NCBI GenBank assembly: GCA_902600225.1
Contig: CACKIH010000009.1
Coordinates: forward strand, 1-43,496
Direction: 5' to 3'
Source: an uncultured Alphaproteobacteria bacterium
GTDB lineage: Bacteria > Pseudomonadota > Alphaproteobacteria > HIMB59 > GCA-002718135
DNA: 43,496 nucleotides
Made by a program: the position numbers and the translations under genes. How positions within the stretch are numbered: the stretch's first letter is position 1; each line of letters begins with the position of its first letter. The notes beneath the pieces are model-generated. The model ran no database searches and was not told where the DNA came from. It saw only the letters and a program-made list of their open reading frames with translations. Below, in pieces: positions 1 to 43,496 of this stretch.

Positions 1-156
1 TCCTCCTGCAGTATTAATTAAAACTAATTCTTTATTATGATTATAATTATTTGGATTTAAAATTTTACAACAACCACTTTGAAAAAATTTTTTAAAATCA
101 TTATCTGATAATTCTATATCTATTTTTCCATTTGATCTTTGGAGTAGTTTGTCCAT
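1..156 (-). CDS. ureD: Urease accessory protein UreD, N-terminal part (cut by window edge)
   Basis: The frame is open from an ATG at 156 to the window edge and gives 52 residues. The visible end, LVLINTAGG, is the signature that precedes the conserved GG-D stretch in UreD, and the preceding FFQSGCCKIL also fits the family. UreD is the scaffold that, with UreF and UreG, inserts nickel into apo-urease in the cytoplasm; in urease operons it usually lies just before ureA/B/C. About 80% of the protein lies outside the window. No clear Shine-Dalgarno precedes the ATG. The YczE gene ends 91 nt upstream on the same strand, so this gene could start its own transcript in 157-247, an AT-rich spacer with no other feature I can name. 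Confidence 0.82.
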   Translation of the reverse strand, partial: MDKLLQRSNGKIDIELSDNDFKKFFQSGCCKILNPNNYNHNKELVLINTAGG

Positions 157-247
157 TATTGTTTAATTAAGTATAATCAAAACAAAATTTAAGAAAATAA
201 AATACTTAATGGTTTAAGATTAAAAATTATTAATAAACTAGTGAAAT

Positions 248-919
248 TTAATTTTTCATATAAATTTTACCAACGAAAAATAAACCTAAAGATACTGAAA
301 AACCTATTCCTATTGCATATATCAATGTTCCTATTCCTACTTTTCCACCTAAAAAAAATCCTATACCAACAGCAGATAGTTCAAGTAATGTTCTAATAAA
401 TGAAATTGAAAAATTAGTTTGTTTATTTAGGCCAGTCATCAATCCATCTCTTGGACCAGGTCCTAAATTTGCAGCTAAATAAAAACCACTTCCAATACCT
501 ATTATGAAAATACCAATTAATACTTGGAATAATTGAAATAAGAAATCTTTTGGATAAGGAAGATAGATTAATGAAAGATCCAAAATCACAGAAATTAAAA
601 TAGCATTTAATATTGTTCCAATGCCTGGTTTTTGTTTTAGTGGAAACCAAAGTAATAATACTGCAACACTTACAAAAAATGTTGTAATACCTATTGTGTA
701 ATCAGTTTTAAATGCTAATCCCTGATGTAGTACAAACCAAGGTGAAACGCCCAAATTTGCAGTAATTAATAATGCCTCACCAATGCCAAAGAGAATAAGT
801 CCTAAAATTAAATAAAAAATTGTTATTTTTTTTGGTTTAAGATTATATTCGAAATGAGAGCTCCAATATAATTTAGGGATTTCTTTAAGTCTTAATATAT
901 GAATAAAGGTTTTTACCAT
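248..919 (-). CDS. YczE/YitT-type integral membrane protein (COG2364-like)
   Basis: A 223-residue hydrophobic protein with five or six predicted membrane segments. It carries an internal duplication typical of this family: ANLGVSPWFVLHQGL at residues 54-68 and AANLGPGPRDGLMTGL at 149-164. YczE-like proteins have no firmly established substrate; some are linked to export or to activation of secondary metabolism. The ATG lies inside the end of ddaH (7-nt overlap), so the two are probably co-translated, and tRNA-Arg sits immediately upstream of ddaH. Assignment to the family is fairly secure from the repeat and the topology; its function here is unknown. Confidence 0.72.
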   Translation of the reverse strand: MVKTFIHILRLKEIPKLYWSSHFEYNLKPKKITIFYLILGLILFGIGEALLITANLGVSPWFVLHQGLAFKTDYTIGITTFFVSVAVLLLWFPLKQKPGIGTILNAILISVILDLSLIYLPYPKDFLFQLFQVLIGIFIIGIGSGFYLAANLGPGPRDGLMTGLNKQTNFSISFIRTLLELSAVGIGFFLGGKVGIGTLIYAIGIGFSVSLGLFFVGKIYMKN

Positions 920-1680
920 CTAAGACTCATACAACTTAAACCTGCATCAACCTTTGAAATTTCATCAATATTAATTTTAATAATTTTAAAACTTTTCGAT
1001 AAAATTTCCTCAGTTTTACTGAAACCATCTGGAATTAATAATTTATTGTTAATTCGAATACAGTTTGCTGCATTTTCTTCACCCAATGGTAATTCAATTA
1101 AATTATAATTTTTTTTTAAGTAATCTAATTTCGACATTCTATTACTTACTAAAATTAAATCATCATCTAATAAACTACATTCAGATTTAAAATGAAGAAT
1201 ATCTTTTGGTGTTTGACATACTTCCACAGTAGCACCAAGTGAGATTAGTATATTAGATAGATTTTCTGCACCTAGTTTATCAGTTCTATTTGATAAACCT
1301 ATAATAAAATGATTATTAATATTTAATATATCTCCACCTTCTATTTTCCCTTTTTCAACAACAAATATTTTTTCAAAGTATTTACTTATTTCGTTTTTAA
1401 TTATTTTTGCTTCGCCATTTCGTGAAAAATCACTTGGATTTAATATAATAATATTGTTTTTAAAGATGAGAGCAGGATCTTCTACAAAAATACTATCAGG
1501 ATATTGTTCTAAACTTTCTAATAAAATTGTATTTAGTCCTGCTTCTTTAATAGAAGTTATATAATTATTATGTATCTCTAATATTTTTTCATAATTTGGA
1601 TGTAAATACTGAGAACTTAATGCATTATGAATACTCTTATTTGGTTTTCTAAGAATTGCATTTGTAAATTTATATGTCAT
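913..1680 (-). CDS. ddaH: N(G),N(G)-dimethylarginine dimethylaminohydrolase (DDAH)
   Basis: Hydrolyses methylated arginines to citrulline and (di)methylamine. The 255-residue protein aligns almost residue for residue with Pseudomonas DDAH (254 aa). Visible active-site elements are FVEDP at 65-69, EGGD at 114-117, the catalytic His163 (ILHFKSECSL) and the nucleophile Cys250 in DAGLSC. The open frame runs 18 nt further upstream, but those codons lie inside the 3' end of tRNA-Arg, so the ATG at 1680 (MTYKF) is the real start; it also matches the family N-terminus. Only 3 nt separate the encoded CCA of the tRNA from this ATG, so no normal Shine-Dalgarno fits. It overlaps the next gene by 7 nt. 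Likely role: use of methylated arginine as a nitrogen source or detoxification. Confidence 0.88.
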   Translation of the reverse strand: MTYKFTNAILRKPNKSIHNALSSQYLHPNYEKILEIHNNYITSIKEAGLNTILLESLEQYPDSIFVEDPALIFKNNIIILNPSDFSRNGEAKIIKNEISKYFEKIFVVEKGKIEGGDILNINNHFIIGLSNRTDKLGAENLSNILISLGATVEVCQTPKDILHFKSECSLLDDDLILVSNRMSKLDYLKKNYNLIELPLGEENAANCIRINNKLLIPDGFSKTEEILSKSFKIIKINIDEISKVDAGLSCMSLRW

Positions 1681-1683
1681 CTT

Positions 1684-1760
1684 TGGCGTGCCCGGCATGA
1701 TTCGAACATGCGACCCCCAGATTAGGAATCTGGTGCTCTATCCTACTGAGCTACGGGCAC
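1684..1760 (-). tRNA. tRNA-Arg (anticodon CCU)
   Basis: Read on the minus strand the gene folds as a full cloverleaf. The acceptor is GTGCCCG/CGGGCAC, the D arm contains GCTCAGTAGGATAGAGC, and the anticodon stem CCAGA/TCTGG encloses loop TTCCTAA, giving anticodon CCT. The T arm is GCATG-TTCGAAT-CATGC. The discriminator base is G and the 3' CCA is encoded (1684-1686). It reads AGG codons. The gene ends 3 nt before the ddaH start codon and begins 7 nt after the stop of the small gene at 1768, so it is sandwiched inside a same-strand run and is probably cut out of a longer transcript. Confidence 0.96.
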
Positions 1761-1767
1761 TCCTAAT

Positions 1768-2052
1768 TTAATTTTTATGATTTAATGTTACTTCACCAGT
1801 CTTTGTGTCAACAACATCAAAAGTTTTTTCATTATTACTCATTCTCTTAGCTCTAGCTGCAGAAGCACGCTCCATTGCATCATTATCAGCATATAAAGAT
1901 ACAGCCATTACAGTTGTATCACTTGCGCGAATTTGTAGTAATTGTTGTGCTTCAGGAAATTCACTTGGTGCTTTTGCTGAATAATCTTTAATTGATTCAT
2001 CAGCATCTTCTTTAGATTTAAAGTTAATAGTTGTTATTCTTGCTACTGTCAT
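1768..2052 (-). CDS. Small dimeric alpha/beta-barrel (ferredoxin-like fold) protein
   Basis: A 94-residue cytoplasmic protein. The pattern beta (MTVARITTINF), helix (SKEDADESIKDYSA), a central beta segment and a second helix (NDAMERASAARAKRM) resembles the dimeric alpha-beta barrel fold of small monooxygenase-like and Dabb-type proteins; no catalytic residue can be assigned. A strong GGAGGA ribosome-binding site precedes the ATG. It follows the MalG-type permease by 23 nt and so closes the sugar transport operon. It may be a small sugar-handling protein such as a mutarotase-like barrel, but this is a guess from position only. Confidence 0.62.
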   Translation of the reverse strand: MTVARITTINFKSKEDADESIKDYSAKAPSEFPEAQQLLQIRASDTTVMAVSLYADNDAMERASAARAKRMSNNEKTFDVVDTKTGEVTLNHKN

Positions 2053-2075
2053 TTTTCCTCCTTTAATTTATTAAA

Positions 2076-2906
2076 TTATTTAACTGCTCCTTCAGTTAAA
2101 CCAGATACAAAATATTTTCCAATAAATACAAATAATAATATCACTGGTAAACTTGCAAGCACAGCACCAGATAATAAAAAACCCCAATCAATTTGATATT
2201 GACCAACAATTCCAGCTAAACCAACAGGTAAGGTTTTAAGATCATCACCACTGATTAATATTGACGCAAAAAGATATTCTGTCCAAGAAATAATAAAGCA
2301 AAAAATTGCTACACTCGCTATACCTGGAGCAGCTAGAGGAACAATAATTCTAGAAATTACGATATATCTAGATGCGCCATCAATATATGCCGCCTCCTCT
2401 ATCTCATTAGGTATTAACTTAAAGAAAGCTTTTAACATCCAAACTGCAAATGGTGTGGCAAATAAAACATTAACAACAATCAAAGCAAAATAACTATTAA
2501 GTAGATTTACTTTTGCAAACAATAAATAAATAGGTACTAATAGAATTACCCCTGGAAAAGCATAAGTAACTAGAAGTGAATATTCTACAAATTTATTTCC
2601 ATAAAATTTAAGTTTATGTAAACCATAAGCTGCCGATACAGATAAAATGATAGAAATTATCATAGAAGAAAATGAAACTATCAAACTATTTTTTAAATAT
2701 ATAAAAAAATCTGAGTTAAATAATATTTTATTATAATGCTCTAAAGTAAAAGATCTCGGAATAATAGTTGTAGATGTAGCAATAATTTCTTCAGGGCTTT
2801 TAAAAGATGATGTAATTATCCAAAAAAAAGGAAAGAAAAAAATAAGTATTATTAATAATAAAGATAAGCTTAAAAATATAAGTTTGAAATTATTTTCTTT
2901 AATCAT
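2076..2906 (-). CDS. Carbohydrate ABC transporter permease, MalG/UgpE type
   Basis: A 276-residue inner-membrane protein with about six membrane segments. The EAA loop that docks on the ATPase is visible at about 171-195, with EAAYIDGASR followed by a conserved P and G. This is the pattern of the MalG/UgpE/AraQ family (CUT1 sugar importers). The start codon overlaps the end of the MalF-type permease by 8 nt, indicating translational coupling and a heterodimeric channel. No ABC ATPase gene is adjacent, so the energy subunit must be supplied from elsewhere. Substrate unknown; the neighbouring FGGY kinase points to a sugar. Confidence 0.88.
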   Translation of the reverse strand: MIKENNFKLIFLSLSLLLIILIFFFPFFWIITSSFKSPEEIIATSTTIIPRSFTLEHYNKILFNSDFFIYLKNSLIVSFSSMIISIILSVSAAYGLHKLKFYGNKFVEYSLLVTYAFPGVILLVPIYLLFAKVNLLNSYFALIVVNVLFATPFAVWMLKAFFKLIPNEIEEAAYIDGASRYIVISRIIVPLAAPGIASVAIFCFIISWTEYLFASILISGDDLKTLPVGLAGIVGQYQIDWGFLLSGAVLASLPVILLFVFIGKYFVSGLTEGAVK

Positions 2907-3771
2907 CTTCTTTTGGCGCCATGGATTTGATAAATATTATTGAGAATAGTAATAACAAAAAGCTAGTAACTATTGATAAGGTTGCAGCTTGACTAATTCT
3001 AAATTTAGTAAAAGCAGTTTCATAAATTAATAACGGTAATGTAGTTGTAGCACTTGATGGTCCGCCTTTTGTGATTAACCATATAATGTCAAATATATTA
3101 AATGATAATAATGTACCAACTAGACCTAAAACAAAAAGAACACTTTTAAGGTTTGGAAATGTAATGAAAAGAAATTGTTGAACAAAATTCGCTCCATCAA
3201 CTTTAGATGCATCATACATTTCCCTATTTATGGAATTAAGCCCAGAAAGAATAATTAATGCTAAAAAAGGACTCCAACGCCATGAGTTTATTAGAACTAA
3301 ACTTATAAAAGCTTTATTAGGAGAACTAAAGAAACCCGTTGCTTCATCTAATAATCCAATATCAATTAAAACTGAATTTATTATACCACTACTACTACTT
3401 AACATTAATTTCCAAATAACAACAACAACTACTGTTGGAATAATAAATGACAAAATAATCCAATTAGCCATAATTTTTTTACCAGGGAATTTATAGTTGA
3501 TAGTTAAGGCAATAGTGAATGCAAAAAATGTCTGACAGATTGCATTACCAATTATCCAATAGAAACTATTTAATGAAGCATTTAAAAATTTAGATTTACT
3601 AAATAGTTTTATGTAGTTATCAATACCTACAAATTTTCCTGATGTACCAATTATCTTGACATTAAACAAACTTAATTCAAATGCTATATAAATTGGAACT
3701 AAAATAATAAGGGAAATCCAAATAACTAATGGAGATACAAACAACCAGCCTTCAATATTATTTTTTTTCAC
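2899..3771 (-). CDS. Carbohydrate ABC transporter permease, MalF/UgpA type
   Basis: A 290-residue membrane protein with six membrane segments and an EAA-type loop at about 187-213 (YDASKVDGANFVQQF). It is the partner of the permease that overlaps its 3' end. The start is a GTG at 3771. The only Shine-Dalgarno-like stretch upstream is GAGGTG, which lies in the 3' arm of the strong hairpin at 3780-3802, so access by ribosomes may depend on that structure. The gene for the solute-binding protein lies immediately upstream in the same operon. Confidence 0.88.
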   Translation of the reverse strand: MKKNNIEGWLFVSPLVIWISLIILVPIYIAFELSLFNVKIIGTSGKFVGIDNYIKLFSKSKFLNASLNSFYWIIGNAICQTFFAFTIALTINYKFPGKKIMANWIILSFIIPTVVVVVIWKLMLSSSSGIINSVLIDIGLLDEATGFFSSPNKAFISLVLINSWRWSPFLALIILSGLNSINREMYDASKVDGANFVQQFLFITFPNLKSVLFVLGLVGTLLSFNIFDIIWLITKGGPSSATTTLPLLIYETAFTKFRISQAATLSIVTSFLLLLFSIIFIKSMAPKEDD

Positions 3772-3779
3772 AGAAATTA

Positions 3780-3802
3780 CAGCACCTCTATAAGAGGTGC
3801 TG
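3780..3802 (-). promoter_or_regulatory. Intercistronic hairpin between binding protein and permease genes
   Basis: A perfect 10-bp inverted repeat, cagcacctct (3780-3789) and agaggtgctg (3793-3802), with a 3-nt loop. It lies between the stop of the binding-protein gene and the GTG of the permease. Downstream on the transcript is TAATTTCTGTG rather than a U-run, so it looks like an mRNA-stabilising or attenuating hairpin, as seen in many binding-protein-dependent operons, rather than a full terminator. The 3' arm holds GAGGTG, 11 nt from the permease start, so folding would also hide that ribosome-binding site. This arrangement would give much more binding protein than permease. Confidence 0.75.
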
Positions 3803-3814
3803 AAAAGTTTTTAA

Positions 3815-5086
3815 TTACTCAATAGCTTCAGTCATTATTTCCATACCTTCACTAACTGCATCTTTTGCACTTTTGCCATCGATTAAAGTTAGTTGAAGAG
3901 TTTGAGCTAATAAATTCTGAGCAGATATAGATGATATGCTTGTAAAAGTATTACCATTTGTAAAACCAAATAGACTTCCTCTTGTTGAATTGTCTAACAT
4001 TGTTTCTACTTGTGATTTATATTTTACAACAACCGGATCATCCCAATAAGTTGAATCTTGACTTCCAGCTTCAGTTATTGGTAAAAATAATCCTGGCTCC
4101 ATGTTGATGAATCTTCCATAATTTCCAGGCTCCATTAAGAAACTTAGAAACTTTTTAGAAGCTTCCATTTTTGCCTCATCTGCTGTCATTATCATTGCAG
4201 AATTTACATATGAAACAGTTCCAGCTCTATGAGCTTTACCGTTTGCGTGAGGTATTTGAATGACACCTAAGTCACTAGCATCTCCACCAGCTTGTGAATC
4301 ATATGTAGAGATAACAGTAAACTGCAATATCATTGCACAGCCTTTACTTGCAAAACAAGCTTCAGCTTCACCCCAAGTCCAGTTTGCTGCATCAGGAGCT
4401 GAATATTGATATAATTCTTTATAAACATCGTATGCTGCTACAGTTTGAGGATTATCAAATCTTAGAGTACCATCAGAATTATAAATTTCTTCTGCACCTG
4501 AGTTAACCATAAAACTATAGATTGTTTGATCAGTATAAAGTTGTTTATTACCTGGAAGACCTATTCCATAAACTCCATCTTTAGTTAGAGCTTTAGCAGC
4601 TTTCTTTAAATCAGACCAAGTTTTTGGTGGCTCAATTCCAGCCGCTTCAAAATCACTTTTTCTATACCATAGTGATAAACCCATGTTCCATAAAGGAACA
4701 GCCCAAGTGTGACCATTATAAGTATATTGGTCGAGTGCTTTTTGGTAAAAACCATATTTTGAATCTAACTCTGCAACAAAATCCTCAACCGGTTGTGCTG
4801 CGCCCATATCGGCGAGTATGGGAGTAAAATCTGGAATACCAACTAATATTTCTGGTGCAGTTCCAGCAGCAACAGACGCAGGTGCTTTCGCATAAATTTC
4901 ACCCCAGTTTTGAACTTCTTGTGTTACATTAATATCTGGATTTGCAGAATTAAATTCATCAATTAATGTTTGAATTCTATCGACTCTATGTGGAACACCT
5001 TCCATATGCCAAAAAGTAACATTTGTTATAGCATAAGCATTCAAAGAAAATAGAATTGTAATAAAAAATAATAATATTTTATTCAT
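3815..5086 (-). CDS. Sugar ABC transporter periplasmic solute-binding protein (family 1)
   Basis: A 423-residue MalE/UgpB-like protein. The first 19 residues form a signal peptide (MNKILLFFITILFSLNAYA) with a likely signal peptidase I site. The mature start, NVTFWHMEG, then IDEFNSANPDINVTQEV and later GIPDFTPILADMG are standard for the extracellular solute-binding family 1. A good GAGGA ribosome-binding site precedes the ATG. It lies 71 nt downstream of the FGGY kinase gene and 5' of a hairpin that should raise its relative expression. The ligand cannot be read from the sequence; an oligosaccharide, polyol or glycerol-phosphate-like compound is possible. Confidence 0.9.
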   Translation of the reverse strand: MNKILLFFITILFSLNAYAITNVTFWHMEGVPHRVDRIQTLIDEFNSANPDINVTQEVQNWGEIYAKAPASVAAGTAPEILVGIPDFTPILADMGAAQPVEDFVAELDSKYGFYQKALDQYTYNGHTWAVPLWNMGLSLWYRKSDFEAAGIEPPKTWSDLKKAAKALTKDGVYGIGLPGNKQLYTDQTIYSFMVNSGAEEIYNSDGTLRFDNPQTVAAYDVYKELYQYSAPDAANWTWGEAEACFASKGCAMILQFTVISTYDSQAGGDASDLGVIQIPHANGKAHRAGTVSYVNSAMIMTADEAKMEASKKFLSFLMEPGNYGRFINMEPGLFLPITEAGSQDSTYWDDPVVVKYKSQVETMLDNSTRGSLFGFTNGNTFTSISSISAQNLLAQTLQLTLIDGKSAKDAVSEGMEIMTEAIE

Positions 5087-5157
5087 TTTTCCTCACTTAA
5101 TTTATGATTAATATTTTAATATCAATATACAAATATTATCAACTAAATTTGAGATTT

Positions 5158-6645
5158 TCACCAAATATTATTCAATGATTCTCTTAATTTTTTATAATTT
5201 TGATATTTATTATTAAGATATTTGGATTGTTTTCTTTTGGGTGTGTAAATATGACCAATATTTTGGTGATCGTTAATTAGTTTTTTTAAATCTTTTTTAT
5301 GCAAGCAACTGTCAATTAAGAATGAAATACCTAATGCACCTAATTCGGAATTATTTAAAATTTTAACTTTAGTATTTAAAACATTTGAAATTAATTGAGG
5401 TAAAACTTTACTTTTTGATGCACCTCCTGCAAGATAAAGACTGTCCTTAGTTTTAATTTTATTAGCATAACAATCCTTAATAGATAATGCTAAACCTTCA
5501 TAACAAGCAGTCATAACATCAAAATTATTATGATGTGGTAAAATGCCAAAAATTTCAGCTTTAGAATTTAAATTCACAAATGGAGATATTGATCCTCCAT
5601 AATTTATATAAGGTAGAAATATCAATGAATTTTCTGGATATTTAAAAGTTAAATATTTTTTTTCAAAATTATTAATTATTTTAATTTTTTCTGAATACTT
5701 TTTTGGATTTTTGTAAAAATTATCAATGACCCAATCAATATTAGTTGTGCCTGCAACATTTATTTTAGTTTCTAACCATGTATTATTTAAAGAAGCAAAA
5801 AATAAACCTGAGCCATCTTGAGAAATTTTCGAATTATTTTTAACTATGATATTATGACATGTAGTTCCAATAATACTTATTTTTTTGTTATGATTAATTC
5901 CACCAGCCCCTAGAATAGAAGCTATTACATCACCACATCCTATAATGACTGGAGTACCAACTTTTAAACTTGTTAATTTTGATGCACTCTTAGTAACGTA
6001 TCCTCCTAATTCATTTGATTTTTTTATTTCTGGGAAAAGTTTAAAATATTTAGTACTTAGGTTGAAAATTTTGAAGATTTTTTTTGATAATTTTTTATTT
6101 TTTATATCTCCTGGGTATACTGAAACTTCTGTTTCATCATTATTTATATTCCCTGTTAATTTAAATCTTAACCAATCTTTACACGTTAAGATGTATTTAA
6201 TTTTCTTTAAATTTTCACTTTCAAATTTAGTCATCCACTTTAGGATGGGTATAGTACAGCCATATTGTGTGATAGAGCCTGTAATTTTATAAATTTGATC
6301 AAATATTTTTTTATTAGTGAAAACTTTTTGACTTCTTGTGTCATTCCACAAAATTGCATTTCTAACTGGTTTATTTTTATTATTAATAGACCAAAACCCA
6401 ACCATATTTCCAGTTATGCCTAAACCAACAATTGATTGTGACTGAATTTTAGATTTTTTTATTAAAAGTTTAATACATTTTGCGGTGAGTGACCAAAATT
6501 TTTCCATTTCAATTTCAGATTTACCAAATTTATCCGTTATTACTGGGTTTTTAACACTAAAAGAATTTATGTGTTTGAAATTTGTATTGAAAATTACAGT
6601 CTTTATTACTGAAGTCCCAGCATCAATTGCAATATAATATTTCAA
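5158..6645 (-). CDS. FGGY-family carbohydrate kinase (pentulose/hexulose kinase type)
   Basis: A 495-residue ATP-dependent sugar kinase. The N-terminal phosphate-binding motif DAGTSVIKTVIF (8-19), the substrate-loop element LWNDTRS, the second-domain GTTCHNIIV and the C-terminal AGGASKS adenosine motif are all present, so the enzyme looks intact. The length and the pattern around GLALSIKDCY fit the xylulokinase/L-xylulose kinase branch better than glycerol kinase, but the substrate is not resolvable by eye. It shares the strand with, and precedes, the sugar binding protein and permeases, which suggests that it phosphorylates the imported sugar or its ketose isomer. The preceding 59-aa membrane protein gene ends 17 nt upstream. 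Confidence 0.85.
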   Translation of the reverse strand: MKYYIAIDAGTSVIKTVIFNTNFKHINSFSVKNPVITDKFGKSEIEMEKFWSLTAKCIKLLIKKSKIQSQSIVGLGITGNMVGFWSINNKNKPVRNAILWNDTRSQKVFTNKKIFDQIYKITGSITQYGCTIPILKWMTKFESENLKKIKYILTCKDWLRFKLTGNINNDETEVSVYPGDIKNKKLSKKIFKIFNLSTKYFKLFPEIKKSNELGGYVTKSASKLTSLKVGTPVIIGCGDVIASILGAGGINHNKKISIIGTTCHNIIVKNNSKISQDGSGLFFASLNNTWLETKINVAGTTNIDWVIDNFYKNPKKYSEKIKIINNFEKKYLTFKYPENSLIFLPYINYGGSISPFVNLNSKAEIFGILPHHNNFDVMTACYEGLALSIKDCYANKIKTKDSLYLAGGASKSKVLPQLISNVLNTKVKILNNSELGALGISFLIDSCLHKKDLKKLINDHQNIGHIYTPKRKQSKYLNNKYQNYKKLRESLNNIW

Positions 6646-6662
6646 AAGTTATCTCTTACTAT

Positions 6663-6842
6663 TTACAACCATGAGTAACCAACACAAACTAAAGCAATAA
6701 TTAAAAAAAAATTCATAAATCTTTTTCTATTTTTGACTTGCTGATCATTTAATTCTTTATTTCTAGAAAGGTAATATAAATAACATCCAATTGCGAAGGC
6801 CACAAATCCTCCAAGATAAGCATACCATTGTAACTCAGTCAT
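6663..6842 (-). CDS. Small membrane protein (59 aa), unknown function
   Basis: A short open frame from an ATG at 6842 to TAA. It starts MTELQWYAYLGGFVAFAIG and contains two hydrophobic segments (about 6-24 and 44-58) separated by a charged stretch (SRNKELNDQQVKNRKRF). This two-helix hairpin with a positive inter-helix loop looks like a genuine small inner-membrane protein, not a shadow, since there is no competing gene. It lies divergent to the aldo-keto reductase gene and 17 nt before the sugar kinase, so it may head the sugar operon. I do not recognise a family. Confidence 0.6.
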   Translation of the reverse strand: MTELQWYAYLGGFVAFAIGCYLYYLSRNKELNDQQVKNRKRFMNFFLIIALVCVGYSWL

Positions 6843-6891
6843 TTATTTAATTTATATATTATTATATAAAAAATTATAATTTTTTTTAATA

Positions 6892-7920
6892 ATGCCTTAC
6901 AAAGCTAATACAAATAGATATCAAAAATTAATTTACAGAAGATGTGGTAATAGTGGGCTACTATTACCCCCTATTACACTTGGACTTTGGCATAATTTTG
7001 GTGGTAAAAAATCTATGACTAATGAATCTAAAAAAATGCTTTTTAGGGCATTTGACAGGGGTGTAACACATTTTGATTTAGCGAACAATTATGGACCGCC
7101 TTACGGTTCAGCTGAAGCTAATTTTGGTAAAGTAATGAATTCAGATTTAAATAAACACAGAGATGAATTAATTATATCAACTAAAGCTGGATACGATATG
7201 TGGCCTGGGCCATACGGTGAATGGGGTTCAAAAAAATATCTTACTGCAAGTCTTGATCAAAGTTTGAAAAGAATGAATTTGGAATATGTAGATATATTTT
7301 ATTCACATCGCTTTGATCCATTAACTCCACTAGAAGAAACTGCTGATGCTTTAACCCAAGCAATTAGAAGTGGTAAAGCATTATATGTTGGAATTTCTTC
7401 TTATAGTTCAAAGCAAACAATTAAAATGAATAAGCTATTAAAAGAAAGAGGAATTAGTTGCCTCATTCATCAACCATCTTATTCAATGATAAATAGATGG
7501 GTTGAGAAAGATTTATTATCTACATTAAAAAAATTAGGCATAGGATGTATTGCTTTTTCTCCTCTTGCACAAGGAATGCTATCAGATAAATATTTAAGAG
7601 CTATTCCAAAAGTATCAAGGATTGCTGATAATTCTTCATTAGATAGAAAAATGATAACAAAAAGTTATATCTTAAAAATTAAAGAACTCACAAAAATTGC
7701 AAAAAAAAGAGGACAAACTTTACCTCAAATGGCTTTATCTTGGGTACTTCGTCATTCAATCATGACATCAGCTTTAATCGGAGCAAGAACAGTAAAACAA
7801 TTAGATGAATGTTTAGATAGTCAAAATAATTTAATGTTTTCTTCTGATGAATTAAAAGAAATAGATAAGTTTGCAAAAGAAGAAAAAATAAATCTTTGGG
7901 CTAAATCAAGTAAAGATTAA
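6892..7920 (+). CDS. gpr: Aldo-keto reductase, L-glyceraldehyde 3-phosphate reductase type (YghZ/Gpr)
   Basis: A 342-residue NADPH-dependent cytoplasmic reductase of the AKR superfamily. It is strongly like E. coli YghZ: RYRRCGxSGLxLP and GLWHNFG near the start, HFDLANNYGPP, STKAGYDMWPGPYG and IFYSHR. The catalytic tetrad Asp62, Tyr67, Lys98 and His139 is complete, and the C-terminal LIGA(R)TVKQL cofactor loop is present. YghZ reduces L-glyceraldehyde 3-phosphate and methylglyoxal. It is transcribed divergently from the sugar kinase/transport operon, a common setting in sugar catabolism. There is no visible Shine-Dalgarno before the ATG, so the mRNA may be near-leaderless. Confidence 0.88.
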   Translation: MPYKANTNRYQKLIYRRCGNSGLLLPPITLGLWHNFGGKKSMTNESKKMLFRAFDRGVTHFDLANNYGPPYGSAEANFGKVMNSDLNKHRDELIISTKAGYDMWPGPYGEWGSKKYLTASLDQSLKRMNLEYVDIFYSHRFDPLTPLEETADALTQAIRSGKALYVGISSYSSKQTIKMNKLLKERGISCLIHQPSYSMINRWVEKDLLSTLKKLGIGCIAFSPLAQGMLSDKYLRAIPKVSRIADNSSLDRKMITKSYILKIKELTKIAKKRGQTLPQMALSWVLRHSIMTSALIGARTVKQLDECLDSQNNLMFSSDELKEIDKFAKEEKINLWAKSSKD

Positions 7921-7991
7921 ATTAAATATTAATTTAATAATTTTTTTATAAGAATCATTAATATTTTGATAATTATAATAAAGGAGATTTT

Positions 7992-8423
7992 ATGGCTGAA
8001 TATATTCTAGAAGCTGGAGGAACAATGGCATTTACATTCCATGTTTTATTTATGCTTTTTAATTTATTTATTATTTATCAGTTCTATTTTAATGATAAAT
8101 TTTTTAACGAATTAGGTTTTTCCAATGAGGAGCCTAAATTGGTTTTTAGAGGTCCATTAGGTGCAGTTTTCCTAACAATGCTGTTAATGTCTATATTGTT
8201 AACATTTGATGTAACAGGAAATACTTATGAAGAGAATGTTGTACAATATAAATTCTGGTATTCATTTTTATTTATGCTTATGGCAATAGCTTTAATTAGC
8301 TCTGTAGTTAGATATTTTAATCTTGTAAATAATTATGGAATTACTCCAAATATAAGAGGAGTTATGTTTCCTTTAGTTGGACTAATATTAATAATTCTCA
8401 GAACAATATTTGAAGGTTATTAA
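7992..8423 (+). CDS. Hypothetical four-helix membrane protein (143 aa)
   Basis: The protein has about four hydrophobic segments (near 10-32, 55-73, 87-107 and 121-139) and no cysteine or obvious catalytic motif. A good AAGGAGA ribosome-binding site precedes the ATG and a strong hairpin terminator follows the stop, so it is certainly expressed as a gene. It lies 71 nt after the aldo-keto reductase on the same strand. I do not recognise the family. Confidence 0.72.
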   Translation: MAEYILEAGGTMAFTFHVLFMLFNLFIIYQFYFNDKFFNELGFSNEEPKLVFRGPLGAVFLTMLLMSILLTFDVTGNTYEENVVQYKFWYSFLFMLMAIALISSVVRYFNLVNNYGITPNIRGVMFPLVGLILIILRTIFEGY

Positions 8424-8431
8424 TATAAATT

Positions 8432-8458
8432 ACAAGCGGTGTAATAACCGCTTGTTTT
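8432..8458 (+). terminator. Rho-independent terminator
   Basis: The perfect 9-bp stem acaagcggt/accgcttgt (8432-8440 and 8447-8455) with a 6-nt loop is followed by TTTT. It lies just after the stop of the 143-aa membrane protein. It is GC-rich against a very AT-rich background and is the clearest factor-independent terminator in the window. On the minus strand the following bases are less U-rich, so it chiefly serves the plus-strand genes. It touches the stop codon of the convergent gene at 8457. Confidence 0.88.
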
Positions 8459-8849
8459 AATTAAAATAACTCCTTATTTTATTTCTTGATGCAAAATGTA
8501 ATATCAAAGAAACTATAAATAAAAATAAAACAAAGTAATACTCTCTAAATTCAACTTGACTAGTATAAAAAACAAATAAACAACAAACTGTAAATGATTT
8601 AATATAAATTTCTAAAAACTGAATAGGATAAAGTTTATCTGATTGAAGAAAAAGATATCTAAAACCAAAGTAAGCAAAAGTTAGAAAAACAGCTAATCTG
8701 ATTGAAGTAATTCTATGATATGGTATTTCTTGTTTCTCAACTATAGTGAATGGAAAATAGATAGTTACACCCATAATCTCTGCAATTATAAATGCCAATG
8801 CCCATAAACTTAGTATGCCTATTATTATTTTAGCTAATGTTCTTGCCAT
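8457..8849 (-). CDS. Hypothetical membrane protein (130 aa)
   Basis: Four hydrophobic segments are visible (about 5-27, 48-68, 80-97 and 102-120) with a basic C-terminus (SRNKIRSYFN). The layout is a little like small PsiE/DUF-type inner-membrane proteins, but I cannot place it firmly. The 114-nt spacer upstream (8850-8963) is AT-rich and shows no RNA gene or repeat that I can support. Codon use looks like its neighbours. Confidence 0.62.
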   Translation of the reverse strand: MARTLAKIIIGILSLWALAFIIAEIMGVTIYFPFTIVEKQEIPYHRITSIRLAVFLTFAYFGFRYLFLQSDKLYPIQFLEIYIKSFTVCCLFVFYTSQVEFREYYFVLFLFIVSLILHFASRNKIRSYFN

Positions 8850-8963
8850 ATTTAAACATGACCTTTTTTTTAATAGGGTTTAGATCAACCTATAATGGTA
8901 TTTTATCTAAAGATTCAAAAAAAATATATAAATTTCAAATTGTTAGCAGAAATCAAAGTTTTT

Positions 8964-9359
8964 TTATCTAAAATTATCTTTGACTGGTGAAAAATACAAA
9001 AGTATTAAAATTGCACCACTAATCAAACCACCTATTTGATCAAGCATTCCACTAAAAGCACTAAATATTACAGAACCACTAAAATAATTTAGAACTATGC
9101 CAGCTACCACTAAAAATAAATAAAGTGGTTTGCCATAAGAGATAAATCGATAAAGTAAATTTAAAGTAAATAGATATAAAAAGAATAAACTAATCGATAC
9201 TATTCGAGAAAAATTTTCAAAATTAGATAATAATCCATCATTTAAATTTTCATAAAGTTTGGAAATCTCAGATGGTTGATACATAGAAGATATAACCATT
9301 AAAATAATGACAATGAAGTCGGCTAAAATTAAATTTTTAAAAATTTTTTCAATTTCCAT
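8964..9359 (-). CDS. Hypothetical membrane protein (131 aa)
   Basis: Four hydrophobic stretches (about 12-27, 50-68, 79-100 and 108-124), with an acidic loop between the first two (EISKLYENLNDGLLSNFEN). There are no known motifs. The gene stands alone on the minus strand, 80 nt upstream (5') of nothing else on its strand until the transglutaminase operon end at 9439; it could be a distal member of that operon. No clear ribosome-binding site. Family not recognised. Confidence 0.58.
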   Translation of the reverse strand: MEIEKIFKNLILADFIVIILMVISSMYQPSEISKLYENLNDGLLSNFENFSRIVSISLFFLYLFTLNLLYRFISYGKPLYLFLVVAGIVLNYFSGSVIFSAFSGMLDQIGGLISGAILILLYFSPVKDNFR

Positions 9360-9438
9360 TAATTATAAATAGAGAGTATATTAATAAAATAAAGTTAAAA
9401 ATTTATTAATTTATTTTTATTAAGGATATTTTTATAGA

Positions 9439-10278
9439 TTATTGTTGAGAATTATTTTCTAAGGTTTGTACGTGTATATCCAAATTTTCAATAACAGCAT
9501 CATTATTGGTATTATCATAAAAAACACCTTTAATAGGTGCAGCATAACTCGCATCTAATCCACAAGAAACACGTACGTATCTTTCATCTGGACTGCACTT
9601 ATTTGTAGGATCAAATCCCACCCAACCTAAGTCATTTATATAAAATTCTGCCCACGCATGTGTAGATTGAAATTCTGAAGAATGGGAATTGTTATGCATA
9701 TAACCATTTACATATCTAGCAGGTATTCCTAAAGTTTTTGCTGCGGCAATCATAATATGTGCTTGATCCTGACAGACTCCCTTTTTCTGATAAAATGCTT
9801 CAATGGCTGTTGTTTGATTATTTGTCGTTAAAGGTTTGTATTCAATTTTTTCAGCTACTAGTTTCATAAGATTATGAGATGTTTCTAGATTTTCATTTTC
9901 ATTAAAACAATTTTTAGCTTCATTAGCTAAATTTTTTATATCCGCATTTGCTTTTGTTAAATTTGATTCTCTTAAGTAAACTAATGGATCTATTTTATCA
10001 GAAGAACTCTGGTAAATTCCTTTTGTATCAAATGTTTCAACTTTTCCAAGAACTGTAAATTGAATTTTTTTAACCTTGTTTGTATTTGTAAAACTTTGAA
10101 TATTATTAGCCTCACCATCCTGATAAATTTTTGATTTTTTGGCTGAGTCGTTATGGACATTCCACTCTAAAATTTTAAGACCATTATATTCTGAAGGATG
10201 CAGTTTAGTGGTTTGAATTAATCCCACAACTGGATTTTTATACTCATACTTAGTTGTGTGTTCGATTATTAGTTCCAT
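9439..10278 (-). CDS. Transglutaminase-like cysteine protease/amidase of the ATP-grasp/alpha-E cluster
   Basis: A 279-residue protein with the bacterial transglutaminase N-terminal domain (about 1-95: MELIIEHTTKYEYKNPV) followed by a papain-like transglutaminase core. The catalytic triad is intact: Cys169 in GVCQDQAHI, His207 in STHAWAEF and Asp223 in GFDPTN. The open frame extends 13 codons upstream into the end of the alpha-E gene, but MELIIEH is the family start and gives a 1-nt spacer after that stop. In this conserved three-gene cluster it is predicted to hydrolyse or transfer amide bonds in a peptide made by the ATP-grasp partner (Iyer and colleagues' amidoligase analysis). There is no signal peptide, so it acts in the cytoplasm. 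Confidence 0.88.
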   Translation of the reverse strand: MELIIEHTTKYEYKNPVVGLIQTTKLHPSEYNGLKILEWNVHNDSAKKSKIYQDGEANNIQSFTNTNKVKKIQFTVLGKVETFDTKGIYQSSSDKIDPLVYLRESNLTKANADIKNLANEAKNCFNENENLETSHNLMKLVAEKIEYKPLTTNNQTTAIEAFYQKKGVCQDQAHIMIAAAKTLGIPARYVNGYMHNNSHSSEFQSTHAWAEFYINDLGWVGFDPTNKCSPDERYVRVSCGLDASYAAPIKGVFYDNTNNDAVIENLDIHVQTLENNSQQ

Positions 10279-10279
10279 A

Positions 10280-11215
10280 TTAATTAAAAAACTCCTTATG
10301 TATTTCGTTATCAACACTAGATATTTTTCTAATAAATTGAGTTACAAATTGATGAAGTCCATATTCAACAATAGTTTCTATTTTTTCTTCTTGAATTTTA
10401 GTATTTAGATCTTTTAAATTATTATAAATTCTTCCAACTTTTTCTGGACTGCATGTTAGGTTGGTTAAATGTTTAACAATATTCTGAATACAAAAACTTA
10501 AAGATCTAGGGCAATTATTATTTAAAACTAAAAAGTCAGCAATTTTAGTTGCGGTAATATTACCATCGTATGCCCATCTAAAAGCTCTAAAAGAAGATAA
10601 AGAGCGAAGCAATATACTCCATTGCATATTATCGATATTACCACCTACATATTGAGGCTTAGGTAATAAAACAAAATACTTTACATCTAATAATCTGGCA
10701 GAATTATCAGCCCTCTCAATAAATAAACCAAGAAAAAGAAAATTATAACCATCATTTCTAAGCAAAGAACTTAATGATCCTCTAAATAAGTTTACTTGTT
10801 CTATTGTCCACTCTGTCAGATCAGGTAAATCAGATTTTGTAAATTTTTTTTCTTTTAAGTTTAGTATCTCTTGATAAGTTTTATTAATTGCTAACCAAGA
10901 CTCAGGGGTAAAGGAAGTTCTAACTACTAATGCGTTATTTCGTGCATTAAGAATACAATTGTAAACAGATGAAGGATTACTTTCATCAAAAAATAAATAA
11001 TCTTCTACATTTTTCTGTTCAATTGTATCATATTTATTTTTATATCCTTCAATTGATCCAGAAGCAGATAAAACTGATTCCCATTCATTATTATAACCAC
11101 TTGGATTTGGAAAAAGAGACATTCTATAACCAACATCCAAAAGCCTGGCTGTAGTTTCAGCTCTTTCCATATAACGACTGATCCAATATAGATATTCAGC
11201 AGTTCTACTTAACAT
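10280..11215 (-). CDS. Alpha-E domain protein (COG2307/DUF403)
   Basis: A 311-residue all-helical protein. The opening MLSRTAEYLYWISRYMERAETTARLLDV is the hallmark of the alpha-E family, and FLGLFIERADNSARLLDVKY at about 160-180 repeats the same ER-x-ARLLD pattern. Alpha-E proteins almost always sit with a circularly permuted ATP-grasp enzyme and a transglutaminase, as here. They are thought to be a structural or catalytic partner in peptide amide synthesis; no activity has been settled. It follows the ATP-grasp gene by 9 nt and ends 1 nt before the transglutaminase. Confidence 0.92.
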   Translation of the reverse strand: MLSRTAEYLYWISRYMERAETTARLLDVGYRMSLFPNPSGYNNEWESVLSASGSIEGYKNKYDTIEQKNVEDYLFFDESNPSSVYNCILNARNNALVVRTSFTPESWLAINKTYQEILNLKEKKFTKSDLPDLTEWTIEQVNLFRGSLSSLLRNDGYNFLFLGLFIERADNSARLLDVKYFVLLPKPQYVGGNIDNMQWSILLRSLSSFRAFRWAYDGNITATKIADFLVLNNNCPRSLSFCIQNIVKHLTNLTCSPEKVGRIYNNLKDLNTKIQEEKIETIVEYGLHQFVTQFIRKISSVDNEIHKEFFN

Positions 11216-11224
11216 TTTTATTCC

Positions 11225-12631
11225 TCATTCAGCTAAAACCCATGTGTCTTTCACACCGCCTCCTTGGCTAGAATTTACTACAAACGAACCTTCATTCATT
11301 GCAACTCTAGTTAAACCACCAGAACTTAATTGAGCTTTCTCTCCAATTAAACAAAATGGACGTAAATCTACCCTTCTTCCCTCAACTTGATTTTTGATGA
11401 GTGTTGGTGAAAATGAAAGATCAAGTAAAGGTTGAGCTATATATCCTTTTGGATTTGTTGAAAGTTTTGTTTTAAATTCATCTATAGAGGATTTAGAAGA
11501 TTTTGGACCTATTAACATCCCATAACCTCCAGATCCATCAACCTCTTTTACGACAAGTTCATTTATATTATCTAAAACATATTTTAATTCTTGTTCCTTT
11601 TCGCAATTCCATGTTTCAACGTTATCTAAGATTGGTTGTTCGCCTAAATAAAATTTGATCATCTCAGGTACATAAATATAAATTGCTTTGTCATCAGCTA
11701 TGCCTGCTCCAGGAGCTGAACAGATATTGACACCACCTGTTCTATAAACATCCATAATTCCTGGAATACCAATTACAGATTGAGGATTAAAACATAGAGG
11801 ATCTAAAAAATCGTCATCAATTCTTCTGTAAACTACATCTACTCTTTTTGGACCGTCAACTGTTTTCATATAAAGATATTTTCCCTCAACAAATAAATCT
11901 GTTGATTCAACCATTTCAATACCCATTTGATCTGATAAAAAACTATGTTCGTAATAAGCGCTATTTAAAGGACCAGGTGTAAGTAACACACATACTGGTT
12001 CAGGATTTTCACATTTAATAGGAGCTAAACTCATCAAGGTTTGCAAAAGTCTTGTTGGGTAGTCATCTATTGGTGTTACTCTGTTGTTATGAAATAGATC
12101 AGGAAACATTCGCATCATTATTTCTCTATTTTCTAGCATGTAGGAAACACCACTTGGTGTTCGACAATTATCTTCTAAAACAAAATAGTCGTTCGGTCCT
12201 GTTCTAACTAAATCTATACCAATTATAGGGCTATAAATATCTCTAGGTGGAGAAAAACCAAACATTGAAGGTTCAAATGATTTTTTTTTGTAAATAATTT
12301 CTTTAGGAATTATATTGGCTTTTATTATTTCACCTTGATTATAAATATCAGCAAGAAACGCATTAAGTGCTTTAGCTCTTTGGATTACTCCTCTTTCTAA
12401 CCTTAACCATTCTGTATAAGTAAATATCCTAGGAATTAAATCAAACGGAATTATTCTTTCTCTTGCAGTTTCGTTATTTGTAGAAAATGTAATTCCAATA
12501 TTTCTAAAATGAGTTTCAGCTTCAGCATTCTTTTCAAGAATAACTTTTGAAGTCATTTGATCTAACCAATCATTAATGTTGTTATAATGATTTCTTATAA
12601 CTGACTCAGATTGGTACATTTCATTAAACAT
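11225..12631 (-). CDS. Circularly permuted ATP-grasp type 2 protein (COG2308)
   Basis: A 468-residue cytoplasmic protein, first gene of the ATP-grasp/alpha-E/transglutaminase operon. Recognisable family blocks are FDLIPRIFTYTEWLRLERGV (about 82-101), EDNCRTPSGVSYMLENR (about 152-168), the VVYRRIDDDFLDPL block, KEVDGSGGYGMLIGP and the RRVDLRPFCL/GGLTRVA terminal motifs. By family it should activate a carboxylate with ATP and form an amide or peptide bond; the true substrates are unknown. The 127-nt stretch before the ATG is preceded by two tandem glutamine-riboswitch-like RNAs, so expression probably responds to glutamine. A weak AAGG lies 11 nt before the start. Confidence 0.92.
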   Translation of the reverse strand: MFNEMYQSESVIRNHYNNINDWLDQMTSKVILEKNAEAETHFRNIGITFSTNNETARERIIPFDLIPRIFTYTEWLRLERGVIQRAKALNAFLADIYNQGEIIKANIIPKEIIYKKKSFEPSMFGFSPPRDIYSPIIGIDLVRTGPNDYFVLEDNCRTPSGVSYMLENREIMMRMFPDLFHNNRVTPIDDYPTRLLQTLMSLAPIKCENPEPVCVLLTPGPLNSAYYEHSFLSDQMGIEMVESTDLFVEGKYLYMKTVDGPKRVDVVYRRIDDDFLDPLCFNPQSVIGIPGIMDVYRTGGVNICSAPGAGIADDKAIYIYVPEMIKFYLGEQPILDNVETWNCEKEQELKYVLDNINELVVKEVDGSGGYGMLIGPKSSKSSIDEFKTKLSTNPKGYIAQPLLDLSFSPTLIKNQVEGRRVDLRPFCLIGEKAQLSSGGLTRVAMNEGSFVVNSSQGGGVKDTWVLAE

Positions 12632-12653
12632 TAAAGAGTAAACCTTTTGAGTT

Positions 12654-12741
12654 TTAAGTAGAATATTTTTTTATTACTTAACTTTTCAACCATAGTTATA
12701 ACAAACCTTTCTTATTCGTTATAATTCATGCTTAGCTATGG
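12654..12741 (-). promoter_or_regulatory. Leader hairpins between aptamers and start codon (possible expression platform)
   Basis: Between the second aptamer and the ATP-grasp ATG the leader can form two hairpins. The first pairs ccatag/ctatgg (12690-12695 with 12736-12741), continued by ttataac/gttataa (12696-12702 with 12718-12724) with an 11-nt bulge. The second pairs TTAAGTA/TACTTAA (12654-12660 with 12675-12681). The second hairpin ends 7 nt before the weak AAGG ribosome-binding site. Neither is followed by a clean U-run, so control at translation or RNA stability is more likely than termination. The pairing is visible; its role is inference. Confidence 0.4.
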
Positions 12742-12758
12742 AAATTAAAATAACATCC

Positions 12759-12809
12759 GCGTTCCTTCAGCTTTAGCCTACTTCCGATCTGTTAATACAG
12801 ATTGAACGA
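12759..12809 (-). promoter_or_regulatory. Glutamine riboswitch (glnA RNA motif), gene-proximal copy
   Basis: On the minus strand the element begins TCGTTC and ends GAAGGAACGC. It has P1 CGUUC/GAACG, P2 AUCUGU/ACAGAU, the conserved CGGAAGUA, P3 GGC-UAAA-GCU and the conserved GAAGGAACGC. These strings and their order are those of the glnA RNA (glutamine aptamer), known mainly from cyanobacteria, their phages and marine metagenomes. It lies 127 nt before the start codon of the ATP-grasp gene, in the sense orientation. A second aptamer precedes it by 15 nt. Confidence 0.87.
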
Positions 12810-12824
12810 TTTAATAACTTGCAT

Positions 12825-12876
12825 GCGTTCCTTCAACTTTCGTTTACTTCCGTTTTGAATTATTCAAAATGAACGA
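12825..12876 (-). promoter_or_regulatory. Glutamine riboswitch (glnA RNA motif), upstream copy
   Basis: Same architecture as its neighbour: P1 CGUUC/GAACG, P2 UUUUGAA/UUCAAAA, then CGGAAGUA, P3 AAC-GAAA-GUU and GAAGGAACGC. Both variable helices differ in sequence from the other copy but keep pairing (compensatory changes), which is strong evidence for a conserved RNA fold and not a simple DNA repeat. A TATTAT box at 12887-12892 would place a transcript start at about 12880, just before the aptamer; no good -35 is visible. Tandem glnA RNAs are known and would sharpen the response to glutamine. Confidence 0.88.
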
Positions 12877-12932
12877 TGAAATTTTAATAATAAAATTTAT
12901 TTATTTTTAAAAATGAATTTCATACTAATTTG

Positions 12933-12951
12933 ATATGCATTTTTTGCATAT
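12933..12951 (-). terminator. Short AT-rich inverted repeat downstream of pcs
   Basis: The 7-bp palindrome ATATGCA/TGCATAT (12933-12939 with 12945-12951) has a 5-nt loop. It lies in the spacer between the end of the phosphatidylcholine synthase gene and the riboswitch region. It may be a weak terminator or processing hairpin that separates the two minus-strand units, but no U-run follows on the minus strand, so the role is uncertain. The rest of this 348-nt gene-free stretch (12632-12979) holds the two aptamers and leader hairpins listed separately. Confidence 0.3.
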
Positions 12952-12979
12952 ACAAAATATTATTGCATTACATACACTT

Positions 12980-13687
12980 TTAATAGTCTTTTATAGATCT
13001 AAGAAAACAAATATAAACGAAATAACCCGTACAAATTAACCAAATCAAAAGTACAATAGTATCATTTATAATTAAGTTTATTTCATTTTTTGTTACTAGT
13101 CGTAGTGTTGTTGCGGCCCAAACAACAGTAAAAAAAATTGTTAAATTCCTAAATGATTTCACTCTTAATGGATGAACAAACTTCCATGGAACAAATGTCA
13201 ATACTGATAAAATTATTATAATAATTAGGTTTATCCATTCATTTGTATTTAAAATAAAAAAATACAAAACTACAATATTCCAGACTGCCGGAAAGCCTTG
13301 AAAATAATAATCATCCGTTTTCATATTAACATTTATAAAGGTATACAATGAGACTCCAAATATAAGAGCAGGTATAATCATTTCAAAACCAGATGGCACC
13401 ATCTGAAACCAGTAAATCATTAGAGCTGGATTGATAACGTAATTTAGATAATCAATAATTGAATCTAAAATAATTCCATCTAGATTTGGTGCTTTTTCCT
13501 CAACACCAACCTTCCTGGCTAAAGTTCCATCAACTCCATCTACAAGTAAGGCCATACCAAGCCATAAAAAACTACCAACCTGATCATTATTTAATATTGA
13601 TATTAAGGCAAGAAACCCAAGTATAGCTCCTGATCCAGTGAAAGCATGTACACCCCATGCGGATATTTGATCTTTATCAACTTTCAT
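12980..13687 (-). CDS. pcs: Phosphatidylcholine synthase (CDP-diacylglycerol-choline O-phosphatidyltransferase)
   Basis: Makes phosphatidylcholine in one step from CDP-diacylglycerol and choline in the inner membrane. The 235-residue protein has several membrane segments and the complete CDP-alcohol phosphatidyltransferase signature: Asp50, Asp53, Ala57-Arg58, Gly71, Asp75 and Asp79. The family-specific opening AWGVHAFTGSGA (10-21) and VPWKFVHPLRV separate Pcs from phosphatidylglycerol-phosphate synthase. The pathway is typical of Alphaproteobacteria and needs external choline. The gene starts at an ATG at 13687; the 96-nt AT-rich spacer upstream shows no feature. Confidence 0.9.
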   Translation of the reverse strand: MKVDKDQISAWGVHAFTGSGAILGFLALISILNNDQVGSFLWLGMALLVDGVDGTLARKVGVEEKAPNLDGIILDSIIDYLNYVINPALMIYWFQMVPSGFEMIIPALIFGVSLYTFINVNMKTDDYYFQGFPAVWNIVVLYFFILNTNEWINLIIIIILSVLTFVPWKFVHPLRVKSFRNLTIFFTVVWAATTLRLVTKNEINLIINDTIVLLIWLICTGYFVYICFLRSIKDY

Positions 13688-13783
13688 AAATGATGTTGGT
13701 ATTTATCACTAAAATAAAAGAAAATAAAATTTTTGAAAAAAAAAGTAGAAAAATTAAGGTTTTAAAGGTTTTTAAAATTAGAC

Positions 13784-14161
13784 TTATAATAAGTTTATAA
13801 TGTCACTATCTCCTTCAGCAAAATTATAATTTTTAAAATCATTTTTTGTAACCCAAGCAGAATTCTCGTGTTCATTCAAAATAATTTCACCCTTAGCATG
13901 AGAACATATAAAATAATGCAATTTCACATTTATTTTATCATCTTGATAATTTTCTTCACCTAATTTATTTTTAACATTTATTTCTATATTAAGTTCTTCT
14001 TTTATTTCTCTTTTAAGTGCGATTTCAAAAGTTTCACCTTTTTCCACTTTTCCACCTGGAAATTCCCAACTTAATCCCATATGTTTATTTCTATTTCTTT
14101 GTGCAATAAAAAATTTATCATCTTTTATTATTATTGCTGCAACAACATCGAATTTATCCAT
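13784..14161 (-). CDS. mutT: MutT-like Nudix hydrolase (8-oxo-dGTP diphosphatase type)
   Basis: A 125-residue Nudix protein that probably cleans oxidised nucleotides from the pool. The Nudix box runs from Gly37 through Glu43 to REIKEELNI (51-59), with the metal-binding Glu55 and Glu56 present; the usual Gly near the end of the box is Asn58, as in some MutT proteins. Upstream SWEFPGGKVEKGE is typical of MutT. It overlaps the stop of the photolyase-related gene by one base (TAATG), so both are co-translated; a DNA-repair pairing makes sense. Confidence 0.82.
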   Translation of the reverse strand: MDKFDVVAAIIIKDDKFFIAQRNRNKHMGLSWEFPGGKVEKGETFEIALKREIKEELNIEINVKNKLGEENYQDDKINVKLHYFICSHAKGEIILNEHENSAWVTKNDFKNYNFAEGDSDIINLL

Positions 14162-15639
14162 TAATTAGTATTATCACGAATAAACTGATTTGCTTTTTTT
14201 ATAATATGATTTTTTCTCTCTGTATTCATTTTATCATAGATATTAACCATCATATTTAAACGTGGATTAGATTGAAAAAATTTTCTATTTTTATTAATAA
14301 AACGCCAATACAATCCATCCATTATATCATTCCAATTACCTCTTTTAAAATTCATCATTTTCATAAAATAACTTGAACCACAAATATATGGTTTGGTACT
14401 AAATATACCTCCATCACTAAATAATCCCATACCATAAACATTAGGTGACATTACCCAATCAGAACTATCTACAAACATTTCCATGAACCAATTATAAACT
14501 TCATTTGGTCTAATTTCACATAAGTTCATAATGTTACATAAAACCATTAATCTCTCAATATGATGTGTATAACCATATTTTTGTGCATTTTTTATTGAGT
14601 AATCTAAAGGATCTAATCCAGTTGTACCATCATACCATTTTTTAGTAAGGGAATTTTTATGTTGAAAGAAATTATTTTCTTCTAATTGTTGATCATAATT
14701 TTGGTAAATTCCCCTAATGAATTCTCTCCATCCAATAATTTGCCTGATATAACCTTCATAAGAATTAATTTTAATTTTATTTTCAACTTTTCTAACTCTC
14801 TCAATTATTAGTTCTGGTGTCAATAAACCTAAATTAATCATGGGACTTAGGACACTATGAAATAAAAAATTATTATTAGTATCAACTGCATCTTCATAAT
14901 CACCAAATAAATTAAATTTTTTAATAATAAAATAATCTAACCACTTAACAGCATCAACATGAGTTGTAGGTAGCCAAAAATTGTCAACTTCGCCTGGGTG
15001 ATTTTTAAAAATATTATTTATTTCTTGTTTTAAAACTTTTGTATGCTTTGTTTCTTTTGCTTTAATCATTTCTGGTATTTTAATATCTTTTGGAAGTTTT
15101 TTTCTATTGTCTTCATCAAAACTCCATTTTCCACCTTTGGGTTTATTATTTTCCATCAAAATATCTGTTTTTGCACGAGCAATTTTATAAAAATTTGCCA
15201 TAAAAGGTTTTTTTGTTTTAGTTAAATAATCTTTAAATTCATCTCTTGAATTTAAAAACATGGGTGATTGTATAAAAGTTAATTTAATCTTATTTTTTTT
15301 ACATAAGGTGATTATTTTTTTTTCAAAAAATTTATCTTCAATTTCAAAAGAAATTAACTCTTCGAATTTATTTTTTTTTATATAATTTTCTATTTTTTTT
15401 TCGTAGGATATTTTAAAATCTTTTTTTAAATCAATATAGTTTACTTTAAATTTATTTTTTTTTAATTCATCAGCATAAGATCTCATTGAGGATAGAAAAA
15501 GAATGAGTTTTAATTTATGATGTTTTTGAAAAGTACAAAGATCAAAACTTTCACACATAAAAATAGTTGAGTCTTTATATTTTCTGAGGTGTTTATGAGG
15601 GAATAATTGATTTCCAAGAATTAAAAATAAACTTTTCAT
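14161..15639 (-). CDS. Photolyase/cryptochrome-related protein (COG3046, PhrB-like)
   Basis: A 492-residue flavoprotein of the bacterial cryptochrome/(6-4) photolyase group. It has the N-terminal antenna domain (MKSLFLILGNQLF) and the FAD/DNA-binding core with REFIRGIY, GYTHHIERLM and VMSPNVYGMGLFSDGG. Relatives such as Agrobacterium PhrB carry a 4Fe-4S cluster. Here the segment between the MMNF and LYWRF blocks (about 428-446) is short and has no cysteine, and position DYS before the GYTHHIERLM block also lacks one; the only nearby cysteines are 368, 374 and 420. The cluster therefore seems absent. I chose the ATG at 15639 over the TTG one codon earlier. It overlaps mutT by 1 nt. Confidence 0.83.
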   Translation of the reverse strand: MKSLFLILGNQLFPHKHLRKYKDSTIFMCESFDLCTFQKHHKLKLILFLSSMRSYADELKKNKFKVNYIDLKKDFKISYEKKIENYIKKNKFEELISFEIEDKFFEKKIITLCKKNKIKLTFIQSPMFLNSRDEFKDYLTKTKKPFMANFYKIARAKTDILMENNKPKGGKWSFDEDNRKKLPKDIKIPEMIKAKETKHTKVLKQEINNIFKNHPGEVDNFWLPTTHVDAVKWLDYFIIKKFNLFGDYEDAVDTNNNFLFHSVLSPMINLGLLTPELIIERVRKVENKIKINSYEGYIRQIIGWREFIRGIYQNYDQQLEENNFFQHKNSLTKKWYDGTTGLDPLDYSIKNAQKYGYTHHIERLMVLCNIMNLCEIRPNEVYNWFMEMFVDSSDWVMSPNVYGMGLFSDGGIFSTKPYICGSSYFMKMMNFKRGNWNDIMDGLYWRFINKNRKFFQSNPRLNMMVNIYDKMNTERKNHIIKKANQFIRDNTN

Positions 15640-15735
15640 CAAATATTAAATAGTAAGTTATTAGAAAAATTATATGATTTATTAAAATTAATTGCTTATT
15701 TTAGACAATTTTTATCTATAATAAGTTATAAATTA

Positions 15736-16245
15736 ATGACCAAATTAGTAAAATTATTGGTAATTCCCCTTATAATTAGTTTTGCACTAATCTCTTGTAA
15801 TACGACATCTCCAAACAAGGTAAAAAAATCTGATGCACAAAAAGTAACTAATATTGAATATGGAACAATCAAAACCTCTCTTCCAGTAAAAATTGAGGGT
15901 GAAAGTGATTGGATTGGAGCAACTGCTGGAGCAATGATAGGAGGTCTTTTAGCATCTCAAATATGTGGGGAAGAAGAAATATTAGGAACAAAATGTCAAG
16001 ATATTGCGATAGTATATGGAACTATTGGAGGAGCTGCTATGGGCTCAGTAATACAAGCGAAAATCGGTAATCATGACGGTTTCCAATATATAGTGAATAT
16101 TGATGAATGTGGTAATAACACTTCTAATTGTAAAAATGATCAAGAAAAGGCATTTGTACAAGGAGATAATAATGCCCTTCCAAATGGGCAAAGAGTTGTA
16201 ATTATTTACGGTGATGTAATAAGAGTTATGCCTTATGAAGAATAA
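15736..16245 (+). CDS. Glycine-zipper outer-membrane-type lipoprotein
   Basis: A 169-residue exported lipoprotein. The signal peptide ends in the lipobox ALISC, with Cys21 as the lipidation site. Residues about 55-105 form a glycine-rich hydrophobic pair of segments (WIGATAGAMIGGLLASQ and GTIGGAAMGSVIQAKIG) like the glycine-zipper 2TM/SlyB/Rickettsia 17 kDa surface antigen family. The C-terminal third is soluble, with two cysteines. The next gene starts inside it with an 11-nt overlap, so the two products are likely made together and may cooperate in the cell envelope. Confidence 0.75.
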   Translation: MTKLVKLLVIPLIISFALISCNTTSPNKVKKSDAQKVTNIEYGTIKTSLPVKIEGESDWIGATAGAMIGGLLASQICGEEEILGTKCQDIAIVYGTIGGAAMGSVIQAKIGNHDGFQYIVNIDECGNNTSNCKNDQEKAFVQGDNNALPNGQRVVIIYGDVIRVMPYEE

Positions 16246-17092
16246 TTTAGTAAAATTAATTTTTAGTATTTTTTTATTATTACCATTTCACCTAAATGCA
16301 GAATTAATATTTGAAGATAATTTTCCAAAAGATATGCAAGGTATTTGGAGTGATGATTGTGACGCAGAATATCAAGTATTTATAATATCAAATAATACAA
16401 GTATGTGGATTGACGAGACATATGTTGGCTTTAATGTGTCAAAAACATCAAAGGTGCAAGATTGGTCAGCTTATAAATGGGGAGAATTAGATGGAAGTTA
16501 TTATTATTTTTTAAAAAAAGATGGTGATAATTTACTTGAAGTTACTGCTCCTGATGGTTGGGATGGTATAGATTATTCTTTTTTAAATTCATCAGAGTAT
16601 TCTGTTTATGAAAAATGTGAATCAATCCCTAGTGTCTTTCAAATTATTTATGGAGAAATTATTAACTTAATGAATTCACAATTAATTGAAACATGTAATA
16701 ATGATAGCAATCCCGCAAATTGTATTAATGAAACTTTTTCATTTTTAGATGTATCACAAGATGATGAATTATCTGTAGCAGAATTAACACGTGCAGCAAG
16801 AATTGCTATTTATTTTACATTTATTGACAAAAGACAAGACGAAGACAGAGAAATAGGATTTGCAACTTATACAACTACATCACTAATATTTCCTGCATTA
16901 TCAAAAATATTAATTGGAAATTATGATTATGATAATTCAAATACAATTTCTTTAAAAGAAATATATACGGATCGTATTGATACGTTAGACTATCAAAATT
17001 TATTTAAAGAAAATTTAAAAGGACTAGATCCGGAAGAATTAAGACGATTAATTGAAAACTTAGATTTCCTAAAATCATTAATGTTAAATTGA
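16235..17092 (+). CDS. Secreted protein with two EF-hand loops
   Basis: A 285-residue protein with a signal peptide (about 1-22, ending LNA). The N-terminal part (about 25-130) is a small beta-rich domain with Trp and Cys (GIWSDDCDAEYQVF). Two EF-hand calcium loops follow: Asp172-Val-Ser-Gln-Asp-Asp-Glu-Leu-Ser-x-x-Glu183 and Asp231-Tyr-Asp-Asn-Ser-Asn-Thr-Ile-Ser-x-x-Glu242. It is probably periplasmic and calcium-binding. It is translationally coupled to the lipoprotein gene through an 11-nt overlap. I do not know a named family for the whole protein. Confidence 0.7.
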   Translation: MKNNLVKLIFSIFLLLPFHLNAELIFEDNFPKDMQGIWSDDCDAEYQVFIISNNTSMWIDETYVGFNVSKTSKVQDWSAYKWGELDGSYYYFLKKDGDNLLEVTAPDGWDGIDYSFLNSSEYSVYEKCESIPSVFQIIYGEIINLMNSQLIETCNNDSNPANCINETFSFLDVSQDDELSVAELTRAARIAIYFTFIDKRQDEDREIGFATYTTTSLIFPALSKILIGNYDYDNSNTISLKEIYTDRIDTLDYQNLFKENLKGLDPEELRRLIENLDFLKSLMLN

Positions 17093-17136
17093 TTTAGTAT
17101 CTTGACTTTTGAGTATAATTTTAATTATAAATAGAT

Positions 17137-17220
17137 ATGAACAAAAGAAATTTATACGCAGCTATTGCGATAGTATTTATCTTTGCTGCTTTAAATTTAA
17201 CTATATATTTTTTCTATTAA
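17137..17220 (+). CDS. Candidate 27-aa single-helix membrane peptide
   Basis: An ATG-started frame of 27 codons lies between two plus-strand genes: MNKRNLYAAIAIVFIFAALN then a short hydrophobic tail. It has a basic N-terminus and one membrane helix, as in known bacterial small membrane proteins. It ends 3 nt before the next ATG. AT-rich DNA readily creates such hydrophobic frames and no strong ribosome-binding site is visible, so this is a candidate only. Confidence 0.3.
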   Translation: MNKRNLYAAIAIVFIFAALNLTIYFFY

Positions 17221-17223
17221 ATT

Positions 17224-17427
17224 ATGTTTATCAGAAGAAAATCTAGTATTTATAAAAAATTATATGAAATTAATGGTCAGAAAATGATGTTCGGTCACGA
17301 CAATATACATTTTAAAACAATTAACTTACCAGCAAAACAGAGATACAAAAATCTATGCAGTAAATTTGGTTTAAAAAAAATTAAATCTTCAGGCAAAAAA
17401 AATTTTCAAATAATTAATATTAATTAA
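17224..17427 (+). CDS. Hypothetical basic small protein (67 aa)
   Basis: A short, very lysine-rich protein (MFIRRKSSIYKKLYEINGQK at the start, KKIKSSGKKNFQ near the end) with no known motif. It fills the space exactly between the 27-aa frame and the FAD protein, with 1 nt before the GTG start of the latter, and has no competing frame, which favours a real gene. Its size and charge would suit a nucleic-acid or ribosome-binding protein, but nothing proves it. Confidence 0.45.
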   Translation: MFIRRKSSIYKKLYEINGQKMMFGHDNIHFKTINLPAKQRYKNLCSKFGLKKIKSSGKKNFQIININ

Positions 17428-17428
17428 T

Positions 17429-18406
17429 GTGAAAAATATTGCAATAATTGGAGCTGGGATGACTGGCTTGTCTCTTGCTTATAATCTTCAAGAACATAAT
17501 ATTACAATTTTTGATAAATCATGGAGACCAGGAGGAAGAGTATCTACTAGAAAGCATGATAATTACTTTTTTGATCATGGTGCACATTATCTATCAACAA
17601 ATCATTCTGTAAATCAATTAAATGAAGTAATAAGTAGATATAATTTGGGAAAAGTAATAGAAATAGATTTTGCAACAGATTATTTAAAAAATAAAAAAAC
17701 TAGAAAAAAAATTATTATTGGTCAAAATGGAATGAATTCTATTCCTAAATCTATTTTTGATAATATAAAATTAAAAAGTTATTTTAACTCAAAAATAATT
17801 AAAATTTCAAAAAATAGTAATGATCTCTTCACACTATTTTCTGAAAAGGAAGAATTTAAAGATTTTGATTATGTTTTAATTTGTATACCGTATTTACAAT
17901 CAAAAGAACTTTCAAAAGATTTGATTGATTTTACTCGGATGGTTAGCGAACCATCTTATGATCCAATACATACTGTAATGTTAAGTTATAAAAATATTAA
18001 CAACATAAATATTAAAGCAGGATTAAACCTTCATAAAGATATTAGTTTCTTTATGAATCAAAATATCAAATTTCATGAATTATCTGATGATTGCTGGGTA
18101 TTAAATATGAGTTCTGAATATACGAATAACAATATTAACATTGATAAATCTGATCTAGAAAAATACGCTCAATCAATATTTGAAAAAATATTTGATATAA
18201 AAAATGAGATAAGTTTTATTAAATCACACAGGTGGTTATATGCGCAAACCAAAATTAGTTATAATTGTATAACAAAAAAAAATTGGATTAGTTCTAAGGA
18301 TAATAAAATATTTTTAAGTGGAGATTGGGTTCTAGGAAAAAGTCTAAGCGATGCCTGGTATGCAGGTGAAAAATTATCACATTATATTAAGATTTTATCA
18401 GTTTGA
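17429..18406 (+). CDS. Renalase-like NAD(P)/FAD-dependent oxidoreductase (COG3380)
   Basis: A 325-residue flavoprotein. The N-terminal dinucleotide motif is IAIIGAGMTGLSLAYNL (4-20), followed by the FAD-binding FDKSWRPGGRVSTRK and the FDHGAHYLST block that characterises the renalase/COG3380 group. The C-terminal LSGDWVLGKSLSDAWYAGEK is the second FAD-contact segment. Bacterial renalases oxidise isomeric dihydro-NAD(P) forms; others of this group have no known substrate. It starts at a GTG 1 nt after the basic small protein and meets the convergent aminotransferase gene after 2 nt. Confidence 0.78.
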   Translation: MKNIAIIGAGMTGLSLAYNLQEHNITIFDKSWRPGGRVSTRKHDNYFFDHGAHYLSTNHSVNQLNEVISRYNLGKVIEIDFATDYLKNKKTRKKIIIGQNGMNSIPKSIFDNIKLKSYFNSKIIKISKNSNDLFTLFSEKEEFKDFDYVLICIPYLQSKELSKDLIDFTRMVSEPSYDPIHTVMLSYKNINNINIKAGLNLHKDISFFMNQNIKFHELSDDCWVLNMSSEYTNNNINIDKSDLEKYAQSIFEKIFDIKNEISFIKSHRWLYAQTKISYNCITKKNWISSKDNKIFLSGDWVLGKSLSDAWYAGEKLSHYIKILSV

Positions 18407-18408
18407 TA

Positions 18409-19599
18409 TTAAGTATTAAAATATTTTTTTATATTTTTAGCTGCCTGTCTTATTCTTTGAATGTTTTCCACTAAACCAATACGAACAAATCCCTCCCCTC
18501 CTTTTCCAAAAGCTAATCCAGGTGCTACTGCAACATCGGCATTTATCATTAAATTTTTGGCAAACTTCATAGAGCCCATTTTTTTATATTTTTTTGGTAA
18601 AGGAGCCCATACAAACATTGAAGCCTCAGGTGCTGGAATTTTATCCCAACCAGCTCTTTCAAAAGACTCTATTAAAACATCTCTTCTTTTTTTATAAGTT
18701 TCCCTTATTTCTTCCACACACTTTTGAGATCCATTTAAAGCAGCAGTGGCAGCTACTTGAACAGGGGTAAAGGCACCATAGTCTACATATGATTTAATTT
18801 TTGTTAATGCTTCAATTAAAGTTTTGTTTCCAACAGCAAAACCTATTCTCCAACCAGCCATTGCATAAGTTTTGGATAAGGTCGTAAATTCAACTACTAA
18901 GTTTTTTGCTCCATTAACTTCTAATATTGATGGAGGCGGATTATTACCAAAGTAAATTTCAGAATAAGCTAAATCCGATAGAATATAAACTTGATATTTT
19001 TTTGCAATTTTTACTAATTCTTTATAAAAATCTAAGTCAACTATCTGCGCTGTTGGATTTGATGGAAAAGAAACAATAATAACTTTTATTGAAGAATATT
19101 TTTTTAAATTATTAATTATATTTGATAAAAATTTGTTTCTATCGAACTGTCCATTAAAAAATGTCCTTAAAGGTGTTAACTTAGCTCCTGCAATCATAAA
19201 ACCATATGGATGAACAGGATATGATGGATCAGGACATAATATTCTGTCTCCTCTTGAAGTTATAGCTTGTGCTAAATTTGCTAACCCTTCTTTTGAACCA
19301 ATTGTTACTATAATTTCACTTGATGGATTTAAATCAACATCAAATCGTTTTTTATAATATTTAGCTTGAGCTTTTCTTAATCCATTAATGCCTTTTGAAA
19401 CTGAATAACGTCCAACACCCGGCTTATCTATAACTTCTTTCAATTTTTGTCTTATGTGAAGAGGTGTTGGCATATCAGGGTTGCCCATGCCAAAATCAAT
19501 AATATCCCTCCCCTCTGACCTCAGCTTCATTTTTAATGAATTTATCTCACCAAATATATATGGGGGTAGTCTATTAATTCTTTCAAATTTAGATTTCAC
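18409..19599 (-). CDS. alaC: PLP-dependent aminotransferase, AlaC-like (class I)
   Basis: A 396-residue fold-type I aminotransferase. FGMGNPDMPTP (36-46), CPDPSYPVHPYG, SFPSNPTAQ with Asn181, SDLAYSEIYF with Asp209 and Tyr212, the PLP lysine Lys243 in TLSKTYAMAGWRIGF and the substrate-carboxylate Arg near FVRIGLVEN are all in place. The pattern fits E. coli AlaC (glutamate-pyruvate transaminase) and LL-diaminopimelate aminotransferase relatives; AlaC is the better match by the FERINRLPPYIFGEIN opening. In many Proteobacteria it sits before homoserine dehydrogenase, but here it stands alone, divergent from the YugP-like gene. Confidence 0.85.
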   Translation of the reverse strand: MKSKFERINRLPPYIFGEINSLKMKLRSEGRDIIDFGMGNPDMPTPLHIRQKLKEVIDKPGVGRYSVSKGINGLRKAQAKYYKKRFDVDLNPSSEIIVTIGSKEGLANLAQAITSRGDRILCPDPSYPVHPYGFMIAGAKLTPLRTFFNGQFDRNKFLSNIINNLKKYSSIKVIIVSFPSNPTAQIVDLDFYKELVKIAKKYQVYILSDLAYSEIYFGNNPPPSILEVNGAKNLVVEFTTLSKTYAMAGWRIGFAVGNKTLIEALTKIKSYVDYGAFTPVQVAATAALNGSQKCVEEIRETYKKRRDVLIESFERAGWDKIPAPEASMFVWAPLPKKYKKMGSMKFAKNLMINADVAVAPGLAFGKGGEGFVRIGLVENIQRIRQAAKNIKKYFNT

Positions 19600-19682
19600 T
19601 TTTTAAGCAATAATTAATTATTGATAATAATACTAGTTTAAATAAAATTGATTTTTAATAATATTATTCCTATGTTTATATT

Positions 19683-20387
19683 GTGATCAAATTATTTTAC
19701 TATTTTTTACCATTTATTGCTCTTTTTCTACCAAGTTTATGGGTAAATTATATTTTAAAAAAATATAATAAAATTTTACCTGATATGCCCTTCACTGGAA
19801 GAGAACTTGGAAAAAAAATACTTGAAGAAAAAAAAATCACTAATGTATCAATTAATCCTATTCATCAATTAGATCATTACAACCCTAAAGAAAAAAAAAT
19901 ACATATCGCTACAGATAAACTTGATAAAAAAAGTATAACAAGCATTGCGGTTGTTGCTCACGAAATTGGCCATGCAATTCAAGACAAAGAAAAATATAAA
20001 CCACTCATACTCAGACAATCATTAATTGAAAAAACAATGATCTTTCAGAGAATTGGATCATTTTTATTAATTATTGGACTACCATCAATATTTGCCTTTA
20101 CTAAAAGTCCATTTATCACTCTTATTGCTGCAATAATAATAATGGGATGCCTATCTACAAATGTGTTAATCCATTTGATTACTCTTCCTGTAGAATTTGA
20201 TGCAAGTTTTAAGAGGGCTTTACCTATACTTAAACGATATGTTCCTAAAGAGAATATGTACCAGTGTAAATCTGTTTTAAGAGCTGCGGCACTGACATAT
20301 TTAGCTCAATCCATTGTGAGTATATTTAGATTAAAAATAATACTTTTATCTTTTATTAATATTTTTAAGTCAATTATAAGAAGGTAA
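19683..20387 (+). CDS. YugP-like zinc-dependent membrane protease (COG2738)
   Basis: A 234-residue membrane protein with an N-terminal helix, the zinc motif HEIGH (93-97) in VVAHEIGHAIQDKEKYKP, two further helices (about 125-165) and the LPVEFDASFKRALPIL block that is diagnostic of the YugP family. The start is the GTG at 19683; there is no ATG in frame before the first helix. The physiological target is unknown. The large fusion protein follows on the same strand after 48 nt. Confidence 0.85.
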   Translation: MIKLFYYFLPFIALFLPSLWVNYILKKYNKILPDMPFTGRELGKKILEEKKITNVSINPIHQLDHYNPKEKKIHIATDKLDKKSITSIAVVAHEIGHAIQDKEKYKPLILRQSLIEKTMIFQRIGSFLLIIGLPSIFAFTKSPFITLIAAIIIMGCLSTNVLIHLITLPVEFDASFKRALPILKRYVPKENMYQCKSVLRAAALTYLAQSIVSIFRLKIILLSFINIFKSIIRR

Positions 20388-20435
20388 TATTTTTCTCTTT
20401 AAATAAAAAAGGAAATTTATTAAGTTAGATAATTA

Positions 20436-23048
20436 ATGAATATAAGTGAAAAAATATCTTTAATACTAGTAGATAAAGGTTTTTCTTTATCTCCAAAAAA
20501 AAATACTGAAGATTTAATCAATTCTGGTGCAGAATTACATAAAAATAATGAAGATATAAAAATTGCTGAACAGCATGGTATTGCGGATCAAATTTTTATT
20601 CTTTTGAAGGGTGAGGCAGAATTTGTAAAATATCATAATAATGTTTTTTATAATCTAGCAACACTAAAAAATTCTGGATCACCTCTTGGCATTTCAGGCT
20701 TAAATGCGCCAGGTAGATATATGTCAGATATATTTATTAAAGGTAATTCAGAGTATATCTCATTTAAAATAGAAAAATTAAAAGAATTAGAAGAGCTAGA
20801 TCCCGATTATGCAAGTTTTTTTTATTCTTATTTATTATTTGAATCTATTAATTTAATTTGGTCATCACGCAATTTGGAAAAACCCATTGAACAAAAAAAT
20901 ATTAATTTAGCAGATGGTGTTAAAACTGGTGGAGATATTGTAAATACAAAAAGAATTAAAAATTCTGCATTTTTAGCATTTCTTGATGATAACGATTTAG
21001 ATGAATTAATAAAGTATGCAAACGTTAGACTATTTTCTGCGGGTGAATATATAATGCTAGAAGGCACTAAATCAGATGGAATAAATATTTTGTTAAAAGG
21101 TAAAGTTGAAGCTTCTTTTACAAATTTAAAAGATGATCAGATAGAAAATAACTCAAGATCAATAGCTAGACCGGGAGTAGCATTATCATTATCTGCAGGT
21201 TTGCATGATATTGAGTCACCTTATTCATTGAGATCAACGAGAGATACAACAATTTTAAAATTTTCAAATGAGTTTATTGATAATTTAATTAAAACAAATT
21301 CAGAATTGGCAATCAAATTTTTTAAAAGACAATTATGGCAATTAGGTCGTTATATTCAAAGCTCAACAGGCTTAACAACTTATCCAGCTAAAAATGAAAA
21401 AGAGTTTTTTCAATATTTATTAGATGATAATTCTGCAACAATACCTAGTAATTCAAAGCTTTATACAATACCTCATTTATTAGAAAGTCATTTAACTCAT
21501 TCTTTAGCATTTGATACAATTTATGATTTAATAATTACAGGTAACGATGATGAAAAATCTATAGCTAGTTTGATGATTGATACATTGAGTGGTATAGAAA
21601 GAAAAAATAGATTTTTTAAACAACTAAATAAAATTTACAACAGAGTAGCAACTTCATATGATTCAATAAATAAACAAGCTTTACAAAAATTAACAAATTC
21701 AGATTTTATAAAAGCGTTTGATCAAGTACCTTATGTTATTAAAGGTATGGAAAATTTACCTGATGAGCCTACAAATATATTTTTTTATAATCATCTGGCA
21801 AGTATTGAAGAAAATGGTTTAGCTAATGGACATCAATTTAGTATAGATAGTCATTTTATTAGTGCAAAAATTTTGTTTCCAAAATATGGTGATGGCGGTC
21901 AAAGAATAGCTAGATATTCTAGAAATACAGAATTTTGGAGATATAATTATTATGAGAATTTAGATTATATTTTCGTTCATACACCAGAGTCAGACTATTT
22001 AAATGAAACTCAAGAACAAAAAAAGAAAAGAAAAAGTAAATTATTTATCGAAACTCAAAATATTTTTGATCAAAATAGACCTTTAGTTATTGCACCAGAA
22101 GGCACATCTGAAACTGAAGATAATTTAACTCCAAACTCTCCAGGTCCATTAAAACCAGGTGCATTTTTATTAGCAGATCAATTAAAACCAGAGCCTCTTC
22201 TTGTTCCAATTGCATTAGCTAATTTTGATTATTCAATTTCTGATACGATTTATTCTGCAGTTATTAAAGAACCAATCAAAATAAAAGATTTTGTAAATGA
22301 TATGAAAAATAAAAAAGAATTAGAGAATTTTCTATCTAAATATAGAAAAACATTTAGATCCTATGTTGAAGAAGCAGTTGAATTAGCAAAATCTGCATCA
22401 AAAAATAAAATTAATAATGAAGATGTAATAAGTAATTTAAATTTAGTCAGCCCTATTGAAGAAGAATTTGAAGCAGATGTAAGAGAATTAGAAATTAAAT
22501 TATATTCAGATCAATATAAAAATAATAAAATAGTCTTATTTGGAAGTTCGACTTTTAAAGATTGGGAAAATGCAAAAACTGATTTGTCATTTGATAGTTT
22601 ATTAAATTTAGGATTTGGAGGTTCCACATTAGTATCATGCCGTACATATTTTAACAGAATAGTAGTACCAAATAACCCTGATAAGATGATTTTTTATGCT
22701 GGGGATAATGATATAGGAAGTGGAATGAGTGCTGAAGATTTAGAAAACGAATTTTTATTATTTGCTTCTGAGGTTAATGAAAAATTACCTCATACATTAT
22801 GTTTTTTTGTATCGATTAAACCAAGTGTATTCAGAAATAATTATTTAAATACAATTTTAGATGCAAATGAACGGATTAAAAACAAAATTGAAAATTTTAG
22901 TCAATGGCGCTATATTGACCTTTGCTCTCCTATGCTGGATGCTGGATTTGAAAAATTTTATTCAGAAGATCCATTACACATGAATGTACTTGGTTACAGT
23001 CTGTTAAGTAAATTAATAAGAGATGAAGTATCAAAATTTATAATTTAA
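20436..23048 (+). CDS. Multidomain protein: two cNMP-binding-like domains, PlsC-like acyltransferase, SGNH hydrolase
   Basis: An 870-residue protein with no signal peptide. Residues about 25-140 and 175-310 resemble cyclic-nucleotide-binding domains (second: SAGEYIMLEG...INILLKGKVEA, 201-225), though the phosphate-binding arginine of true cAMP cassettes is not evident. About 445-615 is a PlsC-like acyltransferase with His453-x4-Glu458 (Glu replacing the usual Asp), APEGTSE (553-559), a PGAFLLA segment and VPIAL. About 695-870 is an SGNH/GDSL hydrolase: block I GSS with Ser705, block II GFGGS (726-730), block III GDND (756-759) and block V Asp845-x-x-His848. The enzyme could move and remove acyl groups on a lipid or polymer under ligand control. 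This architecture is unusual; the domain calls are by eye. Confidence 0.75.
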   Translation: MNISEKISLILVDKGFSLSPKKNTEDLINSGAELHKNNEDIKIAEQHGIADQIFILLKGEAEFVKYHNNVFYNLATLKNSGSPLGISGLNAPGRYMSDIFIKGNSEYISFKIEKLKELEELDPDYASFFYSYLLFESINLIWSSRNLEKPIEQKNINLADGVKTGGDIVNTKRIKNSAFLAFLDDNDLDELIKYANVRLFSAGEYIMLEGTKSDGINILLKGKVEASFTNLKDDQIENNSRSIARPGVALSLSAGLHDIESPYSLRSTRDTTILKFSNEFIDNLIKTNSELAIKFFKRQLWQLGRYIQSSTGLTTYPAKNEKEFFQYLLDDNSATIPSNSKLYTIPHLLESHLTHSLAFDTIYDLIITGNDDEKSIASLMIDTLSGIERKNRFFKQLNKIYNRVATSYDSINKQALQKLTNSDFIKAFDQVPYVIKGMENLPDEPTNIFFYNHLASIEENGLANGHQFSIDSHFISAKILFPKYGDGGQRIARYSRNTEFWRYNYYENLDYIFVHTPESDYLNETQEQKKKRKSKLFIETQNIFDQNRPLVIAPEGTSETEDNLTPNSPGPLKPGAFLLADQLKPEPLLVPIALANFDYSISDTIYSAVIKEPIKIKDFVNDMKNKKELENFLSKYRKTFRSYVEEAVELAKSASKNKINNEDVISNLNLVSPIEEEFEADVRELEIKLYSDQYKNNKIVLFGSSTFKDWENAKTDLSFDSLLNLGFGGSTLVSCRTYFNRIVVPNNPDKMIFYAGDNDIGSGMSAEDLENEFLLFASEVNEKLPHTLCFFVSIKPSVFRNNYLNTILDANERIKNKIENFSQWRYIDLCSPMLDAGFEKFYSEDPLHMNVLGYSLLSKLIRDEVSKFII

Positions 23049-23062
23049 ACTTTTAATAAAAA

Positions 23063-24085
23063 TTAAATTTTAATTTCTTTTCTTAATTTATCAGATTTGT
23101 ATGAATTGAAGACTAATGATAAACTCTTTATGTTATCTTCACCGCTAGTGTCATGTTTAACTCTATTAATTAATGAATCAATGAAATGCTTGTGTGTATT
23201 AATTACACTTTCTTGAATTTGATCCCAAGGCTTTGAAATCCAGTTATATTTCTTGGGTTTTCCATCATAAATCTTCTTCTTATTATTTTTGTGTAAAGTA
23301 ATTTTATAATTATAGTCCAAATCTATGGAGCCATTAGAGAATTCTAAATTAACTAGAGTTTGAGCAAATCTATCTGGTTTTTTTATTGAAGAAATAGATG
23401 CATCTACAATAGTAATACTTTTATTTTTATTTCTTATAAGTGATATAAAATCGGTTTCACCTTTAAATTTATTATTTGTATTTTGATTTACTGTATAAAT
23501 ACTTTTTGCTTCTCCCATCAAAAATCTGCTTAAATCAAATAAATGGATCCCTACATCTAAAGTTAAATACTCTTTTAAATCATATAAATATGTTTGATTG
23601 GTATATCCAACAGGGTTTGCATGTCTAAAAGATATCTTTGCATAATGTGGTTTAATTAACTTCTCTTTATTTATAATTTCTTTTAATTTTAATAGAGGGC
23701 TTTGCCATCTAAAATTCTCATGAACCATAAGTGGAGTCTTATTTTTTTTATATAAAGAAACAATTTTTTTTGCATTCGATAAATTTTCAGCAAATGGTTT
23801 TTGTATAGAAGTTGGAATTTTATACTTTGATAAAATTTTACCAATATTCAAGTGTGTCTCCATAGTTGTTACAACATCAACAAAATCAATTTTATGTTTT
23901 TTTAACATTAATTCTATGGATGAATAAGAATGCAAAATATTAAATTTAGATTTAAATTTATTAGCTTTTTTTATATCTAAATCGCAAACACATATTATTT
24001 CGATATTTTTTAATTCTTTCCAAGCTAAAATATGATTTTCAGCAAAAAAACCACAACCGATTAATGCACCTTTTAATTTTTTCAT
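23063..24085 (-). CDS. apsD: Gfo/Idh/MocA oxidoreductase, probable D-apiose dehydrogenase
   Basis: A 340-residue NAD(P)-dependent sugar dehydrogenase. The Rossmann motif is GCGFFA (10-15), the usual EKP triad reads QKP (95-97), and the catalytic-domain elements are VHENFRWQSP (121-130) and Asp177/His181 in DVGIHLFDL. LKGALIGCGFFA and VHENFRWQSP are characteristic of the ApsD group, which oxidises D-apiose to apionolactone. Strong support comes from the upstream neighbour, a probable D-apionate lactonase, whose stop overlaps this ATG by 4 nt. Substrate assignment is from motif recall and context; other aldose dehydrogenases of the family remain possible. Confidence 0.7.
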   Translation of the reverse strand: MKKLKGALIGCGFFAENHILAWKELKNIEIICVCDLDIKKANKFKSKFNILHSYSSIELMLKKHKIDFVDVVTTMETHLNIGKILSKYKIPTSIQKPFAENLSNAKKIVSLYKKNKTPLMVHENFRWQSPLLKLKEIINKEKLIKPHYAKISFRHANPVGYTNQTYLYDLKEYLTLDVGIHLFDLSRFLMGEAKSIYTVNQNTNNKFKGETDFISLIRNKNKSITIVDASISSIKKPDRFAQTLVNLEFSNGSIDLDYNYKITLHKNNKKKIYDGKPKKYNWISKPWDQIQESVINTHKHFIDSLINRVKHDTSGEDNIKSLSLVFNSYKSDKLRKEIKI

Positions 24086-25896
24086 TTATCTTCTATAAAT
24101 TTTATTTCTAATGGCTCAAACATATATGGATTTGTATCTTTTTTGAAATTAAAAAAAGAAAAATTATTCTTAAAAATATCAGTAAAATTTTTTGAATTAA
24201 GTTTATATTGATAACTAAAATTTAATTCAGAAATATTAATTTCCTTTTTTTGATTTGAAGAATTTACAAATAAATAATACTCTTTATGATTTAATACAAT
24301 TTTTAATCCATAAACTTCATTAATTGGATTAAATTTATAAATTTCTGAATTTGATAATGAAATAAGAAAATCATTTAAATAATATAATGGTCTTTTGGTG
24401 TTATCTTTATTTAATATTCCGTGATGCCCATAAATGGAATTAAAAGTAAAAAATTTTGACTCTTTATTTATTGATTGAATAAAAATTGCCAGTGTCCAAG
24501 TTAATGAAAATAATTGATCATGTCTTGGATCGCTATCAGCCATTTCTAATCTTATCTTCTTTTTATTCTCTACAAGACTTTCACCATAAGGATTAAAATA
24601 CATTCCAATAGAAATTGGGCCAATATGGACATCAGAACTATTAGAAAAATTTTTTAGAGTTTTTAGGATATAAGGTATAGTTTCAGGTGTATTTAACACA
24701 CCATAATCACTAGAATCATGAACAATTGGAGTGAAAGAGAAACTAACCAAATCATAAAACATTTTTGGCCTCTTTCTATTTAATTCTGTAAAATTAGTGA
24801 CCATTCCTGAAACAATTTGACTATGAGAAAACATCTTTTTAGCAATTTTATAGTATTCATTTAATTCTGGAACTTCCGGCCATTCACCAGCAGGTTGAAA
24901 ACTATTTAAATATATTTTTGGACAAATTAAAATTTTATCTAAATTAACAGTATTCTCAGTTATAAATTTATTAATTTTTGTTAACTCTTTTTCAGGATCA
25001 TTAGTGTGATCAACTAAAGCTACTAGAAACACTTTGTTGTTAGAACTAGACTTTAAACTTGTAAAATATTCAGTAAAATCAATAAGATAATAGTAATAAT
25101 CAAAGCTGTTTATTAAATTATCTTCAGGAAGGGTTAGTGAATCAACTCTTATACCAATTTTAGGAAATTTATAAGAAGTAGTGTGATCAACTTTAACAAT
25201 TTTTTTAGATGGAAATGATCTTTGTTTTTTATTTTGTACATCAATTTTAACAGTTTGAGAGAAATTAGCCCCCTCTTTTTCCAAGTATGGAAAAGGATCT
25301 AATAAAGAGCCGCTATATATTTTGTAAGAAGCGTCACCCCAGTTTCTTTGATCTTCCATTTCAAACAAAATACCTTCAAAATTTATATTTACTAGCAAGC
25401 TATCATCTAAAGTGTAAGCTAGGTTTTTAAATTTAAAAAATGGCTGATCAGGATTAATAAATACTGGAAATTTTTTTTCCTCTTTTACCCCGGATTCTTT
25501 TGTTACAATGATATTTGAACCAACATGATTTTGTAATGGAATTAATAAATTAAAACCTATTCTATTAGTCCAAAAATCAGTTAAGAATTCTCCTTTAGAA
25601 GATAAGGTTATAGAATTTTCAGAGAATAATATGGTATTTCTTGTTTTAAGAATTTCAGTAATTCCATATTCTAAATCAAATATATATTCTAGAGATGAAT
25701 CAAAGTTTTCTTCATAATTTAGAATTTTAGGTTCATAATTTTTCCAATTTTTGTCTCTTACCAAGAATGATATCATTTTTAAAATTTGAAAATTCTGAAA
25801 AGTTATGTTTCGAAAAAAAAGATTATCTTTTAATATGGTAAAATTATTATTTGAGTTTTTATTAAAATTTTCTTCCAATAATTTAGAGTTATACAT
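24082..25896 (-). CDS. apnL: Probable D-apionate lactonase
   Basis: A 604-residue protein with the conserved FEMEDQRNWGDASYKIYSG block (178-196), an N-terminal beta-rich segment with GFNLLIPLQNHVGS (114-127) and a TIM-barrel-like C-terminal half with many Asp/His/Tyr. I recognise the EDQRNW-DASYK signature as that of ApnL, which hydrolyses D-apionolactone to D-apionate. It overlaps both neighbours (8 nt with the TTC38-like gene, 4 nt with the dehydrogenase), so the three form one operon. No signal peptide, so cytoplasmic, consistent with acting just after the dehydrogenase. The later steps of apionate breakdown are not in the window. Confidence 0.7.
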   Translation of the reverse strand: MYNSKLLEENFNKNSNNNFTILKDNLFFRNITFQNFQILKMISFLVRDKNWKNYEPKILNYEENFDSSLEYIFDLEYGITEILKTRNTILFSENSITLSSKGEFLTDFWTNRIGFNLLIPLQNHVGSNIIVTKESGVKEEKKFPVFINPDQPFFKFKNLAYTLDDSLLVNINFEGILFEMEDQRNWGDASYKIYSGSLLDPFPYLEKEGANFSQTVKIDVQNKKQRSFPSKKIVKVDHTTSYKFPKIGIRVDSLTLPEDNLINSFDYYYYLIDFTEYFTSLKSSSNNKVFLVALVDHTNDPEKELTKINKFITENTVNLDKILICPKIYLNSFQPAGEWPEVPELNEYYKIAKKMFSHSQIVSGMVTNFTELNRKRPKMFYDLVSFSFTPIVHDSSDYGVLNTPETIPYILKTLKNFSNSSDVHIGPISIGMYFNPYGESLVENKKKIRLEMADSDPRHDQLFSLTWTLAIFIQSINKESKFFTFNSIYGHHGILNKDNTKRPLYYLNDFLISLSNSEIYKFNPINEVYGLKIVLNHKEYYLFVNSSNQKKEINISELNFSYQYKLNSKNFTDIFKNNFSFFNFKKDTNPYMFEPLEIKFIEDK

Positions 25897-27136
25897 ATAA
25901 TTTTGATATTGATTTATAATTATTATATTCTGATATTAAATTTGATTTATTTTTTTCATACTTTGTATTTTGAATTAAACTTAAAAAAATAAGTTCTCGT
26001 TGTGCAAAACTACCCCCAAGGTATTTAAATTGCGATTTAATTATATTTTCATTTAATAATTCATGAGTTTTCATATTATTAATAATTGGCTTTAAGAAAT
26101 TAATATAATTTTCTTTAAAAGAGCTTTCTAAATAATTTTCTTCCATTCTGTTTTCAAGTTGATCAAAATAACTTTGATCATCATAGTATGAGTAATAAAA
26201 AATAAGATGATAATCGATGAAAGGAAGTATGTGTTGATTTTTAAAATATTCAGCATAATCTTTTAATTTATTCATTTTATCCTTAACATCTACTCCTTTG
26301 TAATGAAGTCTTAATAAGAAAGAACAAGCGTTACAAAAATCTAAATAAAAAATTTGTGAAGAAGAGAAATATTTATCAAATAGTTTTAAGCTTTTTTTAT
26401 ATTCTTGATTATAGAATAATATTAATGATTGGTGCCACCATATATGTCTTTTTATTGGTCCATAAATAGACCAATTAATTTTATTGAAATTATCAATTTT
26501 GTTAATTGAGTCGTTATTTTCATTATCGTGTACATGCAAAAGAGCATGCCAACTCCATAAATCATTAGATGATTGTGTTAATGAATTTACGGCTAGAAAC
26601 TTAGCTTTATCAATTAAATTATTTTCTTCATAAGCATAGCTAGTCATGCCTAATAGTAAATTGTAATGTTGATCATTTTCTGACCACTTACTCAGTATTT
26701 CGTCATGTTTATCTAAAAAATTAGCATCAATGCCTACGAAAATATTATTAAAATGAAATAATCTGATAGCAAAAATATCTTTAGGATTTTCTTTTATAAT
26801 TAATTCTAATTTTTTTAATAAATTTTTTAAATCATTATTAATCCAAAGTTTTGCAACTTCTAAATATTTATGAAAGTGATTATTGATATTATCAACTGAA
26901 ATAGATTTTATGGTGTCTTTAGCTAGTGTTAATTTATTTATATCTCTTGAAAAAAGTAATAAAAAAGTTTTCAATAATTTTGGAGCCTGAAAATTTCTAT
27001 TTTCTCGTATTAATTTATTAGTTATGACCATTGAATCTTTTTTAAAATAAATATATGAATCAATACATTCTTGAAATTTCTTAATTTCTTCATCCTTCTT
27101 ACTGTCAACCCAATAATGAAAATAATTGTTGTTCAT
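25889..27136 (-). CDS. TTC38-like tetratricopeptide protein
   Basis: A helical repeat protein of 415 residues from the ATG at 27136. The signature is WSWHALLHVHDNE followed some 30 residues later by IWWHQSLILFYNQEY, close to the W-x-HA-x-HV and HNWWHLAL blocks of the TTC38 family. The function of TTC38 proteins is unknown. Two ATGs are available, two codons apart; the second has AGGATGTTT in front and gives proper Shine-Dalgarno spacing, so I use it. First gene of the presumed apiose operon; the spacer upstream is shared with yjbQ and carries an inverted repeat. Confidence 0.66.
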   Translation of the reverse strand: MNNNYFHYWVDSKKDEEIKKFQECIDSYIYFKKDSMVITNKLIRENRNFQAPKLLKTFLLLFSRDINKLTLAKDTIKSISVDNINNHFHKYLEVAKLWINNDLKNLLKKLELIIKENPKDIFAIRLFHFNNIFVGIDANFLDKHDEILSKWSENDQHYNLLLGMTSYAYEENNLIDKAKFLAVNSLTQSSNDLWSWHALLHVHDNENNDSINKIDNFNKINWSIYGPIKRHIWWHQSLILFYNQEYKKSLKLFDKYFSSSQIFYLDFCNACSFLLRLHYKGVDVKDKMNKLKDYAEYFKNQHILPFIDYHLIFYYSYYDDQSYFDQLENRMEENYLESSFKENYINFLKPIINNMKTHELLNENIIKSQFKYLGGSFAQRELIFLSLIQNTKYEKNKSNLISEYNNYKSISKLYV

Positions 27137-27228
27137 AAACATCCTAAATACTTATTATAAATAATGTATCATAGTTTTTCCTTATTTGTATCTCTATTAA
27201 AACATATTTTAATAGTATTTAAAAAGGC

Positions 27229-27302
27229 GTGGCACTTATCTATAGAATAGTTCTTTTTTTCATAACATTAATTTTCATTATAATTCTCCTTGTAGGTGCC
27301 AC
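27229..27302. repeat. Long inverted repeat upstream of yjbQ
   Basis: GTGGCAC (27229-27235) and its complement GTGCCAC (27296-27302) flank 60 nt of very AT-rich DNA; with a G-U pair the RNA stem would be 9 bp. An AGAAT/ATTCT pair sits inside. The left end, GTGGCACTTATCTA, closely matches the reverse complement of the right end of the element at 28668-28734. It lies in the spacer between the TTC38-apnL-apsD operon and yjbQ. It may be a paired operator or a small structured RNA. A 28-codon hydrophobic frame starting at the GTG at 27229 (to 27315) overlaps it and I do not call it. Confidence 0.4.
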
Positions 27303-27324
27303 AACTTCATTTTAATATTATAAA

Positions 27325-27744
27325 ATGTTAAACTTACAAGATGAATTGATAATTTCTAATAATGGGCAAGGAATGTATGAAATTACAAATAATGTTCATG
27401 ATTGGATTGTAAAAAATAATATTATTAAAGGTCAGCTAAATTTATTTATACAACACACCTCTGCTTCATTAACAATTATGGAAAATGCTAGCTCCGATGT
27501 TTTGGAAGATATTAATTCTTTTTTTCAAAAAATTGTTCCTGAAGATTCTTCATTATATAAACACGGTTATGAAGGAGATGATGATATGCCTGCTCATATA
27601 AAATCTATGCTTACACAAACTTCATTAACAATCCCGATATACAATAAAGAATTACAATTAGGTATGTGGCAAGGGATATATCTAATTGAACACAGGTATA
27701 GTAAATACAAAAGAAAAATAATTCTAAGTTATGTAGGTGAGTGA
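27325..27744 (+). CDS. yjbQ: YjbQ/UPF0047 family protein
   Basis: A 139-residue small enzyme-like protein with all family blocks: IQHTSASLTIMENA (conserved His and Ser), DDMPAHIKSMLT and LGMWQGIYLIEHR. Members can show weak thiamin-phosphate synthase activity in complementation tests, but the physiological role is unknown. It stands alone on the plus strand, 9 nt after the inverted repeat's associated frame, and faces the convergent dioxygenase gene across 33 nt. Confidence 0.88.
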   Translation: MLNLQDELIISNNGQGMYEITNNVHDWIVKNNIIKGQLNLFIQHTSASLTIMENASSDVLEDINSFFQKIVPEDSSLYKHGYEGDDDMPAHIKSMLTQTSLTIPIYNKELQLGMWQGIYLIEHRYSKYKRKIILSYVGE

Positions 27745-27777
27745 ATTATAACCTTTTCAAATTCTAGTAAATAAATA

Positions 27778-28557
27778 TTAATTTTTTATTATTATTTCAT
27801 TATAATGGTTATTAAGTGCTAATAGATTTTGATAAGCATCATGATCAAAGTCATCTTTTGCTACTTTATCAGTTTTAAAATTTTTATATGTATCCTCCCC
27901 TCTTACACAAATAGCACTATCATTTTTACTTTTTAATTGTTTCATATCAGGAGAAATAAATTGAAAATTTAAACCTATTCTTCTGTCATTACTAAAATTA
28001 GGTTGAGATGCGTGTAATGTTAGACCATGATGAAAAGAAACTTCACCGGGTTCTAACGGACATGATACTGCTTTATTTATATCAATATCTTTTACAGTTT
28101 GACCTCTAGATAAAACATTATTTTTATCTTCAGTTGAATGATGTTCAAAAAATCCATTTTTATGGGAACCTGGAATCATTTGCATACAACCACTTTGATC
28201 ATTAGCTTTGGATAAAGCTAACCATGCACTTACTTGTTTTTCATTGTTATCAAATCCCCAATAGGTAAGATCTTGATGCCAACTTACGTGTGTTTTAGTG
28301 TTTGGTTCTTTTATTATAAAAGTTGCATTATATAACAATATATTTTTACCAATTATTTCTTCAACAAAATCAAGCAATATTTTATTAGTTGCTATTTCAT
28401 ACACCCATTTCATTATTGTATAAGTTTTCACAATATAATGGAGTTTACCTAATTTTTTTTCTGAGTCTTCTAATTTATTTCTAAAAAAATTTGCTTCTTT
28501 TGTATTATAAATTTTTAATGGTGAAAAATAGCCATTTAGATCATAAAAATCTTTCAT
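27778..28557 (-). CDS. Phytanoyl-CoA dioxygenase (PhyH) family Fe(II)/2-oxoglutarate oxygenase
   Basis: A 259-residue oxygenase. The iron ligands are visible as His-x-Asp in SWHQDLTYWG and the distal His in LTLHASQPN; the 2OG-binding Arg follows in NDRRIGLNFQF. MQMIPGSHKNGFFEHH is the standard PhyH core. The frame is open for 20 more codons upstream (to 28617), but that extension is a run of hydrophobic AT-rich codons before the family start MKDFYDLNGYF, so I start at 28557. The substrate is unknown; marine PhyH proteins act on lipids, quaternary amines or secondary metabolites. Confidence 0.82.
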   Translation of the reverse strand: MKDFYDLNGYFSPLKIYNTKEANFFRNKLEDSEKKLGKLHYIVKTYTIMKWVYEIATNKILLDFVEEIIGKNILLYNATFIIKEPNTKTHVSWHQDLTYWGFDNNEKQVSAWLALSKANDQSGCMQMIPGSHKNGFFEHHSTEDKNNVLSRGQTVKDIDINKAVSCPLEPGEVSFHHGLTLHASQPNFSNDRRIGLNFQFISPDMKQLKSKNDSAICVRGEDTYKNFKTDKVAKDDFDHDAYQNLLALNNHYNEIIIKN

Positions 28558-28667
28558 TCTTAAAATATTATTTAAATTGATTATTAATTCAATAAAAATT
28601 GACAATAAAAAAACCAATTAAACAAATAATTAATAAATCAAATATTAAAACAAATTCCATATTGGTT

Positions 28668-28734
28668 GTGACACTAATTCTTTATGGATAGAATACATTT
28701 ACTCACTAAATATATATTGGTAGATTAGTGCCAC
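28668..28734. repeat. Long inverted repeat upstream of the HDAC-family gene
   Basis: GTGACACTAAT (28668-28678) and ATTAGTGCCAC (28724-28734) are complementary at 10 of 11 positions across a 45-nt centre, which itself can form ATTCT/AGAAT and ATTTA/TAAAT hairpins. Its right end, read as the complement, is GTGGCACTAATCTA and matches the left end of the repeat at 27229. It lies in the 232-nt spacer between the divergent PhyH and HDAC-like genes, 55 nt before the latter's ATG. The rest of that spacer shows nothing I can name. Confidence 0.42.
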
Positions 28735-28789
28735 ATAATCTATGTACAAATTAATTTTGGCATAAATTGAGTTAAAAAGAGGCAAATTT

Positions 28790-29698
28790 ATGAAAAAAAT
28801 CAGTTGGGTAACACACGAAGATTATGACATTCCTCTGCCTGAAAATCATAAATTTACTGCCAGTAAGTTTTCAGATTTATATAATGAATTAAAAACTTCA
28901 GATTTTTATCATCGTGCAAAAATTCTAAGCCCTCAAAAATCAAGTGTTGATGAGGTTTCTATATGTCATGATTTAGATTACGTATTAAAAATTAAAAATG
29001 GTACATTATCCGATAAAGAAATAAGAAGATTGGGTTTTAAATGGTCAGAAACACTTTCTAATCGTTCTTTTTTAGCAGTTAATGGAACTCTATTAACATG
29101 CAAAGAAGCAATTAAGAATGGTATAGCAAATCATTTAGCAGGTGGCACACATCATAGTCATAGAGATTTTGGTTCAGGATATTGCGTTTTTAATGATATG
29201 GCTTATGCTTCATTACACTTGATAAGAGAACAACTAGTTAAAAAAATATTAATTTTTGATACCGATGTACATCAAGGAGATGGTACAGCTTCAATCCTTA
29301 AAAATAATAATGAAATTTTTACATGTTCTATTCATTGTAAAAATAATTTTCCGTTTAGAAAATCAATAAGTAACATGGATGTTGAATTAGATGATAATTT
29401 AGAAGATGATGAGTATTTGAAAATATTAAATCAAACTCTTAATTGTTGTATAAAAAATTTTAATCCTGATTTGGTTATTTTTGATACTGGAGTTGATATT
29501 CATGAGAATGATAAATTAGGAAATTTAAAAATAACAACTGAAGGATTATTAAAAAGAGATATTATGGTACTTGAATTTTTTAAGAATAAATCAATTCCCA
29601 TTGCAACAGTAATAGGTGGTGGATATTCAAATGATAAATTAGAGTTAGCTAAAAGACACAGTTTAATTTTTAAAGCTACATCAATGGTTTTTAACTAA
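28790..29698 (+). CDS. Histone deacetylase family (acetylpolyamine/acyl-lysine) amidohydrolase
   Basis: A 302-residue zinc amidohydrolase with the full arginase/deacetylase-fold active site: His121-His122 in GGTHHS, zinc ligands Asp159 and His161 in DTDVHQGDGT, Asp236 in FDTGVDIHEND, and the catalytic Tyr279 in GGGYS. FNDMAYA (135-141) is also conserved. The length and HDAC class IV-like pattern suggest a small-molecule or protein deacylase; bacterial relatives act on acetylpolyamines or acetoin-related substrates. A good AGAGG ribosome-binding site precedes the ATG. Its stop overlaps the convergent gene by 4 nt. Confidence 0.85.
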   Translation: MKKISWVTHEDYDIPLPENHKFTASKFSDLYNELKTSDFYHRAKILSPQKSSVDEVSICHDLDYVLKIKNGTLSDKEIRRLGFKWSETLSNRSFLAVNGTLLTCKEAIKNGIANHLAGGTHHSHRDFGSGYCVFNDMAYASLHLIREQLVKKILIFDTDVHQGDGTASILKNNNEIFTCSIHCKNNFPFRKSISNMDVELDDNLEDDEYLKILNQTLNCCIKNFNPDLVIFDTGVDIHENDKLGNLKITTEGLLKRDIMVLEFFKNKSIPIATVIGGGYSNDKLELAKRHSLIFKATSMVFN

Positions 29699-30102
29699 TT
29701 ACATTTAGAAATAACTGCTTGTATAGACTTATCATTATAAAAATATTCAAAACAATAATTTTTAAACGAATTAAAATGATCCTTAATAATTTTTAAGTTT
29801 TCTTTTTTATTATCAAAATCAATATATTCAAATTTAATTTTTTTAACAATACTATTAGAAAATTTTGGCATTGTAATTATTTCACCATCTTTAAATATTG
29901 ATTTTAAATAAAATGTATCTGAGTCATTATCCACTTTAGCAAATGAATTTTTTTTAATTAAAAAAAGAACATTTTCATTCCAATCATTTTTTTGAAATTC
30001 AAAAAGGATATTTAAATCATTAAGATTTATTAATTTATTAGAATCTATGGCTTTAGTATTTAATGATACAAAAATTAAACATAAAAAGAGTAGTTTTTTC
30101 AT
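29695..30102 (-). CDS. Hypothetical exported protein (135 aa)
   Basis: An N-terminal signal peptide (MKKLLFLCLIFVSLNTKA) is followed by a charged soluble domain of about 115 residues. Two cysteines near the C-terminus (YCFEYF and SKCN) could form a disulfide in the periplasm. No family recognised. It is convergent with the HDAC-like gene (4-nt overlap of stop codons) and divergent from the EamA gene. Confidence 0.6.
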   Translation of the reverse strand: MKKLLFLCLIFVSLNTKAIDSNKLINLNDLNILFEFQKNDWNENVLFLIKKNSFAKVDNDSDTFYLKSIFKDGEIITMPKFSNSIVKKIKFEYIDFDNKKENLKIIKDHFNSFKNYCFEYFYNDKSIQAVISKCN

Positions 30103-30170
30103 AAAAACAAGTGTGATTTAAAGTATGATACTGATAGATATATTATTTATCTATTTATTTTCAAATATTT

Positions 30171-31025
30171 ATGAAAACTAGAAATAAAGGTATTATACTA
30201 TCATTTATTGGAGTTTTAATACTTAGCCCTGACAGTTTATTAATTAGATTAGTAGATTTAGATGATTTTAGTTTAATATTTTATAGAAGCGCTTTACCGA
30301 TTGTAACAATATTAATTTTTCTTATTTATACATACCAAGAATCATTTCTTAAATCATTTTATCTGATTGGTGTACCAGGAATAATATACGCTATTCTTTA
30401 TGCTATAACTCATATTTGTTTTGTATATTCAATTCAGAACACTGCTGTAGCAAATACACTAGTATTAATTGCTTCCGCACCAATTTTTGCAGCTTTATTT
30501 TCAGTTTTCATACTTAAAGAAATACCTAGTCTTTTTACGTGGATAGTAATCTTAATAGCAATGTTAGCGATGATAATAATTGGTGTAGGAAGCTTTACAA
30601 CTACTGGGTTATACGGAGATTTAATGGCTCTTGTTGTAGCCATAGGTATGGGTTTTAGTATGGTTCTTGTAAGGTTATTTAAAAATAAAGATTTAGTACC
30701 AGCTTGTTTATTGGGATGCTTAATTTCAGCAATTTATGCTCTTCCATTTGGTATCAATTTTAATTTAAATAATGATCAATTTATTTTGATTATAATTATG
30801 TGCTTAATAATTTTGCCAATACCATTTATGATTATGACGATTTCTCCTAAATTTGCTCCTGCACATGAAGTAGCTTTAATTTTTTTACTTGAAAGTGTTT
30901 TAGGAACAACATGGGTTTGGTTTGTTATTAAAGAAGTTCCTCCATTGAATACAATAATTGGTGGTATTTTGTTACTAGGATCAGTTGCTATATTTATTTA
31001 TCAAACAACAAGAAAATCAAATTAA
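30171..31025 (+). CDS. EamA/DMT-family transporter
   Basis: A 284-residue inner-membrane protein with ten hydrophobic segments in two similar halves, each with the EamA pattern (first half: YSIQNTAVANTLVLIASAPIFAALFS; second: APAHEVALIFLLESVLGTTW). EamA proteins export amino acids, purines or other small metabolites, or import them; the substrate cannot be read here. One of three members of this family within 3 kb. It meets the convergent second EamA gene after 1 nt. Confidence 0.88.
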   Translation: MKTRNKGIILSFIGVLILSPDSLLIRLVDLDDFSLIFYRSALPIVTILIFLIYTYQESFLKSFYLIGVPGIIYAILYAITHICFVYSIQNTAVANTLVLIASAPIFAALFSVFILKEIPSLFTWIVILIAMLAMIIIGVGSFTTTGLYGDLMALVVAIGMGFSMVLVRLFKNKDLVPACLLGCLISAIYALPFGINFNLNNDQFILIIIMCLIILPIPFMIMTISPKFAPAHEVALIFLLESVLGTTWVWFVIKEVPPLNTIIGGILLLGSVAIFIYQTTRKSN

Positions 31026-31026
31026 T

Positions 31027-31869
31027 TTAAGTTTTTTTATTCTCTCTAATGAAAATATAAATACCGCTAAATACTATTAAGGATAAGCCTAAATAAATCC
31101 AAATATCTGGTAGATCACCAAAAAAAATATAACCAACTAATATATTTGTAGATATTTCAAAATAACCCAAAGGTGCTAATTTAGAAGCCTCACCAAGCCT
31201 TAAAGATAAAATAATTAAAAAATGTGCCAGAGCTCCAATAGAAGCTAACAAAATTAATAATAGTAATTGTCTCAAATCTATATTTGTCCAATAATAAGGT
31301 AAAATTAATGAAATTAATATACAGCCTACAAGACCGGTAAAAAGCAATGTAACTACAGGACTATCAATAAATGATAACTTACGTGTGTATATTATATAAA
31401 ATGCATAAGCTGTTCCTGCACCAATAGCTGAAATTGAAGCAAAATTGATTTCTAAAAATCCTGGTCTTATGATTATTAAAACACCAATAAAACCAATGAT
31501 AACTGCAGACCAACGATGAATACCTACTTTTTCTTTTAAATAAAATATTGATAAAATTGTTACTATTATTGGAGAAACAAAAGCAAGAGTTAAAGCTTGA
31601 GCCAAAGATATAATTGAAATTGCATAAAAGAAAAACACCGTTGAGAGGAATAAAAAAAATCCCCTAAATAGCTGTACTGAAATATTTTTAGGAAACTTAA
31701 TTTCTTTTCTAAAAAAAATTAAAGCTAAAGGAAAACTTACTAAAATCATAAAAAAATATCTACCCCAAATAATTTGAATGAAATGCATTTCAGAAGATAG
31801 GTATTTAGCTATACCATCCATAAAAGGTAATAAAAGCCAACCGGATATATTAAGGATATAAGCTAGCAT
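31027..31869 (-). CDS. EamA/DMT-family transporter
   Basis: A 280-residue ten-helix membrane protein. The two EamA halves are visible (ISLAQALTLAFVSPIIVTILSIFYLKEKVG in the first, LRLGEASKLAPLGYFEISTNILVGYIFF in the second, each given here as a landmark only). It resembles the S-adenosylmethionine/riboflavin-exporter-like branch common in Alphaproteobacteria. It lies 8 nt downstream of the four-CxxC protein gene on the same strand, so the two probably share an operon. Confidence 0.87.
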   Translation of the reverse strand: MLAYILNISGWLLLPFMDGIAKYLSSEMHFIQIIWGRYFFMILVSFPLALIFFRKEIKFPKNISVQLFRGFFLFLSTVFFFYAISIISLAQALTLAFVSPIIVTILSIFYLKEKVGIHRWSAVIIGFIGVLIIIRPGFLEINFASISAIGAGTAYAFYIIYTRKLSFIDSPVVTLLFTGLVGCILISLILPYYWTNIDLRQLLLLILLASIGALAHFLIILSLRLGEASKLAPLGYFEISTNILVGYIFFGDLPDIWIYLGLSLIVFSGIYIFIRENKKT

Positions 31870-31877
31870 TAATTTAA

Positions 31878-32273
31878 TTAAAAGGCATCAGGATCACAAA
31901 TTTTGCAAACTAAGTTACCTACTCCTTTTTGAGGATTATATGTTTGATAAAAAATATCTTTTGATTGAATATTTTTTTCATACAAATATTTTTCAATTTC
32001 CCAATAAAAACGATAACATCTTGAGCATTTTGGAGCATCTAACTTATGAGCTGGTTTATAAATATTAATCCATAATTTGTGAAATTTATCTAAATTTTTT
32101 ATATTAATATTTTCAGATATATTTGTTGGAATATCCATAAAGCATGTAGAACATTGTATTTCTGCAACAACATCTTTATATGGTCCTTCATTATATTTTT
32201 TCCCCATTGTTGTTTTAGATTTATATTTATTGGATTTACAGTTTGGGCAATGAAAATTTATATCTTTTTGCAT
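31878..32273 (-). CDS. Hypothetical zinc-ribbon-like protein with four CxxC motifs
   Basis: A 131-residue cytoplasmic protein. Four Cys pairs are present: CPNC (about 9-12), CSTC (about 41-44), CSRC (about 83-86) and CKIC (about 123-126). Two zinc-ribbon sites, or one ribbon plus another metal site, would fit. The middle (DKFHKLWINIYKPAHKLD) is helical and basic. No family recognised. It precedes an EamA transporter by 8 nt and is divergent from another, so it may belong to a small metabolite or metal-linked unit. Confidence 0.65.
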   Translation of the reverse strand: MQKDINFHCPNCKSNKYKSKTTMGKKYNEGPYKDVVAEIQCSTCFMDIPTNISENINIKNLDKFHKLWINIYKPAHKLDAPKCSRCYRFYWEIEKYLYEKNIQSKDIFYQTYNPQKGVGNLVCKICDPDAF

Positions 32274-32331
32274 AAAAAACTATAGAGAAATTTTCTTATC
32301 ACTTATAGAGGTTTAATAATATACTTTTGTT

Positions 32332-33180
32332 ATGAATTTATATTTTCCTTATCTTTTTGTTTTTTTCTGGAGTTCAGCATTTATCAGTGGTCAATTTATA
32401 GTTCAGTCAGCAAGTCCATTTGCTGCATTATCATTTAGATTTTTAATCGTTTCTATTTTTTTCTTATTATTTTCATTTTTCTTCAGAGAAAAAATTTTAG
32501 TTAATTATAAATTAATTTTACAGGCATCAATAACAGGGGTTCTTTTTCATGGTTTTTATCTCGGTGGTGTGTTTTTTTCATATTCAATTGGTTTATCAGC
32601 TACATTATCTGCTTTAATAGTTGGTTTACAACCTATTCTAACAAATATTTTTAGCGGACCAATACTAAAAGAGAGAGTAACACTAGTTCAATGGATAGGA
32701 ATAACACTTGGGTTTATTGGAACTGTATTAGTCATTGGTTACGATATTGGTAAAACCATTCCATTTTTAGGAGTAATCGCTTCAATAGTAGCTCTACTTG
32801 GCGCAACTACTGCAACAATATGGCAAAAGAAATTTACAAGTGAAATTACATTATCAGTAAATAATTTTTATCAAGCAATTGCTGCAACATTTTTTTTAAT
32901 CATTGCATCCTTTCTATTTGAAATTTCATTTATAAATTTTGATAAAAGATTTATTTTATCAATGGGGTGGCAAATAATTATGGTATCTTTTGGTGCATAT
33001 GCAATTCTAATGTATTTAATTAAGACTGGGACAGCAAGTAAAACATCAAATCTATTTTTTTTAATACCCCCTACAACAGCTGTAATGGCTTATTTAGTGC
33101 TAGGAGAAAATCTATATTTGATTGATATAATAGGATTATTAATTTGCACTTTCGGAGTATATATAGCTACAAGAAAGTAA
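32332..33180 (+). CDS. EamA/DMT-family transporter
   Basis: A 282-residue ten-helix membrane protein with two EamA halves (SIGLSATLSALIVGLQPILT in the first, KTGTASKTSNLFFLIPPTTA in the second). The opening FVFFWSSAFISGQFIVQSASPF is typical of the YdcZ/RhaT-like drug/metabolite exporters. Substrate unknown. It is divergent from the CxxC-protein gene (58-nt spacer) and convergent with the sulfatase gene with a 1-nt gap. Confidence 0.88.
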   Translation: MNLYFPYLFVFFWSSAFISGQFIVQSASPFAALSFRFLIVSIFFLLFSFFFREKILVNYKLILQASITGVLFHGFYLGGVFFSYSIGLSATLSALIVGLQPILTNIFSGPILKERVTLVQWIGITLGFIGTVLVIGYDIGKTIPFLGVIASIVALLGATTATIWQKKFTSEITLSVNNFYQAIAATFFLIIASFLFEISFINFDKRFILSMGWQIIMVSFGAYAILMYLIKTGTASKTSNLFFLIPPTTAVMAYLVLGENLYLIDIIGLLICTFGVYIATRK

Positions 33181-33181
33181 G

Positions 33182-34702
33182 TTAATTTTTAAAAAAACGA
33201 CTAATCACTTCTTTTGGTGCATCATTTTCTGTCATTTTATCAAAAATTAAGTTGTTCATTTTTTTTATAATATCTCTATCTTCTATTTTATTTATTTGGC
33301 CTGGATCATTTTTAATATCATATAAAGCTGAATCTGTATCAACGAAACCTTTTTCAAAACTATCATCATTTCCAATTGATGGACCTCTGTCATCATTTTG
33401 TATTTTCATAACAGGAACTCCTTTTGTAAAACTAAAAGGTTTTTCCATTTTAGCTGTTTTTAATTCATTAAGAGTAAAAAATTGTCTTAAATGTGTAGGC
33501 ATTAACGTATACTGATAAGGATCAGCTCTATTCATATATTTAGGATAATTGAAATAAGTATGACTTCCATCTGTTATATTTACTCCACCACCCCAATATC
33601 CAAATAGAGCTGAATAATTAGTTTTTTCTTCTTTTTCTAAAAAATTCAATAAGGATTTTCCTTGAACTTCTTTTGGAATTTTAATTTTATGATTTTCCAG
33701 AAATGTTGGCATTAAATCAATATTTTGTGTGACAACAGATCTTCTTTGACCAATTTTTTTTTTATAATCAGGATGATATATAAATAGAGGTATATGTGAA
33801 ATCTCATTATATAATGGCATTCTATTTTTTGCCCACCAATTATGTTCACCAAGCATAAAGCCATGATCAGTTGTGAGTACAAGTGTTGTGTCATCCCATA
33901 AATTATTTTGATCAAAATAATCTAAGATAGAACCAAGTAGAAAATCACATAAACTGATCAAAGCTAAATAGTTAGCTTTTAATTCTGCAACTTCATCTGA
34001 AGACTCTTTTACTTTATCATATTGAGGCCAATCTAACCTTGGGCCTACATAATTAGTCTTAAATTTTTCTCTAAATCTTTTTGGAGCAAAAAAAGGTTCA
34101 TGAGGATCAAATGTTTCAATCTGTAAAAACCAATCCTTTGCGGTTTTATTTGTCTCAAGAAATTCTAAACCAGATGAAAAACATTTTACAGAAGGAAAGT
34201 CTTTTTCTTGTTTGATATATTCACTATTTATTGGGTAAAAATAATATTTAGATTCCCTATTTTTAAAATCAGATTGACTTTTATGATACATTTTTTTAAA
34301 TCTTTCAATTGGAGGATCTACCATTGCTTTCCAAGGATCTCGCTCCTGACCTCTTATAAAATCAAAAGAATTATATCTATTATGATAAGTGGCACCTCCA
34401 TCTTCAAAATAATGATTATGATCAGTTACTAAATGGGTATAAATATTATTAAATCTTAGTATTTCAGGGAAAGAATTATCAAATGGTTCTAATGGCCCCC
34501 AGCTTCTATGTAAAAAACTTAATCTACCACTTTGTAAATCTCTTCTTGCCGGCATGCAGGGCATGCTGCCTATAAAATGGTTATCAAAAGTTATTGATTT
34601 TTCTGCAAGTCTATTAAAATTGGGTGTATCTAAAAAATTACCCCCATAAGAGTTAAGCATTCTTCTGTTTAAAGAATCAAAAAGTAAAAAAACAGTTCTC
34701 AT
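33182..34702 (-). CDS. Sulfatase (Cys-type, formylglycine-dependent)
   Basis: A 506-residue type I sulfatase. Residues 49-53 are CMPAR, the C-x-P-x-R motif whose cysteine is converted to formylglycine. The N-terminal metal site (FLLFDSLNRRML), the LETFDPHEPFFAP-type segment and TTDHGFMLGEHNWWAKN complete the fold. There is no signal peptide, so it probably acts in the cytoplasm on an imported sulfate ester. No formylglycine-generating enzyme is nearby and none of its neighbours names the substrate; sulfated sugars or choline-O-sulfate are possible. It is monocistronic, with a 113-nt AT-rich spacer upstream. Confidence 0.88.
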   Translation of the reverse strand: MRTVFLLFDSLNRRMLNSYGGNFLDTPNFNRLAEKSITFDNHFIGSMPCMPARRDLQSGRLSFLHRSWGPLEPFDNSFPEILRFNNIYTHLVTDHNHYFEDGGATYHNRYNSFDFIRGQERDPWKAMVDPPIERFKKMYHKSQSDFKNRESKYYFYPINSEYIKQEKDFPSVKCFSSGLEFLETNKTAKDWFLQIETFDPHEPFFAPKRFREKFKTNYVGPRLDWPQYDKVKESSDEVAELKANYLALISLCDFLLGSILDYFDQNNLWDDTTLVLTTDHGFMLGEHNWWAKNRMPLYNEISHIPLFIYHPDYKKKIGQRRSVVTQNIDLMPTFLENHKIKIPKEVQGKSLLNFLEKEEKTNYSALFGYWGGGVNITDGSHTYFNYPKYMNRADPYQYTLMPTHLRQFFTLNELKTAKMEKPFSFTKGVPVMKIQNDDRGPSIGNDDSFEKGFVDTDSALYDIKNDPGQINKIEDRDIIKKMNNLIFDKMTENDAPKEVISRFFKN

Positions 34703-34815
34703 AATTTTACCTAATTTAAAATATAAATAAAAAAAAATTCAACATATAATTTTAATTGTAAAAATTAATAAGAGTACTGTTATTTTTATTAATTTGACAT
34801 ATATGAAGTAAAAAG

Positions 34816-35163
34816 ATGTATATTTTTTTAAAAACAATTATTTCAGCGTTAATTATTGTTGCAGTATCAGAAATTGCAAAAAAATATACTTGGACAGCAG
34901 CAATTATTGTTTCTTTACCACTTACATCATTATTAGCATTTGTTTGGTTATATTGGGATACAAAAGATTATCAAAAAGTTATAGATCTCTCATATAGTAC
35001 AATTGTTATGACTTTACCTTCAATAGTATTTTTTATTGTTTTACCAATACTTTTAAAATTTAAACAAAACTTTATTTTCTCTCTAATTGTTTCAATAATT
35101 AGTACTGCAATAGCTTATGCTATTTTCATGTTTATAATTAAAAAATTTAATCTTAATTTTTAA
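34816..35163 (+). CDS. DUF3147 family small membrane protein
   Basis: A 115-residue inner-membrane protein with four helices and the family pattern SEIAKKYTWTAAIIVSLPLTSLLAFVWLYWDT near residues 20-50 (described, not a full motif). The function of DUF3147 is unknown; it is common in Proteobacteria. Its 3' end overlaps the convergent 61-aa gene by 11 nt. Confidence 0.8.
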   Translation: MYIFLKTIISALIIVAVSEIAKKYTWTAAIIVSLPLTSLLAFVWLYWDTKDYQKVIDLSYSTIVMTLPSIVFFIVLPILLKFKQNFIFSLIVSIISTAIAYAIFMFIIKKFNLNF

Positions 35164-35338
35164 TTACATTCTCTTTATTCATTAAAATTGGTCTTCCATC
35201 GTGTGCTGTATTTAATGGATAATATTCACCATTATATTTAACGCATAATGTTAAACCATTTCTTTTTTCTTTACCTAAATTTACCTCTAAATCGACTATT
35301 ACTAATTCAGTTTTTTCTAAAACTTTAATAATTTTCAT
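35153..35338 (-). CDS. Small hypothetical protein (61 aa)
   Basis: A short soluble protein (MKIIKVLEKTELVIVDLEVN at the start, a Gly-Arg-Pro-Ile turn near the end). An AAAGGA ribosome-binding site sits 5 nt before the ATG, which makes a real gene likely in spite of the 11-nt overlap with the convergent DUF3147 gene. Predicted mostly beta. Function unknown; it is divergent from the TupA-like gene. Confidence 0.6.
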   Translation of the reverse strand: MKIIKVLEKTELVIVDLEVNLGKEKRNGLTLCVKYNGEYYPLNTAHDGRPILMNKENVIKN

Positions 35339-35398
35339 AACTATCCTTTCAAAATATATGAATATATTTAGTAAGTACTATAAGATGTATCAAGTTTT

Positions 35399-36190
35399 AT
35401 GATTAGGATTTTACTTATATTTATTTTGATATTTTTGATTAAGAACGCACTGGCAAATAAATATATAACCATAGCTAGTACAACTTCTACACACGATACA
35501 GGTTTATTAGAATATATTAATAATGAATTTGAAGATAAATATAATATAAAAGTTAGAGCTCTATCTCTTGGAACAGGTCAGGCAATTAAGGTTGCAATGG
35601 ATGGTAATGTAGAAATTTTATTAGTCCATCATAAAAAATCAGAGTTAGATTTTATGAATAATGGGTATGGTATCCTAAGGCATGATTTAATGTACAATGA
35701 TTTTGTCTTGATTGGACCAAAAAAAGATAAAAAGAAATGTTCTTCTATTGAAAATAAAATGATTGAAATAAAAGAATCAAAATTATTATTTGTATCTAGA
35801 GGTGATGAGAGTGGAACACATAAAAAAGAAAAAGAACTTTGGGAATTATCGAACATAAATATACCATTAGAAGAAAATTGGTATCTTAGTGTAGGTCAGG
35901 GAATGGGATCAACATTATTAATAACTAATCAAAAGAATGCTTACACTCTTAGTGATCGAAGTACTTGGATAGCTTTCAATAAAAAAGAAAACCTACAAAT
36001 TGTCTGTGAAAATTTACCACCATTATTTAATCAATATGGAATAATTTTAGTAAACAAAAAGATAAATAGTAATTTAAATATTGAAGAAGCAAAAAAATAT
36101 ATTGATTGGATTACATCAGAAGAAGCAAAAGAATTGATTAATAAATATCGAGTAAATGGAAAACAGTTATTTTTCTTTAATCATAATTAG
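35399..36190 (+). CDS. tupA: TupA-like tungstate (oxyanion) substrate-binding protein
   Basis: A 263-residue periplasmic binding protein with a signal peptide of about 19 residues (ending ALA). Characteristic segments are ASTTSTHDTGLLEY (26-39), the LGTGQAI loop, LLVHHKKSE, YNDFVLIGPKKD and SRGDESGTHKKE, which together match the TupA family that binds tungstate. It stands alone: no TupB permease or TupC ATPase gene is adjacent, so it must work with a transporter elsewhere or have another role. Its stop overlaps that of the convergent oxygenase by 4 nt. Confidence 0.8.
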   Translation: MIRILLIFILIFLIKNALANKYITIASTTSTHDTGLLEYINNEFEDKYNIKVRALSLGTGQAIKVAMDGNVEILLVHHKKSELDFMNNGYGILRHDLMYNDFVLIGPKKDKKKCSSIENKMIEIKESKLLFVSRGDESGTHKKEKELWELSNINIPLEENWYLSVGQGMGSTLLITNQKNAYTLSDRSTWIAFNKKENLQIVCENLPPLFNQYGIILVNKKINSNLNIEEAKKYIDWITSEEAKELINKYRVNGKQLFFFNHN

Positions 36191-36969
36191 TTAATTCTAC
36201 CAAAAAAAGTTAATCTTGCATTTTCTGAGAGCATTGTACCCTCTTCTTCATTATAATTTAGTGTTACTAATATTCTTGGTTTTTCTGACTCTACTGGTGT
36301 TACACGATGCAAATAGTTTCTACCGTAAAATAATATAAGAGTGCCAGCATCAACATCTACTTTTTGTGGTAAAGTTTTTCTATATAAAATATTTTTAATA
36401 TATGATTTATCGATATAGTTTTCTGAAAAATTTCTTCCTTTACTAACATATTCAAATTCACCACCTTTATCTGATGATTGTATCATTAAAGTAATAGCGA
36501 ATGACGCATTATCAAAATGCCATCCTAGCTGTTGTGATTTTTGATAATAATTATAATTTATGGAAGATAAGGTATCTCTGTATGGATAAATATCTTTTAA
36601 ATTTAAAACACCTTTTAAAAAATTTTTAAAAATGTTTGATTGATATAAAATATTTAATTTAGATTGCTGATTTAACAAATCATGAGGAACACAACCTTTA
36701 TCACTTACTACCTCTATATTTAATGGATCATTCAAATCACTTAATTTATTTTGTTTATTAAGTAAGATAGTATGATTTTGAGAACAATAGAAAGCTTGAT
36801 CTTGTAATTCATGAGCTTCAGTAATTAATTCACTTAAGCAGTCATTTGTTAAAAAATTATTTAATATTAGTATAGAATTTTTTTTAATTTCATCATTGCA
36901 ATATTGAATATATTCATCGCTATCTATTGGATGTTTTGACTGATTAACTATATCAATTATGGTATTCAT
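36187..36969 (-). CDS. Fe(II)/2-oxoglutarate oxygenase, BesD/HalB-like family
   Basis: A 260-residue cytoplasmic oxygenase. Iron ligands are His151 and Asp153 in GWHFDNASFAITL and His221 in LHRVTPV; Arg232 in EKPRIL binds 2-oxoglutarate. The blocks GGEFEYV and AGTLILFYGRNYLHRVTPV resemble the amino-acid halogenase family of BesD. BesD-type halogenases replace the Asp by Gly; here Asp is present, so hydroxylation and not halogenation is expected, probably of a free amino acid or small metabolite. Family link is by eye; the general oxygenase call is secure. It is divergent from selO. Confidence 0.78.
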   Translation of the reverse strand: MNTIIDIVNQSKHPIDSDEYIQYCNDEIKKNSILILNNFLTNDCLSELITEAHELQDQAFYCSQNHTILLNKQNKLSDLNDPLNIEVVSDKGCVPHDLLNQQSKLNILYQSNIFKNFLKGVLNLKDIYPYRDTLSSINYNYYQKSQQLGWHFDNASFAITLMIQSSDKGGEFEYVSKGRNFSENYIDKSYIKNILYRKTLPQKVDVDAGTLILFYGRNYLHRVTPVESEKPRILVTLNYNEEEGTMLSENARLTFFGRIN

Positions 36970-37039
36970 TGCTGACTTAATACTTATATACTAAAGTTGC
37001 AGATGTTAAATTTAAAAAATTTATATATATTTATTCAAA

Positions 37040-38428
37040 ATGGTTTGGAATTTTCAAGATAGTTATACGAAATTACCTAGTATTTTTTATAGTAAAGTTA
37101 AACCAGAAAATTTTAGTAATAAAAAATTAGTTTTGTTTAATAATGATCTTGCAAGTGACTTAAATTTAGATTTTAGTAAATATGATGATGATGAAAAGTG
37201 TAATATTCTTTTGGGAAAAAATAAATTAGATAAAAATTACTTTTCACAAGCTTATGCTGGACATCAATTTGGAAATTTTACAATTTTAGGAGATGGCAGA
37301 GCTGTAATTATTGGTGAACATATTACTAATAATAAACAAAGAGTAGATATACAGTTAAAAGGGTCAGGTCAAACACCCTACTCTAGAAATGGAGATGGAA
37401 AAGCTGCCTTAGGTCCAATGATAAGGGAATATATATTAAGTGAAGCTATGCATAATCTTGGTATATCATCAACCAGAGCACTTGCAGTTATTACTACAGG
37501 GGAAAATGTATTGCGTGATAGATTAGAGCCAGGTGCAATTTTAATTAGAGTAGCAAAATCACATATTAGAGTTGGGACTTTTCAGTTTGGGAGTCTTTTA
37601 AAAAACAGAGATGAATTTCAAAACTTTATATCTTATACAATTTCAAGGCTGTATCCTGAAATAGATAATAGTAATGATAAGTATTTAAAATTTTATGAAA
37701 CAATTTGTGATTTGCAAATTAAGTTGGTCATAGATTGGATGAGAGTTGGTTTTATTCATGGTGTTATGAATACCGATAACATGTCTTTATCAGGTGAAAC
37801 TATAGATTATGGTCCAGCAGCATATTTGGATGAATATAATCCAAAAAAAGTTTTTAGCTCAATTGATAAAATGGGAAGATATTCATTTGAAAATCAATCA
37901 AAAATAATGTTATGGAATTTAGCAAGACTTGCCGAAACTTTTCTTCATTTAATTGATACAAATGAAAAAACAGCAATTAAAAAAATTGAAGATATATTAA
38001 ATAAATATAAAATAATATTTGATCAATCTTGGTTAACGATGATGTCTATGAAATTAAATTTAGACACTAATAATAATAACGAAGAAATTGTTAAAGAATT
38101 TTTAGATTTGATGCATGTTTATAAACTTGATTATACAAATACATTTTTAGATTTAGAAAAAAATACTCTTGATAAAAAGATTTTTAAAAATTGGGAAGAA
38201 AAATATAAAAAAAATAAATTAAGAAAATTTAAAAACGTTAATCCTCAAATTATACCCAGAAATCATATTATTGAAGAAATAATTAATGAAGTGTACAGCA
38301 ATAATTATGGTCAATTATATGAATTCGAAAAATTACTAAAAAATCCTTATGAGAAAACTGAAAATAAAAAGTATATTACCCCACCTTTAGAAAGTGAAAA
38401 GGTTTTTGAAACTTTTTGTGGTACTTAA
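37040..38428 (+). CDS. selO: Protein adenylyltransferase SelO (YdiU, UPF0061)
   Basis: A pseudokinase-fold enzyme (462 residues, slightly shorter than the usual 480-490) that transfers AMP to Ser, Thr or Tyr of target proteins and is linked to redox stress. Present are AYAGHQFGNFTILGDGRA, QLKGSGQTPYSRNGDGKA (both given in part as landmarks), IREYILSEAMHNLGI, RDRLEPGAILIRVAKSHIRVG, the catalytic HGVMNTDNMSLSGETIDYGP loop and a C-terminal TFCGT tail with the conserved Cys. It is monocistronic, in a 70-nt shared promoter region with the divergent oxygenase, and abuts the convergent M81 gene with no gap. Confidence 0.92.
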   Translation: MVWNFQDSYTKLPSIFYSKVKPENFSNKKLVLFNNDLASDLNLDFSKYDDDEKCNILLGKNKLDKNYFSQAYAGHQFGNFTILGDGRAVIIGEHITNNKQRVDIQLKGSGQTPYSRNGDGKAALGPMIREYILSEAMHNLGISSTRALAVITTGENVLRDRLEPGAILIRVAKSHIRVGTFQFGSLLKNRDEFQNFISYTISRLYPEIDNSNDKYLKFYETICDLQIKLVIDWMRVGFIHGVMNTDNMSLSGETIDYGPAAYLDEYNPKKVFSSIDKMGRYSFENQSKIMLWNLARLAETFLHLIDTNEKTAIKKIEDILNKYKIIFDQSWLTMMSMKLNLDTNNNNEEIVKEFLDLMHVYKLDYTNTFLDLEKNTLDKKIFKNWEEKYKKNKLRKFKNVNPQIIPRNHIIEEIINEVYSNNYGQLYEFEKLLKNPYEKTENKKYITPPLESEKVFETFCGT

Positions 38429-39805
38429 TTAAATAGCTATATTATATCTAAAATTTTTTTGGAAAGGATAAATTGGTTTTTCCCTAAATAAATTTTTAAT
38501 TTTTTTAAAATCTTGAGTAACAAATCCATCTGTTAAAATCATAAAATTATCTGCTTTGAGTTTTTTAAGTTCCGGTGAAAGATATCCTGATTTTACAATC
38601 AATATTTTATATTTTTTTAAATTTATATTTAATTCCTTAAAATCACTCAGATAATGAAAAGGTTTTCTATATTTAGTAAAAATTACTGTATTATTATTTG
38701 AGATTACAATCGCATTGTCATTTTTTAGATAAAATTTATCAATCGAAATAGAAAATTTCTTTTTTGAGAAACTATCTTTTATGAAAATTTTGTTTTTTTT
38801 ATTTTTTAGTTCTCTAAAAATTTCTTCATTATAAATTCCTGCAAATAGTGTGTTCTCTATCTTGTTTTTAAATACGTGCTCTAATACATCAATTCTACTA
38901 CCTACTCCTCCAGCTGTTGGATTGTCTCCGCTATCGGCTAAAATTGTAAATCTTTTTTTGTTAACTACATGAAAAATCTTATTTAACTTATAAGATTTCA
39001 TATCATAAACTAAATTAAACCTATTATTCCAATAACTTAGTGCTATTTTCTTACAAATTTTTTTACCGATATTAACATCTGTACAATTTACAATTGCAGA
39101 AGCTGTTGCCCTCTTAGTATCAGCCCAAACATATCCAATAAGTAAATTACAATCATTAATCCCATTCAATTTATTAAAAATATTAAGACTTTTATAAATT
39201 TTTTTACATGGCTCAACTTTTGTAGATGACATTTCACCTGAAACTAAAACTGGTATTTTTTCCCAAATAATATGATTTTTCTTATTTTTTGATATTCCAT
39301 TTATTAACATTTTCATTGCCCTAGAATAAGTTTGCTTAACATCAATGTGTGGTGCGGTTCTATAAGCTGCAAAATAATCAATATTTTTTATAATTGTATC
39401 AGTCATCTGCCCATGAAGATCATAAGATAATGATATTTTACAGTTTTTAGATACTTTAGAGCGAATTTTTTTAATAAAAAAACCCTCGGGATCACTAATA
39501 CCTTTGACATACATCGCGCCATGCATGATTAGCAAAATACCATCAATAGATTTTAATTTTATTAAATCATTTGTGATATTATTAATCGTTTTTATAAAGA
39601 ATTTTTTATCTACAGGACCTCCAGGCAAACTTCGATAAAATTTATTTGGTATAAACGTTACATTATCATGTTTGGAGTAAGGAAAATTTATATATTTTAA
39701 AAGTTTTTTGCTACTTAAAACTTCAAAATCTTTTTTATTTTGTATTAATGTTGAATAAGAACAACATTCAGTACTAATACCGCAAATAAAAATTTTTTTT
39801 TTCAT
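38429..39805 (-). CDS. M81-family metallopeptidase (MlrC-like)
   Basis: A 458-residue member of the MlrC family (MlrC cleaves linearised microcystin in sphingomonads). The STECCSYS opening (11-18), MHGAM (94-98), Asp129-Leu-His131 and His153 in APHID, plus the C-terminal DSGDNPTAGGVGS block, are conserved; they supply the zinc ligands. In most non-degrading bacteria the substrate is unknown and the gene lies with amino-acid or amide transporters. Here it is the last gene of the tatD-MBL-HIBADH-SMP30-PCD operon, 4 nt after the pterin dehydratase. Confidence 0.85.
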   Translation of the reverse strand: MKKKIFICGISTECCSYSTLIQNKKDFEVLSSKKLLKYINFPYSKHDNVTFIPNKFYRSLPGGPVDKKFFIKTINNITNDLIKLKSIDGILLIMHGAMYVKGISDPEGFFIKKIRSKVSKNCKISLSYDLHGQMTDTIIKNIDYFAAYRTAPHIDVKQTYSRAMKMLINGISKNKKNHIIWEKIPVLVSGEMSSTKVEPCKKIYKSLNIFNKLNGINDCNLLIGYVWADTKRATASAIVNCTDVNIGKKICKKIALSYWNNRFNLVYDMKSYKLNKIFHVVNKKRFTILADSGDNPTAGGVGSRIDVLEHVFKNKIENTLFAGIYNEEIFRELKNKKNKIFIKDSFSKKKFSISIDKFYLKNDNAIVISNNNTVIFTKYRKPFHYLSDFKELNINLKKYKILIVKSGYLSPELKKLKADNFMILTDGFVTQDFKKIKNLFREKPIYPFQKNFRYNIAI

Positions 39806-39809
39806 TAAT

Positions 39810-40145
39810 TTAACTTTGAATTAAATCAATTTTGGAAGCTAATATAAAATCATTAACTGATAACCCCTCTATTGCGTGAGTATGGACCATTATTAAACAA
39901 TAACCCCATCCTATAGATATATCAGGATGATGACCCTCTTTTTCTGCTACTTCTCCTACTTCATTTGCAAATGAAATTGCTTTTTGAAAATTACTAAATT
40001 TAAATTTTTTGAAAATCATTTCTTGGTTATCATTAACTGACCATTCATTGAGTTCAGACAGATATTTGCTAATTTCTTGATAATCTAATTTAGGGGTGTT
40101 CCCATTGCATGGTTCGCACTTTCCTGAAGATAATGGTTTATTCAT
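39810..40145 (-). CDS. phhB: 4a-hydroxytetrahydrobiopterin dehydratase (pterin-4a-carbinolamine dehydratase)
   Basis: A 111-residue PCD/DCoH protein that dehydrates 4a-hydroxytetrahydropterin. The active-site motif EGHHPD (70-75) with His72 and His73 and the second THAIEGLSVND segment (89-99) with His90 are present, and the EWSVNDNQEMIFKKFKF strand is typical. I use the ATG at 40145, which has AAGGTG 9 nt upstream, instead of the in-frame GTG at 40157. It overlaps the SMP-30 gene by 8 nt. No phenylalanine hydroxylase lies nearby, so it may serve another pterin-dependent enzyme or molybdenum cofactor-related chemistry. Confidence 0.88.
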   Translation of the reverse strand: MNKPLSSGKCEPCNGNTPKLDYQEISKYLSELNEWSVNDNQEMIFKKFKFSNFQKAISFANEVGEVAEKEGHHPDISIGWGYCLIMVHTHAIEGLSVNDFILASKIDLIQS

Positions 40146-41091
40146 AAAATCTAGCACCTTGTTGATTTAATTCAATAGAATATAAACTAGTTGTGGCTGT
40201 TATGTACAAAATATTTCCTTCAACTCCTCCAAATTCTAAATTTGATACTAATTCTGGAACAATAAATTGCCCAATTAATTCATTTTGAGAATTAAAACAT
40301 TTAATTGCCTTTCCGGCACTCGTCCAAACATTACCATCTTTATCGCATCTAAAACCATCAGAAAAAAAAGGTTTAAAATCATAAATTAATTTTCTATTCA
40401 TAGGCATTCCATCAATCATATCATAAACATACAAATGTTTGATATTTTCCCCAGTATCAGCTACATATAATTTTTTTTCATCTGGCGAAATTGCAATACC
40501 ATTAGGTCTAATAAGATCGTCTATAATAACTTTTAAATTGTTTGATTGAGGGTCAAAAGAAAACACATTACAACCACCATATTCTTGTTCACCAGGATAT
40601 CCCTCATAATCTGATAAAATCCCATAAGGTGGATCTGTAAACCAAATTGTATTATCCGATTTAACAAATAGATCATTTGGTGAGTTAAGTTTCTTACCAT
40701 TATAACTATCAACTAAAACTTCCACTTCCAAATTATCATTAGTTTTATAAATACATCTTCCTCCATGTGAACAAGAAATTACATTCTCTTCTTTATCAAT
40801 AGTATTTCCATTACAATAATTTGAAGGATTTTTATATTCAGCAACTGTACCATTTGATAACTTTAACATTCTGTTATTTGGTATATCGCTCCAGACCAAT
40901 GTATCTAAATGAGGAATATAAGCTGGTCCCTCACCCCATAACATTCCAGAAAAAACTTTTTTAACTTCAGCAGACTTTACATAGTTATTGAATTGATCAG
41001 TATTTTCTACATGTTCGTTAAATTTATTTTTGTAAGCATAACTTGGATTTCTTGGGTCTAAATGAGCAGGTAATAAATTTTTTTTAGACAT
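40138..41091 (-). CDS. SMP-30/gluconolactonase family lactonase
   Basis: A 317-residue calcium-dependent beta-propeller sugar lactonase. The metal ligands are Glu54 in LWGEGPAY, Asn197 in RPNGIAISPDE and Asp245 in FSDGFRCD, and SPNDLFV and FTDPPYG are also conserved. The protein would open aldonolactones produced by sugar dehydrogenases. It starts 1 nt after the HIBADH-like gene stop, so the two may act in one oxidation pathway. No signal peptide is evident, so it is cytoplasmic. Confidence 0.85.
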   Translation of the reverse strand: MSKKNLLPAHLDPRNPSYAYKNKFNEHVENTDQFNNYVKSAEVKKVFSGMLWGEGPAYIPHLDTLVWSDIPNNRMLKLSNGTVAEYKNPSNYCNGNTIDKEENVISCSHGGRCIYKTNDNLEVEVLVDSYNGKKLNSPNDLFVKSDNTIWFTDPPYGILSDYEGYPGEQEYGGCNVFSFDPQSNNLKVIIDDLIRPNGIAISPDEKKLYVADTGENIKHLYVYDMIDGMPMNRKLIYDFKPFFSDGFRCDKDGNVWTSAGKAIKCFNSQNELIGQFIVPELVSNLEFGGVEGNILYITATTSLYSIELNQQGARFYE

Positions 41092-41092
41092 A

Positions 41093-42028
41093 TTATACTT
41101 CTACACCTTTTTGTTTTTTTTGTTTATCAATTAATTGTTTTGGAAAATTTTTTGCTCTTAATTTAATTTTTGTATCTTTTTCAATTAATTTAATAATACT
41201 AGTACTAAATGACCTTTCACCTAAAATTTTCATGCCTAGTTTAAACTTTTTACTCAGATAATTTCCTAATTCTAGTTTTATATTTTTTCCAAGTTTATTA
41301 AAAAGATTTATATCTTTATTGACAAGATCCATTGTAAATCCAACATCATAACTGCCTCCAAGTATGACCTTTGTTTCAGTTTCATTAACAAAACTATTCC
41401 CAGAGCTTATTTTTATCGCTTTATAAGTTAAGCCTAAGTCAATTTTATTTTTTTTTGCAACACTAAGTGCTTCACCTATACCTACTAAATGTAATGATGC
41501 TAAATAATTTGTAATCACTTTTAATATTGAAGCATTTCCAATTTTTCCACAATATAAAATTTCATGACCAAGCAATGATAAAATTGGGAAACATTTTTTA
41601 AAAGTTGATTTTTTGCCTGCAGCTAAAATAGATATATTACCTGATTTTGCTCTATGTTCTCCTCCAGTAATTGGACATTCTAATACTTTCCCACCTTTAG
41701 AAATTATTTTTTTGGATAAGCCAATCATATCATTTTTATCTGTAGTACTCATCTCAATCCAGATATGTTTTTTAGTTAAATATTTTAATATAGTTTTTAG
41801 AACTATGTTTACTGCTTTTGGTGAAGGTAAACAAGTTATTATAATTTCACTCTTTTCAGTTAATTCTTTTAATGTTTTACAAGGCTTATTTTTTAAATTT
41901 TTTAATCTTGAATAGGATTTATTATTTTTATCATACACAAAAATATTGTTATTTGATTTTAATAAATTATTTGTAAGATTTGATCCAACATTTCCAATTC
42001 CTATGAAACCAATCGATACCGGCTTCAT
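41093..42028 (-). CDS. 3-hydroxyisobutyrate dehydrogenase-family NAD(P) oxidoreductase
   Basis: A 311-residue beta-hydroxyacid dehydrogenase. The Rossmann motif GIGNVG (10-15), the substrate loop PITGGEHRAKSG (119-130), the catalytic Lys170 and Asn174 in ILKVITNYL are intact. Members oxidise 3-hydroxyisobutyrate, tartronate semialdehyde, gamma-hydroxybutyrate and similar acids; the exact substrate is open. It overlaps the MBL gene by 4 nt (ATGA) and is followed after 1 nt by the SMP-30 lactonase. Confidence 0.82.
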   Translation of the reverse strand: MKPVSIGFIGIGNVGSNLTNNLLKSNNNIFVYDKNNKSYSRLKNLKNKPCKTLKELTEKSEIIITCLPSPKAVNIVLKTILKYLTKKHIWIEMSTTDKNDMIGLSKKIISKGGKVLECPITGGEHRAKSGNISILAAGKKSTFKKCFPILSLLGHEILYCGKIGNASILKVITNYLASLHLVGIGEALSVAKKNKIDLGLTYKAIKISSGNSFVNETETKVILGGSYDVGFTMDLVNKDINLFNKLGKNIKLELGNYLSKKFKLGMKILGERSFSTSIIKLIEKDTKIKLRAKNFPKQLIDKQKKQKGVEV

Positions 42029-42777
42029 AAATCAATAATCATACCATCATATCCAGGTTTTACATTTGCTGGGCACTTTGTTGTTAATTCTTTTTCATCT
42101 AGTAAAGCTGTCATATGAGTAAAAATAGTTTGTTTTGGCTTAATATATGAAATGAAATCCTTTATTTGATCAAATCCAGCATGAGCAGGATGAGTATCTT
42201 CTCTTAACAAACCAACAATCCATAAATCTAGATTTTTTAATTTATCAATATCTTGATCATAAAATTTTTTTAAATCTGTAGAATAAGCAAAATTTCCAAT
42301 CTTGTATGTTTGAACGTCAATTGAACCGTGATTATGTTTAAAAGTTTCAATATTTATATTTTGAAAATTTATACTAGAATCTAATTCTTTAATTTCCATA
42401 AATGGCAAATAATCTTTTTCTCCTTTAAAAATATATTTATAATTTGTCTCCATCTCAGAAATCATTTCTTTTGGCATATATGCAGGTATAATTTTTTTAT
42501 TTATTAAAGACATTGCCCTCATATCTGGTACTCCTGATGTATGATCAGAATGAATATGCGTATAAAGAACTGCATCAATATTTGTACATTTAGCATTATA
42601 AAGTTGTTGTCTAAGATCTGGACTAGTATCAATTAAAATATTTGTATTTTTATATTCAATAAGTACCGATGACCTTGTTCTAAAATTTCTTTTATTATTT
42701 AGATCAATATTACCATGTCTATTCCATGCTAAAGGTGAACCAAAAGATCCTCCGCAGCCTAAAATTGTTATTTTCAT
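42025..42777 (-). CDS. MBL-fold metallohydrolase (PhnP-like phosphodiesterase type)
   Basis: A 250-residue metallo-beta-lactamase-fold hydrolase. The motif Thr-His74-x-His76-x-Asp78-His79 (THIHSDHTSG), GCGGSFGSPLAW near the start and the late HAGF and FTHM histidines give a two-metal site. The length and the CGG-S-G-P opening resemble PhnP-like cyclic-phosphate phosphodiesterases. The gene lies directly after tatD, sharing a TAATG, an order common in Alphaproteobacteria. Confidence 0.85.
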   Translation of the reverse strand: MKITILGCGGSFGSPLAWNRHGNIDLNNKRNFRTRSSVLIEYKNTNILIDTSPDLRQQLYNAKCTNIDAVLYTHIHSDHTSGVPDMRAMSLINKKIIPAYMPKEMISEMETNYKYIFKGEKDYLPFMEIKELDSSINFQNINIETFKHNHGSIDVQTYKIGNFAYSTDLKKFYDQDIDKLKNLDLWIVGLLREDTHPAHAGFDQIKDFISYIKPKQTIFTHMTALLDEKELTTKCPANVKPGYDGMIIDL

Positions 42778-43496
42778 TACAGATAATTATCTCTTTTAGC
42801 TTTTGTAAACAAATTAAAAAAATTATTATCAGTGATTTTTTCAAATTCTTCTAAGGATAATTTAAAAAATTTTGCCAAATATTCAGCTGTATATTTTACA
42901 AAAGATGGCTCATTAACTTTACCTCTCATTGGCTCGGGTGCTAAAAAAGGACTATCAGTTTCTATAAGTATAGAATCTAAAGGGGCTTCCTTAATTATAT
43001 CTCTTAGATTTGATGCATTTTTAAATGTTATTATTCCAGAAATTGAAATGTAGTAGTTATTCTCTAGACAAAAATTTAATAGTTGATTTGAACCGGTAAA
43101 ACAGTGAAAAATTAATTTTAAATTATTTGATTTATAATTTTTTAAAATATCTACTATTTCTTTTTCAGAATTTCTTTGATGAATGATAATTGGAAGTGAA
43201 TACTTTATTGAAGCTTCAATATGAGTTTCAAATACTTGTGATTGTTCTTTTAGAAATTGATCATTATGATACAGATCAATGCCTGTTTCACCTATTCCTA
43301 TTACTTTTTCATTATTACAGTATTGATCAAAGTTTTGTAATTCAATTTGATTCATTAATTGAACATTACTTGGGTGAAGTCCATATGAAAGATAAATAGA
43401 ATTATAATTTTTTATTAAATTTAAATGATCCTGAAAATCTTCAGGATTGGTATTGATTGATAATATTGAGCTAATATTATTTTTTTTGGAGTTATT
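42777..43496 (-). CDS. tatD: TatD-family metal-dependent DNase, N-terminus cut by window edge
   Basis: The frame is open through the right edge, so the true start lies outside; the in-frame ATG at 43355 is internal. Upstream codons read ILSINTNPEDFQDHL and YGLHPSNVQL, typical TatD residues, and downstream IGIGETGIDLYH, LPIIIHQRNS, IFHCFTGS and ETDSPFLAPEP supply the metal-binding and catalytic residues. About 25 N-terminal residues with the first H-x-H motif are missing. TatD is a 3'-5' exonuclease/DNA-repair-type nuclease. It overlaps the MBL gene by one base. Confidence 0.9.
   Translation of the reverse strand, partial: NNSKKNNISSILSINTNPEDFQDHLNLIKNYNSIYLSYGLHPSNVQLMNQIELQNFDQYCNNEKVIGIGETGIDLYHNDQFLKEQSQVFETHIEASIKYSLPIIIHQRNSEKEIVDILKNYKSNNLKLIFHCFTGSNQLLNFCLENNYYISISGIITFKNASNLRDIIKEAPLDSILIETDSPFLAPEPMRGKVNEPSFVKYTAEYLAKFFKLSLEEFEKITDNNFFNLFTKAKRDNYL

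Follow-up and report, generated by a model that had tools for sequence, protein, structure and literature searches.

Tandem glutamine-I riboswitches precede nitrogen genes in a marine alphaproteobacterial family and may switch translation off through a linker and a downstream strand

The stretch of DNA analysed here (the window) comprises 43,496 nucleotides from an uncultured, free-living alphaproteobacterium of the ocean. Three genes on its minus strand, encoding a circularly permuted ATP-grasp protein (11225–12631; PF14403 5e-153, PF04174 1.9e-138), an Alpha-E protein (10280–11215; PF04168 2.3e-86) and a transglutaminase-like protein (9439–10317; PF01841 5.7e-24, PF08379 9.4e-12), form an operon headed by a pair of aptamers in the same direction. 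The transglutaminase gene is listed with a GTG start at 10317, and its true start may be an ATG about 13 codons later. Scanning of the whole window against the 4227 families of Rfam (cmscan, gathering threshold) returned three matches, one tRNA and two copies of the glutamine-I (glnA, RF01739) RNA on the minus strand. Aptamer 1, the 5′ copy, lies at 12822–12877 (66.0 bits, E 1.4e-12) and aptamer 2, the 3′ copy, at 12756–12810 (64.2 bits, E 4.6e-12); each match spans model positions 1–53 of 53, with a gathering score of 35. These Infernal scores bear out a first-pass annotation that had claimed two glnA aptamers in an alphaproteobacterial setting, and the invariant strings and the P2 and P3 pairs that it named are found in the sequence. 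The pair it had placed at 12759–12876 is real, its full extent being 12756–12877; the 15 nt that it gave as spacing are instead 11 nt between the Rfam matches and 17 nt between the P1 helices. The Downstream-peptide RNA (glutamine-II, type 2, RF01704), whose model it had proposed to run as well, shares the same ligand according to the accessible text of a 2018 review (PMC6316151); it stayed below the gathering score across the window in the Rfam scan, which rules out that identity. A pcs-like CDP-alcohol phosphatidyltransferase gene (12980–13687) does adjoin the pair as had been noted, and it lies upstream of the aptamers on the same strand, which rules it out as the target; the operon under control is that of ATP-grasp, Alpha-E and transglutaminase. 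This operon, the regulon to which it belongs, the complementarity between linker and downstream sequence and the leader ORF had all been missed.

Membership in RF01739 is further supported by the P1, P2 and P3 pairing and the conserved CGUUC, CGGAAGUA and GAAGGAACGC in both alignments. In 55 aligned leaders, seven pairs (in P3 of aptamer 1 and P2 of aptamer 2) are changed on both sides with pairing kept, in 9–18 sequences each, and P1 is invariant. The window shares both aptamer sequence and P1/P2/P3 fold with the class, for which nitrogen-gene neighbours and tandem copies have been reported in the part of a 2010 paper available (PMC2864571). In the clade the aptamers lead genes for ammonium transporters (Amt) and glutamine synthetase; for the window's own operon the nitrogen link is taken from the literature alone, as far as the accessible text of two papers goes (PMC6376114, PMC5666114). 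That the aptamers arose by chance or have decayed and lost their function has a negligible probability, as we found nothing in its favor, and it is opposed by E-values near 1e-12, by conservation of the pair before homologous genes across several genera and by the both-sided changes in P2 and P3. We regard the identification of the element as a tandem glutamine-I riboswitch, judged from its sequence, as virtually certain.

The region between the aptamers and the ATP-grasp gene holds several further candidate elements on the minus strand. The linker strand L (CAUGC.A.AGUUAU.UAAAU; 12809–12825) shows 5 + 6 bp complementarity to the 3′ part of a downstream strand D (AUUUCCAUAGCUAAGCAUG; 12727–12745). 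The first C of L (12825) directly follows the GAACG of P1 and is probably C60 in aptamer 1. CCAUAG (12741–12736), in the 5′ part of D, is complementary to CUAUGG (12695–12690) at the start of a 20-codon leader ORF (MVEKLSNKKIFYLKLKRFTL; 12631–12693), which is read from the sequence, carries AAGAAAGG in front and ends in TAATG, within which its stop and the ATP-grasp start overlap. Constrained minimum-free-energy folding gives a possible short and weak hairpin P4 (12740–12758; GGA 12758–12756 with UCC 12742–12740), whose fourth pair reads A-U or U-A depending on the relative. Minimum-free-energy folding also places a hairpin P6 (12695–12726) around the Shine-Dalgarno sequence of the leader ORF, the stem sequence of which varies among ATP-class relatives. 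In the amt1 leaders of L003 and its relatives, which precede ammonium transporter genes, inspection by eye showed, between D and the Shine-Dalgarno sequence of amt, a hairpin that is variable in sequence yet self-complementary.

A leader ORF of 16–22 aa ending at most 8 nt from the main start is present in all 17 classed distinct ATP-grasp leaders, with start codons picked by motif. The leader peptides are similar within two groups and different between them, and this likeness only within groups suggests translational coupling rather than a peptide function. The interval 12500–13100 yielded no terminator-like site, ruling out control by an intrinsic terminator; it holds eight promoter-like sites (shuffle mean 4.9, sd 2.8). 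Control at the translational level is, in our judgment, highly probable.

The three genes match, in their published order, the first three of the Anbu operon (ATP-grasp, Alpha-E, transglutaminase, Anbu), as given in the accessible text of PMC6376114. Anbu, usually encoded with these genes, is upregulated on nitrogen limitation in Pseudomonas putida, according to the available portions of two reports (PMC6376114, PMC5666114). The same three-gene order occurs in G400, a genome of a second alphaproteobacterial family (f10), in which a single aptamer is followed by ATP-grasp and then by Alpha-E and transglutaminase. The operon differs from the published one in the Anbu gene itself, which was found in none of seven genomes of the window's family (f1), including the window's own (75% complete), and in neither of two f10 genomes searched. 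The ATP-grasp family is present in five of seven f1 genomes searched for it and absent from G092 and G062. In the sister family, f2, Anbu was found in four of five genomes searched; the ATP-grasp gene was likewise present in four of five, with Anbu divergent upstream and no RF01739 match.

A search across the order detected RF01739 in 106 of 162 genomes, all 106 belonging to f1; four listed f1 genomes, 16 listed f2 genomes and 36 further genomes whose family is not given had no match. The glutamine-I RNA is near-universal in f1. The pair of families is one that we take to fit the HIMB59/AEGEAN-169 lineage. In a sample of the class, six of 385 genomes match (two of f1 and four of f10), and in a sample of the phylum, too thin for ranking lineages, the window's own genome is the single match among 398, so that the RNA is rare in this sample. 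Synechococcus elongatus was the sole match among 14 control genomes in the order, class and phylum searches. The wider distribution that the first-pass annotation had suggested is thereby supported. In each of the four f10 genomes a lone aptamer precedes a gene that, judged by sequence, is the same ATP-grasp gene, PF14403 being confirmed in the two tested. Two alphaproteobacterial families thus place a glutamine aptamer before the ATP-grasp operon in different architectures. A scan of named species genomes for the tandem pattern gave at least 120 loci; the titles of the 80 listed read 'uncultured Alphaproteobacteria' for 54, SAR86 for 11, SAR116 for 2 and other or unspecified Proteobacteria for 13, with no cyanobacterium among them.

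Within the window's genome (1.25 Mb in 48 contigs, 75% complete) there are six aptamers in three pairs, the other two of which lie in front of two nearby ammonium transporter genes (PF00909). G111, a genome of the same genus that is 96% complete, holds eight aptamers in four pairs: one before the ATP-grasp gene, one before each of two amt genes and one between the P-II gene and the glutamine synthetase gene (glnA). Across the 12 matching genomes of 14 searched, 48 of 52 aptamers are paired (as counted from the tabulated matches), and of the four single copies two (L008, L174) lead a distinct, third type of Amt. Outside the loci examined lie the single aptamers G129:C10 and G130:C6:5565 and the loci L326, L327 and L329. 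A predicted glutamine regulon of ammonium transporters, glutamine synthetase and the ATP-grasp operon thus extends across one marine alphaproteobacterial family.

We also searched for the protein components of nitrogen control. A single P-II gene was found in six of seven f1 genomes, and in five of these no more than 100 nt separate its end from a listed aptamer pair; none was shown in the window's own, incomplete genome. Two P-II genes are present in four of five f2 genomes searched and one in G038, and an additional Amt search of four f2 genomes placed one P-II gene immediately ahead of an amt gene in each. With the NtrC model TIGR01818 (cut-off 558.6 bits), no f1, f2 or f10 genome passed, and one of the 14 control genomes did. 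The best scores were 114–193 bits in f1, 67–78 in f2 and 520–524 in f10, the last being the only family with full-length, high-scoring NtrC-like proteins, which still fall under the cut-off. These results suggest that NtrC is absent from f1 and that control by RNA has replaced control by protein in this family.

We collected 157 tandem units with a C[AG]TGC linker (duplicates included). Eight could not be classed and were dropped, seven of them showing a D-like strand and one (L154) lacking it; the remaining 149 reduce to 83 distinct units, namely 27 glnA, 22 amt1, 17 amt2 and 17 ATP-grasp leaders. Here amt1 and amt2 are leader classes set by start-site motif and not gene clades, since the Amt tree clusters L028 (amt1) with L004, an amt2 protein. 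In the 83 leaders the linker starts with CAUGC, holds a GUU block and is 17–18 nt long; D begins about 15–27 nt past aptamer 2 and is complementary to L over 5 bp in one block and 6 bp in another. Of 913 cells over the 83 distinct units, 901 are paired in register, against 10–47% when the strands are slid by 1–4 nt, a control that favours a structure derived from the same sequences. When D was shuffled 200 times per unit (dinucleotide), no more than 3% of the shuffles equalled D in pairing with L, and this held for every one of the 83 units. The 5-bp block is invariant, and changes in the 6-bp block, which is fully paired in 75 of 83 units and keeps four or five of its six pairs in the other eight, are mostly one-sided. 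There are few true double compensations because L and D are highly conserved, and support for L-D comes mostly from conservation rather than double change.

The scarcity of such compensations is also what would be expected if the aptamers were functional and L-D a mere scaffold, with control exerted otherwise, for instance by exchange of P1 strands or by Rho. Consistent with this, RNAalifold, run on the 55 leaders (alignment A1) to obtain an unbiased consensus, did not return L-D; it preferred a fold in which P1 strands of different aptamers pair, GAACGCAU of aptamer 1 being able to pair with AUCGUUC of aptamer 2. In unconstrained folding, the native P1 has a mean probability of 0.12–0.26 in aptamer 1 and 0.03–0.55 in aptamer 2, depending on the class. 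The predicted strand exchange may be an artefact, the P1 strands being identical, or it may be a fold that really competes.

The relation of D to the start sites speaks against a mere scaffold. In each target class D also carries, in its 5′ part, a complement of the translation start, the class-matched D/start sequences being GAUUUCAUA/UAUGAAAUU for glnA, UUCCAUA/UAUGGAG for amt2, UUUCCAU/AUGGAGG for amt1 and CCAUAG/CUAUGG for ATP-grasp. We compared D with 14-nt windows of the same leader, excluding those closely overlapping it; the median fraction of windows that matched D's start pairing was 0.000 for glnA (27 units) and amt2 (17), 0.048 for amt1 (22) and 0.107 for ATP-grasp (17). As a predicted start complement among the windows of its own leader, D is therefore the best or nearly the best in glnA and amt2, good in amt1 and modest in ATP-grasp. 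When the start regions were shuffled (dinucleotide), a median of 3% were as good for glnA, 11% for amt2, 23% for ATP-grasp and 41% for amt1, so that this support is clear only in glnA, and D is unexceptional for amt1 and ATP-grasp. Swapping classes, the D of glnA pairs best with glnA starts (-8.2 kcal/mol versus -3.7 to -6.5 kcal/mol with others); the D strands of the other three classes showed no selectivity for their own start site. The rank of D in glnA and amt2 leaders, and the parallel divergence of D and start site between glnA and the other classes, make the scaffold reading improbable.

We therefore favor, with some confidence in what remains a model, a tandem glutamine-I OFF switch that acts on translation of the operon through L, D and the coupled leader ORF. 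At low glutamine, L would pair with D and leave the start site open (ON). Binding of glutamine induces a 'linchpin' pair G23-C60 at the base of P1, as described in the accessible text of a structural report (PMC11477058). If C60 is the first base of L, as the mapping implies, this pair would take that base; the helix below P1 would then weaken, and D would be freed to cover the start site (OFF). The short leader ORF, coupled to the first gene, would carry this translational control to the operon, and an aptamer on either side of a single L would make the response sharper. We consider the toggling between L and D somewhat more probable than its alternatives and the sign, OFF by glutamine, likely, because genes for uptake and synthesis should be repressed by their product and Anbu is upregulated on nitrogen limitation.

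The opposite sign was weighed by folding. With both P1 helices enforced, L-D rises to 10.4–10.6 expected pairs in the ATP-grasp, amt1 and amt2 classes and the start site becomes more open, a gain that alone would predict activation by glutamine: the ligand would stabilise both P1 helices, L-D would form, D would be kept off the start and translation would go up. Measured cyanobacterial glutamine riboswitches, of types 1 and 2, likewise activate expression on binding, as far as the available text of the 2018 review states (PMC6316151). When the C after P1 and J2/3 were also blocked, L-D fell to 5.6–6.3 expected pairs in three of four classes. In glnA leaders D-start pairing was favoured in all three folding models, and in the window's own ATP-grasp class it amounted to 0.0–0.7 expected pairs in all three. 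In these models the folding energies give no clean switch. An ON switch would mean positive feedback, with glutamine turning on ammonium transporters and glutamine synthetase, and the linchpin, which uses the C60 taken as the first base of L, should weaken L-D rather than strengthen it; we hold the ON sign to be unlikely and retain the OFF switch as the preferred reading.

The same tandem pattern is common in viral contigs (119 stretches, L206–L324). Of 117 viral pairs, 116 have linkers of 6–11 nt, and CAUGC is absent from all of the viral linkers. Exactly from the C that follows P1 of aptamer 2, a helix at least 4 bp long begins in 64 of 65 distinct viral units, its other arm carrying or abutting a Shine-Dalgarno sequence, with varied pairs such as CACCU/GGGUG, CAUCU/GGAUG and CAAUCUU/GAGAUUG. 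By contrast, among the 83 f1-type units such a helix is found in 12 and meets a Shine-Dalgarno sequence in two; for 30 other tandem units from genomes the numbers are 20 and 13. By the logic of the linchpin, a Shine-Dalgarno sequence in the helix below P1 implies that the viral copies should be ON switches. Glutamine riboswitches of the same aptamer family are known from phages of marine proteobacterial systems, OM43 phage Melnitz and Pelagibacter phage Mosig, in the part of the report available (PMC9004378). Among the rows listed, many viral tandem aptamers lie ahead of ORFs of about 50 codons.

Other tandem copies were seen in front of different genes. In SAR86 or gammaproteobacterial records, where titled (L063, L067, L102, L111, L112, L129 and others), tandem or single copies precede one protein type, which by its motif we take to resemble type II glutamine synthetase; some of these linkers hold CAGGAU facing a downstream AUCCUG, and others do not. 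In L047 and L105 three aptamers stand in a row, and the start of the next protein looks by eye like that of an exported outer-membrane protein. Tandem copies also stand ahead of small proteins in L055, L073 and L119, which presumably resemble DUF4278. This domain has been tied to glutamine riboswitches in cyanobacteria in the accessible text of the 2018 review (PMC6316151).

Horizontal transfer, which the first-pass annotation had raised, finds support in one case. In a midpoint-rooted Amt tree of 19 rows, in which L350 (labelled as without riboswitch) is the same protein as L174 (one aptamer), the nine Amts encoded downstream of tandem leaders unite in a single clade (96/99), separate from those of f2 and f10. 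This clade includes L153 and the Amts of two SAR116-labelled genomes, which have a tandem leader of the same kind. The SAR116-labelled proteins are 73–74% identical to the amt1 protein of the window's genome, and tandem-leader Amts share 49–56% identity with their nearest f2 counterparts. Unless the labels are wrong, the SAR116-labelled Amts fit a transfer of the gene together with its leader. A broader scheme can be offered tentatively, as possible though rather doubtful: host and phage in the same waters would use opposite signs, the inserted linker and anti-start strand making an OFF switch of the helix below P1 that the ligand melts and the phage Shine-Dalgarno helix giving ON, while RNA would have replaced GlnK/NtrC nitrogen sensing in f1 and moved between lineages with Amt.

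The aptamer class itself is already known. Weinberg and colleagues in 2010, in the text available, listed the glnA RNA under 'Cyanobacteria, marine' with tandem copies and glutamine synthetase, PII and Amt neighbours (PMC2864571). A 2013 survey listed 13 glnA sites, spread over no more than three taxonomic groups, and a 2024 paper counts glnA riboswitches among known tandem riboswitches, both as stated in accessible parts of the texts. The class was described as restricted to cyanobacteria in 2018, with glutamine synthetase, PII and Amt neighbours apparently in environmental sequences only, as far as the available text of that review shows (PMC6316151); it is also reported in OM43 and Pelagibacter phages (PMC9004378, in part). 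The window departs from the class as described in its alphaproteobacterial family host, in the 17–18 nt linker complementary to a downstream strand and in the ATP-grasp operon as part of the regulon. We found no paper, in the open-access literature to the extent that its text was accessible, on these riboswitches in this bacterial lineage or on the linker-D platform, and the nitrogen regulon and the tandem-specific L/D platform look new.

Family f1 offers a host for the metagenomic glnA RNAs that earlier reports placed ahead of Amt and glutamine synthetase genes but could assign to no organism. The ATP-grasp/Alpha-E/transglutaminase operon, a presumed peptide-making gene set, is tied to glutamine in two separate alphaproteobacterial families, and one aptamer wired for either sign is a concrete, testable claim. 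The bacteria of f1 apparently run their nitrogen use with paired glutamine sensors, which suggests a streamlined ocean lineage that reads its nitrogen state through RNA.
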